DNA of 64,000 bases from Arthrobacter sp. ISL-30 (GTDB lineage: Bacteria > Actinomycetota > Actinomycetes > Actinomycetales > Micrococcaceae). The stretch spans positions 62,001-126,000 of the forward strand of contig NZ_JAGGPK010000025.1 in assembly GCF_018613855.1 (NCBI RefSeq), in the 5' to 3' direction. The translations under genes were made by a program, and so were the position numbers. A model generated the notes under the pieces. The model was given only the letters and a program-made list of their open reading frames with translations, was not told the DNA's origin and searched no databases. Positions 1 through 64,000 of this stretch are shown here, piece after piece; position 1 is the first letter of the stretch, and every line of letters starts with the position of its first letter.

Positions 1-723
1 GCACTCTTCGCCGGTGACCTGCTGCGTATGTACAGCCGGTACGCCGAGACCCGTGGCTGGAAGACTGAATTGATCTCCGCCACTGAATCCGATCTTGGCG
101 GTTACAAGGACGTGCAGATGGCCATTAAGGGATCCTCCAACGACCCTGCTGAAGGTGTTTGGGCGAGGCTCAAGTTCGAGGGTGGCGTGCACCGTGTCCA
201 GCGCGTTCCCGCCACCGAGTCGCAGGGCCGCATCCACACTTCCGCGGCCGGGGTGCTGGTGTTCCCCGAGGTGGATGAACCGGAAGAAATCGAGATCAAC
301 CAGAACGATCTGAAGATTGACGTTTACCGCTCGTCCGGCCCCGGTGGACAGTCCGTTAACACCACGGACTCCGCCGTCCGCATTACCCACCTGCCTACGG
401 GCATTGTGGTGGCCATGCAGAACGAAAAGTCGCAGCTGCAGAACCGTGAAGCCGCAATGCGCGTTCTCCGCGCCCGCATCCTGGCCCACCAGCAGGAACA
501 GATCGACGCCGAAAACGCCGAACAGCGCAAGTCCCAGATCCGCACTATGGATCGCTCGGAGCGCATTCGGACGTACAACTTTCCTGAGAACCGGATCGCC
601 GACCACCGCACGGGCTACAAGGCCTACAACCTTGACGCCGTCATGAACGGCGACCTGGAACCGGTGATTCAGTCGGCCATTGAAATGGACGAGCAGGCGC
701 GCCTGGCCGCCATCGGCGAATAG
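1..723 (+). CDS. prfA: Peptide chain release factor 1, C-terminal part (5' end outside window)
   Basis: Class I release factor that reads UAA/UAG stop codons in the ribosomal A site and triggers hydrolysis of peptidyl-tRNA. The reading frame is open from the first base, so the N-terminal domain lies outside the window. The catalytic GGQ tripeptide is at 343-351 in the context [20 protein letters not shown], the signature of the family. The downstream region ([13 protein letters not shown], then [21 protein letters not shown]) is typical of RF1. It is followed 17 nt later by prmC, whose product methylates the glutamine of this GGQ. The ATG at 28 is internal and is not the true start. Confidence 0.97.
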
Positions 724-740
724 CGGGAACCGGCTTTTCC

Positions 741-1643
741 ATGACGCCTTCTTCAGGACAGCCGCTTTCTTCAGGGCAGCGCCTTGCCGACGCCGTGCGC
801 GAGGCTGCCGAAATCCTTTCGGAGGCGGGGGTGCCCTCCCCTCGGGTGGATGCCGAACTGCTGGCCGGCCACCTGCTGGGCGTAGGACCCGGGCGACTGC
901 GCGCCCTCCTGCTTGGCGACGTGATGGCACCTGCCGGCTATGCCGAACTTGTGGCCGAGCGTGCCCAGCGCGTACCGCTCCAGCACATCACCGGCGTGTC
1001 GTATTTCCGCTACCTCGAACTGCAAGTGGGGCCTGGCGTCTTCATTCCGCGCCCGGAAACCGAGTCCGTGGTCCAGCTGGTCATCGATGCCCTGGCCGGG
1101 GCGGCCCGGCCGAAGGTAGTTGACCTTGGCACGGGTTCCGGCGCAATCGCTGGTTCATTGGCGCATGAAATTCCGGGCGCCGAAGTGTATGCCGTCGAGT
1201 TCAGCGCCTTTGCCCATGCCTGGGCCGCCCGGAACCTGGCTCCGCTCGGCGTGAAGCTCATCCAGGGAGACCTCCGGGATGCACTGCCGGAACACAACGG
1301 AAGCTTTGACGCCGTCGTCTCCAATCCTCCCTACATTCCCGCGGAGGCGATCCCAAACGAGCCCGAGGTTGCCCTCCACGACCCGCCGGAAGCCCTGTAT
1401 GGCGGCGGAGCGGACGGCATGGAACTTCCGACGGCGGCCGCGGCCACGGCAGCCCGGCTCCTCAAGCCCGGCGGCTACTTCGTGATGGAGCACGCCGAAG
1501 TGCAGGCTGAATGGATCTCCTCCATGATGGCTCGGATGGGGATGTGGTCTGGAATTACCAGCCACCTGGACCTGAACGGGAAGGAACGGGCCACCAGCGC
1601 CGTCCTTGCAGTCCAGCCAGGGGAACCGTCGCCAAGTCACTGA
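741..1643 (+). CDS. prmC: Release factor glutamine N5-methyltransferase
   Basis: SAM-dependent enzyme that methylates the GGQ glutamine of release factors, raising termination efficiency. The 300-residue length is normal. The N-terminal helical substrate-binding part (about 1-90) is followed by a Rossmann methyltransferase domain. That domain carries a glycine-rich SAM motif (VVDLGTGSGAIAGSLA, about residue 130) and the NPPY active-site motif (VVSNPPYIPAEA, about residue 195), which binds the glutamine amide. The order prfA-prmC-sua5 is the standard arrangement in Gram-positive bacteria and supports one transcript. I see no convincing Shine-Dalgarno before the ATG; coupling to prfA is likely. 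Confidence 0.96.
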   Translation: MTPSSGQPLSSGQRLADAVREAAEILSEAGVPSPRVDAELLAGHLLGVGPGRLRALLLGDVMAPAGYAELVAERAQRVPLQHITGVSYFRYLELQVGPGVFIPRPETESVVQLVIDALAGAARPKVVDLGTGSGAIAGSLAHEIPGAEVYAVEFSAFAHAWAARNLAPLGVKLIQGDLRDALPEHNGSFDAVVSNPPYIPAEAIPNEPEVALHDPPEALYGGGADGMELPTAAAATAARLLKPGGYFVMEHAEVQAEWISSMMARMGMWSGITSHLDLNGKERATSAVLAVQPGEPSPSH

Positions 1644-1667
1644 GTCGAGTAGTGAAAGAATAACGCT

Positions 1668-2408
1668 GTGACCACAACCTACAACTGCACCCTGCCCGAA
1701 CAACGCTCCGAAGGCCTCGAACACGCACAGCGGGCCATCAACGAAAAGATGTGCGTGGTGATGCCTACGGACACCGTGTACGGCATTGCTGCCGATGCAT
1801 TTTCCCCCCAGGCGGTCACGCTCCTGCTCGCATCAAAGGGCCGCAGCCGGCGCATGCCCCCGCCGGTCCTCATTCCGCGGCTGAGCGCCCTGGACGGCCT
1901 TGCTACAGATGTGCCGGAGGAGGCCCGGAAACTGGCGGAGGAATTCTGGCCGGGCGGGCTCACCCTGATCCTGCACGCGCAGCCCTCGCTGAACTGGGAC
2001 CTTGGCGAAACCAAGGGGACTGTCGCGCTGCGCATCCCGGAAGATGAAGTCGCTCTGGAACTGCTTGCCCTGACCGGGCCGCTTGCCGTCTCTTCCGCCA
2101 ATCGCACCGGCCAAGCCCCGGCCCAAACCGGTTCCCAGGCACGGGAGCAGCTGGCGGAGTCCGTGGAGGTCTATCTTGAGGACGGGTTCCGCCCCGTGGA
2201 GGGGACGGACGCCGTTCCCTCGACGATCGTGGACGCCACGTCCAGGCCCTTCCGGGTTGTTCGTTCAGGCGCGATTTCCCTTGAACGGCTACGCGAAATC
2301 GTCCCCGACATCCTGGGGGAGGGCGAGCAGGAGGCCGCGGGCGACAAGGCGGCGGAGCCCGCCGGAAAGGCGCCAAGCTCGCCCAACGGTGAGACCGAAT
2401 CCGCATGA
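1668..2408 (+). CDS. sua5: L-threonylcarbamoyladenylate synthase (Sua5/YrdC family)
   Basis: Makes threonylcarbamoyl-AMP from threonine, bicarbonate and ATP for the t6A37 modification of ANN-decoding tRNAs. A YrdC-like domain fills residues 10-205: VVMPTDTVYGIAADA near the N-terminus, the KGRSRRMPPPVLI nucleotide-binding stretch, and the SSANRTGQ motif. The remaining ~40 residues are a low-complexity, acidic and alanine-rich tail. I do not recognise it as a full Sua5 C-terminal domain, so the protein may be closer to TsaC in architecture. The start is GTG. The stop overlaps the next start as ATGA, so translation of the glycosyltransferase is probably coupled. Confidence 0.93.
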   Translation: MTTTYNCTLPEQRSEGLEHAQRAINEKMCVVMPTDTVYGIAADAFSPQAVTLLLASKGRSRRMPPPVLIPRLSALDGLATDVPEEARKLAEEFWPGGLTLILHAQPSLNWDLGETKGTVALRIPEDEVALELLALTGPLAVSSANRTGQAPAQTGSQAREQLAESVEVYLEDGFRPVEGTDAVPSTIVDATSRPFRVVRSGAISLERLREIVPDILGEGEQEAAGDKAAEPAGKAPSSPNGETESA

Positions 2409-3196
2409 ACCTTCGCCGCCAACGCGTCCCCGTCCTCGACGTCGACGCAACTCCCTTGCGCGTAGGGGAGCTTGTGAGCATCCTCAGCGAGTTCATGTCC
2501 GACGGCAGGACGCGGACCGTTCTGGGACATAACCTGCACAGTGTCACCTTGTACCATTCCAGGCCGGCTTTCCGGGCTTTGTATGAGAACAGCGACGTCA
2601 TCCTGCTCGACGGAGCTCCCGTAGTGATGCTCTGGGGAATGGCTCACCGGCGTGGACCGCAGGCGCCCGGGAATGGCGCTATGGCCTATAGGCTTGGGTC
2701 GACGGACTGGCTTCCTGCCCTCGGAGGCGTGACTGACCTGCGCCGAATCGCGGTCATCGGCGCCGGAGCGGAGGCCAACGCCAAAGCCGTGGAGAGGCTG
2801 AAGGGCATTGTTCCCAAGGCCGAGGTTGCAGGAATGCCGGGCGAAAACTGGGCTGGGGGAGTAGAGGAGGAAGCCATCTCCTGGCTTAGGGAATTCCGGC
2901 CGCAGCTCGTCCTGCTCGGCCTTGGGATGCCATTGCAGGAAACAGTGCTTGGCAATCGGCTCGAGGAACTGCCGCCGTCCGTCTACTGCACGGTTGGCGG
3001 CGCCATAGAACAGCTCGCCGGAATCCAGAAGCTGGCTCCGCGCTGGCTGGGCAGGCTGGGCCTTGAGTGGGCCTGGCGACTGGTCCTGCATCCGGGCAGG
3101 GTGGCTTATCGAGTGTTCGTCGAGCCCTGGGTGCTCCTCGGACTCCTGGCGAAACGCCGCTTCAAGGGCCGTCCGGGTAGCACGGGCCGCAGGTAG
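2405..3196 (+). CDS. WecG/TagA/CpsF family glycosyltransferase
   Basis: GT26-family enzyme that would add a sugar (ManNAc or ManNAcA in characterised members) to a polyprenyl-diphosphate-GlcNAc intermediate of a wall or surface polymer. The 263 residues show the family pattern: TVLGHNLHSVTLYHSRPAF near the N-terminus, the conserved acidic loop LLDGAPVVMLW (about 60-70), and the GLGMPLQE motif (about 173-180) before the C-terminal positively charged tail. The start overlaps the end of sua5 by 4 nt. The WecA-type lipid carrier transferase 1.2 kb downstream would supply the acceptor, which supports a cell-wall polymer role. The exact sugar cannot be read from sequence. Confidence 0.85.
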   Translation: MNLRRQRVPVLDVDATPLRVGELVSILSEFMSDGRTRTVLGHNLHSVTLYHSRPAFRALYENSDVILLDGAPVVMLWGMAHRRGPQAPGNGAMAYRLGSTDWLPALGGVTDLRRIAVIGAGAEANAKAVERLKGIVPKAEVAGMPGENWAGGVEEEAISWLREFRPQLVLLGLGMPLQETVLGNRLEELPPSVYCTVGGAIEQLAGIQKLAPRWLGRLGLEWAWRLVLHPGRVAYRVFVEPWVLLGLLAKRRFKGRPGSTGRR

Positions 3197-3200
3197 AACC

Positions 3201-3241
3201 CTGCCCCCGCCTGGAATTCCTGCCCGCGCCTAGAATTCCTG
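3201..3241. repeat. Tandem 22-bp duplication at the 3' end of the GT2 gene
   Basis: Two copies of a 22-bp unit (3201-3222 and 3220-3241, period 19, sharing 3 bp) match at 20 of 22 positions. The copy inside the glycosyltransferase contains its stop codon (CTA on the plus strand, 3230-3232); the outer copy has TGG there. It lies between two convergent genes. It looks like a slippage or small-duplication product, not a terminator. Confidence 0.7.
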
Positions 3242-4126
3242 GTCCTTGAGGGGACCAAAACCCTTCGCCCGCAGCCCGGACGAGAAAGCCTTGAACCATT
3301 CGGCCAGGCCGCGGAAGTCACCGCGGGGCAGGAAATAGCCCAAGTAGCCGCCGACGTCGGCAATGAGCGACTTTCCCCGCTTGTAGCGGCGGATCAGGTA
3401 CCCGCGATTCCGATAGTAGAAGTGCCTCTTGAAGGCCGTCCCGGGAATGATGACATGCCACCGGGCGCCGAAGACGTGCCTGGTTTCGTCGAAGGCATGG
3501 GGATGCGTGATCGACGCCGTCGCCACCGTACCAAAGCGGATGCCGGCCTTTCGCAGGCGGAGCATGAAGTCCACCTCGTCCCCTCGGATAAACAGCCTGA
3601 TATCGGGCAGGCCCACTTTGAAAAACACATCCGAGCGGATCAGCGCGCCATTGAAGAAATGCCCGACGTCGGGCAGGAACCCGGCCTTCTCTACTTGGGT
3701 GCGGTCATGGGTGACTTTTCCGTCGATCCGGAAGAAGAAGGAGAGCTGGTCCGGGTGGTCGGGAGCGACTACCAGGGGAACCACCGCGTCCAGGCCGCGC
3801 GACTCTGCCTCACGGACTAGCGTCGCGAGGCACTCGGTATCGCGAGGCTCGGCGTCGTCGTCCATAATCCAGATCCATTCGGCTCCGCTGGCAACCGCCT
3901 TCAGGATGGCCAGGGCGAAGCCGCCGGCACCGCCCAGGTTCGCCTCGGAACGCACGTAATCGACATTTCCATGGGCAGCAGCGATGTCCCTGGCCGGCGT
4001 CGTTCCGCTGTCTACAAGGCAGATTGTGTCCACCGGGAGCGATTGCTGCCCCACGAGGTCAAGCAGCACGGCCAGCTCATCAGGGCGGTCAAAAGTCACG
4101 GCAGCCAGAGCAACTGACGATGTCAT
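3230..4126 (-). CDS. Family 2 glycosyltransferase
   Basis: GT-A fold glycosyltransferase of 298 residues, similar in outline to actinobacterial rhamnosyl- and galactofuranosyl-transferases. A nucleotide-sugar half has VALAAVTFDRPDELAVLLD at the N-terminus and the metal-binding DDDAEP motif (WIWIMDDDAEPRD, about residue 90). The acceptor half contains FIRGDEVDFMLRLRKAG, the usual catalytic ED-like segment. No membrane helix is obvious, so it should be cytosolic or peripheral. I placed the start at the ATG at 4126 because AGGAAGGA lies just upstream of it; a longer frame to 4186 lacks such a site. It is convergent with the TagA-type gene and divergent from the WecA-type gene, so it is transcribed alone. 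Substrate unknown. Confidence 0.85.
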   Translation of the reverse strand: MTSSVALAAVTFDRPDELAVLLDLVGQQSLPVDTICLVDSGTTPARDIAAAHGNVDYVRSEANLGGAGGFALAILKAVASGAEWIWIMDDDAEPRDTECLATLVREAESRGLDAVVPLVVAPDHPDQLSFFFRIDGKVTHDRTQVEKAGFLPDVGHFFNGALIRSDVFFKVGLPDIRLFIRGDEVDFMLRLRKAGIRFGTVATASITHPHAFDETRHVFGARWHVIIPGTAFKRHFYYRNRGYLIRRYKRGKSLIADVGGYLGYFLPRGDFRGLAEWFKAFSSGLRAKGFGPLKDQEF

Positions 4127-4421
4127 GGGGGTTCCTTCCAGGCGCGCTGGGGAGCTCAATGCGGCTCGCCCTGAGGCGCGTGACACTAAGTCAGGCTGCC
4201 GTTGGCGCTAGTATCTTGACAGAGTCCAACTGTAGTACAGCAATATTCGGCGGTGCGCAGGGGGCGCGGGCCCTGGCCGGCAGCCGAGTCATCCATCGAA
4301 AGTCGATTCGCACAAAATTGAGTCCAGATCAGACACATGGCACAGCCATGCCGCGACCGAAAGCCCGTACCGTTCAGTCCTGGGCAGATCCTTCCGACAC
4401 CAACTCCCCAGGAGCCGCCCT
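4127..4421. promoter_or_regulatory. Divergent intergenic region between the GT2 and WecA-type genes
   Basis: This 295-bp gap must hold promoters for both flanking genes. A perfect TTGACA hexamer occurs on the plus strand at 4216-4221, which is rare in this GC-rich window, but no good -10 lies 17 nt downstream (AGCAAT at 4239-4244). A TAGTAT at 4209-4214 is an alternative -10. An AGGAG Shine-Dalgarno precedes the GTG start at 4422. I see no gene or RNA in the gap. Confidence 0.35.
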
Positions 4422-5534
4422 GTGATCATGTACTCCCTCATGATGCTCACCGCGGCTGTGGTGTCCTACTTCGCGACGTGGGGCGCACGCCTTCTGGGCG
4501 AACGGTTCCGCCTGTTCATGCCCATCCGCAGCCGTGACATGCATTCCAAGCCGATCTCCCGGCTGGGGGGGCTGGGAATGTTCGCCGGTTGCCTCGTGGC
4601 CCTTGTCGTGGCGAGTAACTCGTTCTTCGTCAAGGACATCTTCCGAAACAATTTCGCCCCGTGGGGCATCCTCATCGGCGCAGTAGTCATCGTAATCGTG
4701 GGAGTCGCGGATGACATCCTGGACATCCGCTGGTGGATCAAGCTCCTTGGACAGGCCGCGGCGGCAACAATCGTAGCCGTCTGGGGTGTCCGAATGTCCA
4801 TCATCCCGTTCATCCCTGAGCCCATCAGGATTGAGTCGGAGCTGCTGAGGATCGTGCTGACCGCTGTCTTGATCGTCACCACGATGAACGCGGTGAACTT
4901 CATTGACGGGCTGGACGGGCTCGCTGCGGGCGTGGCGGCGATCGGCGGAATCGCGTTCTTCATTGCCGCTTACTGGGTGCACAGGAACGCAGTCCTGCTT
5001 GATTACTCCGACCTGGCCACGCTCCTGATGGCAGTGCTGGTGGGCAGCTGCGTGGGTTTCCTGCCGCACAACTGGTTTCCGGCAAAGATCTTCATGGGTG
5101 ATTCGGGTGCCATGCTGATCGGCTTGCTTATGGCCTCGGCCGGTATCGTGTCCACAGGCCAGATCAGCTCGGGCCTTTACGACCGCGCAAACGGTATTCC
5201 CACAATCATTCCGATCCTCCTGCCGTTCGCTGTCCTGTCCCTGCCCTTGCTTGATTTGGGCCTTGCCGTAGTCAGGCGCACAGCCAAGGGGCGCTCCCCA
5301 TGGTCCGCAGACCGCGGACACCTCCATCACAAGCTCATGGACATCGGCCATTCACACCGAACAGCTGTGCTGATGATGTACGTGTGGACATGCATCCTCG
5401 CCTTTGGCGGTGTTTCCCTTGCGATCTTCCCGTGGCAGATGGTCGTCACCGTTGTGATTGCAGCAGCCCTGGTGATGGCAGTCGTGACGGCGTGGCCGTA
5501 CTTCACGCGGCGAGGAACTCCGGCGGGAGGCTAG
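4422..5534 (+). CDS. Undecaprenyl-phosphate GlcNAc-1-phosphate transferase (WecA/MraY superfamily)
   Basis: Integral membrane enzyme that transfers a sugar-1-phosphate, probably GlcNAc-1-P from UDP-GlcNAc, to undecaprenyl phosphate, the first step of wall polymer synthesis. The 370 residues hold about ten hydrophobic segments and all superfamily motifs: HSKPISRLGG, VGVADDILDIRWW with the Asp pair, NFIDGLDGLAAG, FMGDSGA, and a cytosolic histidine loop DRGHLHHKLMDIGHSH typical of WecA/TagO and not of MraY. The start is GTG with AGGAG about 8 nt upstream; an ATG two codons later is possible. It sits directly before the ATP synthase operon, a position I associate with this gene in Arthrobacter relatives. 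Confidence 0.92.
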   Translation: MIMYSLMMLTAAVVSYFATWGARLLGERFRLFMPIRSRDMHSKPISRLGGLGMFAGCLVALVVASNSFFVKDIFRNNFAPWGILIGAVVIVIVGVADDILDIRWWIKLLGQAAAATIVAVWGVRMSIIPFIPEPIRIESELLRIVLTAVLIVTTMNAVNFIDGLDGLAAGVAAIGGIAFFIAAYWVHRNAVLLDYSDLATLLMAVLVGSCVGFLPHNWFPAKIFMGDSGAMLIGLLMASAGIVSTGQISSGLYDRANGIPTIIPILLPFAVLSLPLLDLGLAVVRRTAKGRSPWSADRGHLHHKLMDIGHSHRTAVLMMYVWTCILAFGGVSLAIFPWQMVVTVVIAAALVMAVVTAWPYFTRRGTPAGG

Positions 5535-5585
5535 CGCTGGGCCGGGCTTCACCGTCATTCGTTCCCGGATGTCTTCTATCTCATG

Positions 5586-5591
5586 TAGAAT
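5586..5591 (+). promoter_or_regulatory. Possible -10 element of the atp operon
   Basis: TAGAAT fits the actinobacterial TANNNT -10 consensus and lies in the gap between the WecA-type gene and the first atp-associated gene, about 75 nt before its ATG. The candidate -35 (TTCCCG at 5562-5567, spacing 18) is poor. This is a suggestion from position and the -10 alone. Confidence 0.35.
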
Positions 5592-5664
5592 TCAAGGGCG
5601 GACATTCACTCGCTCGCTCCCCACAACTGAGAACTGGCTTACAGCCACGACGATTGGCACCCCC

Positions 5665-6153
5665 ATGACTTCCAGCGCCGACGGACAGCAGTCCCGTCCA
5701 CGCGGTGTCGGCGTTCGCGGAACCGCTAAATCGCTATGGATGGGGCTGCTGGTCCTAAGTTCGACGGCGGCAGTCATCGCCGTTGCGGCCACCTCCGTTG
5801 TTGCCGCCTTCCTGAACGGGGTTGAAGGAACGCTGTCCGCCGCCTTTGGCGCTGCCCTCGTCATGCTGTTCTTCGCCATCAGCCTCCTGATCGGCCACTA
5901 CGTCGGCAGGAACAATCCATCTGGAGCAGTGGGACTCTTCGTCGCTACCTACTTCGTCAAGGTCGTCGGCTTCGCCGTGGTGCTTTTCGTCCTGGGCACG
6001 CCGGACTGGCTGCATGACCGCTGGTTCCTGATCGGCGCCATCGTCACCGTCGTTGCCTGGCAGGCCACCGAGATCTACGGCTTCAGCAAGGCCAAGCTCC
6101 AGCTCTATAACGACCCCGCACCGAGCAAAGGGGATGACGATGAGCACCCCTAG
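5665..6153 (+). CDS. AtpI-like membrane protein preceding the ATP synthase genes
   Basis: A 162-residue protein with four hydrophobic segments (about residues 25-45, 55-75, 85-105 and 115-135) and hydrophilic ends. That size and topology resemble subunit I (AtpI), which helps assemble the c-ring and may carry magnesium. No sequence signature lets me be certain. I chose the ATG at 5665 (MTSSADGQQ) because the extension upstream of it reads like non-coding sequence; no good Shine-Dalgarno is visible. Its 3' end overlaps the next small gene by 14 nt, which ties it to the ATP synthase transcript. Confidence 0.7.
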   Translation: MTSSADGQQSRPRGVGVRGTAKSLWMGLLVLSSTAAVIAVAATSVVAAFLNGVEGTLSAAFGAALVMLFFAISLLIGHYVGRNNPSGAVGLFVATYFVKVVGFAVVLFVLGTPDWLHDRWFLIGAIVTVVAWQATEIYGFSKAKLQLYNDPAPSKGDDDEHP

Positions 6154-6475
6154 CAACGGTCGCGGTTCCGGCTCCCCGAACGGCAAGCCCCGGCGGGGCG
6201 CACCGTCGTCCGGAGACGCCAAAAACGACTCCGGATACAACGCCGGGATGGCTGTCTTCAGCTACATAATTGGCGGAATCATAGTCTGGAGTTTGATAGG
6301 CTGGGGTCTGGATAATCTGTGGGGGACCCGCTGGATTGTGCTCCTTGGCGCTCTGCTTGGAGCTGCAGGAGGGTTCTATCTTTCCCATATGCACGGCCAC
6401 ACCAGACTTCGGTCCACTGCTGGCGAGAGCGAAACAGACAGCGATCCGTCCCAGGACGGGAACAGCAATGCCTAA
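6140..6475 (+). CDS. AtpZ/AtpI-family small membrane protein
   Basis: A 111-residue protein with a charged N-terminus, two hydrophobic helices (about residues 38-55 and 62-80, including GWGLDNLWGTRWIVLLGALLG cut by a short turn) and an acidic tail. The two-helix hairpin and the position directly before atpB match the AtpZ/AtpI family, which assists FoF1 assembly or ion supply. The ATG at 6140 is chosen because AAAGGGG (6127-6133) lies 6 nt upstream; an ATG at 6134 would be too close to it. The gene starts inside the previous one, indicating coupled translation. Confidence 0.75.
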   Translation: MSTPSNGRGSGSPNGKPRRGAPSSGDAKNDSGYNAGMAVFSYIIGGIIVWSLIGWGLDNLWGTRWIVLLGALLGAAGGFYLSHMHGHTRLRSTAGESETDSDPSQDGNSNA

Positions 6476-6559
6476 TAATTTCACAGGGAAGACGGCTGCA
6501 GTGACTGCTGCCCGAATCCTACCAACGCCCAATGATGGACACAGCAGAGAGGAAACGCG

Positions 6560-7360
6560 TTGATCGCGCTTGCGCTCCCGGCCCAGGATTCAGGGACTTT
6601 CACTCCTCCCGGAATCGAAGAAATGCACCTGCCGGCAATCCTGCCTTGGGGTGCACACGACGGATTCTCCAAGCAGATGCTGCTTGTCATCCTGTCTGTC
6701 GTCATTATCGCTACATTCTTCATCCTCGCTGCACGCAAGCAGCAACTGGTTCCCGGCAAGCTGCAGTTCGCCGGTGAAATGGCTTACGGCTTTGTCCGTA
6801 ACAGCATCGCCAAGGACATCATTGGCGGCCGCGACTTCATGAAGTACGTCCCGCTGCTGTTCTCGCTGTTCTTCTTCATCCTGGTGAACAACATCTACGG
6901 CGCCGTCCCGCTGCTCCAGCTCCCTAGCTTCTCCCACGTCGGTGGCGCCTACGTGCTGGCAGGAATTGTCTACGTCACCTGGATCGGCATCGGCATCAAG
7001 AAGAACGGCCTGAAGTACTTCAAGCTGGCTACCGTTCCCTCGGGCGTCCCGTGGTACATCCTGCCGATCGTCATTCCGATCGAGATCATCTCCAACTTCC
7101 TGGTCCGTCCGGTCACGCACAGCCTCCGTCTGTTCGCCACCATGCTGGCCGGGCACCTGATCGTTATGATCGCGGGTTCTGGAATCGAATTCCTCGTCAT
7201 GCAGGAAAACGTCCTTCTCAAGGGCACGTCGGTTCTGGTCCTTGCCGGTGCGATCGCCATGTACATGCTCGAAGCGCTCATCATGGCGCTGCAGGCCTAT
7301 GTCTTCACCCTGCTGACCGCCATCTACATTGAAGGCGCATTGCACGCCGAAAGCCACTAG
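6560..7360 (+). CDS. atpB: ATP synthase Fo subunit a
   Basis: Membrane subunit that forms the two proton half-channels next to the c-ring. The 266 residues have an N-terminal periplasmic segment ([14 protein letters not shown]) and several helices. The helix containing the essential arginine is visible as [18 protein letters not shown], followed by the last helix pair with [19 protein letters not shown]. The start codon is TTG, with GAGAGGAAA a few bases upstream. It is first among the core atp genes, as in most bacteria. Confidence 0.97.
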
Positions 7361-7440
7361 GCACCCATCAAACTTCCCCTCGCGGGGATGAAGCAACCCA
7401 AACAACCTGCCACAGAGATGGCATCTTGAAAGGAAGAATA

Positions 7441-7659
7441 ATGGAAGGCACCATCAACGGCTCCCTCAACCTCATCGGCTATGGCCTCTCCGCCATTGGC
7501 GGTGGTATCGGTGTGGGTCTCGTGTTCGCCGCGTACATCAACGGTGTGGCACGTCAGCCGGAAGCACAGCGCGTCCTGCAGCCGATTGCATTCCTTGGCC
7601 TTGCGCTGACTGAAGCCCTCGCCATCCTGGGTCTGGTCTTCGCCTTCGTTCTCGGCTAA
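7441..7659 (+). CDS. atpE: ATP synthase Fo subunit c
   Basis: Two-helix proteolipid that forms the rotating proton-carrying ring. The 72 residues contain the glycine-rich first helix ([16 protein letters not shown]), the polar RQPEAQ loop that contacts subunits gamma and epsilon, and the ion-binding glutamate E58 ([12 protein letters not shown]). No sodium-site signature is seen, so proton coupling is expected. The ATG at 7441 follows GAAAGGAAG; the in-frame TTG at 7426 would place that site inside the gene. The 80-nt spacer from atpB contains a small TGCCA/TGGCA hairpin (7408-7423) that could affect the high translation this subunit needs. Confidence 0.97.
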
Positions 7660-7711
7660 GCCAGCCGGAACAAGCGAAAATCCACATTCGAGTAGATAGG
7701 ACGGGTGAAAT

Positions 7712-8269
7712 ATGAATCAGCTGATCATCTCAGCCGCCACTGAAGGCGCCGCGGCAGCCAACCCGCTTGCTCCCAACCTCTGGGAAATGGGCGTCGTCCT
7801 TGCCGGCTTTGCTGTCCTCTTTTACATCGTGGTCAAGTTTGTTGTCCCGATGTTCGAGAAGACGTTCGCCGAGCGCGCCGAGGCGATTGAAGGCGGCATC
7901 GCGAAGGCCGAGAAGGCCCAGGCCGAAGCTTCTGCTGCGCTTGAAGAGTACAGGCAGCAGCTCACGGACGCCCGCGCCGAAGCCAACCGCATCCGCGAGG
8001 AAGCACGCGCCGAAGGCGCCCAGATCCTTGCCGAGCTGAAGGCCAAGGCCGCAGCTGAGTCTGCACGCATCACCGAGCAGGCTCACGCGCAGATCGAGTC
8101 CGAGCGCCAGGCCGCCGTTGTTGCGCTACGCGCCGAGGTCGGCACGCTGGCAACCACGCTTGCCGGCCGCATCGTTGGCGAAGCACTGGACGACGACGAG
8201 CGTGCCGCACGTGTTGTGGACCGCTTCCTGGCTGAACTGGAGACCCAGAGCGCAGGTGCAGCTAAATAA
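7712..8269 (+). CDS. atpF: ATP synthase Fo subunit b
   Basis: Peripheral stalk subunit. The 185 residues comprise a short N-terminal part, one membrane helix (about 27-47, MGVVLAGFAVLFYIVVKFVV) and a long, highly charged alanine-rich coiled coil (about 55-160) that reaches up to the F1 head. The stop overlaps the next start as TAATG, so delta-subunit translation is coupled; b and delta together form the stator. Confidence 0.95.
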   Translation: MNQLIISAATEGAAAANPLAPNLWEMGVVLAGFAVLFYIVVKFVVPMFEKTFAERAEAIEGGIAKAEKAQAEASAALEEYRQQLTDARAEANRIREEARAEGAQILAELKAKAAAESARITEQAHAQIESERQAAVVALRAEVGTLATTLAGRIVGEALDDDERAARVVDRFLAELETQSAGAAK

Positions 8270-9096
8270 TGGCAGGCGTATCGAGCGAATCGCTGACCAA
8301 GGCGCTGGACGAGCTGGAACTGAGGCTTCCGTTCGCTTCGCTGCAGTTGGCCAAGGAACTCTTCAGCATCCTGGGCACAATAGACAGCTCGGCCGGCTTG
8401 CGCCGCGCCCTGACTGACCCTTCCCGCAGTGGAGAAGAAAAGTCGGCGCTGGTCAAGCAGCTCCTAAGCGGGAAAGTCTCCGCTGATGCTGCGGACATTG
8501 CGGCCGGACTGGCCAGCTCACGCTGGGCTTCGGCTCGTGATATCGGCGATGCACTCGAGACCCTTGCCGCAACGGTGGTCATCGCCGTAGCTGAAAACAA
8601 GTCGGCCGTTTCTGCCTCCGGAATCACGGGGCTGGAAGCGCTGGAAAACGATCTGTTTGCCTTCAACCAGGCCGTTGCTTCCAGCCACGAGGTACAGCGT
8701 GCTTTGTCTGAGCCGCAGGCATCTGCCGCAGCGAAGATCGCCCTGGCAGAGAAACTGGTTCCTGGCGCAAGCCAGGAAGCCAAGGTTCTCATCGCCCAGG
8801 CAGTATCGAACCCACGCGGATATAAGCCGGCAAAGCTTGTGGCGAACTTCGCGGGGCTTGCGGCAAAGCGCCAGCAGCGCTGGATCGCAACCGTCACTGT
8901 CACCCGTCCATTGACGGATGCGCAGGCCAGCCGCCTCCAGGCGGGGCTGAACAATCTGTACGGCCGCGAGCTGAAGATCAACATCAACGTTGATCCTCGG
9001 TTGATTGGTGGAATCCGCGTGCAGGTTGGCGACGAAGTGCTTGACGCTTCCGTCATCGGCCGCCTGAGCGAGCTCCGCCGGCAACTCGCCGGCTAG
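8269..9096 (+). CDS. atpH: ATP synthase F1 subunit delta
   Basis: Links the b stalk to the top of the alpha-beta hexamer. The protein is 275 residues, longer than the ~180 of proteobacterial delta but in the range I expect for actinobacterial AtpH, which has an extra N-terminal segment. The C-terminal conserved part reads TVTVTRPLTDAQASRLQAGL then NVDPRLIGGIRVQVGDEVLD, typical of the family. The ATG overlaps the atpF stop by one base. Confidence 0.95.
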   Translation: MAGVSSESLTKALDELELRLPFASLQLAKELFSILGTIDSSAGLRRALTDPSRSGEEKSALVKQLLSGKVSADAADIAAGLASSRWASARDIGDALETLAATVVIAVAENKSAVSASGITGLEALENDLFAFNQAVASSHEVQRALSEPQASAAAKIALAEKLVPGASQEAKVLIAQAVSNPRGYKPAKLVANFAGLAAKRQQRWIATVTVTRPLTDAQASRLQAGLNNLYGRELKININVDPRLIGGIRVQVGDEVLDASVIGRLSELRRQLAG

Positions 9097-9178
9097 CGGG
9101 ACAAGCACAACTAACTGATACAAAAAACCGGTCATCGTGAGCAACGATGATCACGAAACAGGAGAGCAGGGACTGCAG

Positions 9179-10816
9179 ATGGCCGAATTGACCATCAACG
9201 CCGACGACGTCCGTAATGCGTTGAACGAGTTCGCGGCGTCCTACGAACCCGGAAACGCAGAACGCGTCGAGGTTGGTCGCGTGACCACCGCAAGTGACGG
9301 CATCGCCCGTGTTGAGGGTCTTCCCTCGGTCATGGCGAACGAGCTGCTTCGCTTCGAAGACGGCACGCTGGGCCTGGCCCAGAACCTTGACGTCCGCGAG
9401 ATCGGCGTCATTATCCTCGGTGACTTCACCGGCATTGAAGAAGGCCAGGAAGTCCACCGCACCGGACAGGTTCTTTCCGTTCCGGTCGGTGACGCCTTCC
9501 TCGGTCGCGTCGTCGACCCGCTGGGCGTTCCGATTGACGACCTCGGCGAGATCAAGGCCGAGACCACCCGTGCCCTGGAGCTCCAGGCTCCTGGCGTAAC
9601 CCAGCGTAAGTCGGTCCACGAGCCGATGCAGACCGGCCTGAAGGCTATCGACGCCATGATCCCGATCGGCCGCGGCCAGCGCCAGCTGATCATTGGTGAC
9701 CGCCAGACCGGCAAGTCCGCCATCGCGATCGACACCATCATCAACCAGAAGGCCAACTGGGCTTCGGGCGATGTGACCAAGCAGGTCCGCTGCATCTACG
9801 TCGCCATCGGCCAGAAGGCGTCCACAATTGCGGCGATTCGCCAGACCCTCGAGGACAACGGCGCGCTGGAGTACACCACCATCGTGGCTTCCCCGGCATC
9901 GGACCCCGCCGGCTTCAAGTACCTCGCACCCTATGCAGGTTCGGCCATTGGCCAGCACTGGATGTACGGCGGCAAGCACGTCCTGATCGTGTTTGATGAC
10001 CTGTCCAAGCAGGCCGAGGCCTACCGTGCAGTTTCGCTGCTGCTCCGCCGTCCGCCGGGACGCGAGGCTTACCCGGGTGACGTCTTCTACTTGCACTCCC
10101 GCCTCCTGGAGCGTTGTGCCAAGCTCTCCGACGAGCTCGGTGCCGGTTCCATGACTGGTCTGCCGTTGATCGAAACCAAGGCGAACGACGTTTCGGCCTA
10201 CATTCCGACCAACGTGATCTCCATCACCGATGGCCAGATCTTCCTTCAGTCCGACCTCTTCAACGCCAACCAGCGTCCTGCTGTTGACGTTGGTGTGTCG
10301 GTGTCCCGCGTTGGTGGTGCAGCACAGGTCAAGTCCATGAAGAAGGTCTCCGGTACCTTGAAGCTGGACCTGGCGCAGTACCGCGACATGCAGGCTTTCG
10401 CGATGTTCGCATCGGACCTCGACGCCGCTTCCCGCCAGCAGTTGACCCGAGGCGCACGCCTCATGGAACTGCTCAAGCAGGGCCAGTACTCGCCGTTCCC
10501 CATTGAGGACCAGGTTGTTTCCATCTGGGCAGGCACCAACGGTTACCTGGACGACGTTCCGGTTGAGGACATCAACCGCTTCGAAGCCGGCTTCCTTGAG
10601 CACCTGAAGCGCCGGTCCTCCATCCTCACGACGCTGGCACAGACCAACGTGCTGGACGATGACACCGTGGCTGCTTTGAAAACCTCGATCGTGGACTTCA
10701 AGAAGGGCTTCTTCGGCGAAGGCGACAACCACCTGGTTGGCGCCGGACACGAGGAGCACGAGGCCATCGATGAGGCGCAGGTTGACCAGGAAAAAATCGT
10801 CAGGCAGAAGCGCTAG
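9179..10816 (+). CDS. atpA: ATP synthase F1 subunit alpha
   Basis: Regulatory nucleotide-binding subunit of the hexamer. The 545 residues contain the N-terminal beta-barrel, Walker A GDRQTGKS (about residues 173-180), Walker B around [15 protein letters not shown], and the family motif [17 protein letters not shown]. The chosen ATG begins [10 protein letters not shown], the form I expect in Arthrobacter relatives. An in-frame GTG at 9137 would add 14 unconserved residues. The C-terminal ~30 residues ([21 protein letters not shown]) are charged and extend past the helical domain, as in other actinobacteria. A strong hairpin follows the stop. Confidence 0.97.
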
Positions 10817-10827
10817 TTTCGCTGGCA

Positions 10828-10863
10828 GGGACTGCCGGAAACCTGATGGTTTCCGGCAGTCCC
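10828..10863 (+). other. Perfect 16-bp stem-loop between atpA and atpG
   Basis: The arms 10828-10843 and 10848-10863 are exact inverted complements separated by the tetraloop TGAT. The structure begins 11 nt after the atpA stop and ends 29 nt before the atpG ATG. No T-run follows, so it does not look like a classical intrinsic terminator. A processing or stability element, or a partial terminator adjusting subunit stoichiometry, is more likely. Confidence 0.85.
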
Positions 10864-10892
10864 GGCCAACGGGATCTTAGGAAAGGATAAGT

Positions 10893-11783
10893 ATGGGAGC
10901 CCAGATCCGGGTCTACCGCCAGAAGATCAGCTCGACGACGTCGATGCGCAAGATCTTCAAGGCGATGGAACTGATCGCTACCTCGCGCATCGGCAAGGCC
11001 CGCGCCCGCGTAGCAGCTTCACTGCCTTACGCGAACGCGATCACGCGTGCCGTTTCTGCTGTCGCTAGCCAGAGCGAGATCGACCACCCGCTGACCACCG
11101 AGCCGGAGCAGATCCGTCGGGCTGCCGTCCTGGTAATCACCTCGGACCGTGGCCTCGCAGGATCCTATTCGGCAAGTGTGCTGAAGCAGGCTGAAGGTCT
11201 TAACGAGCTTCTCCGTGCAGAGGGCAAGGAAGTGAAGACTTACCTCGTCGGCCGTAAGGCCCAGGCGTACTTCGACTTCCGGAACCGCCAGTACGCCCGC
11301 GGATGGACCGGCAGCACGGATGCACCGCAGTTCGAGACTGCGCGGGAGATCGGCACTGCCCTCCTGGAAGACTTTGCCACGAGCTTTGAAGACGGCGGCG
11401 TGGATGAAATCCATGTCGTATACACGCGCTTTAAGTCCATGGTGACGCAGGAGCCGACGGTCATCCGCCTGCTTCCGCTCGAGGTTGTCGAAGAGGAAGC
11501 TGCCTCTGAGGCCGAATTGCTGCCGTTGTACGAATTTGAGCCGGAACCCGAGCAGGTCCTCGATGCCCTGCTTCCGCGCTACATCGAATCCCGACTTTTC
11601 GCAGCCATGCTTCAGGCGGCGGCCTCCGAGCTTGCCGCCCGGCAGCGGGCAATGAAGTCGGCCGGTGACAACGCGACCGATCTCATCAAGAAGTACACGC
11701 GTCTGCGCAACACGGCCCGCCAGGCCGAAATTACGCAGGAGCTTTCCGAAATCGTGGCTGGTGCCGACGCCCTGGCGTCCTGA
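10893..11783 (+). CDS. atpG: ATP synthase F1 subunit gamma
   Basis: Central rotor shaft. The 296 residues start [20 protein letters not shown] and end with [19 protein letters not shown] and a helix ([14 protein letters not shown]), the two coiled-coil ends that reach into the hexamer. The middle has [16 protein letters not shown], the alpha/beta domain. AGGAAAGG lies about 6 nt before the ATG. It is separated from atpA by the hairpin at 10828-10863. Confidence 0.96.
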
Positions 11784-11824
11784 CCGGTTGAGGTTTTGGC
11801 TATAAGCCGCCCTGCACCAAATAG

Positions 11825-13321
<1,497 letters not shown>

Positions 13322-13322
13322 C

Positions 13323-13607
13323 ATGGCTGAACTTGAGGTTGAGATTGTCGCGGCGGACCACTTCGTGTGGTCCGGAGCGGCCAAAATGGTAAAGGCCCGC
13401 ACCAGTGATGGTGAAATCGGAATCCTGCCGGGCCACTCGCCCGTCCTGGCCATTCTGGCCGAGGGCGAGCTGGCAATCCAGCCGGTTTCCGGTGACCGCA
13501 TCTCGGTAGCTGTGGACGGTGGCTTCTTCTCCGTAGACAACAACCGCGTGGTCATTGTTGCTGACAACGCCAATATGGGTGACGCGGCTACAGCGGGGAT
13601 CCGATAG
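13323..13607 (+). CDS. atpC: ATP synthase F1 subunit epsilon
   Basis: Rotor subunit that can inhibit ATP hydrolysis. Only 94 residues: the beta-sandwich domain is complete (MAELEVEIVAADHFVWSG, then GEIGILPGHSPVLAIL), but the C-terminal two-helix inhibitory domain of E. coli epsilon (~138 residues) is missing. The short form fits what I expect for Arthrobacter-type enzymes. The ATG starts one base after the atpD stop, so translation is coupled. Confidence 0.95.
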   Translation: MAELEVEIVAADHFVWSGAAKMVKARTSDGEIGILPGHSPVLAILAEGELAIQPVSGDRISVAVDGGFFSVDNNRVVIVADNANMGDAATAGIR

Positions 13608-13617
13608 CACTACCTTG

Positions 13618-14049
13618 ATGGACGATTCTCTACTGCCGTTCATCGCCCTGGCAACGGCGCTTTCGTTGCTGATTTTTACACTGTGCCTGTTTGGGGTGCG
13701 CCGCCATAACCTGCGGCGCGCCCTGGGCACGGTCGACGCCTCCATCCGCATGGCCAATCATGGCTGGCAGATGGGGGTTTGTCGTTATCAGGACACGGAG
13801 CTCGAATGGTTCCGGCTGCTGTCCCTGAGTGTGCGTCCCAAGCACAGGTTCCGCCGGAGTTCACTCGAATTGCTGGGGCGCCGCAAGCCATCGGACGATG
13901 AACTCGTCAAAGTGCAGCCCGACGTCGTCATTGTCGAATTGCGCCACGAAGGCGAGACCGTGCTGCTGGCCATGAACTTCGACGCCTATGCAGGGCTATC
14001 GTCGTGGCTCGAGGCCGGTCCCGTCATCGGTGTTGGCACCTGGCGCTGA
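13618..14049 (+). CDS. DUF2550 family membrane-anchored protein
   Basis: A 143-residue protein with one N-terminal membrane helix (about 5-27, LPFIALATALSLLIFTLCLF) followed by a basic linker and a cytosolic domain (RHNLRRALGTVDASIRM, then VELRHEGETVLLAMNFDAYAGL). This architecture, immediately after atpC, is the actinobacterial DUF2550 family, whose function is not known to me. It begins 10 nt after atpC and so probably belongs to the same transcript. The ATG at 13618 is used; a TTG one codon earlier is possible. Confidence 0.82.
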   Translation: MDDSLLPFIALATALSLLIFTLCLFGVRRHNLRRALGTVDASIRMANHGWQMGVCRYQDTELEWFRLLSLSVRPKHRFRRSSLELLGRRKPSDDELVKVQPDVVIVELRHEGETVLLAMNFDAYAGLSSWLEAGPVIGVGTWR

Positions 14050-14051
14050 GC

Positions 14052-15365
14052 GTGGATTTCTTATCCGTGGATTTCCTAGCCGACCTCAGTCTAGTGGACG
14101 GGCCGCTGTGGTGGTTCAGCATCCTCGCGGGTATTGGCGGTGCACTCTTCCTGTTGTGGCGCCGGTCCGGGAAATGGCCGCTATACGTTGGTGCGGCCGT
14201 GCTGCTGGCAGTGGGCACCGTCCTGCTGGTCCATTGGCTGCTGATATTCGTGACCTCCACTTTTCCGGCGGAGCTTCCCCCGGAGGTCCTGGCGTGGTCA
14301 ATCCCGCCGGTGGCCGCCCTCTTCCTGTTGTTGTTGAGGATCCCTCGCGCTTCCTGGCGTGGACGCGCAGCCGGTGTGGTTGCGGTCCTCGGTGTGGTGC
14401 TCCTTTCTTCGGTGCAGATCAATGGGTACTTTGGCCTGCACCATACCCTCGGTGACCTGATGGGAACTGCAGTGGCGCGCATTCCACCCCTCGAGGAAAG
14501 CCTCAAGCGGCAGCCTGCGCCGGCCGAAGCAGTGCCCCTTTCCCAGTGGCATCCCACTGATGACCTGCCGACGGACGGCATCCTCCGAAAGGCCTCCATT
14601 CCCGGGACTGTTTCCGGTTTTGAGGCACGGGACGCCTTTATCTACCTTCCACCGGCCTACCAGGCTGCCCAGCGTCCCTCGCTTCCTGTCCTTGTGCTCT
14701 TCTCGGGCCAACCCGGCGCGCCGTCCGACTGGCTGACGGGAGGGGCGCTGCGAAGCCATATGGACCGCTTCGCGGCCAGCCATAACGGAATCGCCCCGGT
14801 GGTGGTGGTGGCCGATCCCAACGGCACCCCCGACGGAAACACGCTGTGCCTGGACAGCAGGATCGCGAAGGCCGATACCTATTTGTCCCAGGACGTGACC
14901 AGTTGGATCAGGCAGAACCTTGACGTCGACGCCGATCCCGGAAAGTGGGCTGTCGGAGGCTTCTCCTTCGGCGGGACATGTGCCATGCAGATGGGCACGC
15001 GCCATCCCGAAATCTTCACTTCCATCCTGGCTTTCTCCAGCGAGAAGGAACCGGCCCTGGCGAAGGAGCGCCGAAAGACTATAGAGGCTGCGTATGGCGA
15101 CGACGAGGCCGCCTTTGACCAACAAACGCCCCTGACGCTCATGGCGCAGAAACGCTATCCGGGCAGCGCGGTGTACTTCGGCGCCGGAGCCCGGGATCCG
15201 GAATTCATCGGCTATATGAACCTGTTGGCGAATGCTGCCCGCAATGCCGGTTTCAGCGTTAAAACGACGGAAATAGCCAACACTGGCCACTCCTGGGATG
15301 CGCCATCAATGGGGATGGCGGATGCGCTCGGATTCCTTGCGGCGCGCTGGGGGATCCAGGAATGA
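14052..15365 (+). CDS. Membrane-anchored esterase, candidate aminoacyl-lipid hydrolase
   Basis: A 437-residue protein with four hydrophobic segments in the first ~125 residues, then an extracytoplasmic alpha/beta hydrolase of the esterase D/antigen 85 type. The nucleophile elbow is GGFSFGGT (about residue 300), an acidic residue is available in GARDPEF, and the histidine lies in NTGHSWDA near the C-terminus. GTG at 14052 is the first start after the DUF2550 stop; a GTG at 14067 is also possible. The stop overlaps the start of the MprF-type gene (ATGA), so the two are coupled. Esterases of this kind next to aminoacyl-phosphatidylglycerol synthases (AhyD in Enterococcus) remove the amino acid from the lipid; I infer a similar role. 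Confidence 0.75.
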   Translation: MDFLSVDFLADLSLVDGPLWWFSILAGIGGALFLLWRRSGKWPLYVGAAVLLAVGTVLLVHWLLIFVTSTFPAELPPEVLAWSIPPVAALFLLLLRIPRASWRGRAAGVVAVLGVVLLSSVQINGYFGLHHTLGDLMGTAVARIPPLEESLKRQPAPAEAVPLSQWHPTDDLPTDGILRKASIPGTVSGFEARDAFIYLPPAYQAAQRPSLPVLVLFSGQPGAPSDWLTGGALRSHMDRFAASHNGIAPVVVVADPNGTPDGNTLCLDSRIAKADTYLSQDVTSWIRQNLDVDADPGKWAVGGFSFGGTCAMQMGTRHPEIFTSILAFSSEKEPALAKERRKTIEAAYGDDEAAFDQQTPLTLMAQKRYPGSAVYFGAGARDPEFIGYMNLLANAARNAGFSVKTTEIANTGHSWDAPSMGMADALGFLAARWGIQE

Positions 15366-17896
15366 GTTTGGCCGAGGCAACTCCGGCATCGCTCTCTTTC
15401 ATGATCCGGACGGCGATGCGGCGCGCCCTGGACCATTTCCGGTCCACACCGTTCACCCTTCTGGTCCTGTTCATCTTCCTCGGGACCGCTGCCGTGACGG
15501 GAAGCTTCCTCGGCGGTCCTCCAGAGTCATTGCTTCGGCATGCGGGCGTCAGCCTGGGCGGGCTCAAGGCCGGAGAATGGTGGTCCATCTGGACGTCCCT
15601 GTTCTTTGCCACAAACCCCCTCGCCTATGTGACGGCAAGCCTGATGATCCTGGTCCTGCTGGGGTTGGCAGAGCGGAACCTTGGCACGGTCGCAACCGCG
15701 GCTGCCTTCTTCGGTGGCCAGTTTGTGAGTCTTACTGTCTACCTGCTCATTACCCAGCTGGCCCGTTACGCCGACGACGGGTGGCTGGGTTCTATGGCAG
15801 AGACGCGCCTGATCGGTCCCTACGCCGCGGTCCTTTCCGCCACGCTCGCCGCCAGCGGCCTGCTTCCGGCGCTCTGGCAACGCCGGCTCCGCGCGGCTGT
15901 TGTCTCGATAGCCCTCCTGCTTGTGCTGTACATCGGCCATGCGGAAACAGTAGTCGGGCTCCTTGGTGCCCTCAGCGGCCTGGCCGTGGGATTCTGGATC
16001 CAGAGCGATCACGGAACGCTGCACCTCCACCGCTCCACGGGACGCGAGGTCCGTAATCTACTGGCCCTGATGGTGGCCATTTTCGCAGTAGGCCCTATTT
16101 TGACCGCCGTCGCCAAGAGCCCTGCGGGGCCCTTGGCGCTCCTCCGTGACGTGGTCCTCAACCCGCTGCCGACACTGACCCAGCTCGAAGCAAACTGCGG
16201 AGGCAGCGTCGACGTCAGCTGCCTTGAGCTGGGACGCCAGCCCTACAACGGGCCCTTTGGGCTGGCCTTGGCCGTGGTTCCCATCGTGCTCCTGCTCATT
16301 TGTGCGGACGGCATGAGGCGAGGCCGTCGGATGGCGGCCCGGATTGCTGTCTTTATGCAGCTGGGCCTCGTCGCCCTGTCCACCGTGTATCTCGCGCTAT
16401 TTGCCATGATCCCCAATTACTCGGGCCGGCCGCACCGGGCCTTGCTCAGTTCCGGTTTTGTCCACATCCTGCCCCTTGTCCTGGTTCCGCTTGTCCTGGC
16501 CGTCCTCCTCTTTGCGTATCGGGGACACTTCCGGGTGGAATCGGGGGCCCGGCTGCGTAGAAGGGTGGTGTGGCTGGTAGCGGGAACATGGTTGTTCTTG
16601 AGTGGTGCGTACACAGCTACCTGGTTCGCGGCCGGGGGCTTAACGCGCGACGGCGGCTGGCAGGGACTGCTTTTGGAACTGTCCCGCCAATACCTGCCCG
16701 TGCCGATCCCGGGCTCCTACAACAGGATCTTCGCCGGCCGGGATCCCCTCGAATCGTTTCTGTTTTCCTGGTCCGGAATAATCTTCTGGCTGGTGGCGCT
16801 GGCCGCTGTCTGGCTGTTACTGCTTCGACGCCACCATGGGACGTTGTCCGGGGACGACGATCGGGCGAGGGCCAGGTCCCTCGTGAAGCGGGGTGGTGAC
16901 TCGCTGTCCTGGATGGCCCTCTGGGAACCAAACAAATACTGGTTCAGTCGCAGCGGGGAGGCCGCGGTCGCCTATCAGCAGCATGGAAACGTGGCGCTGA
17001 CCCTGGCCGGACCCTTCGGCCGACGCGATCAACATGCGGCGGCGGCAGCGGAGTTCATGGAGTACTGCGCCGAACATGCCCTTGTGCCCTGCTTCTACTC
17101 CTGCACCGACGAACTCTGGCCAATGCTCAGGGCGCGCGGCTTCCAGCGGGTTGCCGTAGCGCAGGAGACACGGCTGGACATACGCTCGCTGGAATTCAAG
17201 GGCAAGGAGTGGCAAAACGTTCGCACGGCACTGAACCGCGCCAGGAAAATGGGGATCGAGGCGGTCTGGGGCAAATACTCCCACCTGCCACAGCATCTGC
17301 GCGCGCAGCTGAGTGAGGTGTCCGAGGAGTGGGCCGCCCAGAAAAAAGTCCCCGAGATGGGCTTCACATTGGGGAGTGTGGATGAACTCATGGACGAGGA
17401 CGTCCTTTGTTGCCTGGCCGTGGATGCAGACGGCCTGGTCTACGGGGTCACCAGTTGGCTGCCTGTCTATGAAGAGGGCAAAGTAGTGAGCTGGACCCTG
17501 GACTTCATGAGGCGGAGGGGCGATGGATTCCCCGGCGTCATGGAATTCCTGATCGCGTCTGCAGTCCTTGAACTTCGTTCCTCTGTGGAAAGGATCTCGC
17601 TCTCGGGGTCTCCGCTGGCGAGGGGTCCGGAGGATAGTGAACGTGGCGAGATAGAGCGCCAGGCTGTGGGCCTGGCCGGGATACTGGACGTGGTGGGGCA
17701 CGCCCTGGAACCCGTCTACGGGTTCCGTTCCCTGGCGACTTTCAAGTCCCGCTTCCAGCCGGATTATCGGACGCTCTACATGTTTTATCAGGACCCGCTG
17801 CAATTACCCGCCATGGGCCGGGCATTGACCCGGGCCTATCTCCCGGGACTCTCCGTCAGGCATTCAGCACGCCTGCTGAGGAAGCTTGTTGCCTGA
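15362..17896 (+). CDS. MprF-type aminoacyl-lipid synthase with rhomboid-like membrane domain
   Basis: An 844-residue protein. The C-terminal ~330 residues are a DUF2156/LPG-synthase domain (GNAT-like) that moves an amino acid from aminoacyl-tRNA to a membrane lipid. Visible motifs are WEPNKYWFSRSGEAAVAYQ, ALNRARKMGI, VVSWTLDFMRRRGDGFPGVM and the late RFQPDYRTLYMFY. The membrane half (about 13 helices) does not begin like a normal MprF flippase: residues 70-108 (GEWWSIWTSLFFATNPL and later GLAERNLG) match the L1 region of rhomboids. The catalytic GxSG is replaced by GPYA at 152-155, and GHAE stands at 192-195. So it is probably a rhomboid-fold pseudoprotease fused to a synthase. Substrate amino acid and lipid are unknown. 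Confidence 0.8.
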   Translation: MSLAEATPASLSFMIRTAMRRALDHFRSTPFTLLVLFIFLGTAAVTGSFLGGPPESLLRHAGVSLGGLKAGEWWSIWTSLFFATNPLAYVTASLMILVLLGLAERNLGTVATAAAFFGGQFVSLTVYLLITQLARYADDGWLGSMAETRLIGPYAAVLSATLAASGLLPALWQRRLRAAVVSIALLLVLYIGHAETVVGLLGALSGLAVGFWIQSDHGTLHLHRSTGREVRNLLALMVAIFAVGPILTAVAKSPAGPLALLRDVVLNPLPTLTQLEANCGGSVDVSCLELGRQPYNGPFGLALAVVPIVLLLICADGMRRGRRMAARIAVFMQLGLVALSTVYLALFAMIPNYSGRPHRALLSSGFVHILPLVLVPLVLAVLLFAYRGHFRVESGARLRRRVVWLVAGTWLFLSGAYTATWFAAGGLTRDGGWQGLLLELSRQYLPVPIPGSYNRIFAGRDPLESFLFSWSGIIFWLVALAAVWLLLLRRHHGTLSGDDDRARARSLVKRGGDSLSWMALWEPNKYWFSRSGEAAVAYQQHGNVALTLAGPFGRRDQHAAAAAEFMEYCAEHALVPCFYSCTDELWPMLRARGFQRVAVAQETRLDIRSLEFKGKEWQNVRTALNRARKMGIEAVWGKYSHLPQHLRAQLSEVSEEWAAQKKVPEMGFTLGSVDELMDEDVLCCLAVDADGLVYGVTSWLPVYEEGKVVSWTLDFMRRRGDGFPGVMEFLIASAVLELRSSVERISLSGSPLARGPEDSERGEIERQAVGLAGILDVVGHALEPVYGFRSLATFKSRFQPDYRTLYMFYQDPLQLPAMGRALTRAYLPGLSVRHSARLLRKLVA

Positions 17897-17958
17897 CCCA
17901 CTAATTTAGCCTGTAAACATTCATGACAAAGTTTGTGTTGTTTCTGCGCTTAAACCAA

Positions 17959-17994
17959 TACGCAGGCCCCGACATAAATGCCGAAACCTGCGTA
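17959..17994. terminator. Possible bidirectional terminator between mprF-type gene and csp
   Basis: Arms TACGCAGG (17959-17966) and CCTGCGTA (17987-17994) pair over 8 bp with a 20-nt loop that can itself partly pair. On the minus strand the hairpin is followed by TTGGTTTAAG. It sits between the convergent synthase and cold-shock genes. Confidence 0.45.
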
Positions 17995-18031
17995 CTGGAT
18001 GAATCTGCAGTTGCAGAATCAAGGGTTCATG

Positions 18032-18235
18032 CTAGACGACAGTTACGCCGGTAGCCTGCGGTCCCTTGGCGCCCTGGCCGATCTCGAACTGAACGCGCTG
18101 GTTCTCATCGAGGGTCTTGAATCCGCCGGTCTGGATCTCAGAGTAGTGAACGAAGACATCCCCATCGGAGTCGTCCGGGGTGATGAAGCCAAAGCCCTTT
18201 TCGGCGTTGAACCATTTGACGGTTCCCAGTGCCAT
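18032..18235 (-). CDS. cspA: Cold-shock protein (CspA family)
   Basis: Single-stranded nucleic acid chaperone of 67 residues forming one OB-fold. RNP1 (KGFGFITPD) and RNP2 (VFVHYSEI) are intact, with [11 protein letters not shown] at the N-terminus. A good GGAGA ribosome site lies just upstream of the ATG. The region upstream is unusually AT-rich and structured for this window, in keeping with the long regulatory leaders known for csp mRNAs. Confidence 0.96.
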
Positions 18236-18526
18236 TTATTTCTCCTCATTGTGGAACATTTCTAAGTCCAGCACACCGCGTGCCGACTTTGGTTACTCCG
18301 CGAGAAGACCTGGCCCCCAACCAGATAACACTGGCTGGTGTTGCAGGAGCTTCACGCTCGCAACACGTCTTGCGAGCATGAAAAACACCTACACAAAGAC
18401 TGCTCTTAGACTTTCATGGCGAATGCAGGAGGTCAACGGTCTAATGCAGAAAAGCACTTAAATTTTATGTAAAGAAAAGGTAAACCCGGCAGGCAGCTTG
18501 TTGATTGGAAACGCCAACCGGAATAC
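18236..18526 (-). promoter_or_regulatory. Leader and promoter region of the cold-shock gene
   Basis: This 291-bp gap holds no gene. Its distal part (about 18440-18490) is AT-rich. An 8-bp stem (GCTCGCAA at 18356-18363 with TTGCGAGC at 18370-18377, 6-nt loop) can form in the csp transcript. TTGACC on the minus strand near 18436 is a candidate -35, but I cannot pick a convincing -10. Either the leader is ~200 nt with internal structure or the promoter lies closer to the gene. Confidence 0.45.
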
Positions 18527-19765
18527 CTAGGACAACCATTGGCCGTGGCGGAGGACCCCGGCCAGGGCAATATCCCGGTCCACCACAACGGCATCAGCAC
18601 AGAGTCCTCGCCGAAGGCCCCCGATCTCATCCGACCCTCCCAGGACGGCAGCGGGGACAGCCGTGGCCGCGAAGACCGCATCAGCGAGGCCAACCCCCGC
18701 AGCCACCGTGCACCGGACAACGTCCAGCATGGTCGCCGTGCCCCCGGCAATCGAGCCTGTGGCGTCAAGGGTGGCAACGCCGTTCTGCACGGTTACGGGG
18801 GAGGGGCCAAGCATGTAGCTTCCGTCAGAAAGGCCCGCGGCTGCCATCGAATCCGTCACGAGCACGATATTCGCGGCTCCCACGAGCTGGAACACCGTGG
18901 CGACTGTTCGTGGATCAAGGTGTACGTCATCTGCGATCAGCTCCACGACGGCTTTGCCCGATTGTGCCGTTCGGAGGCAGGCCGCCACGGGGCCGGGGGC
19001 CCTGTGGTGCATTGGGGGCATCCCGTTGAAGAGGTGGGTCACGGTGGGGAGCGAACTCACGCCGTCGAACCCGGCAGACTCGAGCCCTTCCCTGGCGGCT
19101 GCCAGCGAGGCTGCAGCCGTAGAGTCATCGCAGTCTGTGTGGCCCAGTGAGGGAGTGACGCCATGCGAGGTCATCAGGTCCACCAATGCTCCGGCTCCGG
19201 GCAGTTCCGGCGCATATGTCATGGTGGCCAGCTTTCCGGCGGCGGCTCCAATCAGTTCCTCCATGAGGGCAGGATCCGGGTCCAGGAGGTAGGCCGGGTT
19301 CTGGGCTCCGCAGCGGGCATGGGACAGGAAAGGTCCCTCCAGATGGATACCAGCAATGAGTCCTTCGTCCGCGAGCTTGACGAAGAGGCGGATGCCCCGC
19401 AGGAGGTCTTCCCGGGGTGCGGTCACCATGCTTGCCAGGAAAGTCGTGGTGCCCGAACGGTGCAGGAAGTCGATCGCCTTCCGCGCTGAGGTTTCCTCGC
19501 CCTCGGGGAAGTCTCCGCCGTTGCCCCCGTGGCAGTGCAGGTCCACGAACCCGGGGAAGATGTAGCAGCCCGCCGGGAAGACCCTTCGGCCGGCATCCCC
19601 GAAGGCTGGAATATCGAAATCAGTCGCGGGTCCTGCATGGACGATCCGATCGCCCTCGACCGCGAGGATCCCGTCCTCGATCACCCGCCCGTCCGTGACG
19701 ATCGTGCCAAAAACGAGCTCGCGGGTAGCGTCAGATGGCGCTGAGGGCTGTTCGGGGGGAGTCAT
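18527..19765 (-). CDS. nagA: N-acetylglucosamine-6-phosphate deacetylase
   Basis: Amidohydrolase that converts GlcNAc-6-P to GlcN-6-P for glycolysis or wall recycling. The 412 residues contain PGFVDLHCHGGNGGDF (metal-site HxH), HLEGPFLS with the metal-binding Glu, LGHTDCDD, THLFNGMPPMHHR and VTDSMAAAG with the catalytic Asp. TAGAAT (minus strand, 19772-19777) lies exactly 6 nt before the ATG and there is no Shine-Dalgarno, so the transcript may be leaderless. nagB, the next enzyme of the pathway, is about 10 kb away. I saw no DasR-type operator here. Confidence 0.95.
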   Translation of the reverse strand: MTPPEQPSAPSDATRELVFGTIVTDGRVIEDGILAVEGDRIVHAGPATDFDIPAFGDAGRRVFPAGCYIFPGFVDLHCHGGNGGDFPEGEETSARKAIDFLHRSGTTTFLASMVTAPREDLLRGIRLFVKLADEGLIAGIHLEGPFLSHARCGAQNPAYLLDPDPALMEELIGAAAGKLATMTYAPELPGAGALVDLMTSHGVTPSLGHTDCDDSTAAASLAAAREGLESAGFDGVSSLPTVTHLFNGMPPMHHRAPGPVAACLRTAQSGKAVVELIADDVHLDPRTVATVFQLVGAANIVLVTDSMAAAGLSDGSYMLGPSPVTVQNGVATLDATGSIAGGTATMLDVVRCTVAAGVGLADAVFAATAVPAAVLGGSDEIGGLRRGLCADAVVVDRDIALAGVLRHGQWLS

Positions 19766-19799
19766 AACTCGATTCTAGGACCGGCTTTCCTGGGCGGTT

Positions 19800-20495
19800 T
19801 CAGAAGAGGCGGGATTCGCTGTCATCAACTCCGCGCATGGCGTCATAGTCAAGGGTCACGCAGTCGATACCGCGGTCGTTGGCCAGGACCTTGGCCTGCG
19901 GCTTGATCTGCTGGGCGGCAAAGATGCCGCGTACCGGGGCGAGAAGGGGATCCCGGTTGAGCAGTTCCAGGTACCGCGTAAGTTGCTCGACGCCGTCGAT
20001 GTCGCCGCGGCGCTTGAGTTCGATCGCCACAGTCGCGCCGTCGGCGTCGCGAGCGAGGATGTCCACGGGACCAATCGCCGTGAAGTATTCGCGCCGGATC
20101 AGTGAAAAGCCAGGCCCCAGCGTCTCGATCTGCTCGGCAAGGAGCCGCTGCAGATCCGCTTCCACGCCATCCTTGATGAGCCCAGGATCCAGGCCAAGCT
20201 CATGTGAGGTGTCATGCAGGTGTTCATGGATGTTGATGATGAGCCGGTCATCAGTCTTGGCGGACTGGACGGTCCACTGTTCCACGACCCCTTCCTCCAC
20301 CACGCTGTCGTCGGCGCTGGCCACGCGCAGGGTTGCCGGGGGGCTCATCCAGTTCAGCGGCTTGTAGGAACCGCCGTCGGAATGGACCAGGACCGAGCCG
20401 TCGGCCTTCACCAGGAGCAGGCGCGTAGCTAGCGGGAGGTGGGCTTTGAGCCGGCCAACATAATCAACAGAACAACGGGCAATGACGAGTCGCAC
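19800..20495 (-). CDS. nucS: Mismatch-specific endonuclease NucS/EndoMS
   Basis: Cuts both strands at mismatches and provides non-canonical mismatch repair in actinobacteria and archaea, which often lack MutS/MutL. The 231 residues start [15 protein letters not shown], then [10 protein letters not shown], with the catalytic PD-(D/E)XK core visible as GPVDILARD...[17 protein letters not shown]. The C-terminus ends ESRLF, resembling a sliding-clamp binding motif. I set the start at GTG 20495 because this is where conservation begins. TAAGGT (20503-20508, minus strand) lies 7 nt upstream, suggesting a leaderless transcript. The frame continues upstream but reads as non-coding. Confidence 0.95.
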
Positions 20496-20544
20496 CCGGC
20501 CAACCTTACCGGCTCCCGCTGCCCGCCTGCGGCAGAATAGAGGA

Positions 20545-20877
20545 ATGCCCCGTTCTAACCGCCCGCGCCGTCCCGCTTCCGGAAAGGGCGGAAGGGCCCG
20601 CCCGGAAACTGCTCCGGAACTGGACCTTGAGCGGGCGCGTGCCGGCATAGCGCGACATGAAAGCGCCCCCGACGGCGACTGGATGGTCCGCACCATGACC
20701 GCCAGGAACGCAGAGAAGCAATACATCTGCCCTGGCTGCTCGACGGCGATCCTCCCGGGAATTGCGCATCTGGTTGTGTGGTCCGATGACCACCTGTTCG
20801 GTGAGGCGGCCGGCCTGGCCGAACGCCGGCACTGGCACACGAACTGCTGGGCGTCCAGGACTTACCGCTACCGCTAA
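20545..20877 (+). CDS. Conserved small protein with CxxC and His/Cys pairs
   Basis: A 110-residue protein of unknown function. The first ~45 residues are basic ([19 protein letters not shown]). The rest contains a compact motif, [20 protein letters not shown], followed by [10 protein letters not shown] near the C-terminus, so two Cys and further His/Cys residues could bind zinc. It is divergent from nucS with a 49-bp gap. CAGAAT lies 6 nt before the ATG, a weaker version of the leaderless pattern seen elsewhere. I think similar proteins occur widely in actinobacteria, sometimes labelled ATP/GTP-binding, but I see no P-loop. Confidence 0.75.
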
Positions 20878-20900
20878 ATCCTTGGCTTAAGCTTGGAGGC

Positions 20901-21701
20901 ATGACTTTCGACCCCTCCTCGCTCGTTTTCAGCACGTCGGAATCGCCGACCCCTATTCGGGCATCAACGGTCCTCCCTGCACGGCGCGAGAACGTGGAGT
21001 TTGTCACCGAAGACGGCAAGCTCCTGGTCGGTGAACTGGCGCTCCCCGAGTCCGGTCCGATTACGGCGACCCTGATCACCCTGCACCCTCTGCCCACCCA
21101 CGGCGGATTCATGGACTCCCATGTCTACCGGAAGGCCTCGTATCGCCTCCCGGCCCTGACGGGGATCGCGGTCCTGCGCTTCAACACGCGCGGCACTTCC
21201 TCGCCGAGGGGCACCAGCCAAGGCAGCTTTGAAGAGGGGATCGGGGAGCGTTACGACGTCGAGGCCGCGGTGCGCTTCGCCGTCGAACGCGGACTTCCCA
21301 ACCGCTGGCTCGTGGGCTGGTCCTTCGGCACCGAACTTGCGCTGATGTACGGGGCCGAAGAGCCTGTTGCATCCTCGATTGAGGGCGCTGTTCTCCTGTC
21401 TCCGCCGCTGCACCGGGCAACAGACGTCCACCTGAAGGAGTGGGGAGCCGCCGGCAAGCCCCTCACCGTCCTCGTTCCTGAACACGATGACTATTTGCGG
21501 CCGGTTGAAGCTGCCGAACGCTTTGCCCTCGTGCCCCAGGCGCGAGTGGTGGGCATCGCGGGTGCCAAACACCTGTGGGTGGGAGAAAAGTATGCCGCCC
21601 GTGTCCTGAACGAGATTATCGACGACGTCACAGAGGCCGGAGCGGGACCGGGCGGTCTCGCCCAGGAATGGACGGGCGCGGTGGCAACCGCTCCGGCGTA
21701 A
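20901..21701 (+). CDS. Alpha/beta hydrolase
   Basis: A 266-residue serine hydrolase of unknown substrate. The oxyanion-region strand is ATLITLHPLPTHGGFMDSH, the nucleophile elbow is GWSFGTE (about residue 140), an acidic residue lies in VPEHDDYLRP, and the histidine in GAKHLWVGE. The N-terminal strand VEFVTEDGKLLVGELALP resembles dienelactone-hydrolase-like and peptidase S9-like esterases. TAAGCT (20888-20893) lies 7 nt before the ATG, and the GGAGG at 20895-20899 is too close to act as a ribosome site, so a leaderless start is likely. Confidence 0.85.
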   Translation: MTFDPSSLVFSTSESPTPIRASTVLPARRENVEFVTEDGKLLVGELALPESGPITATLITLHPLPTHGGFMDSHVYRKASYRLPALTGIAVLRFNTRGTSSPRGTSQGSFEEGIGERYDVEAAVRFAVERGLPNRWLVGWSFGTELALMYGAEEPVASSIEGAVLLSPPLHRATDVHLKEWGAAGKPLTVLVPEHDDYLRPVEAAERFALVPQARVVGIAGAKHLWVGEKYAARVLNEIIDDVTEAGAGPGGLAQEWTGAVATAPA

Positions 21702-21715
21702 CCTTCTTGCGCCGT

Positions 21716-21742
21716 AGCATTAGGCACGAGTTGCCTAATGCT
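21716..21742. terminator. Bidirectional hairpin between convergent genes
   Basis: Arms AGCATTAGGCA (21716-21726) and TGCCTAATGCT (21732-21742) pair perfectly over 11 bp with a 5-nt loop. The downstream arm covers the stop codon of the minus-strand transporter. No T-run follows on the plus strand. Confidence 0.6.
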
Positions 21743-23003
21743 TGTCCTGCCTTGCGATGAAGACCTCTTTCATCAGCAACATCACGGCAGCGGCTGTGGG
21801 AATCGCGATCAGGGCGCCGAGCACGCCCAGCAGGCTTCCGCCGGCGATCACGGAGATCACGGCTACGGCTCCCGGCACGGCAACGGCCCGCTGCATGATG
21901 CGGGGTGAGATGAAGTACGCCTCGAACTGCAGGTAGGCGAAGTAGCAGATGGCAAAGACCAGCGCCGTCTGCCAGCCGAGGGTCAGGGATACGAGGATCA
22001 CCACTACGCCCGCGATAACGCCGCCAACAAGGGGTATGAAGGCAAGCAGGGCCACAACGAAGGCCAGCAGCACGCTGAATGGGACCCCAAGAATGGACAT
22101 CACGATGAACGCGAAGGTCGCATTCAGCAAGGCAACGCAGGCCTGGCCGATCACGTAATTTCCCACTGAACCCGTGATCGCCTCAGACAGGGCTTGAACG
22201 CGGGAGCGGCGGGAACGCGGGGCCAGACGATAAGCCCACCGTTTCATGGCCGGAAGGGCCGCAAGAAAATAGAGGCTCAGGACCAGGACGATCAGGGCGC
22301 CGAAAAGCGCGTTGGCCACCGTGGTTCCGAACCCCAGGACCCCGCCGAAAATGCCGCCCATGGCTTCGGGATTGTTCACGAACTTGTCCAGTTCTTCGGT
22401 GATGCGGTTTCGCACGCCAAATTGGGCGTCGATCGTGAGGAAGAACTCGGAGTTCAGGAATCCCCGAATCCAATCCGGTGCCTGCCGCACCAGCTCTGAG
22501 ACCTGCTCCACGATGGTGGGAATGAGTGTGGCGAAAAAGCCGATGACGGCAAGGAATAGCGCCGAGACGGAAACGAGGATGCCGATGGGGCGCGGCAGCC
22601 GCTTGCCCTCCAGCCAGCGGACCACGGGGTCGAGCCCGAGGGCGATGAACAGGGCTGCAACGATCCAGAGGAGCAGCTGGGTAGTGTTCATCGCGATGTA
22701 ATACAGCAGCAGCGCGACGCCCACTCCCACCGTTCCCATGAACCCTACGTAAACGGGGTGCTGGGCGGACATCCGTGGACCCGGCGAACCGAAATCCTGC
22801 TTCTCGGCCCCCGCCGCGAGTCCATCCTCTTCTTCGGGCGGCATCTCGAAGCGCACCCTGGGCTGGGCGCCGGGAATGGGTCGGCGCAGGCGACGCAGTA
22901 CGGCCAGGAGGGCTCCGGGAGGGTGGTTTGGGCCGTCACCCTTCTCAGGATTCGTGGCGCCGTCGGTCCGTTCGCGAAGGGTCGGATCGCTCTGCTCTGT
23001 CAC
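21735..23003 (-). CDS. AI-2E family transporter
   Basis: A 422-residue polytopic membrane protein of the AI-2E exporter/Na+/H+ antiporter family (TqsA/YdjX-like name history; substrate uncertain). After a hydrophilic N-terminal ~90 residues come about eight helices. Family features are IAMNTTQLLLWIVAALFIAL, GLDPVVRWLEGKRLPRP, a long extracellular-type segment (QAPDWIRGFLNSEFF) and the C-terminal PLVGGVIAGVVVIL with FISPRIMQRAVAVPG. The start is GTG. No partner genes nearby suggest a substrate. Confidence 0.9.
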   Translation of the reverse strand: MTEQSDPTLRERTDGATNPEKGDGPNHPPGALLAVLRRLRRPIPGAQPRVRFEMPPEEEDGLAAGAEKQDFGSPGPRMSAQHPVYVGFMGTVGVGVALLLYYIAMNTTQLLLWIVAALFIALGLDPVVRWLEGKRLPRPIGILVSVSALFLAVIGFFATLIPTIVEQVSELVRQAPDWIRGFLNSEFFLTIDAQFGVRNRITEELDKFVNNPEAMGGIFGGVLGFGTTVANALFGALIVLVLSLYFLAALPAMKRWAYRLAPRSRRSRVQALSEAITGSVGNYVIGQACVALLNATFAFIVMSILGVPFSVLLAFVVALLAFIPLVGGVIAGVVVILVSLTLGWQTALVFAICYFAYLQFEAYFISPRIMQRAVAVPGAVAVISVIAGGSLLGVLGALIAIPTAAAVMLLMKEVFIARQDKH

Positions 23004-23157
23004 TGGTGTCTACTGCCTTTTCAGTTCGCCGCGGAGCCTTGGCAAGGCCGGTGTGATGATCATCGCAAACACTATCAGGACCGCGGATTTGAGGGCCTGG
23101 GGAGCCCGGAAGGTGTGGTCTGGAGGGGGCCTAAGGGGACACTCAACTGAGGGCTTG

Positions 23158-23173
23158 GTAACAAAACGGTTAC
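23158..23173. promoter_or_regulatory. Inverted repeat GTAAC-N6-GTTAC upstream of the membrane protein
   Basis: GTAAC (23158-23162) and GTTAC (23169-23173) form an inverted pair separated by AAAACG, about 38 nt before the GTG of the next gene. GTAAC half-sites are used by the actinobacterial envelope regulator MtrA, but those known to me are direct repeats, so the assignment is only a suggestion. Confidence 0.35.
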
Positions 23174-23210
23174 TATTGAACCTCAACAACCGCTGATGAT
23201 AGGGATTCCT

Positions 23211-24965
23211 GTGCGCTTGAAGACTGCAGTATCGCTGGTGCTGCTTGGCCTGCTGACACTGCTGGCCGGTATCGGCCAGCTGACCTTCTGGGCCCCCGCC
23301 GAAACCGTAACGGCAACGGCACCGGCAGACACCAAGGCCGCTCCATTGACGGTGATCGACCAAAAGCTTCGCACGCTCAACGGCGAACCGGTCAAGATCA
23401 GCGTCAAGGGGGAAGGAAACTTCGTCCTGGCGGCCGGGCGTCCGGATGACGTCGCCGCCTGGGTCGGCAAGACCGCGCACAACACCGTTTCCGGCGTATC
23501 CGAAGACAACAAGGCCCTCCAGGTGGGGCATAGCGAAGGCGAGGCCACAGCGCCGTCGCCCGCCGCATCCGACCTTTGGGTCAGCGTCGAGAACGCCAGC
23601 GGCGAACTCGACTACACGTGGAATCCGCCGGCCGACGGCGAGTGGTCACTCCTGCTGGCCAGCGACGGCACCAAGGCCGCGCCGGCGTCGGTGTCCATGA
23701 CGTTCCCCAATAATGCGACCACTCCGCTGGCCGTTCCCCTGATCGTGCTTGGCATTATCATCATCCTCGCCGGTGCTGCCCTGCCGTTCCTCGCATCGCT
23801 GCTGGGTAAAGGCCGGGGACCGGGCTCGCCTGGCCGATCGGGAACCGGATCGGGAACTCCGGAAGAATTCAATCCCGAGGTGACCTCGGGCGTGCAGACG
23901 GCTTCGGGATTCGCCGCTTCCAAGGGCGCTTCCTCCAAGGACGGTAGGGTACGGCGCGTTCCTGCCCTGGCGGCTGCCCTTGCCACCGTGCTCGTGGCGG
24001 GCACGGCCGTGGCTGCCCAGGCAAGCAAGACACCCGAGCCGTCGCCCACGAATAATTCGAGCGAATCCCCTGCCCCTGCCGATGCTCCGGTTGTGCTGGA
24101 TTCCCAGCTCAAGCGCATCCTGGAACAGGTGTCCAGCGCCGTCGCAGCCGGTGATGCTGCCAAGGACGCGACCAAGCTCGAGCCGCGCGTAGACCGGATG
24201 GAGCTCCAGGTTCGCACCCAGAACTACAAGATCCGTTCCCAGGTTGGCAGCTACGAGGCTCGTATGCCGGTCCGGGCCAGCAAGCTCTTGACCAGTGTGG
24301 TCAGCAGCCAGCGGTCCTGGCCGCGCTCCGTTATTGCAGTAACCGAAGGCGAGGGCAATGTCGTTCCCCAGGTACTGACGCTGGTACAGGCCGCCCCCCG
24401 GGAGAACTACAAGCTCACGAGCACGGCACCGTTGCAGCCCGGAACGTCGTTCCCCGCAATTCCCCGTGGCGGTACCTCGACGGTTGCTGCCGACGACAAA
24501 GCCGAGTTGCAGTACAGCGGAAGCGAGGCCTTGAACGGCCTGGCCGATCGCCTGACCAATGCCGACTCGGCCTTCAAGGACAAGCTGGCAGAGAGCACCT
24601 CCTCGCCCTACATCGCCGGCACGCTCGCCTATCAGGCAGACACTGTGGAGAAGGGCGTCAACGGCAACTTCACGTTCACCCACAAGGTCATTCCCGAGGC
24701 CACAGTGGTGTTCAGGACCTCTGATGGAGGGGCGCTCGTTGTGGGCCGCCTGGACTTCGCGCTGGACGGCAGCCCGAAGGCCGAGGGTGACAAGCTGCTG
24801 CTGAACGATGAATCCGCCGTCTTCGCGGGCGGCAAGGAGACCGGCACGGGCATGGTCATGAACTTCGCCGAGTCGGTGGCGGTCTACATTCCGCCGGCTG
24901 AGTCGAAGGAGCCCATGAAGCTCGTTGCCGCCACTCGCGGCCTTGTGGGGGCGAGCTTCAAGTAG
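23211..24965 (+). CDS. Unassigned envelope protein with three membrane helices
   Basis: A 584-residue protein I do not recognise. An N-terminal helix (LKTAVSLVLLGLLTLLAGIG) acts as signal or anchor. Then come an outside domain (about 30-165), a second helix (about 170-192, AVPLIVLGIIIILAGAALPF), a Gly/Ser/Pro-rich inside loop, a third helix (LAAALATVLVAGTAVAA, about 250-266) with a Ser/Pro/Asn linker, and a ~310-residue outside domain. That last domain contains RPVDRMELQVRTQNYKIRSQ-like sequence (approximate), SPYIAGTLAYQADTVEKGVN and FRTSDGGALVVGRLDF. I chose GTG 23211 because AGGGA lies 6 nt before it; ATG 23196 would lose that site. Confidence 0.75.
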   Translation: MRLKTAVSLVLLGLLTLLAGIGQLTFWAPAETVTATAPADTKAAPLTVIDQKLRTLNGEPVKISVKGEGNFVLAAGRPDDVAAWVGKTAHNTVSGVSEDNKALQVGHSEGEATAPSPAASDLWVSVENASGELDYTWNPPADGEWSLLLASDGTKAAPASVSMTFPNNATTPLAVPLIVLGIIIILAGAALPFLASLLGKGRGPGSPGRSGTGSGTPEEFNPEVTSGVQTASGFAASKGASSKDGRVRRVPALAAALATVLVAGTAVAAQASKTPEPSPTNNSSESPAPADAPVVLDSQLKRILEQVSSAVAAGDAAKDATKLEPRVDRMELQVRTQNYKIRSQVGSYEARMPVRASKLLTSVVSSQRSWPRSVIAVTEGEGNVVPQVLTLVQAAPRENYKLTSTAPLQPGTSFPAIPRGGTSTVAADDKAELQYSGSEALNGLADRLTNADSAFKDKLAESTSSPYIAGTLAYQADTVEKGVNGNFTFTHKVIPEATVVFRTSDGGALVVGRLDFALDGSPKAEGDKLLLNDESAVFAGGKETGTGMVMNFAESVAVYIPPAESKEPMKLVAATRGLVGASFK

Positions 24966-25005
24966 CTCGCGGGCTGGTTGGCCGGCAGCGGTTAGAGTGG
25001 ACGTT

Positions 25006-26010
25006 ATGAGTTCGCCAGGATCACGTCCCGTCCCCCCTGCCGCCAGCCATCTCAACCTGCGTGGCGCCGTCGATCTCTCCTCCCTGAGGCGCCAGGCACC
25101 ACCCGCACCTGCTGCGGCGCCCGGTCGCACTGCCGCTAACGGAGTCAGCGGAACGGAAAGCGGGAACGATGCTCCCAACGGCCAGGGTCCGTCCCTCCGC
25201 GTGGACGCCACCGAAGCCAATTTCCAGGACCTGGTTGAGCTTTCGGGCCAGGTTCCCGTTGTCTTTGTTCTGTGGGCCCGCTATTCGCCGGAGTCTTCCA
25301 ACCTGCTGGAGTCGATGGAGGCCGTCGTCGAAAGTTACGGCGGCAGGCTGGTCCTCGCGGCCGCGGACATTGACGCGTTTCCCCAGCTGGCGCAGGCATT
25401 CCAGGTCCAGGCCGTGCCCACGGCGATCGCTGTGGTCAAGGGCCAGCCGGTGCCCCTTTTCCAAGGCTCCGCCGGCGAGGCCGAGATCCGCCCGCTGATG
25501 GACGAACTCCTGAAAGTCGCCGCCGCCAACGGCGTTACGGGCAATGTGGGCGGAGCAACGCCCAACGCCGAGCCTGCGCAGGCTCCTCTTCCGCCCCACC
25601 ATCAGGCGGCCTTTGACGCCATCGAGGCCGGCGACTATGCGGCAGCAGCCGCAGCCTACCGGAAGGCGCTGGCGGAGATGCCGTCCGACGCCGAAGCCAA
25701 GGCCGGGCTTGCCCAGGTCGAACTCATGCAGCGCCTGGAGAAACCTTCCGCTGCCGATGCCGACGCCCTGAGGCAGAGGGCCGCCGACGAGCCGGATGAT
25801 ATCGACGCTCAGCTCGCTGTGGCCGACCTCGATATTTCCGGCGGGCACATCGAGGACGGCTTCAACCGCATCATTTCCTTCATAGGGCGCAACTTCGGGG
25901 CACCACGCGAGACCGCGCGTGTACGCCTGCTGGAGCTCTTCGACGTCGTCGGCACGGCCGATCCGAGGGTTGCCAAGGCGCGTCAGGGCCTCGCCCGAGT
26001 CCTGTTCTAA
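25006..26010 (+). CDS. Thioredoxin-fold TPR protein (YbbN/CnoX-like) lacking redox cysteines
   Basis: A 334-residue protein. After a proline/alanine-rich N-terminus (1-60) comes a thioredoxin-like domain (about 62-175) and then TPR-like helices (about 195-330, AAFDAIEAGDYAAAAAAYRKAL). The usual WCxxC site is WARYSPES at 90-97, so both cysteines are serine (S94, S97) and the domain cannot do thiol exchange. YbbN/CnoX proteins act as holdases working with GroEL or DnaK, which does not need both cysteines. TAGAGT (24993-24998) lies 7 nt before the ATG, so translation may be leaderless. The stop overlaps the next start as TAATG. Confidence 0.82.
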   Translation: MSSPGSRPVPPAASHLNLRGAVDLSSLRRQAPPAPAAAPGRTAANGVSGTESGNDAPNGQGPSLRVDATEANFQDLVELSGQVPVVFVLWARYSPESSNLLESMEAVVESYGGRLVLAAADIDAFPQLAQAFQVQAVPTAIAVVKGQPVPLFQGSAGEAEIRPLMDELLKVAAANGVTGNVGGATPNAEPAQAPLPPHHQAAFDAIEAGDYAAAAAAYRKALAEMPSDAEAKAGLAQVELMQRLEKPSAADADALRQRAADEPDDIDAQLAVADLDISGGHIEDGFNRIISFIGRNFGAPRETARVRLLELFDVVGTADPRVAKARQGLARVLF

Positions 26011-27221
26011 TGCCCGTACCTGCCCTCTTCACGCCCCTGCGGCTGCGCTCCCTCGAGCTTCCGCATCGAGGGTGGGTCTCTCCCATGTGCCAGTACAGCT
26101 GTCTCCCAGAGGACGGCGGGGAAGGTATCCCCAACGACTGGCACTTGGTCCACCTTGGCTCCTTCGCCACCGGGGGAGCGGCACTCATGCTGACCGAGGC
26201 CGCCGCAGTGAACGCGGCGGGACGGATCAGCCCTCGGGATGCCGGCATCTACTCTGACGAGCAGGCTGAAGCCTGGGAACGGATCATCGCCTTTGTTCAC
26301 CGCAACAGTGCGGTGGGAGGCAAGATCGGCATCCAGCTTGCCCACGCAGGGCGAAAGGCCTCCACCTACTGGCCCTTCGCCGAGCAGCGCGGCTCGGTGC
26401 CGCCGGCAGACGGTGGCTGGGGCATCGTTGGTCCTGGAAGCGACGCGTTCGACGGCTACGCCCAACCCCGGGCCATGACGGAAAGTGAAATCCTCGCCGT
26501 CATTGACGATTTCCGGACTGCTGCACGGCGTGCCGTAGACGCCGGATTCGACACCGTGGAGATCCATGCTGCCCACGGCTACCTCCTGCACCAGTTCCAG
26601 AGCCCGCTGGTCAATCAGCGCGAGGACTCCTGGGGAGGCAGCGAGGAGGGCCGGAACCGGCTCGTTCTGGCTGTTGTCGACGCCGTCCGCGCCGTGATAC
26701 CTGATAGCATGCCGCTGCTGTTGCGGCTTTCGGCGACAGACTGGGCCGAAGGGGGAGTCGACGTGGAAACGTCGGTCCGGTTGGCGCGACAGGCTGCCGA
26801 ACACGGAGTCGACCTGGTGGATGTCTCCAGCGGTGGAGCAGTCGCGCACCAGCAGATCAAAGCCGGCCCCGGCTACCAGACGGGCTTCTCGGAAAGGATA
26901 CGCCGTGAGGCCGGGATACCGACCGGCACTGTGGGACTCCTGACGTCGTCAGGCCAGGCCGAGCATGCCGTCGCCACGAGCCAGGCCGACGGCGTTTTCA
27001 TCGCCCGCGCCGCGTTGCGCGATCCCCGCTGGTGGCTTCGTGCCGCCTTTGAACTCGGACACCAGCTGCCGTGGCCGCCGCAGTACGAGCGGGCCCTGCC
27101 CGCCACAGCTACTAGGCCGCCACAGCTGCTGAAGCCTTCGCCACAGCTGCTGAAGCCGGCAGTAGGGTGGTGGCATGAGCCAACCTCATCCCGACCCGCC
27201 CTTCGTGCCAGGGACTTCTGA
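26010..27221 (+). CDS. NADH:flavin oxidoreductase (Old Yellow Enzyme, YqjM-like)
   Basis: FMN-dependent ene-reductase acting on activated C=C bonds. Family features in order: SPMCQYSC near the N-terminus, GIQLAHAGRKAS (about 108-119, with His/Ala substrate-site residues), IHAAHGYLLHQFQSPLVNQR (about 190-209), and TVGLLTSSGQAEH with GVFIARAALRDPRWWLRAA near residue 330-350. The enzyme proper should end near WPPQYERA. A further ~37 residues of proline-rich repeat (PPQLLKPSPQLLKP) follow, encoded by a tandem repeat, and run 47 bp into the ABC gene. The start overlaps the TPR-gene stop. Confidence 0.9.
   Translation: MPVPALFTPLRLRSLELPHRGWVSPMCQYSCLPEDGGEGIPNDWHLVHLGSFATGGAALMLTEAAAVNAAGRISPRDAGIYSDEQAEAWERIIAFVHRNSAVGGKIGIQLAHAGRKASTYWPFAEQRGSVPPADGGWGIVGPGSDAFDGYAQPRAMTESEILAVIDDFRTAARRAVDAGFDTVEIHAAHGYLLHQFQSPLVNQREDSWGGSEEGRNRLVLAVVDAVRAVIPDSMPLLLRLSATDWAEGGVDVETSVRLARQAAEHGVDLVDVSSGGAVAHQQIKAGPGYQTGFSERIRREAGIPTGTVGLLTSSGQAEHAVATSQADGVFIARAALRDPRWWLRAAFELGHQLPWPPQYERALPATATRPPQLLKPSPQLLKPAVGWWHEPTSSRPALRARDF
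27102..27157 (+). repeat. Short tandem repeat encoding the C-terminal tail of the ene-reductase
   Basis: Two exact 18-bp copies (27119-27136 and 27140-27157, period 21) follow a degenerate third copy at 27102-27118. They encode QLLKP units at the end of the oxidoreductase and lie just before the TAGGGT promoter-like hexamer (27163-27168) of the ABC gene. Confidence 0.85.
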
Positions 27222-27984
27222 CTCCGCACCCGCCCCTGCCCTTTCGCTTCAGGGCCTGGCCAAGCGATTTGGTGGCAAGGTCGCCGTCGACGGGTTGAGC
27301 CTGGACGTTCCAGCCGGTTCCTTCTACGGCATGGTGGGACCCAACGGTGCAGGCAAGACGACCACCCTGTCCATGGCCACCGGGCTCTTGCGCCCCGACT
27401 TCGGCACTGCGGTGGTCCACGGCGTCGACGTCTGGAGGCATCCGCTTGAGGCGAAGAAGCTCATGGGGATCCTCCCCGACGGCGTCCGGCTGTTCGACAG
27501 GCTGACGGGAGAGCAACTGGTTACGTACGCCGGGCTGTTGCGGGGCATGGAGCGGGACGTGGTCCGCGAGCGGGTAGCCGAGCTGCTGGTGGCCCTGGAC
27601 CTCGCGGCGGACGGGGGCACGCTGGTGGTTGACTACTCGGCGGGCATGACCAAGAAGATCGCCCTCGCCTCCGCACTCATCCACGCACCTCGCGTGCTGG
27701 TGCTGGACGAGCCGTTCGAATCAGTCGACCCGGTGTCGGCTGCCAACATCCGCGGCATCCTGGAGCGCTATGTCGCTTCCGGAGGAACGGTCATTGTCTC
27801 CAGCCACGTCATGGACCTCGTCCAGCGCATGTGCGACCACGTTGCAGTGGTAGCGGGAGGCAGGGTGCTGGCTGCCGGAACAGTGGAGGAAGTGCGAAAC
27901 GGCTCAAGCCTTGAAGAGCGGTTTGTCGAACTGGTAGGAGGCGGCACCAATACCGAGGGGCTGGAATGGTTGCGCACCTTCTAA
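27175..27984 (+). CDS. ABC transporter ATP-binding protein
   Basis: A 269-residue ATPase subunit, exporter (DRA/ABC-2) type. Walker A is GPNGAGKTTT (about residue 58), the signature is VVDYSAGMTKKIALASAL in place of LSGGQ (DYSAGM is seen in related export ATPases), Walker B is RVLVLDEPFESVDP, and the switch histidine is in IVSSHVMD. The gene starts inside the end of the ene-reductase. TAGGGT lies exactly 6 nt before the ATG, predicting a leaderless transcript starting at this gene. Its end overlaps the permease by 19 nt, so the two form one transporter. Confidence 0.92.
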   Translation: MSQPHPDPPFVPGTSDSAPAPALSLQGLAKRFGGKVAVDGLSLDVPAGSFYGMVGPNGAGKTTTLSMATGLLRPDFGTAVVHGVDVWRHPLEAKKLMGILPDGVRLFDRLTGEQLVTYAGLLRGMERDVVRERVAELLVALDLAADGGTLVVDYSAGMTKKIALASALIHAPRVLVLDEPFESVDPVSAANIRGILERYVASGGTVIVSSHVMDLVQRMCDHVAVVAGGRVLAAGTVEEVRNGSSLEERFVELVGGGTNTEGLEWLRTF

Positions 27985-29537
27985 GCCTGAAATTCAGGCT
28001 GCTGCTCAATGGCTTTCGCCGCAGTCCCGGCCAGGTCATCGGCATGGTCATAGGCGGACTCTACGCGCTGGGCCTAGCCGCTGTCCTCGTGGCCATCCTC
28101 GTCGCCCTGCGCTGGGCGGATCCAGGTGCCGCGCATGCTGTAGTGGTCCTTGGCGGCGCCGGGGCGATGCTGGGCTGGCTGGTGATTCCGCTGCTGGCGT
28201 CGGCCGCGGACATGACCCTGGATCCCGCCCGCTTCACCACCGCGGCCATTCCCATGCCACAGCTCCTGGCCGGGCTGACCCTTGCCGGCTTCATTGGTGT
28301 CCCCGGACTGGCCACAGCCGTCATCTCGCTGGCCACGACGGCGACGTGGTGGCGGAGCGTTCCGTCGGTTTTTGGCGCCTTGATCGGTGCGGTCCTGGGC
28401 GCCACTACGTGCGTGGTGCTGTCCAAGGTAGCGACGACGGCGACCGCCAGCCTGGCGTCTTCCCGCCGTTTCAAGGACGTCAGCAGCATTGTTTTCCTCA
28501 TTCCGCTGATGCTGCTCGGTCCGCTTATCGCCACGGCCACCCAAGGCCTCACGGGTTCCGGCGCGTTCCTGCCCCGGCTCGCGCACACGCTCGCCTGGAC
28601 CCCGCTGGGCGCAGCGTGGTCGCTTGGTGGAGAGCTATATGCCGGGGATTTTGGTGGCGGCGTGCTCAAGCTCCTGGTTGCCCTGGCTACGCTGGTTGGT
28701 TTGTTGTGGCTCTGGAAGCTGCTTCTGCAGCATGCACTCGTCACGCCGCCCTATGCGGGAACTGCGCGGAAGGGTTCCGGGAAGCTCGGCCTGTTTCGGG
28801 TCCTGCCGGCCACTCCGACCGGCGCCATCACCGCCCGCGCCTTGATCTATTGGCTGAAGGATCCCCGCTACGCAGCGTCCCTGGTGGTTCTTCCCCTGCT
28901 CCCGGTAATCCTGTTCTTTTCCGGCCGGCAGGGCGGGAGTTTTGAGGCACTGTCCCTGCTGGGGCCCATGACGGCATTCCTGCTCTCCTGGGCCATATCC
29001 GCTGATGTTTCCTACGACAGCACCGCCTTCGCGCTGCATTTGGCCACCGGCGTGAAGGGCGTGCATGACCGCCTCGGGCGGTCCCTCGCCTGCCTGGCGT
29101 TCGGCTTTCCCGTCGTGGTGGTTTTCACGGTCCTCCCAATGCTCGTGACTGGCCAATGGGAGCTTCTGCCCAACCAGCTCGGATTGTCGCTGGGGGTACT
29201 TTTTACCGGATTGGGGCTGTCCTCGGTGGTGTCGGCCCGCTACACGGTGGTTGTTCCGCTGCCTGGGGACAGCCCCTTCAAGAAGCCGCCCGGCAACGTG
29301 GCGCAGACCCTGGCCGTCCAGTTCGGCGGCATGTTCGTGCTGGCACTGCTAGTGACCCCGGAAGTGGCCCTGATGGTTGCCCAGATCATCACGGGGAGCC
29401 AGGTGGCCGGCTGGGCCAACCTCTTCTTTGGGCCGGCCCTGGGACTCGTTCTGTTCGCCGGGGGTGTGCGGCTGGGCGGCGAGTGGCTGGACGCCCGCGG
29501 CCCCGAGCTCTTTGCCCGCCTGACTGTAAACCGGTAA
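27966..29537 (+). CDS. ABC transporter permease
   Basis: A 523-residue polytopic membrane protein with about twelve hydrophobic segments, partner of the overlapping ATPase. It begins LKFRLLLNGFRRSPGQVIG, a cytosolic entry segment usual in ABC-2 type permeases, and has cytosolic loops such as GTARKGSGKLGLFRVLP and FALHLATGVKGVHDRL. One ATPase and one large permease suggest an exporter formed as a homodimer or pseudo-dimer. The substrate is not evident from sequence or neighbours. Confidence 0.87.
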   Translation: MVAHLLSLKFRLLLNGFRRSPGQVIGMVIGGLYALGLAAVLVAILVALRWADPGAAHAVVVLGGAGAMLGWLVIPLLASAADMTLDPARFTTAAIPMPQLLAGLTLAGFIGVPGLATAVISLATTATWWRSVPSVFGALIGAVLGATTCVVLSKVATTATASLASSRRFKDVSSIVFLIPLMLLGPLIATATQGLTGSGAFLPRLAHTLAWTPLGAAWSLGGELYAGDFGGGVLKLLVALATLVGLLWLWKLLLQHALVTPPYAGTARKGSGKLGLFRVLPATPTGAITARALIYWLKDPRYAASLVVLPLLPVILFFSGRQGGSFEALSLLGPMTAFLLSWAISADVSYDSTAFALHLATGVKGVHDRLGRSLACLAFGFPVVVVFTVLPMLVTGQWELLPNQLGLSLGVLFTGLGLSSVVSARYTVVVPLPGDSPFKKPPGNVAQTLAVQFGGMFVLALLVTPEVALMVAQIITGSQVAGWANLFFGPALGLVLFAGGVRLGGEWLDARGPELFARLTVNR

Positions 29538-29593
29538 ATCGCTAAATCGGTAATTCGTGGAACACTCTTAGTGGGACAGAAAGGTCGTGGACG

Positions 29594-30376
29594 ATGGAAG
29601 TGGTCATACTCCCTGGCAGCAGGCAGATCGGAGCCCTCGCGGCCGATGCCATTGAATTGCTCCTGCAACGGAAGCCCAACGCTGTGCTCGGACTCGCTAC
29701 CGGAACCTCGCCTCTGACCATCTATGAGGAACTGGCCAGGCGACATGAGGAACACGGCGTTGACTTTAGTGAGGCCCGTGGATTTGTCCTGGACGAGTAT
29801 GTCGGCCTCGAACCTGGACACCCGCAGTCCTATCGTGAGGTCATTCGTCGGGAGTTTACCGACCGCGTGAACATCAAACCGGAAAACGTGCACGCCCCGG
29901 ATGGCTCAGCGGCGGACATCCCCGCCGCGTGCCAGGCCTACGAGGAGGCCATCAGCGAGGCTGGTGGCGTGGACCTGCAGATCCTTGGCGTAGGAACGGA
30001 CGGTCATATCGGATTCAATGAACCCGGCTCCTCGTTGTCCTCACGCACTCGCATCAAGACGCTTATCGAGCAGACGCGCAAGGACAACGCGCGCTTCTTT
30101 GGGAGCATCAGTGAGGTGCCCCACCACGTCCTGACCCAGGGGCTGGGAACCATCCTTGAGGCCAAGCATGTGATCCTTGTGGCAACCGGAGCACAAAAGG
30201 CACAGACGGTCCGTGATTTTGTCGAAGGGCCCGTGGCTGCCATCTGCGCTGCATCCGTCCTGCAGATGCATCCGCACACCACAATCCTCATTGATGAGGC
30301 GGCAGCATCCTCGCTAAAACTGGCCGACTACTACCGCCATGCCTATGACAACAAGCCCCAGTGGCAAGGACTGTAA
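29594..30376 (+). CDS. nagB: Glucosamine-6-phosphate deaminase
   Basis: Converts GlcN-6-P to fructose-6-P plus ammonia, the step after NagA. The 260 residues show VLGLATGTSPLTIYEELAR (phosphate loop), VLDEYVGLEPGHPQSY, ILGVGTDGHIGFNEPGSS with the catalytic Asp/His, and a late VTGAQKAQ-like segment (ATGAQKAQTVRDFVEGPV). AAAGG about 9 nt upstream serves as ribosome site. It stands alone between an ABC exporter and DUF3039; no DasR-type palindrome is seen in the 56-bp gap. Confidence 0.95.
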   Translation: MEVVILPGSRQIGALAADAIELLLQRKPNAVLGLATGTSPLTIYEELARRHEEHGVDFSEARGFVLDEYVGLEPGHPQSYREVIRREFTDRVNIKPENVHAPDGSAADIPAACQAYEEAISEAGGVDLQILGVGTDGHIGFNEPGSSLSSRTRIKTLIEQTRKDNARFFGSISEVPHHVLTQGLGTILEAKHVILVATGAQKAQTVRDFVEGPVAAICAASVLQMHPHTTILIDEAAASSLKLADYYRHAYDNKPQWQGL

Positions 30377-30393
30377 CGGCTAAGATGGGTTGC

Positions 30394-30720
30394 ATGACTA
30401 CCCTGCCTCCGGATCCATTCGAGAATGACCCCATGCGGCCCGGGGCCGGTTACTCCACGGCCACGATTGAGCGCGAGGAACTCCGCGAGGAAGTTGAACC
30501 CGGCGACCGGGAGCGCTTTTCGCATTACGTTCGCAAGGAAAAGATCATGGAGTCGGCAATGACAGGGGAGCCCGTGATCGCCTTATGCGGCAAAGTCTGG
30601 ACTCCCGGCCGGGACCCGAAGAAGTTCCCGGTGTGCCCCACATGCAAGGAAATCTACAAAGGTCTTCGCCCCGGAAATGACGGCGGCGGCCAAGGCGGCG
30701 GACCGGGCAACTCCAAGTAG
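30394..30720 (+). CDS. DUF3039 family protein
   Basis: A 108-residue soluble protein of unknown function. The conserved family core HYVRKEKIMESAMTG, VIALCGKVWTPGRDPKKFPV and CPTCKEIYKGL is complete; its three cysteines could bind a metal. The C-terminal ~17 residues are Gly/Gln-rich. The ATG at 30394 is supported by TAAGAT at 30381-30386, exactly 7 nt upstream, and by the lack of any Shine-Dalgarno, so a leaderless transcript is likely. The stop overlaps the GTG of the MFS gene. Confidence 0.85.
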   Translation: MTTLPPDPFENDPMRPGAGYSTATIEREELREEVEPGDRERFSHYVRKEKIMESAMTGEPVIALCGKVWTPGRDPKKFPVCPTCKEIYKGLRPGNDGGGQGGGPGNSK

Positions 30721-32129
30721 TGGAGGGCGGGCCGCTTTCACGGGCCTTCCGGCCCCTGACCATCGGCATCATCGCCCTGGTTGGTTCTGTCGCCTTTGAG
30801 GCCATGGCTGTTGCCACTGCGATGCCGGTGGTGGCACGGGAACTCAACGGCGAATCCGCCTATGGCCTTGCATTTTCGTTGTTCCTGACGGCTGCACTGG
30901 TGGCGACTGTAGCTGCCGGATCCTGGTGCGACTTGAAGGGCCCGAGGCCCGCGCTACTGACAGGGCTTGCCCTTATTGTCGGCGGGCTCCTGGTGTCAGG
31001 ACTCTCCGGTGCCTTCCTCCTCATGACGGTGGGCCGGGCGGTGTCCGGCCTTGGAGGGGGCCTGCTGGTGGTGGCACTCTACGTCATTATCGGCGAAGCC
31101 TATCCGGGCAAGCTCCAGCCCATCGTGTTCGGGTGGATGTCCGCTGCCTGGGTACTTCCCTCACTGATCGGGCCACTGGTAGCCGGCTACCTTGCGCAGA
31201 GCGTGAGCTGGCGCTGGGTCTTCCTTGGCGTGGTTCCCATCACCGTCTGCGCGCTGGCCCTTGTGTGGCCGCGGATCAGGGAACTCGGCGCACCGGAGCC
31301 TCCCTCAATGGACGCGTCCCAGGGCAGGAGGCGCAGCACGCTTGGGCTCTTATTGGGGAGTGGCGTCTTTGTGCTCCAGTGGGCGCTGCACGGCACCGCA
31401 GAGCAGGCGTCGTGGTGGCTCGCAGCGGCTATGGCTGCCGGAGCCCTGGCTGTTGCCTGGGCCGCGCCGCGATTGCTGCCCGTGGGCGCCTTTCGGCTTG
31501 GGCACGGCCTTCCCAGTGTGGTGATGACGCGCGGCCTGCTCGCCATGGCCTTTTTTGGGGCCGAAGCCTTTGTTCCGCTCATGCTGGTAAACGCCCATGG
31601 CCTGCAGCCCGCGATGGCGGGACTGGCCCTTACTGGCGGCGCGCTGGGGTGGTCAATCGGGGCCTTCCTTCAAAGCCGGGTTAGGCTTGAACGGCATTGG
31701 ATCCTGGTTGCTGCTGCGGCGGCCACCGGCGTCTCCATCGCGGCAATGGCGCTCCTGTCAGCTTCGGGAACGCCGTTCTGGCTCATCATGGTGGTCTGGG
31801 CGCTGACAGGTTTGTCTATCGGGGCCTCCTTCTCAACGACGTCGGTCCTCGTCCTGAACTTGTCGACGGCGAATGAGCGGGGCCGTAACTCGGCCTCCTT
31901 GCAACTGTCGGACCAACTGGGTTCCGTCGCCGGCACAGCCGGCGCCGGAACATTGTTTGCAGCACTGCGCGATCCGGCGCATCCGGAACAGATTGGTGTT
32001 TTTGTGGTTATTTGGGTTTCGCTGGCTGCAGCGGCCTTGCTCGGAATTGTTGCGGCTGCCCGCAGCGGCCCCGCCTCGGGTGGACCCGCCGGGCGGGTCA
32101 AGGAGCAGACGGGGGTGGGGTCCGCGTGA
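30720..32129 (+). CDS. Major facilitator superfamily transporter
   Basis: A 469-residue exporter-like MFS protein with 12-14 hydrophobic segments. Motif A in the first inside loop is degenerate (SWCDLKGPRPALLTG, where GxxxDRxGR is usual), and a motif C-like stretch is WVLPSLIGPLVAGYLA. It resembles drug:proton antiporters of the DHA2 type, but the substrate is unknown. GTG start overlaps the DUF3039 stop by one base, and its stop overlaps the helicase start as GTGA, so all three genes are coupled. Confidence 0.87.
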   Translation: MEGGPLSRAFRPLTIGIIALVGSVAFEAMAVATAMPVVARELNGESAYGLAFSLFLTAALVATVAAGSWCDLKGPRPALLTGLALIVGGLLVSGLSGAFLLMTVGRAVSGLGGGLLVVALYVIIGEAYPGKLQPIVFGWMSAAWVLPSLIGPLVAGYLAQSVSWRWVFLGVVPITVCALALVWPRIRELGAPEPPSMDASQGRRRSTLGLLLGSGVFVLQWALHGTAEQASWWLAAAMAAGALAVAWAAPRLLPVGAFRLGHGLPSVVMTRGLLAMAFFGAEAFVPLMLVNAHGLQPAMAGLALTGGALGWSIGAFLQSRVRLERHWILVAAAAATGVSIAAMALLSASGTPFWLIMVVWALTGLSIGASFSTTSVLVLNLSTANERGRNSASLQLSDQLGSVAGTAGAGTLFAALRDPAHPEQIGVFVVIWVSLAAAALLGIVAAARSGPASGGPAGRVKEQTGVGSA

Positions 32130-33901
32130 CGGAAACCCTTTTTGGCGGTCCCTCCCTGCCCCCCGCCTACCCTGAACGCGCGGCCTGGGGCACAGCCCCC
32201 AAGCTGCGTGCCTGGCAGCAGGAGGCCCTGGACCTCTACATGCGGAATTCTCCGCGGGACTTCCTTGCCGTAGCTACGCCGGGTGCGGGTAAGACCACCT
32301 TTGCCCTGCGCGTGGCTTCCCTCCTGATTGAGAGCGGCACCATCAATCGCGTCACAATCGTGGCTCCGACGGATCACTTGAAGCGCCAATGGGCCGATGC
32401 TGCAGCCCGGGTAGGCATTGCAATCGACCCGAACTTCAAGAATTCCGACGGCCAGCACGGGCGTGGCTTCATCGGCGTCGCAGTTACATATGCCCAGGTT
32501 GCCAGCAAGCCGCTGCTGCACCGGGCGAAGACCGAGGCCGCCAGGACACTGGTCATCCTCGACGAAATCCACCACGGTGGGGAAGCATTGTCCTGGGGTG
32601 ACGGCCTGCGGGAGGCCTTCGATCCGGCCGTGCGGCGCCTGGCGCTTACCGGAACCCCTTTTCGCTCCGACACCTCCCCGATCCCGTTCGTGGAGTACGC
32701 GGAGGACCGCGACGGCATCCGGCGCTCGCGTGCCGATTACACCTACGGCTACGGCAACGCCTTGCGTGACCACGTGGTGCGGCCGGTGCTCTTTATGGCC
32801 TACTCCGGGCAGATGCGCTGGCGTACCAGTGGCGGTGACGAGATGGCCGCGTCCCTGGGCGAAGCCGCCGTCACCAAGGACGTCACCTCCCAGGCCTGGC
32901 GGACAGCCCTGAATCCCGCCGGTGAATGGATCCCGGCGGTCCTTGCTGCCGCAGATAAGCGGCTGAGTGAAGTGCGGCGCACTGTGCCCGACGCCGGCGG
33001 CCTGGTCATTGCCACCGACCACGAAGATGCCCGGGCCTACGCCGGCCAGCTGAAGAAGATCACCGGGCAATCGCCCACCGTGATCCTGTCCGATGATTCC
33101 AAAGCCTCGAGCAAGATCGAGGAATTCTCCGAAGGCGACAAGCGCTGGATGGTGGCGGTGCGCATGGTCTCCGAAGGCGTGGACGTTCCGCGCCTGTCCG
33201 TAGGTGTCTATGCGACCTCCACTTCAACGCCGCTGTTCTTTGCCCAGGCCGTGGGGCGCTTTGTGCGTGCCCGAAAACGCGGTGAAACGGCGTCGGTGTT
33301 CCTGCCCTCGGTGCCGCCGCTTATGGTCCTGGCCAACTCCATGGAGGCCGAACGCGACCATGCGCTGGACCGGCCGGACAACAGCGACGGCGACGGCCTC
33401 TTCGACGCCGAAGAATCGCTGATGGCCGAGGCGAACAGGGAAGAGAAGGCCTCGGACGCCCTCACGAAGGGAAAGTTCGAAGCCCTCGATTCGCAGGCGT
33501 CCTTCGACCGGGTGCTGTTCGACGGCGGTGAGTTCGGCACGGGCGGGGACATCGGTTCCGAGGAGGAACTGGACTTCCTGGGCATTCCCGGGCTCCTGGA
33601 CGCCGAACAGGTGGGCACCCTCCTGCGCCAGCGCCAGCACGAGCAGCAGTCACGCAGGAAGAAGCAGTCGCTGTCCGCTCCGGAGGCGCCGGCCGTCCCC
33701 GACCACCGCATGCTGATGGACCTGCGGAACGAGCTCGCCAAGAACGTGGCAGCCTGGTCCGCCCGGACGGGTACGCCCCATGGCGTGATCCACAACAAGC
33801 TCCGCGAGATCTGCGGCGGCCCCGCCGTCGCGCAGGCGAGCGAGGATCAACTCCAGAGCCGGCTCCGCAAGCTCCAGGACTGGTTCGTCGGGAGGAAGTA
33901 G
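32126..33901 (+). CDS. DEAD/DEAH-box (superfamily 2) helicase
   Basis: A 591-residue helicase. A Q-like entry (LRAWQQEALDLYM) precedes motif I ATPGAGKTTF (about residue 54). Then come motif Ia IVAPTDHLKRQW, motif II as LVILDEIHHGG, motif III LTGTPFRSD, and motif VI QAVGRFVRARKRGE. The C-terminal ~150 residues are acidic then basic and end in a conserved-looking block (DHRMLMDLRNELAKNVAAW to KLQDWFVGRK) found in the actinobacterial relatives of this helicase. The fold resembles the XPB/UvsW-like branch. No nuclease or methylase gene is attached, so I cannot call it a restriction subunit; DNA or RNA remodelling is inferred. Confidence 0.87.
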   Translation: MTETLFGGPSLPPAYPERAAWGTAPKLRAWQQEALDLYMRNSPRDFLAVATPGAGKTTFALRVASLLIESGTINRVTIVAPTDHLKRQWADAAARVGIAIDPNFKNSDGQHGRGFIGVAVTYAQVASKPLLHRAKTEAARTLVILDEIHHGGEALSWGDGLREAFDPAVRRLALTGTPFRSDTSPIPFVEYAEDRDGIRRSRADYTYGYGNALRDHVVRPVLFMAYSGQMRWRTSGGDEMAASLGEAAVTKDVTSQAWRTALNPAGEWIPAVLAAADKRLSEVRRTVPDAGGLVIATDHEDARAYAGQLKKITGQSPTVILSDDSKASSKIEEFSEGDKRWMVAVRMVSEGVDVPRLSVGVYATSTSTPLFFAQAVGRFVRARKRGETASVFLPSVPPLMVLANSMEAERDHALDRPDNSDGDGLFDAEESLMAEANREEKASDALTKGKFEALDSQASFDRVLFDGGEFGTGGDIGSEEELDFLGIPGLLDAEQVGTLLRQRQHEQQSRRKKQSLSAPEAPAVPDHRMLMDLRNELAKNVAAWSARTGTPHGVIHNKLREICGGPAVAQASEDQLQSRLRKLQDWFVGRK

Positions 33902-33929
33902 CCGCAGCAGGCAGACAGGCAGGCAGGAA

Positions 33930-33962
33930 GTCCAGTAGCCCGGCCAGGGCAGGCTACTGGAC
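33930..33962. terminator. Bidirectional hairpin between helicase and pncA
   Basis: Arms GTCCAGTAGCC (33930-33940) and GGCTACTGGAC (33952-33962) pair perfectly over 11 bp with an 11-nt loop. The second arm includes the pncA stop codon region on the minus strand. Immediately upstream is a CAGG/CAGA microsatellite (about 33906-33927). Confidence 0.65.
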
Positions 33963-34586
33963 GTCGACGCCGCCCAGCTCCATCTCGGTGAAGGCCTCCT
34001 CGAGGTCCTCGGCGATGCCCACTGTGAGCTTGCGCAGGACCGTGACGGAGTAGCCTGCCTGAACCGCATCCAATGCCGTGGCACGAACGCAGTAATCGGA
34101 GGCAATGCCCACCACCACCACGTCCTCCACATCATGGCTCTGGAGCCAGTCGTCCAGGCCGATCGCTTCGTCGTCGACGCCCGTTACGGGCAGGCTGGCA
34201 GGCGTCGTCCCCGGGGCAAGTTCGCCAGTGGGAACCTCGTCTTCGGGCGCCAGCACGCCCTCGAAGCCCGAGTAGGCGGCCGTGAACTGCCCTTTGCGGA
34301 AGTACGCCTGGATGTATTCGTCGTCGAGGTCCTCGTGCAGCTCCGCGCCTTTCGTTCCGGCGACGCAGTGCGGCGGCCAGCTGTCGACGTAATCAGGTTC
34401 GTCGGAGAAGTGTGCGCCGGGTTCGATGTGCCAGTCCTGCGTGGCGACGATGTGGTCGAAGTGCTGATGGTTGGCGTCCAGGTAGTCACTGATGGCACCG
34501 GCGACGGCGGCGCCACCCTCCACTGCCAGGGCGCCGCCTTCACAGAAGTCGTTCTGGACGTCGACAATTATCAAGGCTTTGGACAT
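33954..34586 (-). CDS. pncA: Nicotinamidase (isochorismatase family)
   Basis: Hydrolyses nicotinamide to nicotinate; homologues also activate pyrazinamide. The 210 residues carry the catalytic Asp in ALIIVDVQNDFCEGG (D9), metal ligands in QDWHIEPGAHF, a catalytic Lys in YFRKGQFTAAYSGFEG, and the nucleophile Cys in VVVGIASDYCVRATALDA. The start overlaps the pncB stop as TGATG, so the two salvage enzymes are co-translated: PncA makes nicotinate and PncB uses it. Confidence 0.95.
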   Translation of the reverse strand: MSKALIIVDVQNDFCEGGALAVEGGAAVAGAISDYLDANHQHFDHIVATQDWHIEPGAHFSDEPDYVDSWPPHCVAGTKGAELHEDLDDEYIQAYFRKGQFTAAYSGFEGVLAPEDEVPTGELAPGTTPASLPVTGVDDEAIGLDDWLQSHDVEDVVVVGIASDYCVRATALDAVQAGYSVTVLRKLTVGIAEDLEEAFTEMELGGVDVQ

Positions 34587-35914
34587 CAGTACTCCTCGTA
34601 AACCGTGGGAATTGCTGCTTCTCCGCGCTGAAGCCGGTTGACCACCGGAGGAAGCTCGAGCATGCTGGCTGCGTGCCGCTCCTGGGCACGCATCACTCCT
34701 TCATGCCCTATCCAGCCGGGAAGCAGTTCGCCGTTTTTGACGAACTGCTGCAGCAGGGCGCGGTCGTTTCCGTCGTCCTGGGGACGCTGGCCGATTCCTA
34801 CGATTTCCTGGGTGGCGATCCCGTGGTGGTCCAGTTTGCGCAGCGCGTATTTCCGGCCGCCCACACTGGCCTTGTTCTTCGCTGCCTTGGCCACGGAGAC
34901 GAACTGGCCGGAATCATCAGCCCGGCTGACAAGCTTGTACACCATGCTCGCGGTCGGAGCCCCCGAACCGGTGACCAGGGACGTTCCCACCCCGTAGGAG
35001 TCCACTGGGGCGGACTGCAACGCCGCGATCGCGAATTCGTCGAGGTCGGACGTGACGACAATCCTGGTGTTGGTATTGCCCAGATCATCCAGGAGTTCGC
35101 GTACCCATTGTGCCTGCGCCACGAGGTCTCCGGAGTCCAGCCTCACAGCGCCGAGCTTGTCGCCGGCGAGTTCGACGGCGGTCCGCACGGCGGTTTCGAC
35201 GTCGTACGTGTCCACCAGCAGCGTGGTTTCCGGGCCGAACGAGGCGATCTGCGCCTCGAACGCCTCACGTTCAGAGTCATGGAGGAGGGTGAAGGAGTGG
35301 GCCGCGGTTCCCACGGTCTTGATACCGTACCGCCGGCCGGCTTCCAGGTTGGAGGTGCTGGCAAAGCCGGCGATCACGGCAGCCCGGGCGGCCGCCGTCG
35401 CCGATTCCTCCTGCGTGCGCCGCGATCCCATTTCGATGCACGGACGTGTCCCCGCCGCGCTGGTCATGCGGGATGCGGCCGAGGCGATGGCGCTGTCGTG
35501 GTTCAGGACAGACAGGATGTAGGTCTCCAGGATGCAGGCCTCGGCGAACGTGGCCTCCACGATCAGGACGGGGGAGTGGGGGAAATAGACCTCCCCTTCC
35601 GGGTAACCCCAGATATCACCGGAGAAGCGGAAGTCCGCAAGGTATTCGAGGGTTTCCTTGTTCACCACGTGGGTCTGTTCCAGGAACGCCAGTTCCTCCT
35701 CGCCGAACGAGAAGTCCGCGATGCCCTCCAGGAGGCGTCCTGTTCCTGCCACGACACCGTAACGGCGGCCGTCGGGCAAGCGCCGCGCGAACGCTTCGAA
35801 GACCGAGCGGCGATGTGCGGCACCGGAATGCAGCGCGGCCTCAAGCATGGTCAGTTCGTAGTGATCGGTGTAGAGGGACGTGCGGGGGTGGTCCCAGGCG
35901 GCGGATCTACTCAC
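34586..35914 (-). CDS. pncB: Nicotinate phosphoribosyltransferase
   Basis: Makes nicotinate mononucleotide from nicotinate, PRPP and ATP. The 442 residues begin HPRTSLYTDHYELTMLEAAL, with FEAFARRLPDGRRYGV; the middle has EMGSRRTQEE and FASTSNLEAGRRYGI, then AVRLDSGDLVAQA, all typical of the family. The GTG start is preceded at exactly 6 nt by TAGAGT (minus strand, 35921-35926) with no ribosome site, so its mRNA should be leaderless. It is divergent from clpS, only 37 bp away. Confidence 0.95.
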   Translation of the reverse strand: MSRSAAWDHPRTSLYTDHYELTMLEAALHSGAAHRRSVFEAFARRLPDGRRYGVVAGTGRLLEGIADFSFGEEELAFLEQTHVVNKETLEYLADFRFSGDIWGYPEGEVYFPHSPVLIVEATFAEACILETYILSVLNHDSAIASAASRMTSAAGTRPCIEMGSRRTQEESATAAARAAVIAGFASTSNLEAGRRYGIKTVGTAAHSFTLLHDSEREAFEAQIASFGPETTLLVDTYDVETAVRTAVELAGDKLGAVRLDSGDLVAQAQWVRELLDDLGNTNTRIVVTSDLDEFAIAALQSAPVDSYGVGTSLVTGSGAPTASMVYKLVSRADDSGQFVSVAKAAKNKASVGGRKYALRKLDHHGIATQEIVGIGQRPQDDGNDRALLQQFVKNGELLPGWIGHEGVMRAQERHAASMLELPPVVNRLQRGEAAIPTVYEEY

Positions 35915-35951
35915 GGATTCACTCTAGTGTGCATCGCCCTAGAATGGACAG
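35915..35951. promoter_or_regulatory. Overlapping divergent leaderless promoters of pncB and clpS
   Basis: Only 37 bp separate the two start codons. TAGAGT (35921-35926, minus strand) lies 6 nt before the pncB GTG, and TAGAAT (35940-35945, plus strand) lies 6 nt before the clpS ATG. With 17-nt spacers each -35 region would fall on or next to the other gene's -10 and start site, so the two promoters should compete for polymerase. Confidence 0.65.
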
Positions 35952-36314
35952 ATGACCCCTAGCGTTGCGATTGGTACTGACATCGAGGAGCGGTCGGACA
36001 CCGAACAACAGTCGTCCACCGATGTCCTGGCCGCCCCGGATATCCCTTGGAACCTCGTGATCTGGAACGATCCGGTCAATCTCATGAGCTACGTGTCCTA
36101 TGTTTTCCAGAGCTACTTCGGCTATTCCGAGGCCAAGGCCAACAAGCTGATGCTCGAAGTCCACAGGAAGGGCCGCTCCATCGTGGCCCATGGCAGCAAG
36201 GAGCAGGTGGAGCAGCACGCCGTCGCCATGCACGGGTACGGGCTCTGGGCGACAGTCGAAAAGGCCGCCAGCGGCAACGCCGGTCCCGGCAAGGGGGGCG
36301 TACAGCGTGGCTAA
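35952..36314 (+). CDS. clpS: Clp protease adaptor ClpS
   Basis: Delivers N-degron substrates to the ClpC/ClpA-ClpP protease. After a disordered N-terminus (1-30) the 120-residue protein has the conserved core WNLVIWNDPVNLMSYVSYVF, then LMLEVHRKGRSIVAHGSKEQ and GYGLWATVE. The Asn-Asp pair and the following hydrophobic pocket residues for binding destabilising N-terminal residues are present. TAGAAT lies exactly 6 nt before the ATG. The end overlaps DUF2017 by 8 nt, the usual actinobacterial pairing. Confidence 0.95.
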   Translation: MTPSVAIGTDIEERSDTEQQSSTDVLAAPDIPWNLVIWNDPVNLMSYVSYVFQSYFGYSEAKANKLMLEVHRKGRSIVAHGSKEQVEQHAVAMHGYGLWATVEKAASGNAGPGKGGVQRG

Positions 36315-36873
36315 GGCCTTCAAATACGGGCTCAAGGGCATCACCGGATACCTGGAACCGGCCGAGCGGGAACTCCTGCGGGGACTGGTGGACGACGTCA
36401 TTTCGATGCTGGAACCGGAAGCCAGGGAGAACCAGGATCCGCTGGCGGCCCTGATCGGGCTGGACATGGAGGTCAAGGAGCCCAAGGACCGCGCCTTGCA
36501 GCGGCTGCTGCCCAATGTGATGAAGGGTGACGACGCTGGATCGCTGGAATTCCGCCAGCTCACCGAACGCTCCCTGCGCGAGGGCAAGATCGGCGCCCTG
36601 CGGGCGGTCGCCCTTGGGCTGGACAAGGACGATCTGGTACTCACGCCCGAGCAGGCCCGCTACTGGTCCATGGGGCTGAACGATGTCCGGCTGGTCCTGG
36701 CTGAACGGCTGGACATCCGGGACGAGGCCGACGCCGATCACGTCCACCTCATGCAGGACTGGTCGCAGGCTGAGGACGTGGAAAGCTACCTGGCTCTCGT
36801 GTACAACTTCACCACATGGCTCCAGGAGTCCCTGGTGCAGGCCATGCTGGCAGCCAGGGAACGAAAGGCCTGA
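36307..36873 (+). CDS. DUF2017 family protein
   Basis: A 188-residue, mostly helical, charged soluble protein that follows clpS in many actinobacteria. Recognisable stretches are LEPAERELLRGLVDDVISML and the C-terminal DVESYLALVYNFTTWLQESL. No catalytic motif is visible, and its function is not known to me; the coupling to clpS hints at a role in regulated proteolysis. I placed the start at GTG 36307 (VAKAFKYGL), overlapping the clpS end, because the reading upstream is the clpS shadow. Confidence 0.85.
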   Translation: MAKAFKYGLKGITGYLEPAERELLRGLVDDVISMLEPEARENQDPLAALIGLDMEVKEPKDRALQRLLPNVMKGDDAGSLEFRQLTERSLREGKIGALRAVALGLDKDDLVLTPEQARYWSMGLNDVRLVLAERLDIRDEADADHVHLMQDWSQAEDVESYLALVYNFTTWLQESLVQAMLAARERKA

Positions 36874-36972
36874 GGCGGCTGTGACCCAGCCCTCATTTGT
36901 GACCAAGCCGACACGAGGCGGACAACACAAGTGATGGCTGCAACACAGGGGAAGCCTTATTCTCGAATAATC

Positions 36973-38013
36973 ATGAACTCAGCATCCGGGACACATCACG
37001 CCGTTCCTCCGGCGGCAGGGCCGCAGGGAGACAGCCCGGACGGCGGCAGCCTCGGATGGCGACCGATAGGCGTTTTTGATTCAGGAGTCGGCGGACTGAC
37101 GGTTGCCCGCTCCATCATCGACCAACTGCCCAACGAGTCCATCCTCTACGTTGGCGACACCGCCAATGGCCCTTACGGACCCTTGCCGATCGCCGAGGTG
37201 CGCGCCAACGCCCTCGGAGTCATGGACGAGCTGGTGGATTCGGGCGTGAAGCTGCTGACGATCGCCTGCAACTCGGCGTCGGCGGCGGTCCTGCGTGACG
37301 CGCGCGAACGCTATACGGCCCGTTACGGCATCCCTGTCATCGAGGTAATCCAGCCCGCTGTACGTCGGGCCGTCTCGGCCACGCGCACAGGCAGGATCGG
37401 TGTCATTGGAACCTCGGCGACGGTAGGCTCCCGGGCTTATGACGACACTTTCGCCGCCGCCCCCGACCTCACCATTACCTCTGTGGCCTGTCCGGAGTTC
37501 GTCAATTTCGTCGAGGCAGGAGTCACCACCGGACCTGAACTCCTGGAAGTAGCGGACGGATACCTGGCCCCCCTGCGCGAGGCCGGCGTGGACACTGTTG
37601 TCCTCGGCTGCACGCACTACCCGCTGCTGACCGGCGTCATCTCCTACGTCATGGGGGAGGACGTGACGCTGGTTTCAAGCGCTGAGGAAACCGCCAAGGA
37701 CGTCTACCGTGCACTTGCCACGAACCGGCTCCAAAGAACACTGGCCACGCCACCCAGCCATGACTTCATTGCCACGGGCGATGCCGTGCAGTTCGAAACC
37801 CTCGCCCGCCGCTTCCTCGGACCGGAAGTTCTGACTGTCCGGCACGTGGACCACGTGGCCGCCCAGTATCCCACCGGCAGCCTGGCCCGGATCACGCCTG
37901 AAATGCTGGAAGCCGCCCGGGCGGGCTCGGCCGCTGCAGGAGGCCCCCGCCGTTCCCACTTCGTCGAGCCATCCGCAGGAGCGAAAATTTCCGGGGGAGG
38001 CCTTGGCCTGTGA
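36973..38013 (+). CDS. murI: Glutamate racemase
   Basis: Makes D-glutamate for peptidoglycan. The two catalytic cysteines are in [12 protein letters not shown] and [11 protein letters not shown], and the substrate loop [14 protein letters not shown] and [11 protein letters not shown] are intact. The conserved enzyme begins about 29 residues after the chosen ATG. Starts at 36931 (GTG) or 36934 (ATG) would add 13-14 residues; none has a convincing ribosome site. I prefer 36973 because an inverted repeat TTATTC-TC-GAATAA (36957-36970) lies directly before it. The C-terminus has ~40 residues of Ala/Gly-rich tail. The stop overlaps the next GTG. Confidence 0.93.
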
Positions 38014-38807
38014 AGCTGACCATTGTGGGCTGTACCGGATCATTCCCGGGACCAGGCTCGCCGGCGTCGTGCTACCTGCTGGCTGCCAATGACGGAAACC
38101 GGGTCTGGAAGATTGTGCTGGACCTTGGCAGCGGTGCCTTGGGCGCAATCCAACGCTACACAGACCTGGAAGACATCGACGCGATCTTCCTGACGCACCT
38201 GCATCCCGACCATTGCATGGACCTTTGTGGCCTGCACGTGGCGGTGCGCTGGAAACCGGGCGGCTGGGGACGGGACCGCATTCCGGTCTGGGGACCGGCT
38301 GCGACGGCGGACCGCATGGCTACCGCCTACGGGCTGGAACTGGATCCGGGAATGCACGAGGAGTTCGACTTCAGCAACTGGTCGGAGCGGCGCAGCGTGG
38401 AAGTGGGCCCCTTCAAGGTGACGCCCTTCGCGGTCAACCACCCGGTTGAGGAGGCCTATGCGCTGCGGGTGGAAGCCACCGAGCTGGACAAGGATGGGAG
38501 GCCCATGACCAGGGTGCTCACCTACTCCGGTGACACCGACTCCTGCCAGGGGCTTGAGGACGCCGCTAAGGAAGCAGATCTCTTTCTGTGCGAAGCTGCC
38601 TTCGAGGAGGGTCGCGACGACGGCATCAAGGACGTGCACCTCACCGGGAAGCGGGCCGGAGAGGCGGCAACGGCTGCCGGTGCGCGACGACTGCTGCTGA
38701 CGCATATTCCTGTCTGGACCTCCCAGACGAAGGTCATGGCTGAGGCAAGGCCCGAATTCGACGGCGACGTTGCGGTGGCCGTTGCCGGAGTGCACTACAC
38801 GGTTTAG
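38010..38807 (+). CDS. Metallo-beta-lactamase-fold hydrolase
   Basis: A 265-residue soluble enzyme. The zinc-site motif is [13 protein letters not shown] (HxHxDH, about residue 63), further ligands are in [11 protein letters not shown] and YSGDTDSC, and the last histidine is in [11 protein letters not shown]. The pattern resembles RNase Z-like and cyclic phosphodiesterase-type members but lacks the RNase Z exosite I can recognise. GTG start overlaps the murI stop by 4 nt. The position between murI and rph is common in actinobacteria and suggests an RNA or nucleotide substrate, which is inference. Confidence 0.87.
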
Positions 38808-38865
38808 GTATGGTGCTGTTTGGGCACGGCACCGAAGACTGCATGGGAATCGATAAGCTGGTTTC

Positions 38866-39624
38866 ATGACTTCTGAAGCTACAACCACCCCCGTTATCCG
38901 CGCCGATGGCCGCACCCCTGATCAACTGCGGCCGATCAGCATCACGCGAGGCTGGTCCAAGCAGGCCGAGGGCTCGGCGCTGATCGAGTTCGGCAACACC
39001 AGGGTGCTGTGCACAGCTTCATTGACAGAGGGCGTTCCCCGCTGGCTCAAGGGAGAAGGCCGCGGTTGGGTCACTGCCGAATACGCCATGCTGCCACGGG
39101 CCACAAACACCCGCTCGGACCGCGAATCCGTCAAGGGCAAGATCGGCGGCCGCACCCACGAGATCTCACGGCTCATCGGGCGTTCGCTGCGCTCCATTAT
39201 CGACACCAAGGCCCTCGGAGAGAACACGATTGTCCTTGACTGCGACGTGTTGCAGGCGGACGGCGGAACACGCACCGCGGCGATCACGGGTGCCTATGTC
39301 GCCCTGGCCGAAGCCATCCGCTTTGCCCGGGAGAACAAGATGATCGCGCGTGGAGCCGAACCGCTCATCGACACCATTGCAGCCGTCTCAGTTGGCATCA
39401 TCGACGGAATCCCGATGCTCGACCTGCCCTACGTCGAGGACGTTCGGGCCGAGACCGACATGAACGTAGTGGTCACCGGGTCCGGAAAATTTGTTGAGGT
39501 CCAGGGCACCGCCGAAGGGGCCCCCTTTGACCGCGACGAACTCAACGCGCTATTGGACCTCGCGCTTATCGGCACAGGCCAGCTCGCAGCCATCCAGCGC
39601 GAGACCCTGGCGGAGGCTCCGTGA
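38866..39624 (+). CDS. rph: Ribonuclease PH
   Basis: Phosphorolytic 3'-5' exoribonuclease that trims tRNA 3' ends. The 252 residues carry the family features [21 protein letters not shown]-like N-terminus (shortened here), the RNA-binding loop [39 protein letters not shown] with the phosphate site, and the late [21 protein letters not shown] (38854-38859) lies exactly 6 nt before the ATG, predicting a leaderless start. The stop overlaps the rdgB GTG. Confidence 0.96.
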
Positions 39625-40283
39625 GCACAGGGGGCCCCGTGAGTTCGGACGGCGCACGCCCGAGGCTGGTCCTCGCGACACACAACAAGGGAAAACTGCG
39701 TGAACTCAGGGAGCTTCTCCGCGGCCAGGTGCCCGGGCTCGACGTCGACACCCAGGTGATTGACGCCTCCGCCGCCGGTGCTCCCGACGTAGCCGAAACG
39801 GGTGTGACCTTTGCCGAGAACTCCCTGCTCAAGGCCAGGGCAGTTGCAGAGGCCACCGGCCTCGTGGCCATCGCCGATGATTCGGGTCTCGCCGTGGATG
39901 TACTGGGCGGGGCTCCCGGAATCTTCTCGGCACGCTGGGCAGGGCGGCACGGCGACGACGCCGCGAACCTGCAGCTCTTGCTCGCCCAGCTGGCCGACGT
40001 ACCTGACGAGCATCGGGGAGCCGCGTTCGTGTGTGCGGCCGCCCTCGCATCCCCTGCTTCAGATTCTGTCCCGGCGAACGAGGTGGTGCAGTATGGCCAG
40101 CTTGAAGGTACCCTCTTGCGGGAACCCCGAGGCGACGGCGGCTTTGGCTACGACCCCATCCTGCAGCCGAAGGGCATGGACAGGAGCTGCGCAGAGCTTT
40201 CGGCGGAGGAGAAGAACGCCATCAGCCACAGGGGCCAGGCGTTCCGCGCGCTGCTGCCAGCGATTGTGGAGGCACTCAAGTAG
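39621..40283 (+). CDS. rdgB: Non-canonical purine NTP pyrophosphatase
   Basis: Hydrolyses dITP, XTP and similar to monophosphates, preventing misincorporation. The 220 residues start with an extra ~15 before [18 protein letters not shown]. Then come [35 protein letters not shown] with the catalytic Asp, [11 protein letters not shown], and [12 protein letters not shown] at the end. GTG start overlaps the rph stop by 4 nt, the standard rph-rdgB pair. A strong hairpin terminator follows. Confidence 0.95.
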
Positions 40284-40290
40284 TTAAACA

Positions 40291-40324
40291 AGTCTGTCCC
40301 GGCGCTTGCGGCCCGGGACAGACT
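40291..40324. terminator. Bidirectional terminator hairpin after rdgB
   Basis: Arms AGTCTGTCCCGG (40291-40302) and CCGGGACAGACT (40313-40324) pair perfectly over 12 bp with a 10-nt loop. It sits between the convergent rdgB and dedA genes. The T-run is weak on both sides. Confidence 0.75.
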
Positions 40325-40358
40325 CGTATAACTAGCGTGGCTCAGAAGAGCGGTGAAG

Positions 40359-41075
40359 CTAAGGGTTGGTCTTGCGCTCCTCTTCGGGAGCGTGCTCCTC
40401 GATGAATTCCTCCACGACGTCCGTTCCGAACTGCGCGGCCTGGCGCTTCGCCGAGATGCCGCGAAGTACCTCCACGCCGATGGGAAGGACGGAGAGCAGG
40501 ACGATGATGATGAAGATAATGTCCAGGTTCTCCCGGATCCACGGCACGCTGTCGCCCAGCAGGTAGCCCAGGAGCGTGACTCCGCCGCCCCATAGGACCG
40601 CGCCTATGACGTTGAAGAGGAAGAACTTCCGCTTATCCATCTGGGCTACACCCACAATCACCGGCACGAAGGTGCGGATGATCGGCACAAAGCGGGCCAA
40701 AATGAGCGCCTTGCCGCCGTGCTTTTCGAAGAACGCGTGGGCGCTCTCCACATTCTCGCGCTTGAAGAGGCGAGAGTCGGGTTTGTTGAAGATAGCCGGG
40801 CCGGCCTTGGAACCGATGAGGTACCCCGTCTGGTTGCCGACAATTGCCGAGACGATGATAAGGGCAGCCAAGAGCCACACATTGAATTTGATGGTGTCAG
40901 TGGCTACCAGCAGGCCTGCCGTGAACAGCATCGAGTCTCCCGGCAGGAAGAAACCCACCAGAAGCCCCGTTTCTGCAAAAACAATGCCGCACACCAACAG
41001 GACGACCCATGGCGCCAGGGCGGGGTCTGCCAGGAAAACCTGGGGATTCAGCCAGTCAGGGAGGAATGAAGCCAT
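40359..41075 (-). CDS. DedA family membrane protein
   Basis: A 238-residue protein of the DedA/VTT superfamily, whose members include polyprenyl-phosphate and phospholipid scramblases. The hallmark re-entrant loops are visible as FAETGLLVGFFLPGDSML and RFVPIIRTFVPVIVGVAQM. About four to five helices and a charged C-terminal tail (EEHAPEEERKTNP) follow. I set the start at ATG 41075 (MASFLPDWLN), where family similarity begins; a longer frame to 41186 exists but has no support. Undecaprenyl-phosphate recycling would fit with the wall polymer genes at the left end of the window. Confidence 0.88.
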   Translation of the reverse strand: MASFLPDWLNPQVFLADPALAPWVVLLVCGIVFAETGLLVGFFLPGDSMLFTAGLLVATDTIKFNVWLLAALIIVSAIVGNQTGYLIGSKAGPAIFNKPDSRLFKRENVESAHAFFEKHGGKALILARFVPIIRTFVPVIVGVAQMDKRKFFLFNVIGAVLWGGGVTLLGYLLGDSVPWIRENLDIIFIIIVLLSVLPIGVEVLRGISAKRQAAQFGTDVVEEFIEEHAPEEERKTNP

Positions 41076-41266
41076 GTGCGGTTGCACTGGTCCTGCCCCC
41101 AAAGTGGATACGGCAAAGTCACTTATCGCAGAAAGGGTCACCGTCCAAGGGTACTGGAGGCCGCCAGCGGGATAGGCCACGTACACGTGTAAAGGAGATA
41201 CGAAGCACAGGAAGACTCGCCGTCCCGTGGACCGGAGGCACGGCGATGGGACGGTAGCCTTGGGCT

Positions 41267-42319
41267 GTGGCTTTGGACTTTACGGCGATCGATTTTGAAA
41301 CAGCGAACGGTTTCCGGGGCTCCCCTTGTTCGGTGGGCCTGAGCAAAGTCCGAGGCGGGGTGGTCGTAGAGGAGGCCTCCTGGCTCATGCGCCCGCCGGA
41401 ACACCACGACCATTTTGACTACCACAACGTGCGCGTCCACGGCATTCGCGCTGAAGATGTGGCCGATGCTCCACGCTTTGGCGAACTCTTCCCCGAAATC
41501 GGCGCTTTCATCGGCGATGACATCCTTGCCGCCCATAACGCAGCATTTGACCTGGGCGTCATCCGTTCGGGGCTCGAAGTTTCCGGATTGGCAGGGCCGG
41601 CCTATGAGTACGTCTGCACAGTCATGCTGTCGCGGCGCTGCTATTCGCTGGTGTCGAACTCCCTGCCTTACGCGGCCGAGGAGGCAGGCGTGCCCTTGGT
41701 CAACCATCACGACGCCGCCCAGGACGCACGTGCCTGCGCCGGCATTCTCATCGATATTGCCAGAAGGAACAACGCCAACAGCATCGCCGAACTCTACCTT
41801 TCACTGGGACTTGCGATTCCGAAGCAGCCGGCGTTCGATCCCTTCCGCGGGCTCTCCAAGGCGACGACGTCGGCATTAGCGGCACGCCACGACGGTGCCG
41901 GTTTCGGCGGAGCCCAGTTAGGTGCTGTCGACGCCGGCCTGGTGGCAGGAACCTCGGTGGTCTCCGCCGTCGAACCTCTGCGGAAGCGGTCCGGCTGGCC
42001 TGAAGAAGGTCCCAATCCGCTGCCGAATCCTTCGGCCGAGCCCGGCCACCCGCTGTTCGGCCAGACCGTCGTATTCACCGGGGACCTTGGTATGCCAAGG
42101 CCTGAGGCCAAAGTTCGTGCTGCGGAAATGGGTGCACGGCCTGAAAGCCGCGTCACTGCCCGAACCACAGTGCTGGTGGTGGGGGATGGCTTCGTTGCCG
42201 CCGACCTGCGGACCGGGCGACTCACGGGCAAGGCACAGCGGGTCCTGGACCTCCATGGCAAAGGCCAGAAAATCGAGGTGCTCTCCGAGGGGGAGTTCCT
42301 GCAGATGGTGGGCGGATAG
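41267..42319 (+). CDS. DEDD exonuclease with C-terminal BRCT domain
   Basis: A 350-residue protein. The DnaQ-like 3'-5' exonuclease domain (about 1-170) has D8/E10 in FTAIDFETANG, HNAAFDLGVI, and HHDAAQDARA for the other acidic residues. A ~75-residue linker leads to a BRCT domain (about 258-348, LFGQTVVFTGDLGMPR to IEVLSEGEFLQMVGG). This is the architecture of actinobacterial epsilon-like proteins acting in repair. TAGCCT (41255-41260) lies exactly 6 nt before the GTG start, supporting a leaderless mRNA. Confidence 0.9.
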   Translation: MALDFTAIDFETANGFRGSPCSVGLSKVRGGVVVEEASWLMRPPEHHDHFDYHNVRVHGIRAEDVADAPRFGELFPEIGAFIGDDILAAHNAAFDLGVIRSGLEVSGLAGPAYEYVCTVMLSRRCYSLVSNSLPYAAEEAGVPLVNHHDAAQDARACAGILIDIARRNNANSIAELYLSLGLAIPKQPAFDPFRGLSKATTSALAARHDGAGFGGAQLGAVDAGLVAGTSVVSAVEPLRKRSGWPEEGPNPLPNPSAEPGHPLFGQTVVFTGDLGMPRPEAKVRAAEMGARPESRVTARTTVLVVGDGFVAADLRTGRLTGKAQRVLDLHGKGQKIEVLSEGEFLQMVGG

Positions 42320-42397
42320 CGGGGAACCGCCCCTGTATGCGGTCATAGTGCGCAACAATGCTTCCAGGCCACAGACCGTCCCTCCTAGCCTAGGAAG

Positions 42398-42940
42398 ATG
42401 ACCAACGGGAACAACGCCGCCGACACCCGGACTGCACGAGACGGAGTGTCGGTTCCAGACTGGAAGGCGCTCTTCGCGTTCCCCAACTCCGTCAACGAGT
42501 ATGCCGCCCGGATCACTGCCGGGCTCGTGGTCGTCCTCGCCGTCGCCACTTTGCTGACGGGCTGGGGCTGGGGACTGCTCCTTATCGCCGCCGGGTTCTG
42601 GCTGCGCGTGCTCTTCGGCCCGCGGATATCGCCCCTGGCGCTGTTGTCCGTCAAGGTCCTGGCCCCGCGCCTTGGCCGTGTGAAGCTCGTGCCGGGGCCG
42701 CCCAAGCGCTTTGCCCAGGGCATCGGAGCGGGATTGACGACGGCGGCTGCCGTGCTGTTCCTCGCAGGCGCCGCACCTGCTGCCTGGGCGTTGCTCGTCG
42801 TGCTGATCGTGGCGGCTTCGCTTGAAGCTTTCCTGGGCTTTTGCCTTGGCTGCGCTATCTTTGGCTACCTTCAGCGCCACGGCCTGATTCCCGAGGACGT
42901 GTGCGAGGCCTGCAACAACATCACCCTCCGCCGCCTCTAG
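42398..42940 (+). CDS. DUF4395 family membrane protein
   Basis: A 180-residue protein with four hydrophobic segments in two pairs (about 40-80 and 110-145). It has the family's FPNSVNEYAARITAG entry and a C-terminal cysteine pattern (FCLGCAIFGYL, then EDVCEACN) that might bind metal or form disulfides. In many bacteria DUF4395 proteins are encoded near thioredoxin or sulfurtransferase genes; no such gene is adjacent here. TAGCCT (42386-42391) lies 6 nt before the ATG, with AGGAAG too close to be a ribosome site. Confidence 0.82.
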   Translation: MTNGNNAADTRTARDGVSVPDWKALFAFPNSVNEYAARITAGLVVVLAVATLLTGWGWGLLLIAAGFWLRVLFGPRISPLALLSVKVLAPRLGRVKLVPGPPKRFAQGIGAGLTTAAAVLFLAGAAPAAWALLVVLIVAASLEAFLGFCLGCAIFGYLQRHGLIPEDVCEACNNITLRRL

Positions 42941-42979
42941 GCTGCGGGGCTTCGGGTTTTCCCCTGTAAGGGGCGCCCA

Positions 42980-44053
42980 TCAGCCGGACGTGACCGCTAT
43001 CAGCCGATCCGCCATTCCTCGGATAATCTCTGTTCCTTCAAGTTCCCTAAGCCAGGATGCCGGCAGGGCCTCTTCCCCGTAGAGCGTGCCGAGGATATTA
43101 CCGGCGATAGAGGCAGTGGAGTCACTATCGCCCCGGTGATTCACGGCAATGGCAATGGCGTTCCGGAAATGCTCCTCCGGATCCCTTGCCTCAGCAGTGG
43201 CGAGGACTGCATACGTGCCGATGGCGAGAGCCTCTTCAGCAACCCAGCCCTCACCCAAGGCCACGGACAATTCCTCCGGGGCAGGCTTCGCGCCGTTTTG
43301 TACCAGCTTCAGTGCCGCAGCGAGGCGTTCAAGCAATTCGGAGGCGGCATCAGGGCGTGCGGAGACATAGTCCAGCGCAGCGGTAGCTGCGGACTGGACG
43401 TCCAGGCCGCGGGTGATCTCGTGGATGATGAGGCTGAACGCCCCGGCGCTTTGGCGGGCTGATGGGTGCCCATGGGTCAGGGCAGCGCCGTCAGCACTCA
43501 GCTTGTAGATCGTCTCCCTGGAAATATGGGGGATGAGACCGAACGGCGCCGAGCGCATGACTGTGCCGCAGCCCTTGGAATCAGGGTTGACCGGCCTCGC
43601 GACTGTTCCCATGTGACCTCCGGCGAGGCCGCTGATGCAGGCCTTGCCGGGCGCCCGGCGGTGGCGAAGTATTTCGTGGCTATCGATCCAGCGGGGCAGG
43701 GGAACAGGGGCCGACGGCGGCACTTGCTCACCTTGGGTGGCGAGCCAGCGAAGGTAGGCCAGCCAAAGGCATGCTGTCTCGTCCGCGGCGACTCCCTCGT
43801 TGGCCCACTCGAGCGCCTCCACGAGTCCATCAACCGTGTAGAGCGTCATCTGCGTGTCGTCCGAGAAGTGGCTTCCGCCGTCGAGCTGTTCGAATGAGGT
43901 GAGGCCGCCCTTGCCGTAGCGCTCGCGGATAGCCTCCAGCGAGTCGAATTCAACGGCGTAACCAAGGGAATCACCCAGGGCGCCGCCCAGGAGGCAGCCG
44001 CGAACCCTTGACTGGTACGTAGGCATGGCTGTCTGGGGGAGGTGAACACTCAT
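42980..44053 (-). CDS. ADP-ribosylglycohydrolase family protein
   Basis: A 357-residue all-helical dimagnesium enzyme that removes ADP-ribose from proteins or small molecules. Metal and substrate motifs are RGCLLGGALGDSLGYAVEF, GGSHFSDDTQMTLYT (about residue 55), and NHRGDSDSTASIAGNILG (about 307-324), as in DraG and ARH3. No DraT or toxin gene is adjacent, so the target is unknown. ATG 44053 is favoured over 44026 because TAAATT (minus strand, 44061-44066) lies exactly 7 nt upstream. Confidence 0.9.
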   Translation of the reverse strand: MSVHLPQTAMPTYQSRVRGCLLGGALGDSLGYAVEFDSLEAIRERYGKGGLTSFEQLDGGSHFSDDTQMTLYTVDGLVEALEWANEGVAADETACLWLAYLRWLATQGEQVPPSAPVPLPRWIDSHEILRHRRAPGKACISGLAGGHMGTVARPVNPDSKGCGTVMRSAPFGLIPHISRETIYKLSADGAALTHGHPSARQSAGAFSLIIHEITRGLDVQSAATAALDYVSARPDAASELLERLAAALKLVQNGAKPAPEELSVALGEGWVAEEALAIGTYAVLATAEARDPEEHFRNAIAIAVNHRGDSDSTASIAGNILGTLYGEEALPASWLRELEGTEIIRGMADRLIAVTSG

Positions 44054-44258
44054 ACGCCTAAATTTACCGCCCACTCCGGGCAGCTTCGCATTCAGTCGGG
44101 TACGCCCTATGGTCCGGCGCCCCAACAATCGCGGCTTATGGCCTTGGACGCTAAGCTCGATTCAGGAATCTTCCAGACTGGGCTGGCAGGATACTGCAGG
44201 TCGCTTTGACGTCAAGACCCGAACTCCCGAGACCCCGAACTAAGGATCAGCATTCCCT

Positions 44259-45203
44259 ATGACTACCCCTGTGCCATCGATCGTGCGTGGTCCCGGACTT
44301 GCAGCCCGGCTGTCCGCTGAGGCTCTGGGGACATTGTTCCTTGTCATTGCTGCGCTAGGCGTTCCCCTCTTTACGATTCCCCAGTCCAATCCGTTGCCTG
44401 CGGCGCTGGCTGCGGGGCTGGCCGTGACAGCGGCAATGCTGGCCTTCGCGCATGTTTCCGGTGGACACTTCAATCCGGCCATCACCCTGGGCAACCTGAT
44501 TGCCGGCCGGATCAGTCCGCTTCAGGGCGCCGCGTACTTGGGGGCGCAGCTTATCGGTGCCATGTTTGGCGCGTTGACGTTGTTCGGCGTCGTCCGCACA
44601 ATTCCCGCCATCAGCGACAGCCGCGCCGCGTTCGACACCGTGACGGCCGGATTCGGTGAGCATTCATCGATCCAGGCGCCAATGGCCGGGGTCCTGCTCC
44701 TGGAAGTCGTTGGCGCAGCGCTTCTGGTGGCGATTTTCCTTGGAACATCGTCACCTCGGACGGGCAACAGGATGGCGGCGCCGTTCGCAGTGGGTCTGAC
44801 CCTCGCCGTCCTCCTCCAGATTGGACAGTCCATCGGCAACGCTCCGTTCAATCCTGCACGCGCCACGGCTTCGGCACTTTTCAGCTCGTCATGGGCATTG
44901 GAGCAGCTTTGGCTTTTCTGGATTGCGCCCCTGGTGGGAGCGGCCGTCGCCGGACTAGTGTTCCGCGGCATTGGTGACGCAGCATCTCCCGCCGCAGCCA
45001 AAGTTGCCTCGGATCGTCCTGAACCGGCTATTCAGGATGCAGACCAGGATGACTTCGGGGTCACGGAAGATGGTTCGGTGACCAAGGCTTCCGACGCCGG
45101 TACGTCCGACGCCGGTGCGTTGCATGGCGACGCGTCCCCGTCCAAGCCTGCAGACTCAGGGACCGACGAGGCGCGGGACTTCTTTGACGGCAAGCGGAAC
45201 TAG
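44259..45203 (+). CDS. Aquaporin (MIP family) with acidic C-terminal tail
   Basis: A 314-residue channel with six helices and the two NPA loops: SGGHFNPAITLGNLIAGR (about 70-85) and GNAPFNPARATASALF (about 195-210). The region after the second NPA has Arg, and the protein is closer to water-selective AqpZ than to GlpF, although selectivity cannot be settled by eye. The last ~75 residues form a soluble acidic tail with a DAGTSDAG repeat, not part of the channel. A ~205-bp gap separates it from the divergent glycohydrolase. Confidence 0.9.
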   Translation: MTTPVPSIVRGPGLAARLSAEALGTLFLVIAALGVPLFTIPQSNPLPAALAAGLAVTAAMLAFAHVSGGHFNPAITLGNLIAGRISPLQGAAYLGAQLIGAMFGALTLFGVVRTIPAISDSRAAFDTVTAGFGEHSSIQAPMAGVLLLEVVGAALLVAIFLGTSSPRTGNRMAAPFAVGLTLAVLLQIGQSIGNAPFNPARATASALFSSSWALEQLWLFWIAPLVGAAVAGLVFRGIGDAASPAAAKVASDRPEPAIQDADQDDFGVTEDGSVTKASDAGTSDAGALHGDASPSKPADSGTDEARDFFDGKRN

Positions 45204-45289
45204 CGGCGCCTGCGAACTCAGGTAGCCCGATCATCCCGGCACGGCCGTGCCGCGCCAGGAATGTCACAGGCTCCGGCTAGCTTAAAAAC

Positions 45290-46477
45290 ATGCGGTTATT
45301 GCACACCTCGGACTGGCATCTGGGCCGGTCATTTCATGGCGTCGGAATGCTGGACGCTCAACGGCACTTCGTCGACCAGCTGGTTGACCTCGTGCGCCAG
45401 GAGGCCGTAGGCGTCGTCCTGATCTCCGGCGACGTCTACGACCGCGCCCTTCCCGGAGTGGACGTCGTGAGGCTGCTGGACGATGCCCTGGTCCGGATCA
45501 CTGAGGCAGGTTCCCAAGTGATCATGACCAGCGGCAATCACGACTCCGCCATACGCCTGGGTTTTGCGTCCCGTTTGCTGGAGCGCGGGGGAGTCCATCT
45601 GCGGACCAGCATTGAAGAGCTCGATCGCCCCATCCTGCTGCCCCTCGACGGGTCCATTCCCGATGGGAAGGACAACGGTGGAGCCCAGCTTGCTGTCTAC
45701 GGAATCCCCTTTCTCGAGCCCCGCCTGGTAGCCGACCGCTTAGGCACCGCTCCGGGACACTTCGACGTCACAGCCGCCGCCGTCGAACGCATACGTGCCG
45801 ATCTCGAGCAACGGACCGGGCAGGGCATCGTACGCTCCGTTGTTCTGGCCCATACCTTCGCCAGCGGCGGAATCACCTCGGACAGCGAGCGGGAGCTCAG
45901 CATCGGCGGCCTGGGCGCAGTGCCCCTGGACCTCTTTGACGGCTTTGACTACACAGCCCTGGGACATCTCCATGGACGGCAGAGCTTGTCGCCCACTGTG
46001 CGGTACTCCGGATCTCCCATTGCCTATTCCTTCTCCGAGGCAAGGCACAGCAAGGGGGCCTGGCTCATAGATCTCGACGCCGGAGGCGTACGCGAGGTGA
46101 GGGAGGTTGACTGGGAGGCGCAGCGCCGGCTCGCGATACTGCGGGGACCTCTGGAGACACTGCTTGCAGCGGAGGATTACGGCTGGGCGGAATCGGCCTA
46201 TTGCCACGTCACGCTGACTGACGTGGAGCGTCCCGTGCGGGCGATGGACCGCATCCGGGCTCGTTTTCCTGACACCCTTGTCCTGGGATTCGAACCGGAG
46301 GGCGCTGTGGAGGGGGTCCGGACGAGCTACAGCAGCAAACTGGCCGAGGCGCGGGATGACCTCGGGATATGCTGCGGCTTCGTGGAGCATGTCCGTGGAC
46401 GCCCTGCCAACGAGGCCGAAGAATCAGCCCTCCGTGCGGCACTGGACGCTGTTCGGCTGGAAGGGGCTGAGCGATGA
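45290..46477 (+). CDS. sbcD: SbcD exonuclease subunit
   Basis: Mre11-like nuclease that, with SbcC, cleaves hairpins and blocked double-strand ends. The 395 residues show the phosphoesterase motifs LLHTSDWHLGRSFHG, VVLISGDVYDRALPG, IMTSGNHDSAIRLG, LAHTFASGG and ALGHLHGRQ. A capping domain follows. TAGCTT (45278-45283) lies exactly 6 nt before the ATG and no ribosome site is seen, so a leaderless start is likely. The stop overlaps the sbcC ATG by 4 nt. Confidence 0.95.
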   Translation: MRLLHTSDWHLGRSFHGVGMLDAQRHFVDQLVDLVRQEAVGVVLISGDVYDRALPGVDVVRLLDDALVRITEAGSQVIMTSGNHDSAIRLGFASRLLERGGVHLRTSIEELDRPILLPLDGSIPDGKDNGGAQLAVYGIPFLEPRLVADRLGTAPGHFDVTAAAVERIRADLEQRTGQGIVRSVVLAHTFASGGITSDSERELSIGGLGAVPLDLFDGFDYTALGHLHGRQSLSPTVRYSGSPIAYSFSEARHSKGAWLIDLDAGGVREVREVDWEAQRRLAILRGPLETLLAAEDYGWAESAYCHVTLTDVERPVRAMDRIRARFPDTLVLGFEPEGAVEGVRTSYSSKLAEARDDLGICCGFVEHVRGRPANEAEESALRAALDAVRLEGAER

Positions 46478-49400
46478 GGATTCATCGCCTTGAGATCGAG
46501 GCCTTCGGGCCGTTCGCGGGGCTGGAGGCCATTGACTTCGATCAACTTGGCTCCCATGGTCTTTTCCTGTTGAACGGCCCAACTGGAGCAGGAAAAACCA
46601 GCGTGCTGGACGCCATTTGCTTCGCTTTGTATGGCTCCGTTCCGGGGGCCCGCCAGGACGGGAAGCGACTCAGGAGCGATCACGCCGCCCCCTCCGCAGA
46701 ACCCCGCGTGCTGTGCGAGTTTTCGGCGAGGGGGCGCCGCTTCGAGGTAACACGCTCGCCCGCCTGGGAGCGTCCGAGCGCCCGCGGAAGCAGCGGCTTC
46801 ACAACCCAGAAGGCCAAGACCCTGCTGCGCGAACGCGTGGACGGCGCCTGGATCGAAAAGTCCGGCCGCAACGACGAGGCCGGGGGTGAAATCACCGCGC
46901 TGCTTGGCATGGACCGCGAGCAATTTACCAGGGTCGTCATGCTTCCGCAGGGCGACTTCGCTGCATTCCTTCGGGCCAAGGCGGCTGACCGGCTGGACCT
47001 GCTGCAGAAACTGTTCGGAACCCAGCGCTTCGAGTCGATTGAGCAGCAGCTTTCCCGGGAGGCGGCGGAAGCCAGGAACGATGTTGCGGACCATGAGGCA
47101 AGGTTGCGCCTCCTGGCCAACCAGGCGGAGGCCGAATTCGCTGCGCTCGACTTGGCGAAAGCCGAGTCAGCCGAGCACGATCTCCCTACCCAGCACGATC
47201 TCCCTACACTGTCCGGCGGCCTTTCCACACTGTCCGGCGCCGGCCCTGATTCCACCGAAGAACTGCTCAAGACATTCCGCGACGCCGCTGCCGCCGAAGC
47301 GGAGCGACGACGCGCTGAAGCCGAAGACGTGGCCTCGGACACGCAGCGGCTTGCACGCCGGTTCCAGTCCGAGCAGGAGAAGGCCGGCCGCCATCTCAAA
47401 CTGGCGGCAGCAACTGACCGCCGGGCCGCATTGACAGCGGCCGAACCCGCTGTTGCCAGCTCTCGCCGTCGACTGGACCGCCACCGCCAGGCGCTGATGC
47501 TCCGCGGCCAGCTTGCCGCAGTCGATGCGGCGGGCGAGAAGAGTGCAGCGGCTGAGGCGCGGCTCAAGGCCGCAGCCTTCGCGCTTGCCGGGAAGATCCC
47601 CGGTGCAGCGGAGCCCGCCGTTCTCTTGACGGCGGTGACGGAAGACATCGCTGTCCTGGAGGCCAGGATTCCCGATGAACGGAAGCTCGAAGATCTCGTT
47701 GCCAGGATCGGAAAGCTGGAGGCGGAAGCTGTCCGCAACTCGGCACACCGGGAACGGTCGGCCGCTGCGCTTAAGGAAATCCAGCTGTCGGAAAACCGGC
47801 TTGCAACAGTGATCAACTCCCTGGAAGGACGCGCGGGCGGCCTTGCTGAAGCCGAGAGGGCAGCAGCAGACGCCCGCCTGATCATCGATGCCGTCGCCCG
47901 TTACGGGCAGGCCAGGGAGGCTGAGAAAGCGGTTGAACTCGGGCATCTTGAGGCCAAAGAGCATTCGCAATCCCTGCGCCAGGAGTGGCTGGACTTCCGC
48001 GAGGCGCGTCTTGCCAACGCTGCCGCAGATTTGGCCGCCCTGCTGGAAGAGGGCATGCCCTGCCCCGTTTGCGGAAGCGCCGAGCACCCGCAGCCCGCCG
48101 GAGCCGCCGGTGATGGCCTGGCCATAGCCGAGGAGGAGCAGCGCGCGCGGGAAGCATTCGACGCCTCTAGCGACGAAGTTGAGCAGCTGGCCCGTGAACT
48201 TTCCGAAGCGCGACAGCTAGTGGCCCTGCTCGCCGGCAAGGGCGGCTCCGCAGATGCCGCGGAAGCCAGCGAGGCCGGACGGCGTGCGCAGGCGGCTGTT
48301 GAGGCAGCACGGTTCGCGTCGGAGGAACTGGCAAGGATCCTCACTGAACGCACGCGCCTTGCCGAAGAAGCGGCTTCGCTTAACGAGCAGCTCATCCGGC
48401 TTGAGGCCGAATCACTCCAAACGTCCTCGCTGCTGGCTGCCCTCTCAGAGCAGCGCGATGCCCTGGATGCCCAGCTGTCGGCATTGCGGTGCGGGTATCC
48501 AAGCCTTCGACACCGGGTTGGCGCGCTGCACGTGGACAAACTCCTGCTCCAGGAAACAGTTCAGGCCGCCGAGAACGTCCAACGGGCTGCGGATTCCCTT
48601 GCCGAAGCAGAGTCGGGACTTCTGGAATCCCTGCCCGCCGCCGGGTTTGCCTCCGTCGAGGAGGCGCGGGCCGTGCTGTTGCCAGAGGACGAGGCTCGAG
48701 CCCTTGAACATGACATAGCGTCGCACGCTTCCGAGGCCGCCAGGGTCGAGGAGCTGTTCTCTTCCGAAGACCTTGGGCTGGCCGCCAAGGAGGTGGAAGT
48801 CGGCGAGTTACCCCTGGCAGCACAGGAGCTGGAAGACCTCCGCCGATCCGTATCGGCCAAGGAAGATGAGAGCCGCCGACTCTACGTCGCCACTGCATTG
48901 GCCGACAAGGCCGGCTCACGGCTGGCCGAGATTATGGACAAGTATGTGGCAACCGCGGAGGAGGGCCGGAAACCAAGGGAGCGGGCGGAACTGCTATCCC
49001 AGCTGGCAGAAACGGCCCGCGGGTCGGGGGAGAATTCCTACCGCATGAGCCTGAACAGCTATGTCCTGGCAGCGCGGCTCGAACAGGTCGCGCTGGCGGC
49101 GTCAGAGCGACTGGTAGCCATGAGTGACGGACGGTACACATTGCAGCATTCGGATGCCAAAGCCGCCCGAGGGGCCAGGTCCGGTCTTGGCCTTCAAGTG
49201 CTGGACGGGTGGACTGGACAGCTGCGCGATACCTCCACCCTTTCCGGTGGCGAATCCTTCATGGCCTCCCTGTCCCTGGCGTTGGGGCTTGCCGACGTCG
49301 TGCAGCAGGAGGCCGGAGGGATAGACATCGAAACCCTCTTTGTGGACGAAGGCTTCGGAAGCCTGGACGAACAAGCGCTCGAACAGGTCATGGATGCCCT

Positions 49401-49542
49401 CGAGGGCCTTCGGGATGGTGGTCGTGTGGTGGGGCTGGTCAGCCATGTGGGCGAAATGAAGCAGCGGATCGGCGCCCAGCTGCAGGTCATCAAGGGACGC
49501 CATGGTTCCAGCGTGCGCGTCTCAGAGGCCGTCCCCGCGTAG
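46474..49542 (+). CDS. sbcC: SbcC ATPase subunit
   Basis: Rad50-like ATPase of 1022 residues partnering SbcD. Walker A is NGPTGAGKTSVLDAICFALYG (first 20 of it at about 31-50), the Q-loop follows in VVMLPQGDFAAFL, long coiled coils run from about 190 to 850, the zinc hook is GMPCPVCGSAEHP (C530-x-x-C533), the signature is TSTLSGGESFMASLSLALGL, and Walker B is FVDEGFGSLDEQ. A Pro/Gly-containing insertion at about 234-256 in the first coil is built from two short tandem repeats. Confidence 0.95.
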   Translation: MRIHRLEIEAFGPFAGLEAIDFDQLGSHGLFLLNGPTGAGKTSVLDAICFALYGSVPGARQDGKRLRSDHAAPSAEPRVLCEFSARGRRFEVTRSPAWERPSARGSSGFTTQKAKTLLRERVDGAWIEKSGRNDEAGGEITALLGMDREQFTRVVMLPQGDFAAFLRAKAADRLDLLQKLFGTQRFESIEQQLSREAAEARNDVADHEARLRLLANQAEAEFAALDLAKAESAEHDLPTQHDLPTLSGGLSTLSGAGPDSTEELLKTFRDAAAAEAERRRAEAEDVASDTQRLARRFQSEQEKAGRHLKLAAATDRRAALTAAEPAVASSRRRLDRHRQALMLRGQLAAVDAAGEKSAAAEARLKAAAFALAGKIPGAAEPAVLLTAVTEDIAVLEARIPDERKLEDLVARIGKLEAEAVRNSAHRERSAAALKEIQLSENRLATVINSLEGRAGGLAEAERAAADARLIIDAVARYGQAREAEKAVELGHLEAKEHSQSLRQEWLDFREARLANAAADLAALLEEGMPCPVCGSAEHPQPAGAAGDGLAIAEEEQRAREAFDASSDEVEQLARELSEARQLVALLAGKGGSADAAEASEAGRRAQAAVEAARFASEELARILTERTRLAEEAASLNEQLIRLEAESLQTSSLLAALSEQRDALDAQLSALRCGYPSLRHRVGALHVDKLLLQETVQAAENVQRAADSLAEAESGLLESLPAAGFASVEEARAVLLPEDEARALEHDIASHASEAARVEELFSSEDLGLAAKEVEVGELPLAAQELEDLRRSVSAKEDESRRLYVATALADKAGSRLAEIMDKYVATAEEGRKPRERAELLSQLAETARGSGENSYRMSLNSYVLAARLEQVALAASERLVAMSDGRYTLQHSDAKAARGARSGLGLQVLDGWTGQLRDTSTLSGGESFMASLSLALGLADVVQQEAGGIDIETLFVDEGFGSLDEQALEQVMDALEGLRDGGRVVGLVSHVGEMKQRIGAQLQVIKGRHGSSVRVSEAVPA
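47174..47239 (+). repeat. Two adjacent in-frame tandem repeats inside sbcC
   Basis: A 16-bp unit occurs at 47174-47189 and 47192-47207 (period 18, encoding HDLPTQ/HDLPTL). Directly after it a 13-bp unit occurs at 47206-47218 and 47227-47239 (period 21, encoding TLSGG...TLSGA). Both keep the frame and sit within a coiled-coil region. Confidence 0.85.
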
Positions 49543-49641
49543 CGATCAAGGCAGTCGTCCTGCTCCGGTACCATGGAATGGTTACCGGGTATCGCGCACC
49601 GGGAGGAGGGACGGTGCGCATGACTGAACGAGCCCGGATTT

Positions 49642-51063
49642 ATGACAAACCCTTCCTCCCCGGCCAGCGCTGCGCCGTCGGACCTTGATTCCCCTGCTGA
49701 TTCCCGGACCACCCTCGCGCCGACAGGCACTGAGACCCCTCAATCAGCCCGGAAGCCCGGGCCGCAACGCGTACCGGGCCGCTTCGCCCGCCTTCCGGAA
49801 CTGGCCGGGCGAACCTTCCTTCCCCTCGGGCTGTTTGCCCGCTTGCCGCTCGCAATGCTCACGGTAGGCACGTTGACGCTGGTTACCTCAGCCAGCGGAT
49901 CCTATGCCATTGGAGGCGCGGCTGCCGGTGCTGTCGGGATTGGGTCGGCCCTGGGCGCCCCGGTCCTGGGCTCGCTAGCGGACCGCTCCGGCCAACGCAC
50001 GGTGCTGCTTTGGTCCGCCGCGGCAAATTCGCTCGCCGTTACTCTCCTTCTGGTTATTTCGTACCTGGATCAGGGTCCGGCGTCCCTGGTGGACTGGTGG
50101 CTCGTGCTGACAGCGGCTTTCGCTGCCGGCGCCAGCTGTCCCCAAGTAGGCCCCATGGCGCGCGTCCGGTGGATGGCCCTGATAACAAGAAATCTCACAT
50201 CGGGGACCAAGCGGACCAGCGTGGCCTCGAACCGCGCCGACCTCGACACCGCCCTCGCCTATGAAGGGACGGCGGACGAAATTACCTTCGTCCTGGGACC
50301 CGCCCTCGTGGGAATTCTGGCAAGCATGGTCGCTCCCTGGCTTCCGCTCGCAATCGCCGTGCTGCTGACGATCACGCTCGTTCCCCTGTTCGCTGTGCAT
50401 CCCACACAAGGAGCCGTCACCCTTACGCCTCCCAAGGCGCGTGCCTCCGTCGAGCAGTCCGGGCCGGGGGCCGGAGCGTCCCGGAAACAGCGTCCTCGCC
50501 GATCGAGAGCTTTGCTCGCCGTGGCTCTGCCGGTCCTGGCCATGCTGTTCATGGGATCCTTCTTCGGCGCCACGCAGACCGCGCTGACAGCATTTGCCTC
50601 CGTGTTCGCTACTGCTGAAGCTGCGGGGCTGCTGTACGCGGTGATGGGATTGAGCAGCGCGGTGGCCGCGCTCTCTGTGGCCTTCTGGCCGCAGCGCTTT
50701 GGCCTGGGCGCCCGTTGGCTGTTTGCTGCCGGAGCCATGGCGTGCATTGCCTTGCTGCTCCTGTGGCAGGGAGGGCTCGGGACGATGATTGGGGTGCTGC
50801 TCCTTCTCGGCGTCCCGGTCGGGCCCGTTATGGTTACCGTTTTCGCCATCGGGGGGATCGTGGCACCCGAGGGACGCCTGTCCACTGTCATGACCGCCCT
50901 GGCCAGCGGAATCGTGGCCGGGACGGCCGTCGGATCCGCGCTTGCAGGGCAGTTGGCACAGGATCACGGCTACGCAGCAGCCTTCATGGTGTCTGTCTCA
51001 GCGGCCGGTGCTCTGTTCCTATTGGGCGCGGCATCCTTACCGTTGCTGCGTGAACGTCGCTAG
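49642..51063 (+). CDS. Major facilitator superfamily transporter
   Basis: A 473-residue protein with about twelve hydrophobic segments after a 45-residue hydrophilic N-terminus rich in Pro, Ser and Thr. Motif A is LGSLADRSGQRTVLLWSAAA (about 109-128). The central inside loop (KARASVEQSGPGAGASRKQR) is basic. It resembles sugar or drug efflux MFS proteins; no partner gene suggests a substrate. The ATG at 49642 lacks a clear Shine-Dalgarno, and an ATG at 49621 is in another frame. Confidence 0.82.
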   Translation: MTNPSSPASAAPSDLDSPADSRTTLAPTGTETPQSARKPGPQRVPGRFARLPELAGRTFLPLGLFARLPLAMLTVGTLTLVTSASGSYAIGGAAAGAVGIGSALGAPVLGSLADRSGQRTVLLWSAAANSLAVTLLLVISYLDQGPASLVDWWLVLTAAFAAGASCPQVGPMARVRWMALITRNLTSGTKRTSVASNRADLDTALAYEGTADEITFVLGPALVGILASMVAPWLPLAIAVLLTITLVPLFAVHPTQGAVTLTPPKARASVEQSGPGAGASRKQRPRRSRALLAVALPVLAMLFMGSFFGATQTALTAFASVFATAEAAGLLYAVMGLSSAVAALSVAFWPQRFGLGARWLFAAGAMACIALLLLWQGGLGTMIGVLLLLGVPVGPVMVTVFAIGGIVAPEGRLSTVMTALASGIVAGTAVGSALAGQLAQDHGYAAAFMVSVSAAGALFLLGAASLPLLRERR

Positions 51064-51091
51064 GGCAGGTGGCCGCTGCACCCCAGCCAGG

Positions 51092-51116
51092 CAGCCAGGT
51101 CGAAGGCGCCTGGCTG
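51092..51116. terminator. Hairpin between convergent MFS and IclR genes
   Basis: Arms CAGCCAGG (51092-51099) and CCTGGCTG (51109-51116) pair over 8 bp with a 9-nt loop. Its place between two convergent stop codons suits a bidirectional terminator, although no T-run is present. Confidence 0.5.
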
Positions 51117-51126
51117 AGTAAGACTC

Positions 51127-51900
51127 CTAGCCCAGCTGGGCTTCGATTCGTGCAGCGCTGGCCGCCAGTGCTGCGCCTACCGTATCGGGATCCTGGTCCA
51201 GGCGGATGTAGACGACGGCGATCGCCGCCGGCTTGCCGCCCGGAACCCGGATGGGGGCGGCCAGGGACGACAGGCCTGCAATGACCTCGTCATGGCTCGC
51301 CGCATAGCCGAGCCGCCGCGCCTCCGCGGCCTCCGGCCGGTAGGGGAGCTTAGGCGCGAGCTCGGACCATTCCTTGGGTGTCATGGAGGACTGGATAGCT
51401 ATTCCGGGCGCACCCGCGGTGACCGGATGCCGCGTCCCTGGATGCTGGGCGAGGGTGGCCCCGGAATGACGAGGTTCAACCGTGACCAGGGTGACGCAGT
51501 CCTGGTGGTCCCAGACCGCAATGAAGGCCGTCATATTCCAGGTGTTGGCCAGCTGGCTGAGCTCGGGCAAGCTGGCGGTCTGCAGGTCCCGGGAGACTCC
51601 CCGCGCCAGGACGGCAAGTCCCGGGCCCGGCTGGACCCGGCCGGAGTCGTCGCGCACAAGCAGCGAATGGTCCTCCAAGGTTCGCAGGATCCGGTAGGCC
51701 ACTGAACGGTGGACGTGCAGCGCCCCGGCTAGTTCCGCGATGGTCAGAGGCCGCTCTGCCGCTGCCAGGATCTCCAACGCCTGGATCCCCCGGGAAAGGG
51801 TTTGCGAGGGCGAGGGCTGTGAGGCTGGCGCCGCGTCGACCGAAGGCGCGGCGTCGGCGCTTTGGGCTGCGGGAATTTTCTCGGCTCGGACGGGACTCAT
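51127..51900 (-). CDS. IclR family transcriptional regulator
   Basis: A 257-residue regulator. After a disordered Ala/Pro-rich N-terminus (1-40), a winged helix-turn-helix (about 43-105, LTIAELAGALHVHRSVAYRI) is followed by the IclR effector-binding domain (about 115-255, with HPVTAGAPGIAIQSSM and YAASHDEVIAGLSSLAAPI). ATG 51900 is favoured because TAGGAT (minus strand, 51908-51913) lies 7 nt upstream. It is divergent from the flavin reductase and monooxygenase genes. A nested palindrome in the shared region is its likely operator. The effector is probably the aromatic substrate. Confidence 0.9.
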   Translation of the reverse strand: MSPVRAEKIPAAQSADAAPSVDAAPASQPSPSQTLSRGIQALEILAAAERPLTIAELAGALHVHRSVAYRILRTLEDHSLLVRDDSGRVQPGPGLAVLARGVSRDLQTASLPELSQLANTWNMTAFIAVWDHQDCVTLVTVEPRHSGATLAQHPGTRHPVTAGAPGIAIQSSMTPKEWSELAPKLPYRPEAAEARRLGYAASHDEVIAGLSSLAAPIRVPGGKPAAIAVVYIRLDQDPDTVGAALAASAARIEAQLG

Positions 51901-51991
51901 GTGCTCAATCCTATGGTTGAGGCGGGAGCCAGGAAGCGAGACAACCCGGCACCATCCAATGAACTTCTTGTGCTGTGGATCACACGCTACT

Positions 51992-52032
51992 ATTGTTCTA
52001 CATGTGATTTGAATGTTCAATTATAGAACAAT
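51992..52032. promoter_or_regulatory. Nested palindromic operator upstream of the monooxygenase operon
   Basis: An outer 9-bp inverted repeat, ATTGTTCTA (51992-52000) and TAGAACAAT (52024-52032), encloses an inner palindrome TTGAA-TG-TTCAA (52009-52020). A weak promoter TTGTTC-N17-TTCAAT (51993-52021) would lie right inside it. The region is much richer in A+T than the surrounding genes. It is 35 bp before the reductase start and 92 bp from the IclR start, a fitting place for IclR control. Confidence 0.65.
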
Positions 52033-52066
52033 CAAACGTGGGACAGCTCAGCATGAGGAAGCGAGC

Positions 52067-52603
52067 ATGATTGCCAAGCCAAGGCCATCAATCGGCAATG
52101 TCGCCGCGCCTCGAACCGCGGCTCCCCGCGCGCACCACTTTCGTGGCAGCCTTGGCAGGTTCGCCACTGGCGTCGCCATTGTCACTTTTGACGGCGTCAC
52201 CAAACGCCACGGCATCACGGTTAATTCCTTCACCTCGGTATCCATGGACCCGCCCCTGGTCCTGGTCAGCATCGCCCGGGCAACAAAGGCCCACGACGAG
52301 CTGGAGGGCAGGCCTTTCACGGTGAACATCCTGGGGGCCGAACAGCAGCAGCTGGCAATGCATTTTGCCGGGCGGGCGGGCCGCGAGCCCGAGTGGGTCG
52401 AGGGCAATGTCGCGCCCCGGCTGGCCAAGGTCCTGGCCTGGTTCGAATGCAAGCCCTGGGCGGCATACGACGGCGGAGACCACACGCTGTACCTGGGGGA
52501 GGTGGTCGATTTCAATTACCGCAACGGGGATGCCCTGGCCTTTGCCAACAGTGCCTTCACCACCATTCCCGAAAGCCAGCTCGGAATGGAGGACCTTCTC
52601 TAG
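52067..52603 (+). CDS. Flavin reductase component of a two-component monooxygenase
   Basis: A 178-residue NAD(P)H:flavin reductase of the HpaC-like family that supplies reduced flavin to the oxygenase encoded next. Features are FRGSLGRFATGVAIVTFDG, GITVNSFTSVSMDPPLVLVS, the flavin-binding region, and GDHTLYLGEVVDF with the conserved histidine. GAGGAA lies about 7 nt before ATG 52067, which decides the start over the upstream frame from 52013 that would cover the operator region. The oxygenase gene follows after 73 bp. Confidence 0.9.
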   Translation: MIAKPRPSIGNVAAPRTAAPRAHHFRGSLGRFATGVAIVTFDGVTKRHGITVNSFTSVSMDPPLVLVSIARATKAHDELEGRPFTVNILGAEQQQLAMHFAGRAGREPEWVEGNVAPRLAKVLAWFECKPWAAYDGGDHTLYLGEVVDFNYRNGDALAFANSAFTTIPESQLGMEDLL

Positions 52604-52676
52604 GCTGGCTTACCACCACGCTTCATCGGCAACAGCCGGCATGCAAGCTGCAGTTCAACGACGACTGGAGAGAACA

Positions 52677-54131
52677 ATGGGTATTCGAACCGGACAGCAG
52701 TACCTGGACAAGCTGAATTCAATGAACCCGCATGTACTGATAGATGGCGTGGTTGTCAGCGACAAGATTGCCGAGCATCCGGCCTTCAGGCGGGTCGCGC
52801 GGACCTTCGCGCAGCTGTTCGACATGCAGCATGATCCCCGCTACGCCGAGTCGCTGACGTATGAATCCCCGACGTCGGGGGAGAAGGTCTCAGCTTCCTT
52901 CCTGATGCCGCGGACGCGCGAGGACCTGGCACACAGGAGGGCTGCTATTCGAACGTGGGCAGAGTACTCCAACGGCTTCCTGGGGCGCACCGGCGACTAC
53001 ATGAACAGTGCGCTGACAGCCTTGGCGGGGGCCGAGAAGTGGTTCGCCCAGGCCGATCCCATGTTCGGTGAAAACATCCGCCGCTACTACGAGTACTGCC
53101 GCGAAAATGACCTCCTCGCGACCCATACCCTGATTCCGCCGCAGGCCAACCGCTCCGTTTCTGGAACGGAGCAGCTGGGCGGACAGCTTTCGGCCAGGGT
53201 GGTGGAAGAGCGCGACGATGGCATAGTAGTCCAGGGTGCCCGGATGCTAGCCACCATCGCGCCCATCGCGGACGAACTCCTGGTGTTCCCTTCCACCCTG
53301 CTGCGCTCGGCTCCCGAGGACGCCCCGTACTCCTACGCCTTCGCTGTTCCCAACGATGCCAAGGGTGTCCGCTATCTCTGCCGGACCTCCCTCTATCACG
53401 GCGGCAGCACCCACGACGAGCCGCTCGCCAGCCGCTTTGAGGAGATGGACGCCGTCGTCGTCTTTGACAATGTGTTTGTGCCCAACGAGCGGATCTTTAT
53501 GCTCGGACATCCCGAACTTTGCAACGCGTTCTACTCCGAAACCGGTGCCGGTGCCCTGATGACGCACCAGGTGGTCACTCGAACCATCGCGAAGAGCGAG
53601 TTCTTCCTGGGGCTGGCATCGGAAATCGCCGGCGCCATCGGCATCGACGGCTTCCAGCACATCCAGGAAGACCTCGCCGAACTGGTTGAAACGGTGGAAA
53701 TCGGCAGGGCGCTCATGACGGCAGCCGAAGCGGAAGCGGCTCCCACTGAGGATGGAATCATGCTGCCGCGCTGGGCCACGCTGAACGCCGCCCGCAACTG
53801 GTATCCGAAGGTGGCCCAGAGATTTCCCCAGATCATCCGTAAGTTCTCGGCTTCAGGCCTGATGGCCCTTCCGGGGGAGGCAGACGTCGCGAGCGAGGCA
53901 CTGCCGGACATCGAACTGTACCTGCAGGCCAAGACGCTTACCGGCCCGGAGCGCATCCGGTTGTTCAAGCTTGCCTTCGATGCCAGCATCTCCTCGTTCG
54001 CGGGACGGCAGTCCCTCTACGAGTACTTCTTCTTTGGCGATCCCGTGCGCATGGCCGGGGCGCTCGTGAACAGCTACGACCGGGAACCTGCGCGGGCACG
54101 GGTTCGGGAGTTCCTGAAGCGTGAAGATTAA
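52677..54131 (+). CDS. FADH2-dependent aromatic hydroxylase (HpaB family)
   Basis: A 484-residue oxygenase of the 4-hydroxyphenylacetate 3-monooxygenase/phenol hydroxylase type with an acyl-CoA dehydrogenase-like fold. Visible family features are GIRTGQQYLDKLNSMNPHVLI at the N-terminus (first 20 shown in family form), THTLIPPQANRS, the flavin-binding region around SRFEEMDAVVVFDNVFVPNERIF, and FFFGDPVRMAGAL near the end. GGAGAG lies 6 nt before ATG 52677. It pairs with the preceding flavin reductase. No ring-cleavage or CoA genes are adjacent, so the exact phenolic substrate is unknown. Confidence 0.88.
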   Translation: MGIRTGQQYLDKLNSMNPHVLIDGVVVSDKIAEHPAFRRVARTFAQLFDMQHDPRYAESLTYESPTSGEKVSASFLMPRTREDLAHRRAAIRTWAEYSNGFLGRTGDYMNSALTALAGAEKWFAQADPMFGENIRRYYEYCRENDLLATHTLIPPQANRSVSGTEQLGGQLSARVVEERDDGIVVQGARMLATIAPIADELLVFPSTLLRSAPEDAPYSYAFAVPNDAKGVRYLCRTSLYHGGSTHDEPLASRFEEMDAVVVFDNVFVPNERIFMLGHPELCNAFYSETGAGALMTHQVVTRTIAKSEFFLGLASEIAGAIGIDGFQHIQEDLAELVETVEIGRALMTAAEAEAAPTEDGIMLPRWATLNAARNWYPKVAQRFPQIIRKFSASGLMALPGEADVASEALPDIELYLQAKTLTGPERIRLFKLAFDASISSFAGRQSLYEYFFFGDPVRMAGALVNSYDREPARARVREFLKRED

Positions 54132-54267
54132 AGTTCTTCGGAAAAAACTGTGCCATTGGTCACAATTTCATAGTACAGTTTCTAACTGACCGTTCTGTCG
54201 GTAATTCCGATTGGATCATGACCGGAACGCAGGCGGCTATCTTTTTGCCCTCACACCTGGAGTTTCA

Positions 54268-55599
54268 ATGACCGCAACTTCCCCCGTCGACTCATACGCC
54301 GGGCCCAGCAGCAAGCGCGAAGAGCGCAGGGTCCTGGCCGGGACACTCGTCGGTACCACCATTGAGTGGTACGACTTCTTCATCTTCGCCCAGCTGACGG
54401 CGACGCTGCTGTCACCCCTGTTCCTGACCCCCCTCGAGCAGTCCAGCCCAGCCCTGGCCCAGATCCTCTCCTTCGCCACCATCGGCATCAGCTTCCTGTT
54501 CCGTCCGCTTGGTGCGTTTGTCGCCGGCCACATGGGGGACCGCCTGGGGCGCAAGGCGGTACTGGTCATGACGCTGGTGATGATGGGTGCTGCAACATCA
54601 CTCATCGGCCTGTTGCCCACTTACGAGACCATCGGTTTCTGGGCACCCGTGCTCCTGATCTTCCTCCGTATCCTGCAAGGCTTCTCCGCAGGCGGCGAAT
54701 GGGGAGGCGCTGCCCTGATGGCCGTGGAGCATGCACCCAAGGGTCGACGCGGACTCTTCGGGGCCTACCCGCAGATCGGCGTTCCCATCGGCATGATCCT
54801 GGCAACAGGCCTCCTCTTCTTCCTCAACTCCGGAATGTCCAAGGAAGCCTTCGGCACCTGGGGCTGGCGGGTGCCGTTCCTGCTCTCCGTGGTACTGATC
54901 GTGGTGGGCTACCTGATTCGACGCGCCGTGGGAGAGAGCCCGGTCTTCAAGGAACTGGCACAGCGCAAGGCCGAAAGCAAGGCACCATTGAGCGAGCTCT
55001 TCCGCAAGAACACCAAGGAAGTCATCCTTGCGGCACTGATCTTCATCGCCAACAACGCGGCAGGCTACCTGCTCATTGCATTCTTTATCTCCTACGCCAC
55101 CAGGGCGCTCAAGATGCCGACGCCGCAGATCCTGCTTGCGACGACGGTCGCTTCCTTCGGCTGGCTCATCTTCACCATGGTGGGTGGCTGGCTGTCGGAC
55201 AAGATCGGCCGGGTAAAGACGTTTGTTGCAGGCTACGCCCTGATGTTCGTGTGGATGATCCCGCTATTCGCGCTGATCGACAGCAAGGACATCCTGCTGT
55301 ACGGAGTGGCACTGTTCGTCCTGACGATTGGCCTCGGCCTGTCCTACGGCCCGATGTCTGCGATGTACGCCGAAATGTTCCCGCCCCAGGTGCGCTACTC
55401 CGGCATCTCCATCGGCTACGCTTTTGGCGCCATCCTGGGCGGTGCGTTCGCCCCCACGATTGCGCAGGCCCTGCTCGACGGAACCAAATGGTCCGGCTCC
55501 GTCGGGATCTACATCATGGTCCTCTGCGTCATCTCCGCGGCAGGCGTCCTGCTTGCCAGGGAAACAAGGGGCCGTCCGCTCGGCGTCAGTGCCCACTGA
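54268..55599 (+). CDS. MHS-family MFS transporter (metabolite:proton symporter)
   Basis: A 443-residue symporter with twelve helices. The MHS signature LAGTLVGTTIEWYDFFIFAQ at the N-terminus, the motif FVAGHMGDRLGRKAVLVMTL, and the helix-5 LQGFSAGGEWGGAALMAVEH are clear. This family includes ShiA, ProP and aromatic-acid carriers. It follows the hydroxylase by 136 bp and probably imports its substrate. Start ATG 54268 has GGAG about 7 nt upstream. A near-perfect terminator follows, closing the operon. Confidence 0.9.
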   Translation: MTATSPVDSYAGPSSKREERRVLAGTLVGTTIEWYDFFIFAQLTATLLSPLFLTPLEQSSPALAQILSFATIGISFLFRPLGAFVAGHMGDRLGRKAVLVMTLVMMGAATSLIGLLPTYETIGFWAPVLLIFLRILQGFSAGGEWGGAALMAVEHAPKGRRGLFGAYPQIGVPIGMILATGLLFFLNSGMSKEAFGTWGWRVPFLLSVVLIVVGYLIRRAVGESPVFKELAQRKAESKAPLSELFRKNTKEVILAALIFIANNAAGYLLIAFFISYATRALKMPTPQILLATTVASFGWLIFTMVGGWLSDKIGRVKTFVAGYALMFVWMIPLFALIDSKDILLYGVALFVLTIGLGLSYGPMSAMYAEMFPPQVRYSGISIGYAFGAILGGAFAPTIAQALLDGTKWSGSVGIYIMVLCVISAAGVLLARETRGRPLGVSAH

Positions 55600-55609
55600 C
55601 GATTAGCAA

Positions 55610-55647
55610 CGTGGGCGGGAACAGCTATGAGGCTGTTCCCGCCCACG
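55610..55647. terminator. Intrinsic terminator after the MHS transporter
   Basis: A perfect 16-bp stem (55610-55625 with 55632-55647) and a 6-nt loop is followed by CGTTTTGTT. It is the best intrinsic terminator of the window and lies between convergent genes. Confidence 0.9.
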
Positions 55648-55683
55648 CGTTTTGTTGGGGCTGCGTTATAGGCTTCCGCGGCG

Positions 55684-56361
55684 TCAGGCCGCCTGCGCCT
55701 TAAGGAGATCGATCACGTCGGAGTCGTCCAGTTGCTGAAAGCGCAGGTAGAAGCCTCCCACCGCCCGAAACTTCCCCGGGACGTACAGGACAATGACGGC
55801 GTCGCAAACGCGCTGCAGCGAAGAGCACGCCTCGATGGAGGACACAGGCGCGGCGGCGACGACGGCGGCCGGCTTCTGCCCCCGAACGGCCTCGACGGCG
55901 GCACGCATGGTTGCGCCCGTTGCCAGGCCATCGTCGATGAGCACTACAGTCTTGCCCCGGACATCGTGCCTGATTCCCGGATAGCGGGCCACCCTCCGCA
56001 GGAGTTCCTGGCGCTCGCGGACCTCGACGTCGTCGAGCCATTCCTGCCGGATCCCATGCCGCTGCTGGAGCGCCTCCACAAGGGGCCGGTTCACCATTCT
56101 GACGATCTTGCCGCCAAACCAGGCGAGGGCGCCAAACGCGGTTTCATCATGGCCGGGAATCCCGAGTTTGCGAACTAGCATGGCCCCGAAGGGCTGGTAC
56201 AGGGCCTCCGCCGCCGCTGCTGCCACGGGGATGCCGCCCCGCGCAAGGCCCAGCAGGATGGTGTCGGGCTTTTCGCGCAGCTGCGGAAGGGCGGCGGCAA
56301 GGCGACTGCCGGCGTCGGCGCGGTCCTCGAAGCGAATGCCCACGTGTCTCACTTCCAACAT
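55684..56361 (-). CDS. Phosphoribosyltransferase-fold protein
   Basis: A 225-residue protein with the PRPP-binding signature VVLIDDGLATGATMRAAVEA (about 136-155) and an N-terminal RFEDRADAGSRLAAALPQL hood region. The middle (PFGAMLVRKLGIPGHDETAFGAL) is typical of stand-alone predicted phosphoribosyltransferases of no known substrate. The ATG at 56361 has no ribosome site; TAGGGC (56368-56373, minus strand) lies 6 nt upstream, a near match to the leaderless pattern. Confidence 0.85.
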   Translation of the reverse strand: MLEVRHVGIRFEDRADAGSRLAAALPQLREKPDTILLGLARGGIPVAAAAAEALYQPFGAMLVRKLGIPGHDETAFGALAWFGGKIVRMVNRPLVEALQQRHGIRQEWLDDVEVRERQELLRRVARYPGIRHDVRGKTVVLIDDGLATGATMRAAVEAVRGQKPAAVVAAAPVSSIEACSSLQRVCDAVIVLYVPGKFRAVGGFYLRFQQLDDSDVIDLLKAQAA

Positions 56362-56456
56362 TTTTCGGCCCTAAGCCAAGCCTACCGGTCCACGGCCCCC
56401 ATGGCGGGCTGTTCCGCCTGCTTGCCGAGTCGCGCGTGCGCTGCCACGATGAGCCT

Positions 56457-56870
56457 GTGAACAGGCCTATCGGTTACTGGATCAAGCGGCTTGATGCCGC
56501 ACTGGAAGCCCACCTTGACAGCACCCTCGCGCGGCTCAAGCTCAGCCGGCGGCAGTGGCAGGCCATCAATACCCTGGCCGAAACCCCGATCTCACCCGAG
56601 GAACTGGCTGAGGCCTTGCGGCCGTTCTGGGGCGACAACTCGGCCCTGCGGGAGAGGGAGTTGGCAGCGCTTGTGGGGCGCGGACTGATCATCCTCTCGG
56701 ACGGGTACCTGACCCTCAGTGAGCTCGGTTATGCCAAGCACGCCGAGGCGAACCGGCTTGTGGAGGACAGCCGGCGGGAACTGTCCGCGGGCATTGGATT
56801 CGACGAATACGAGATCGCCCTCAGTGTCCTGGAACGCATGAGCATCAATGCCGAGCGCCTGGCCCGCTGA
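56457..56870 (+). CDS. MarR-like winged-helix protein
   Basis: A 137-residue mostly helical protein. The middle (SRRQWQAINTLAETPISPEELAEAL) looks like a helix-turn-helix, followed by a wing (GRGLIILSDGYLTLSELG). Flanking helices could dimerise, as in MarR regulators. I chose the GTG at 56457 (VNRPIGYWIKRL), where the protein-like sequence begins. It is divergent from the phosphoribosyltransferase gene, 95 bp away, and convergent with a hydrolase. No operator is evident. Confidence 0.7.
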   Translation: MNRPIGYWIKRLDAALEAHLDSTLARLKLSRRQWQAINTLAETPISPEELAEALRPFWGDNSALRERELAALVGRGLIILSDGYLTLSELGYAKHAEANRLVEDSRRELSAGIGFDEYEIALSVLERMSINAERLAR

Positions 56871-56931
56871 TTCAGGCTCGGCTGGTTCAGGCCAAGCTCT
56901 TCAGGCGCACCCCGCCTCTGGCGCCTAAACT

Positions 56932-57765
56932 TCAGACGCCCAGGAACTCCACGGTTGCATCCTTGAATACCCTGCTGGTGATGGCGTTCGTGTGGTTCCT
57001 GCCGGGGATCAGCAACTGTTCGGCCAGGGTCCCTGCCTTGCCGGCAAGGGCTGCGAGCTCGGGCATGGTGGCGGCGCGCTCATCCTTCTCTCCGGCTACG
57101 AGGAGCATCGGAACGTGGGGCACAGCCTCAGCGGGGTCGTAGGGTTCACCCTTGATTGCCTCGATGAGCGACAGCAGCGCGAAGAGGTCATTGCCCGGCA
57201 GTAGCTGGGCCATCTTGAGCAGTCCGGCCGTGGACTGGTCGTCAATCGGGGTGCCATCGGCCAAGTGCCGCTGTGCGGCCACCAGGTCAAAGTCCGCCAG
57301 GGGGTCGTGCACGTTGGGCCCGCCCAGCACAATCCGGTGCACGAGTTCGGGCTGCGTCGCAGCGAACTCCCAGGCCAGACGCGACCCCAGGGAGTAGCCG
57401 ATCAGGTCAAGCCCGCTGGAAGGATCACCTTCGCGCAGGGGGCGGGCGCCGGCGTCGGCCGCCACCTGCAAGAGATCAGCGCGGATGCGGCTGGGGGTGT
57501 ACGAATCCAGGTCCTCCGGTGAGCCGCTGCGACCATGGCCGGGGAGGTCGACGAGGACGGCCCGCCGGCCGGCCTCCTTAAGTGCCGAGATCCATCCAGT
57601 GTCGATCCAGTTCAGCTGGGACGAGGACGAGAATCCGTGAATGAGCAGTATGGGCCGCAGCCCGGCATCCTTTTCAGGCGAGGGGTCATGGAGTTCGACG
57701 TACAACCGGGGGTCGGTACCTTCGACCGTGTGGCTGTGCTGTTGGCCCGTATGCCTGCCGCTCAT
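56932..57765 (-). CDS. Alpha/beta hydrolase
   Basis: A 277-residue serine hydrolase. The oxyanion HG motif is PILLIHGFSSSSQ (about 41-53), the nucleophile is in LDLIGYSLGSRLAWEF (about 125-140), the acidic residue lies in LVAGEKDE, and the histidine in GRNHTNAI. The strand VLVDLPGHGRSGSP is classical. ATG 57765 is supported by AGGAAGGA just upstream; a longer frame reaches 57960 without support. It lies downstream of the permease in the same direction, 52 bp after it. Confidence 0.88.
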   Translation of the reverse strand: MSGRHTGQQHSHTVEGTDPRLYVELHDPSPEKDAGLRPILLIHGFSSSSQLNWIDTGWISALKEAGRRAVLVDLPGHGRSGSPEDLDSYTPSRIRADLLQVAADAGARPLREGDPSSGLDLIGYSLGSRLAWEFAATQPELVHRIVLGGPNVHDPLADFDLVAAQRHLADGTPIDDQSTAGLLKMAQLLPGNDLFALLSLIEAIKGEPYDPAEAVPHVPMLLVAGEKDERAATMPELAALAGKAGTLAEQLLIPGRNHTNAITSRVFKDATVEFLGV

Positions 57766-57817
57766 GGTGTCCTTCCTCGCCTCTGCCGGACCCGTGACGG
57801 CCTGGCTACGCAACACT

Positions 57818-59224
57818 CTACCGGTCGGCCCCGTGCACGGAACTTCCGCCCCGGCGTCGCAGGATTTGGCTGGCTTTGGAGGCCGCGGCGATAGCTGCGA
57901 CCAGCACGAACGTACCGACCAGTTGCAGCGCGCTCGCCGGCGCCGAGAAGCCCACCCCAAGGATCAGCGCAAGCAGGCCGAGGCCGAGCAGGGTCAGGAA
58001 CGGGAACGCCTTCATCCGCAGCGGCAGGGCGCTACCGTCCCGATCGGCCCGGCGCCGCAGGATGAATTGGGAAACCAGCGCGGATCCCCAGACAACGAGG
58101 CAGGTGGAGCCCACGAGGTTCAGCAGGGCCGGGAGGACACGCTCGGGGAAGACCAGTTCAAGGACAGCCGCAGCAAAGCCGAAGGCCACAGAGATTACGA
58201 CGGCGGCGAGGGGGACCTGCGCGGCGCTTAGCCTGGACAGGAAGGCCGGCGCTTCGCCGCGCTCGGAGAGGGAGAAGACCATTCGCGAGGCGCCATAGAG
58301 ATTTGCGTTGAGGGCGGACAACAGCGCGACGACGGCCACGAGGGTAATGGCTGCACCGGCTCCGGGGATTCGAGCGGCATCCAGGACGCCGGCAAAGGGG
58401 GAGGCAAGGGCGTCCGAACCCACGGGAAGGACGGCTGCGATGACAAACACCGAGCCGATGTAGAAAACGAGGATGCGCCAGACAACTGTCCGGACGGCCT
58501 TTCCTACGCTGTGTTCAGGGTCTTCGGTTTCGGCGGCCGCCACGCTGACTATTTCCGTGCCTCCGAAGGCAAAGACCACAACAAACAGGGCCGCGGCGAC
58601 CCCGCCCAGCCCGTTCGGGGCAAAGTCGGCGGTCAGGGCTGCCAGGCCGGGCGACGGGACTGCGGGAAGCCAGCCGAACAGCAGTGCGGAGCCAATCAGG
58701 AGGAACCCCACAATGGCGGCGACCTTGAGGATGGCGAACCAGAATTCGAACTCGCCGAAGTTCCGTACGCCGGCGAGGTTGATGCCTGTGAAGACGACCA
58801 TGAAAAGGAGTGCCAGTGCCCATACGGGGATGACGGGCCAGATGGAGAAGAGCAGGCTCGCGGCACCGATGGCTTCGGCGGCGATTACCACCACCAGCTG
58901 CAGCCACCAGAGCCAACCAATGGTTGAACCTGCGGTAGCCCCCAACGCCCGTTCCGCATAGACCGAGAAGGCGCCGCTGTTGGGGTTCGCAGCCGCCATT
59001 TCGGCCAGAGCCCACATGACCAGGATGACGAGCGTTCCCGCAACGAGGTACGACACCAGAACGGCGGGACCAGCGGCCTGGATTCCCGCGCCGGAGCCCA
59101 GGAAGAGGCCCGCCCCAATGGCGCTGCCAAGGCCCATCATGGTGAGCTGGCGGGGCTTCATGGACTGGCCCAGGCTGATGGCCTGCCTGTCGGTACGAGG
59201 CGCGGCAGTGGACTTCGTCGTCAT
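57818..59224 (-). CDS. Amino acid permease (APC superfamily, AAT type)
   Basis: A 468-residue transporter with twelve helices. The unwound first helix motif is MGLGSAIGAGLFLGSGAGI (about residue 30), followed by GPAVLVSYLVAGTLVILVMW and the EMAAANPNSGAFSVYAERALG loop. The family resembles GABA, proline or aromatic amino-acid permeases such as GabP/ProY; substrate not assignable. ATG 59224 has AAGAAGG/AGG just upstream. It is divergent from nrtR, with a 324-bp intergenic region between them. Confidence 0.9.
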   Translation of the reverse strand: MTTKSTAAPRTDRQAISLGQSMKPRQLTMMGLGSAIGAGLFLGSGAGIQAAGPAVLVSYLVAGTLVILVMWALAEMAAANPNSGAFSVYAERALGATAGSTIGWLWWLQLVVVIAAEAIGAASLLFSIWPVIPVWALALLFMVVFTGINLAGVRNFGEFEFWFAILKVAAIVGFLLIGSALLFGWLPAVPSPGLAALTADFAPNGLGGVAAALFVVVFAFGGTEIVSVAAAETEDPEHSVGKAVRTVVWRILVFYIGSVFVIAAVLPVGSDALASPFAGVLDAARIPGAGAAITLVAVVALLSALNANLYGASRMVFSLSERGEAPAFLSRLSAAQVPLAAVVISVAFGFAAAVLELVFPERVLPALLNLVGSTCLVVWGSALVSQFILRRRADRDGSALPLRMKAFPFLTLLGLGLLALILGVGFSAPASALQLVGTFVLVAAIAAASKASQILRRRGGSSVHGADR

Positions 59225-59548
59225 AGGTCCTACCTTCTTGGGGTTCGTTTCGATCACCTGTCCGCTCAGTCCTTGTGGGACCGGCAGTTCTCCAGTGTGA
59301 TCAAGCTGACCCATAGAACTTACCGTACGGTCAGAATTTCTGTGGTGCCCGGTTTCTGCCACGGCCCATGATTGTCTGCTAAGGCGCGGGCAGCTCGCGA
59401 CGGCGAGGAGCTTTCGACACATTTTGAATCCGGCAGCCGGAGGTTTAGCATTAGTTCTAGTCATTTTGACTTTAACTACTTCGGAAGCTTCCCGCGAGAT
59501 TCAGCGGGAGTTTCAGCCGGGCTTCGCATCAACGAGGAGGGGGTGGAC
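59225..59548. promoter_or_regulatory. Divergent control region of the permease and the nrtR-nadABC operon
   Basis: No gene is seen in these 324 bp. A 10-bp palindrome ACCGTACGGT at 59322-59331 lies on the permease side. On the nrtR side there is a weak promoter TTGAAT-N16-TAGCAT (59424-59451), followed directly by the NrtR-like operator. GAGGAGGGGG just before nrtR is a strong ribosome site. Confidence 0.5.
59459..59471. promoter_or_regulatory. Candidate NrtR operator
   Basis: AGTCA-TTT-TGACT is a perfect 13-bp palindrome 78 bp before the nrtR start and just downstream of a possible -10. Palindromes with GTCA and TGAC half-sites are, as I recall, the form of NrtR boxes. Its position downstream of the promoter suits repression of the whole nad operon. 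Confidence 0.65.
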
Positions 59549-60262
59549 ATGTTGTATTCAAATTCTGCGAACGTGGCGGAACGCAGGCTTGCCCCGCCGT
59601 CGCTTGCTATCTCGACGGTCATCTTTGCCCTGCGACCGAGCGAAACATCCGGGCGGCCCACCCTGTGGCTTCCGCTCGTACGGCGCATCCGCGAACCGTT
59701 CAAGGACATGTGGGCCCTGCCGGGCGGCCCGCTTACGCACGAAGAATCCCTGCAGGATGCAGCGTCGCGCAATCTGCAGGAAACCACGGGCCTCACCCCC
59801 CAGTACCTTGAACAGCTCTACGCCTTCGGGGGCCTCCACCGCTCGCCTACCCAACGTGTCGTGTCAATCGTGTATTGGGCCCTGGTGCGCCCCACCGAGG
59901 CCGTCCTTGCGGACGAGTCCGAAAACGTTCGCTGGTTTCGCGCCGACAGGCTTGGGGAGTTGGCCTTCGACCACAACGCGATCGTGGATTACGCGTTGTG
60001 GCGGCTTCGCAACAAGATGGCCTACGGATCCATCGCGTATCACCTGCTTGGCGAGTTCTTCACGCTGGCGCAGGTCCGGGAGGTCTACGAGGCCGTGCTG
60101 GACCGCCAGCTGGATCCGGCAAACTTCCGCCGCCAGCTCAAGGCCACACCGGAGATCCAGGAAACCGGCGAATACCTCCAGGGCGGGAAACACCGCCCTC
60201 CACGCCTCTATCGCTTTACGGGAACGCCCGGACTAGGGCCCGACAACAGGAGTACACCATGA
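59549..60262 (+). CDS. nrtR: NAD biosynthesis regulator NrtR (NUDIX-wHTH)
   Basis: A 237-residue regulator with an N-terminal NUDIX-like ADP-ribose-sensing domain (about 10-150) and a C-terminal winged helix (about 155-230, YGSIAYHLLGEFFTLAQVREVY). The NUDIX box is degenerate (GGPLTHEESLQDAASRNLQE), so it should bind and not hydrolyse NAD-derived metabolites. GAGGAGG lies just before ATG 59549. The stop overlaps the nadA ATG (ATGA), putting it in one operon with nadABC, which NrtR is known to regulate in actinobacteria. Confidence 0.92.
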   Translation: MLYSNSANVAERRLAPPSLAISTVIFALRPSETSGRPTLWLPLVRRIREPFKDMWALPGGPLTHEESLQDAASRNLQETTGLTPQYLEQLYAFGGLHRSPTQRVVSIVYWALVRPTEAVLADESENVRWFRADRLGELAFDHNAIVDYALWRLRNKMAYGSIAYHLLGEFFTLAQVREVYEAVLDRQLDPANFRRQLKATPEIQETGEYLQGGKHRPPRLYRFTGTPGLGPDNRSTP

Positions 60263-61566
60263 CCAGCGTCAACACAGCCGTCCAGCTGATCACGCGCGAG
60301 GAAGCTGAAAAGGGCCGGTCCGCCGCAGGGGCCACCTGTAGCTCTGCGCTGGCCAAGGGGCCCTGGGAATACGACATCGCCGAATCCCTTGCCGGGGTAC
60401 CGGCCTATGGTCCCGGTGCATCCAGCGCTGACGTGGCGCCGGCCGCGACACCCCGCCAGGGCCAGCTGCCCGAACAGTACAAGCTTGCCAGCGATGCCGA
60501 ACTTGATACCCGGATCCGTGCAGCCAAGCAGAAGCTCGGTGACAAGGCCGTCATCCTCGGCCACTTCTACCAGCGCGATGAGGTCATCCAGTACGCGGAC
60601 TTCGTGGGCGATTCGTTCCAGCTTGCCAACGCAGCCCTTACCAAGCCCGACGCCGAAGCCATTATTTTCTGCGGCGTGCACTTCATGGCCGAGACCGCCG
60701 ACATCCTGTCCACCCCGGAACAGGCAGTGATCCTCCCCAACCTCGCCGCCGGCTGCTCCATGGCGGATATGGCAGACACAGACTCCGTGGAGGACTGCTG
60801 GGAGCAGCTGGAAGAGCTGTTCGGAACGGACGTGGACGCAGACGGTCGTGTACCGGTCATTCCGGTCACGTACATGAACTCTTCCGCGGCACTGAAGGCT
60901 TTCTGCGGACGCAACGGCGGAATCGTGTGCACGTCCTCCAATGCCCGCACTGTCCTCGAATGGGCTTTTGAGCGCGGCCAGCGGGTGCTGTTCTTCCCGG
61001 ACCAGCACCTTGGACGGAACACCGCCAAGACCCTGGGCGTGCCGCTGGAACAGATGCCCATGTGGAACCCCCGCAAGGAGCTCGGCGGCAATGACGAGCA
61101 GGCGCTCCTGGATTCCCGGGTTATCCTCTGGCACGGCTTCTGCTCGGTCCACAAGCGCTTTAACGTGGGCCAGATTGAGAAGGCGCGGGCCGACTTCCCC
61201 GGCATCAACGTGATCGTCCACCCGGAATGCCCCATGGAAGTGGTTGACGCCGCTGATTCCGCCGGCTCCACGGACTTCATCAAGAAGGCGATCGCTGCAG
61301 CCACGACGCCGACGGACTTCGCGATCGGCACCGAGATCAACATGGTGAACCGGCTGGCCGCAGAGAATCCTCAGCACAACATCTTCTGCCTGGATCCCGT
61401 CATCTGCCCGTGCTCCACGATGTACCGCATCCACCCCGGGTACCTTGCCTGGGTACTGGAGGAACTCGTTGAGGGACGCGTCGTCAACCGCATCACTGTG
61501 GACGACTCGGTGCAGGACCATGCAAAGATCGCGCTGGAGCGCATGCTGGCGGCCAAGCCGAAGTAG
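60259..61566 (+). CDS. nadA: Quinolinate synthase
   Basis: 4Fe-4S enzyme that condenses iminoaspartate with dihydroxyacetone phosphate to quinolinate. The 435 residues carry the usual long N-terminal extension (~75 residues) before DAELDTRIRAAKQKLGD. Typical motifs are ILGHFYQRDEVIQYADFVGD, FCGVHFMAETADIL, GIVCTSSNA, FPDQHLGRNTAKTLG, HPECPMEVVDAAD and the C-terminal CPCSTMYRIHPGYLAWVLEE, containing cluster-ligand cysteines. ATG 60259 overlaps the nrtR stop by 4 nt. The upstream open frame is the nrtR shadow. Confidence 0.95.
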   Translation: MTSVNTAVQLITREEAEKGRSAAGATCSSALAKGPWEYDIAESLAGVPAYGPGASSADVAPAATPRQGQLPEQYKLASDAELDTRIRAAKQKLGDKAVILGHFYQRDEVIQYADFVGDSFQLANAALTKPDAEAIIFCGVHFMAETADILSTPEQAVILPNLAAGCSMADMADTDSVEDCWEQLEELFGTDVDADGRVPVIPVTYMNSSAALKAFCGRNGGIVCTSSNARTVLEWAFERGQRVLFFPDQHLGRNTAKTLGVPLEQMPMWNPRKELGGNDEQALLDSRVILWHGFCSVHKRFNVGQIEKARADFPGINVIVHPECPMEVVDAADSAGSTDFIKKAIAAATTPTDFAIGTEINMVNRLAAENPQHNIFCLDPVICPCSTMYRIHPGYLAWVLEELVEGRVVNRITVDDSVQDHAKIALERMLAAKPK

Positions 61567-61599
61567 GCATGGCCAAAATAAGCCAGGCCGAAATAGGCA
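61557..61599 (+). repeat. Imperfect tandem repeat at the nadA-nadB junction
   Basis: GCCGAAGTAGGCA (61557-61569) and GCCGAAATAGGCA (61587-61599) match at 12 of 13 positions with a period of 30. A related GGCCAAAATAAGCC lies between them. The repeat spans the end of nadA and the spacer or N-terminal extension of nadB. Confidence 0.7.
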
Positions 61600-61646
61600 C
61601 ACCCGAAACAAACCGGACTTCAGGACAACCCCGAAATGAGCCTCAC

Positions 61647-63344
61647 ATGACTGCAGGGAGCTTTGCTGGCGGATGCACGCCTCAGCGGCTGATCGTCGTC
61701 GGAAGCGGCATCGCGGGACTGTACTCCGCACTGCTGGCCGCTGAGGCAGGAACCGAAGTGACCTTGCTGACCAAGGGCGCGCTCGCGGACAGCAACACCT
61801 ATTACGCACAGGGCGGCATCTCGGCCGTCCTGGATGAGCCTGCTCCCGGCGATACAGTAGCCGACCATATTGCGGACACGCTCAAAGCTGGTGTGGGGCA
61901 CTGCAACGAGGGCGCTGTGCGGGTGCTATGCACGGAGGCCCGCCTGGACATCGCCGGGCTGGAACGGTTCGGCGTGCGGTTTGACCTGGACGACGACGGC
62001 GACCCCGCCTTGGGGCTCGAAGCCGCCCATTCAGCGCCCCGGATCCTGCATGCCGGCGGCGACGCCACCGGTGCCCGCGTTGCCGCGGCACTCATCCGCA
62101 GCGTCCTTGATGCACAGGCCGCAGGCCGGATTCAGGTGATCGGGCACGCCCATGTAACGGCCCTGACGCAGCAGCATGGCCGGGTCACAGGCGCCGCGTT
62201 CCTGCAGGACGGACAGGGCCTGGGCGTTGAGGGCGACGCGGTCCTGCTGGCCACTGGGGGAGCAGGCCAGTTGTTCGCGCAGACCACCAATCCCTCTGTT
62301 GCTACTGCAGACGGCCTGGCGCTGGCCTGGCGGGCGGGCGCCGAGGTGAAGGACCTGGAATTCTTCCAGTTCCACCCGACCTGCATGGTCCGCTCTCCGC
62401 ACGCAAGGGAGTCCGAAGGGAACCAGGATCCGCTGCTGATTTCCGAGGCGGTTCGGGGCGAAGGCGCCATCCTCCTGGACGCAGGGGGCAGAAGGTTCAT
62501 GCCGGATTACCACCCTGACGGCGAGCTGGCGCCCAGGGACGTGGTCTCGCGCAGCATTGCCCTGCACCTTTCGGCGCTTGGTGACCCCAACGGCCATGTG
62601 TACCTGGATGCCCGACTGATCGAGGCCCACAAGGGGTCCGGTTTCCTTGAGAAGCGCTTCCCCACGATCAGCGCCCGGACACGTGATGCCGGCGTCGATT
62701 GGACGCGGGAGCTGGTTCCCGTTGCACCGGCCGCCCACTACTGGATGGGCGGCGTTACCACCGATCTTCACGGACGCACCACGGTTCCGGGGCTCTTCGC
62801 TGCCGGCGAAGTGGCCTGCACAGGGGTCCAAGGTGCCAACCGGCTGGCCAGCAATTCCCTGCTTGAAGGGCTCGTGTTCGGTCGCCGGGCCGTAGAGGCG
62901 TTCTTGGCGGAGCGGTCCGAGAACGGTGTTCCTCCTAGCGCTGACTCAGCCGCGGCCGGTGATACTGCCTGGAAGTTTGAACGGATGCCGGGGCCTGTCG
63001 AGGCATCCTTCAGCAATCCTGGAATTTTTTCGCGACCAGCCCTGCGTCGGCTCATGACGGCCAAGGCCGGCGTCATACGGACGGGTGGCCAGCTACGCGA
63101 GGCAGGCGCAGCACTGGCGGCCTGGACCGCCGTCGAACCCGCGGCAATCCCAGCCGACTCGTTGGATCCGCGGGCCCACGAGGATGCCAACCTCCTGCTG
63201 GCCGCACAACTGCTGGTCCACGCAGCCCGGGAACGGCGGAGCTCCCTCGGTGCCCACCACAGGGATGACACCCGCCCGCTCGAGATGACGGTCGACGACG
63301 ACAAACACTACTCAATGAGCCGGAAAGCGAGCCTTGTCCTATGA
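61647..63344 (+). CDS. nadB: L-aspartate oxidase
   Basis: FAD enzyme that oxidises L-aspartate to iminoaspartate, the substrate of NadA. From ATG 61647 the protein is 565 residues. It has the Rossmann FAD motif LIVVGSGIAGLYSALLAAEAG (20 of it, about 14-33), YYAQGGISAVLDEPAPG, the substrate-site stretch FFQFHPTCM, and APAAHYWMGGVTTDLHGRTTVPGL-type FAD-binding near 365. The in-frame ATG at 61569 would add 26 residues made of repeat-derived sequence; I prefer 61647. The stop overlaps the nadC ATG by 4 nt. Confidence 0.95.
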   Translation: MTAGSFAGGCTPQRLIVVGSGIAGLYSALLAAEAGTEVTLLTKGALADSNTYYAQGGISAVLDEPAPGDTVADHIADTLKAGVGHCNEGAVRVLCTEARLDIAGLERFGVRFDLDDDGDPALGLEAAHSAPRILHAGGDATGARVAAALIRSVLDAQAAGRIQVIGHAHVTALTQQHGRVTGAAFLQDGQGLGVEGDAVLLATGGAGQLFAQTTNPSVATADGLALAWRAGAEVKDLEFFQFHPTCMVRSPHARESEGNQDPLLISEAVRGEGAILLDAGGRRFMPDYHPDGELAPRDVVSRSIALHLSALGDPNGHVYLDARLIEAHKGSGFLEKRFPTISARTRDAGVDWTRELVPVAPAAHYWMGGVTTDLHGRTTVPGLFAAGEVACTGVQGANRLASNSLLEGLVFGRRAVEAFLAERSENGVPPSADSAAAGDTAWKFERMPGPVEASFSNPGIFSRPALRRLMTAKAGVIRTGGQLREAGAALAAWTAVEPAAIPADSLDPRAHEDANLLLAAQLLVHAARERRSSLGAHHRDDTRPLEMTVDDDKHYSMSRKASLVL

Positions 63345-64000
63345 CCAGCCTGACCCTCCCCGCGGCACCCGTCCGGGACATCCTGGAGCGCGCGTTCGCC
63401 GAGGATGCGCCCGGCGGGGACATCACCTCCCAGCTGCTGATCCCGGCGGAGGCGCGCGCAACGGCCGTCCTGGGGGCGCGGGTTCCCGGTATCTTCAGCG
63501 GGGGAACCGTCTTCCGCGATGCCATGAAGTTCGTCGACGCCGACACCGAGGTGGAGTTGCTGGTTGCCGACGGTGAAGCGTTCGACGCCGGCGAGCACCT
63601 GGTGCGCGTCAGCGGACGGGCGAGGTCGGTGCTGCTGGCGGAACGGGTCGGCCTGAACCTGGCCCAGAGGATGAGCGCGATCGCCACCAAGACCGCCGAA
63701 TTCGTCAGGCTGGTAGAGGGGACCAGGGCGCGCATCACGGACACCCGCAAGACCACGCCGGGGTTGCGCATCCTGGAGCGTTACGCCGTGCGCTGCGGCG
63801 GCGGTGCCAACCACCGCTACAGCCTCTCGGATGCGGTGCTGGCCAAGGACAACCATCTCGCGGTCATGACGGGCGGCGATCCCCTCAAGCTCACGGCACT
63901 GCTCAAAGCGGCCAAGGCCCAGCTGGGACACACCACCCACTTTGAAGTGGAAGTGGACCGGGCGGAGCAGATCGAACCCGTACTCGCGGCCGGCGTGGAC
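63341..64000 (+). CDS. nadC: Nicotinate-nucleotide diphosphorylase (carboxylating), N-terminal part
   Basis: Quinolinate phosphoribosyltransferase, third step of de novo NAD synthesis, cut by the window end after 220 codons. The visible part has AFAEDAPGGDITSQLL near the N-terminus, AERVGLNLAQRMSAIAT, ITDTRKTTPGLRILERYAV (PRPP/quinolinate site), GGGANHRYSLSDAVLAKDNH and the start of FEVEVDR. ATG overlaps the nadB stop, completing nrtR-nadA-nadB-nadC as one coupled unit. Confidence 0.95.
   Translation, partial: MTSLTLPAAPVRDILERAFAEDAPGGDITSQLLIPAEARATAVLGARVPGIFSGGTVFRDAMKFVDADTEVELLVADGEAFDAGEHLVRVSGRARSVLLAERVGLNLAQRMSAIATKTAEFVRLVEGTRARITDTRKTTPGLRILERYAVRCGGGANHRYSLSDAVLAKDNHLAVMTGGDPLKLTALLKAAKAQLGHTTHFEVEVDRAEQIEPVLAAGVD

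Follow-up and report, generated by a model that had tools for sequence, protein, structure and literature searches.

A predicted dyad-less rhomboid domain fused to an aminoacyl-lipid synthase domain beside a membrane-anchored esterase in Arthrobacter sp. ISL-30

Esterase and synthase genes at the locus

In the 64,000-nucleotide stretch of the Arthrobacter sp. ISL-30 genome that was analyzed (i.e., the window), an esterase gene and the gene of a large membrane-bound synthase share 4 nt (ATGA; 15362 to 15365). The two open reading frames and their overlap lie where the original prediction placed them, except that the esterase start is more likely GTG 14067 than 14052, since the alignment with most orthologues begins at this position, where they too have their start. 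The locus has the following features.

13618 to 14049, +, DUF2550 gene (context; PF10739, E = 5.5e-39), flanked by the F-ATPase genes and, directly downstream, the esterase gene
14067 to 15365, +, membrane-anchored alpha/beta-hydrolase esterase gene, PesT-like by gene arrangement
14964 to 14966, +, esterase nucleophile Ser305 (GFSFGG), presumed triad member
15195 to 15197, +, esterase Asp382, presumed triad member
15288 to 15290, +, esterase His413, presumed triad member
15362 to 17896, +, rhomboid-LPG-synthase fusion gene (844 aa)
15434 to 16006, +, predicted rhomboid-fold domain, residues 25 to 215 (AF2 model, structure comparison, and hhalign)
15815 to 15826, +, GPYA, residues 152 to 155, with Tyr154 in the catalytic Ser column (column mapping)
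15938 to 15958, +, His193 (15938 to 15940) to Gly199 (15956 to 15958), the latter in the catalytic His column
16028 to 16861, +, second membrane region, residues 223 to 500, about six hydrophobic segments (hydropathy and NCBIfam models)
16880 to 17788, +, LPG_synthase_C domain (GNAT-like aminoacyl-tRNA:lipid transferase), residues 507 to 809 (PF09924, E = 1.3e-78)

On genome contigs, the esterase gene adjoins the synthase gene in 39 of the 43 orthologous loci (upstream of it in 38), and atpD is found upstream in 40 of 42 loci, the remaining 2 being cut by contig ends. A promoter and terminator scan of the locus gave no excess over chance (2 versus 1.3; 4 versus 4.5). The window genome encodes one PF09924 protein in total and therefore has no second, LysX-type paralogue.

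The esterase matches PF00756 (E = 1.2e-18; residues 194 to 402, numbered from 14052). Four hydrophobic segments lie N-terminal of this hydrolase domain, with positive loops between segments 1 and 2 and between segments 3 and 4 (hydropathy), so that the domain probably faces the outside. Ser305, Asp382, and His413 are invariant in all 16 aligned esterases and, given the membership of the protein in the alpha/beta-hydrolase family, presumably form its catalytic triad.

At the C terminus of the synthase, the PF09924 match (264.6 bits) spans profile positions 3 to 298 of 298; the domain is complete and, as had been predicted, normal. Its PDB relatives include MprF, LpiA, and LysPGS/AlaPGS chains. 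The NCBIfam MprF model aligns with the protein from residue 370 and the LysX model over residues 308 to 825, and the later part of the second membrane region resembles the transmembrane region beside the synthase in MprF and LysX. A Pfam search of the protein detected no tRNA-synthetase domain and no match to the PF03706 flippase domain up to an E value of 1.

Fold and catalytic columns of the N-terminal domain

The original prediction held that the membrane part starts like a rhomboid and named four motifs, all of which are present in the synthase: GEWWSIWTSLFF (residues 71 to 82), GLAERNLG (101 to 108), GPYA (152 to 155), and GHAE (192 to 195). Modeling and profile comparison bear out this likeness. 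In a full-length AF2 model built with 37 rows, the membrane part was of low quality (mean pLDDT, 61.5), and the fold searches used the domain alone. The AF2 model of residues 25 to 215 (pLDDT, 87.7; pTM, 0.84) aligned with GlpG over 173 residues (Z = 16.7; rmsd, 3.0); iRhom complexes scored 13 to 16, with iRhom1/2 among the closest solved folds, and the best row besides these reached a Z score of 6.1. With Foldseek, the best hit had an E value of 2.2e-3 (probability, 1.00), and none had an E value of 0.001 or below. When a profile of the Arthrobacter group was aligned with standalone Rhomboid_2 (PF20401) proteins by hhalign, the probability was 98.3% (E = 2.4e-14), and control comparisons gave 0.2 to 1.2%. 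On the basis of this profile-profile match, its low controls, and the fold comparison, the rhomboid likeness of the N terminus exceeds chance. Sequence alone fails to reach GlpG, since a profile hmmsearch against PDB sequences returned iRhom2 alone (E = 8.4).

Some of the sequence searches would fit an MprF flippase domain that has diverged and looks like a rhomboid merely through its composition. The window domain falls under the Pfam gathering cutoff for rhomboids (PF01694; 16.8 versus 22.6 bits), Pfam searches with 5 of 10 diverged relatives give no rhomboid hit at E values up to 1, and hhalign found nothing against one canonical rhomboid of the window genome (0.4%). However, two relatives exceed the same cutoff (L060, 23.6 bits; L061, 25.4 bits), PF03706 is unmatched, and hhalign of the fusion alignment against one PF03706 region (L265) gave 0.2%; the structure and profile results likewise speak for a rhomboid. 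No MprF chain appears in the fold-comparison lists, an absence that by itself is no proof. The check proposed with the original prediction (i.e., GlpG versus the MprF flippase) came out for the rhomboid, with no flippase homology found by Pfam or hhalign. As far as prediction goes, descent from the flippase is refuted, and we regard it as highly improbable.

Residues in the catalytic columns were counted over 37 rows (the window plus 36 loci out of the 43 orthologous ones; two rows, L043 and L044, are paralogues). The serine motif had been described as altered to GPYA, and the Ser column indeed holds Tyr154 in the window (Tyr in 35 rows, Phe in 2, and Ser in none). GHAE had been assigned to the histidine helix of rhomboids; the helix is the right one, but His193 of this motif (kept in 35 of the 37 rows) lies six residues before the catalytic His column, which is Gly199 in the window and Gly in 35 rows. 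The dyad of rhomboid proteases (GxSx Ser plus His) is thus absent from the window synthase. Six other residues (G71, W73, W74, E104, R105, and G108) are invariant in all 37 rows. In addition to the predicted fold, the domain has in common with Rhomboid_2 (PF20401), GlpG, iRhom, and derlin proteins the GLAERNLG turn, the WW motif of loop 1, and a W-R loop between helices 4 and 5; unlike rhomboid proteases, it is fused to a lipid synthase and carries Tyr and Gly in place of the catalytic residues. By model and sequence comparison, residues 25 to 215 belong to the rhomboid superfamily but lack both catalytic residues, and the synthase domain to which they are fused is normal.

Distribution of the fusion, dyad state, and neighboring genes

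All 30 profile matches with E values of <1e-19 in 394 genomes of the class were rhomboid-LPG-synthase fusions (the window's own included), and in the synthase tree a single branch set the fusion rows apart (100/100 when the reverse-order row was included and 96/99 without it). The tree rows nearest the Arthrobacter group were L263 and L264 (2.3- to 3.0-Mb genomes), joined at 92/76. The architecture had been called unusual for MprF; this holds among described MprF proteins, but the window synthase belongs to a widespread actinobacterial family.

Ser and His were kept in 22 of the 55 typed fusions, the other 33 being dyad-less. The pair occurred in 22 of the 30 short-linker fusions (His in its column in 28 of the 30 typed), in none of the 25 rows of the window's long-linker type, and in all 20 typed standalone relatives (His column, 20 of 20). 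Both residues were shown in 70 of 82 proteins of a larger set of rhomboid-like matches; of the remaining 12, L191 had Asp and 11 were gapped in at least one of the two columns. The dyad state changed at least five times on the tree, and three of the changes were forced by well-supported branches. Ser and His persist in 22 of the typed fusions, so that a protease or a hydrolase may have been the ancestral state of the rhomboid domain. The window domain could be a regulatory remnant of an active intramembrane protease that cleaved the esterase, an anti-synthase factor, or the synthase joined to it, with the window branch keeping the fold for stability or trafficking. The dyad in standalone relatives and short-linker fusions and its repeated changes on the tree are consistent with a remnant. 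However, conservation of noncatalytic residues exceeds what a remnant would need (i.e., the six invariant residues above, along with W172 and R175 in all 25 rows and E104 in 24 of 25 rows of the dyad-less long-linker type), and we consider this explanation improbable.

We also surveyed the neighbors of weaker profile matches at 81 loci (the sample ended before the last 28 matches), of which 80 match one of three models and 10 have an LPG synthase within ~6 kb. L180, L185, and L203, where the synthase lies ~5 kb off on the other strand, were excluded as partners. The rhomboid was adjacent or fused to the LPG synthase at seven loci, as against ~0.27 expected by a rough estimate from assumed averages; L193 is closely related to L210, and L225 to L230; supported branches force three changes of this label. 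Rhomboid, synthase, and esterase modules are thus linked recurrently, and in several layouts.

L125, reverse-order fusion
L139, run of LysX-type, esterase, and Rhomboid_2 genes
L230, run of LPG synthase, esterase, and Rhomboid_2 genes
L193 and L210, rhomboid-LPG-rhomboid
L202 and L225, rhomboid and LPG synthase as adjacent genes

In the synthase tree, a very long branch places L125 beside the fusion clade, and this locus may therefore be a rearrangement instead of an independent fusion. At L265, a member of the window-type esterase family precedes a classical PF03706-plus-PF09924 protein; from this arrangement, the flippase and rhomboid domains look interchangeable, filling the same slot.

A same-strand esterase neighbor was scored for 1 of the 22 dyad-keeping fusions versus 20 of the 33 dyad-less ones, and 34 of the 55 fusions had none in the stretch examined. 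These labels were assigned manually. Downstream esterases (L043 and L119) and one located ~3 kb upstream (L263) are among those scored, and fusions with an opposite-strand esterase (L104, L109, L114, L121, and L276) were scored as lacking one. A link between dyad loss and a co-operonic esterase, strong in the raw counts, did not hold up: the counts come from few clades, with three independent pairs on supported branches, and the sign test was not significant. L268 (dyad kept, same-strand esterase) and L272 (short linker, esterase present) run counter to a strict rule. The counts, a trend not significant by independent pairs, are in line with a further scenario, in which the rhomboid fold was recruited to lipid chemistry and the dyad of the keeping relatives hydrolyzes or transfers an aminoacyl ester in the membrane; on the window branch, the dyad would have been lost, the esterase would have taken over, and the fold would serve as a lipid conduit. 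We hold this scenario to be quite improbable.

Alternatively, the pseudo-rhomboid could be a protein-interaction or quality-control scaffold of the iRhom kind, which would dock the esterase or clients to the synthase with no lipid contact. The esterases beside the 20 dyad-less fusions and the closeness of the iRhom1/2 complexes in the fold comparison would fit such a scaffold, and described pseudo-rhomboids mostly handle proteins (PMC12615303). On the other hand, for 13 of the 33 dyad-less fusions (L044, L060, L064, L065, L267, and L277 among them), the stretch examined contains no esterase on the same strand, and standalone rhomboids pair with synthases at loci without an esterase match (L193, L202, and L210). 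We consider a scaffold rather unlikely.

Known systems and a possible role in lipid handling

MprF is a bifunctional aminoacyl-PG synthase/flippase, and LysX is an LPG synthase plus lysyl-tRNA synthetase. The window synthase resembles MprF in its C-terminal synthase domain and adjoining membrane segments but has a predicted rhomboid fold in place of the flippase. It resembles LysX in combining a membrane part with the synthase domain, but it has no tRNA-synthetase domain, and the LysX-type gene of L139 has separate neighboring Rhomboid_2 and esterase genes. The original prediction likened the esterase to AhyD, reportedly the aminoacyl-PG hydrolase of Enterococcus faecium. Both are hydrolases partnering an aminoacyl-lipid synthase, but the esterase of the window belongs to PF00756 and carries four hydrophobic segments at its N terminus. 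By gene arrangement, the pair more closely resembles pesT-alaDAGS of Corynebacterium glutamicum (AlaDAGS, alanyl-diacylglycerol synthase), which makes AhyD the less apt comparison. Smith et al. are said to have found in 2015 that a putative esterase (pesT) is encoded upstream of alaDAGS and is needed for Ala-PG; an esterase gene would thus precede the gene of an LPG-synthase-domain membrane protein in both actinobacterial systems. In the AlaDAGS paper (Gill et al. 2023, PMC10580965), Corynebacterium alaDAGS is required for Ala-DAG and Ala-PG, the C. pseudotuberculosis protein has six predicted transmembrane helices (fewer than the window synthase), and neither "rhomboid" nor "esterase" is mentioned. 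In the open-licence literature, we found no paper that joins a rhomboid with MprF or an LPG synthase in the present sense.

The gene pair probably serves to load amino acids onto membrane lipids and to edit these lipids afterward. We give about an even chance to an aminoacyl-lipid synthesis and remodeling operon of the pesT-alaDAGS kind, in which the pseudo-rhomboid is a nonproteolytic lipid-handling or translocation module. In such an operon, the synthase would transfer an amino acid from an aminoacyl-tRNA to an inner-leaflet lipid. The dyad-less rhomboid fold, occupying the position of the MprF flippase domain, would most likely act without proteolysis and bind the aminoacyl lipid, or translocate it to the outer leaflet, by way of its lateral gate and local thinning of the bilayer; derlin pseudo-rhomboids thin the bilayer (PMC8641752). 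At the outer leaflet, the membrane-anchored esterase would remove or transfer the aminoacyl group. We infer the lipid substrate, the amino acid, the translocation, and the topology and reaction of the esterase, and a lipid-binding or flippase role of the rhomboid domain, as originally suggested, is plausible. Derlins move proteins, and we know of no established case of lipid translocation by a rhomboid fold. Also counting against this reading are the retention of Ser and His in 22 of the typed fusions, the lack of a same-strand esterase at 34 of the 55, and the lower helix number of the C. pseudotuberculosis AlaDAGS.

Rhomboids have so far been described as proteases or as pseudoproteases that handle proteins. 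That a large family in actinobacteria has them fused to, or paired with, synthases of aminoacyl lipids points toward a function related to lipids, and a dead protease fold in place of the flipping part suggests a possible new role for the rhomboid fold in lipid chemistry. Since susceptibility to cationic antimicrobials is influenced by aminoacyl lipids, the role of this module is also of practical interest. The family offers a simple test of the route by which aminoacyl lipids may reach the outer leaflet in bacteria without the MprF flippase domain.

Identity of the N-terminal domain

An F-ATPase operon and DUF2550 precede the esterase-synthase pair in the window:

from GTG 14067, + strand, esterase ORF, overlapping the synthase ORF
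15362-17896, + strand, synthase ORF (844 aa)

As originally predicted, both ORFs are real and overlap (they share ATGA); the esterase ORF also stands, but its start is more likely the GTG at 14067 than the 14052 proposed earlier. A small ORF (18032-18235, - strand), convergent with the synthase gene, resembles a cold-shock protein by its motif. The predicted normal C-terminal domain was recovered by Pfam (LPG_synthase_C, residues 507-809; E 1.3e-78), and the synthase is the sole PF09924 match in the genome. No other Pfam family, the flippase family PF03706 included, matched the whole synthase up to E 1. Of the NCBIfam models, MprF aligns to it only from residue 370 onward and LysX only from residue 308. 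Since the alignments begin late in the MprF model (position 413 of 841 for the window synthase; 368, 375, 441, and 445 for four relatives), the rhomboid part replaces roughly the first 370 to 440 MprF positions. Thus, whereas MprF has the PF03706 flippase domain, the window synthase has a rhomboid part there and no detectable PF03706.

This N-terminal domain is almost certainly a rhomboid that has lost its catalytic Ser + His dyad. The AF2 model of the domain alone (residues 18-225; built from 37 Arthrobacter-group rows) reached a pLDDT of 87.7 and a pTM of 0.84. The first 36 Foldseek rows were all GlpG or iRhom-complex chains (probability, 0.98 to 1.00; best E, 2.2e-3, with none <= 0.001), and the next row had a probability of 0.08. 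In the structural comparison with GlpG suggested in the original prediction, VIA-align returned the rhomboid fold: GlpG scored Z 16.7 (rmsd, 3.0; 173 aligned) and iRhom complexes 13.4 to 15.8, versus 6.1 for the best other row. The Arthrobacter-group profile A4 matched 15 standalone relatives at 98.3% (E 2.4e-14; 192 columns), as did the wider profile A2 at 99.3% (E 4.7e-20), and control comparisons gave 1.2% and 0.2% with the middle membrane region and 0.2% with one PF03706 region. All five standalone proteins checked exceeded the PF20401 (Rhomboid_2) cut-off. Speaking against the assignment, the window domain alone scored 16.8 bits with PF01694, below the cut-off of 22.6. Among 10 diverged relatives, two (L060 and L061) passed the PF01694 cut-off, three (L062, L063, and L066) came near that of PF20401, and five had no rhomboid match in Pfam. 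No profile match was obtained to one canonical rhomboid of the window genome, which carries two Pfam rhomboids as separate genes elsewhere.

Dyad state and distribution of the fusions

Tyr154 occupies the Ser column and Gly199 the His column. In alignment A1 (37 rows; the window, 34 orthologues, and two paralogues), residue 154 is Tyr in 35 rows and Phe in two. The GHAE motif had been placed in the rhomboid histidine helix; its histidine is indeed conserved (35 of the 37 rows) but is not the rhomboid histidine, whose column holds Gly199:

15938-15940, + strand, His193, adjoining the start of the former active-site helix

We typed 55 fusions by the linker between the rhomboid and synthase domains as long (268 to 301 aa; n = 25) or short (140 to 225 aa; n = 30). 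The dyad is present in none of the long-linker fusions, in 22 of the short-linker ones (27 if Thr is allowed), and in all 20 standalone proteins typed alongside (70/82 in a larger set). His193 occurs only in long-linker rows (13/25 versus 0/30) and so, on this alignment pattern, may mark a reworked pocket. Glu104, Trp172, and Arg175 are conserved in both types alike. On a larger tree, the dyad state changed at least five times, three of them forced by supported branches. Two dyad-keeping fusions (L066 and L063) lie outside the window's class, in genomes that share only its phylum.

A single-sequence search of the phylum sample matched 13 of 396 genomes, one through a standalone gene. With fusions and standalone genes pooled, profile A2 matched 113 of 394 genomes in the class sample, and 111 of 151 matched in family f6. 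All 30 class-sample matches with E < 1e-19 (the window's own counted) are fusions; among the weaker matches fetched, the hit shares its ORF with an LPG domain only in locus L125. In the synthase-domain tree, one branch (96/99) separates 36 fusion rows from 30 other LPG synthases and six with a neighbouring rhomboid gene; with L125 added, the branch holds 37 fusion rows (100/100). Of the 42 orthologous loci (L002-L042 and L113), 40 have atpD upstream and two are cut off by the end of the contig; none of 22 paralogous or more distant loci that we inspected has it there. In Paenarthrobacter aurescens TC1 there is a second copy (L043:4968-8772) that shares 43% identity with the synthase of the window and has its esterase downstream.

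Separable modules and the esterase

In seven of 81 fetched weaker-hit loci (L125, L139, L193, L202, L210, L225, and L230), a rhomboid either is fused to an LPG synthase or has one as its immediate neighbour, versus about 0.27 expected by a rough estimate. Two are one-strand runs in the same order, LysX-type gene, esterase, and Rhomboid_2 gene (L139, 416-5741) and LPG synthase, esterase, and Rhomboid_2 gene (L230, 5693-10138); their esterases match the window esterase profile, and the runs represent the window's system in split form. The L125 fusion (3248-5776) has the opposite order, an LPG synthase with a C-terminal rhomboid-like domain that keeps the dyad, and in L193 (2327-5354) and L210 (1088-4212) rhomboid-like genes flank the LPG synthase gene on the same strand. 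In L265 (4500-8571), a member of the window esterase's family is encoded upstream of a classical MprF with the flippase domain (PF03706 and PF09924). From these recurring layouts, the best evidence available, we take the rhomboid part to belong to aminoacyl-lipid metabolism and to be able to replace the flippase.

The esterase has the PF00756 fold, and its Ser305, Asp382, and His413 are invariant in 16 of 16 aligned esterases. It has four hydrophobic segments, and the loops joining 1 to 2 and 3 to 4 are positive, which suggests a catalytic domain on the outer side of the membrane. A genome-contig search placed it beside the synthase in 39 of 43 loci (38 upstream; L043 downstream) and did not find it there in L035, L037, L042 (at a contig edge), or L044. 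In L041 (3635-4983), the upstream esterase comes as two ORFs rather than one and may be broken or mis-sequenced.

A candidate lipid-handling role

The pair is very likely an aminoacyl-lipid operon. The known pair of its kind is pesT-alaDAGS, in which pesT, the upstream putative esterase, was reportedly needed for Ala-PG in a 2015 study. Corynebacterium pseudotuberculosis without alaDAGS has neither Ala-DAG nor Ala-PG, according to Gill et al. (2023; PMC10580965). Distant hints of a lipid role, by analogy, may come from C. glutamicum, in which deletion of both rhomboids raised PG, PA, DAG, and PI (PMC8899591), and from mycobacteria, in which a rhomboid (Rv1337) and an MprF-like translocase (Rv0204c) both came up as partners of MmpL3 (PMC6656915). 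A synthase product used by an outer esterase would have to cross the membrane; this, together with the undetected MprF flippase domain and the bilayer thinning described for the rhomboid fold in work on Dfm1 (PMC8641752) and in a review (PMC12615303), favours a non-proteolytic role. The N-terminal rhomboid domain would then bind or translocate lipids, a lipid-handling function for which we consider the chances evenly balanced.
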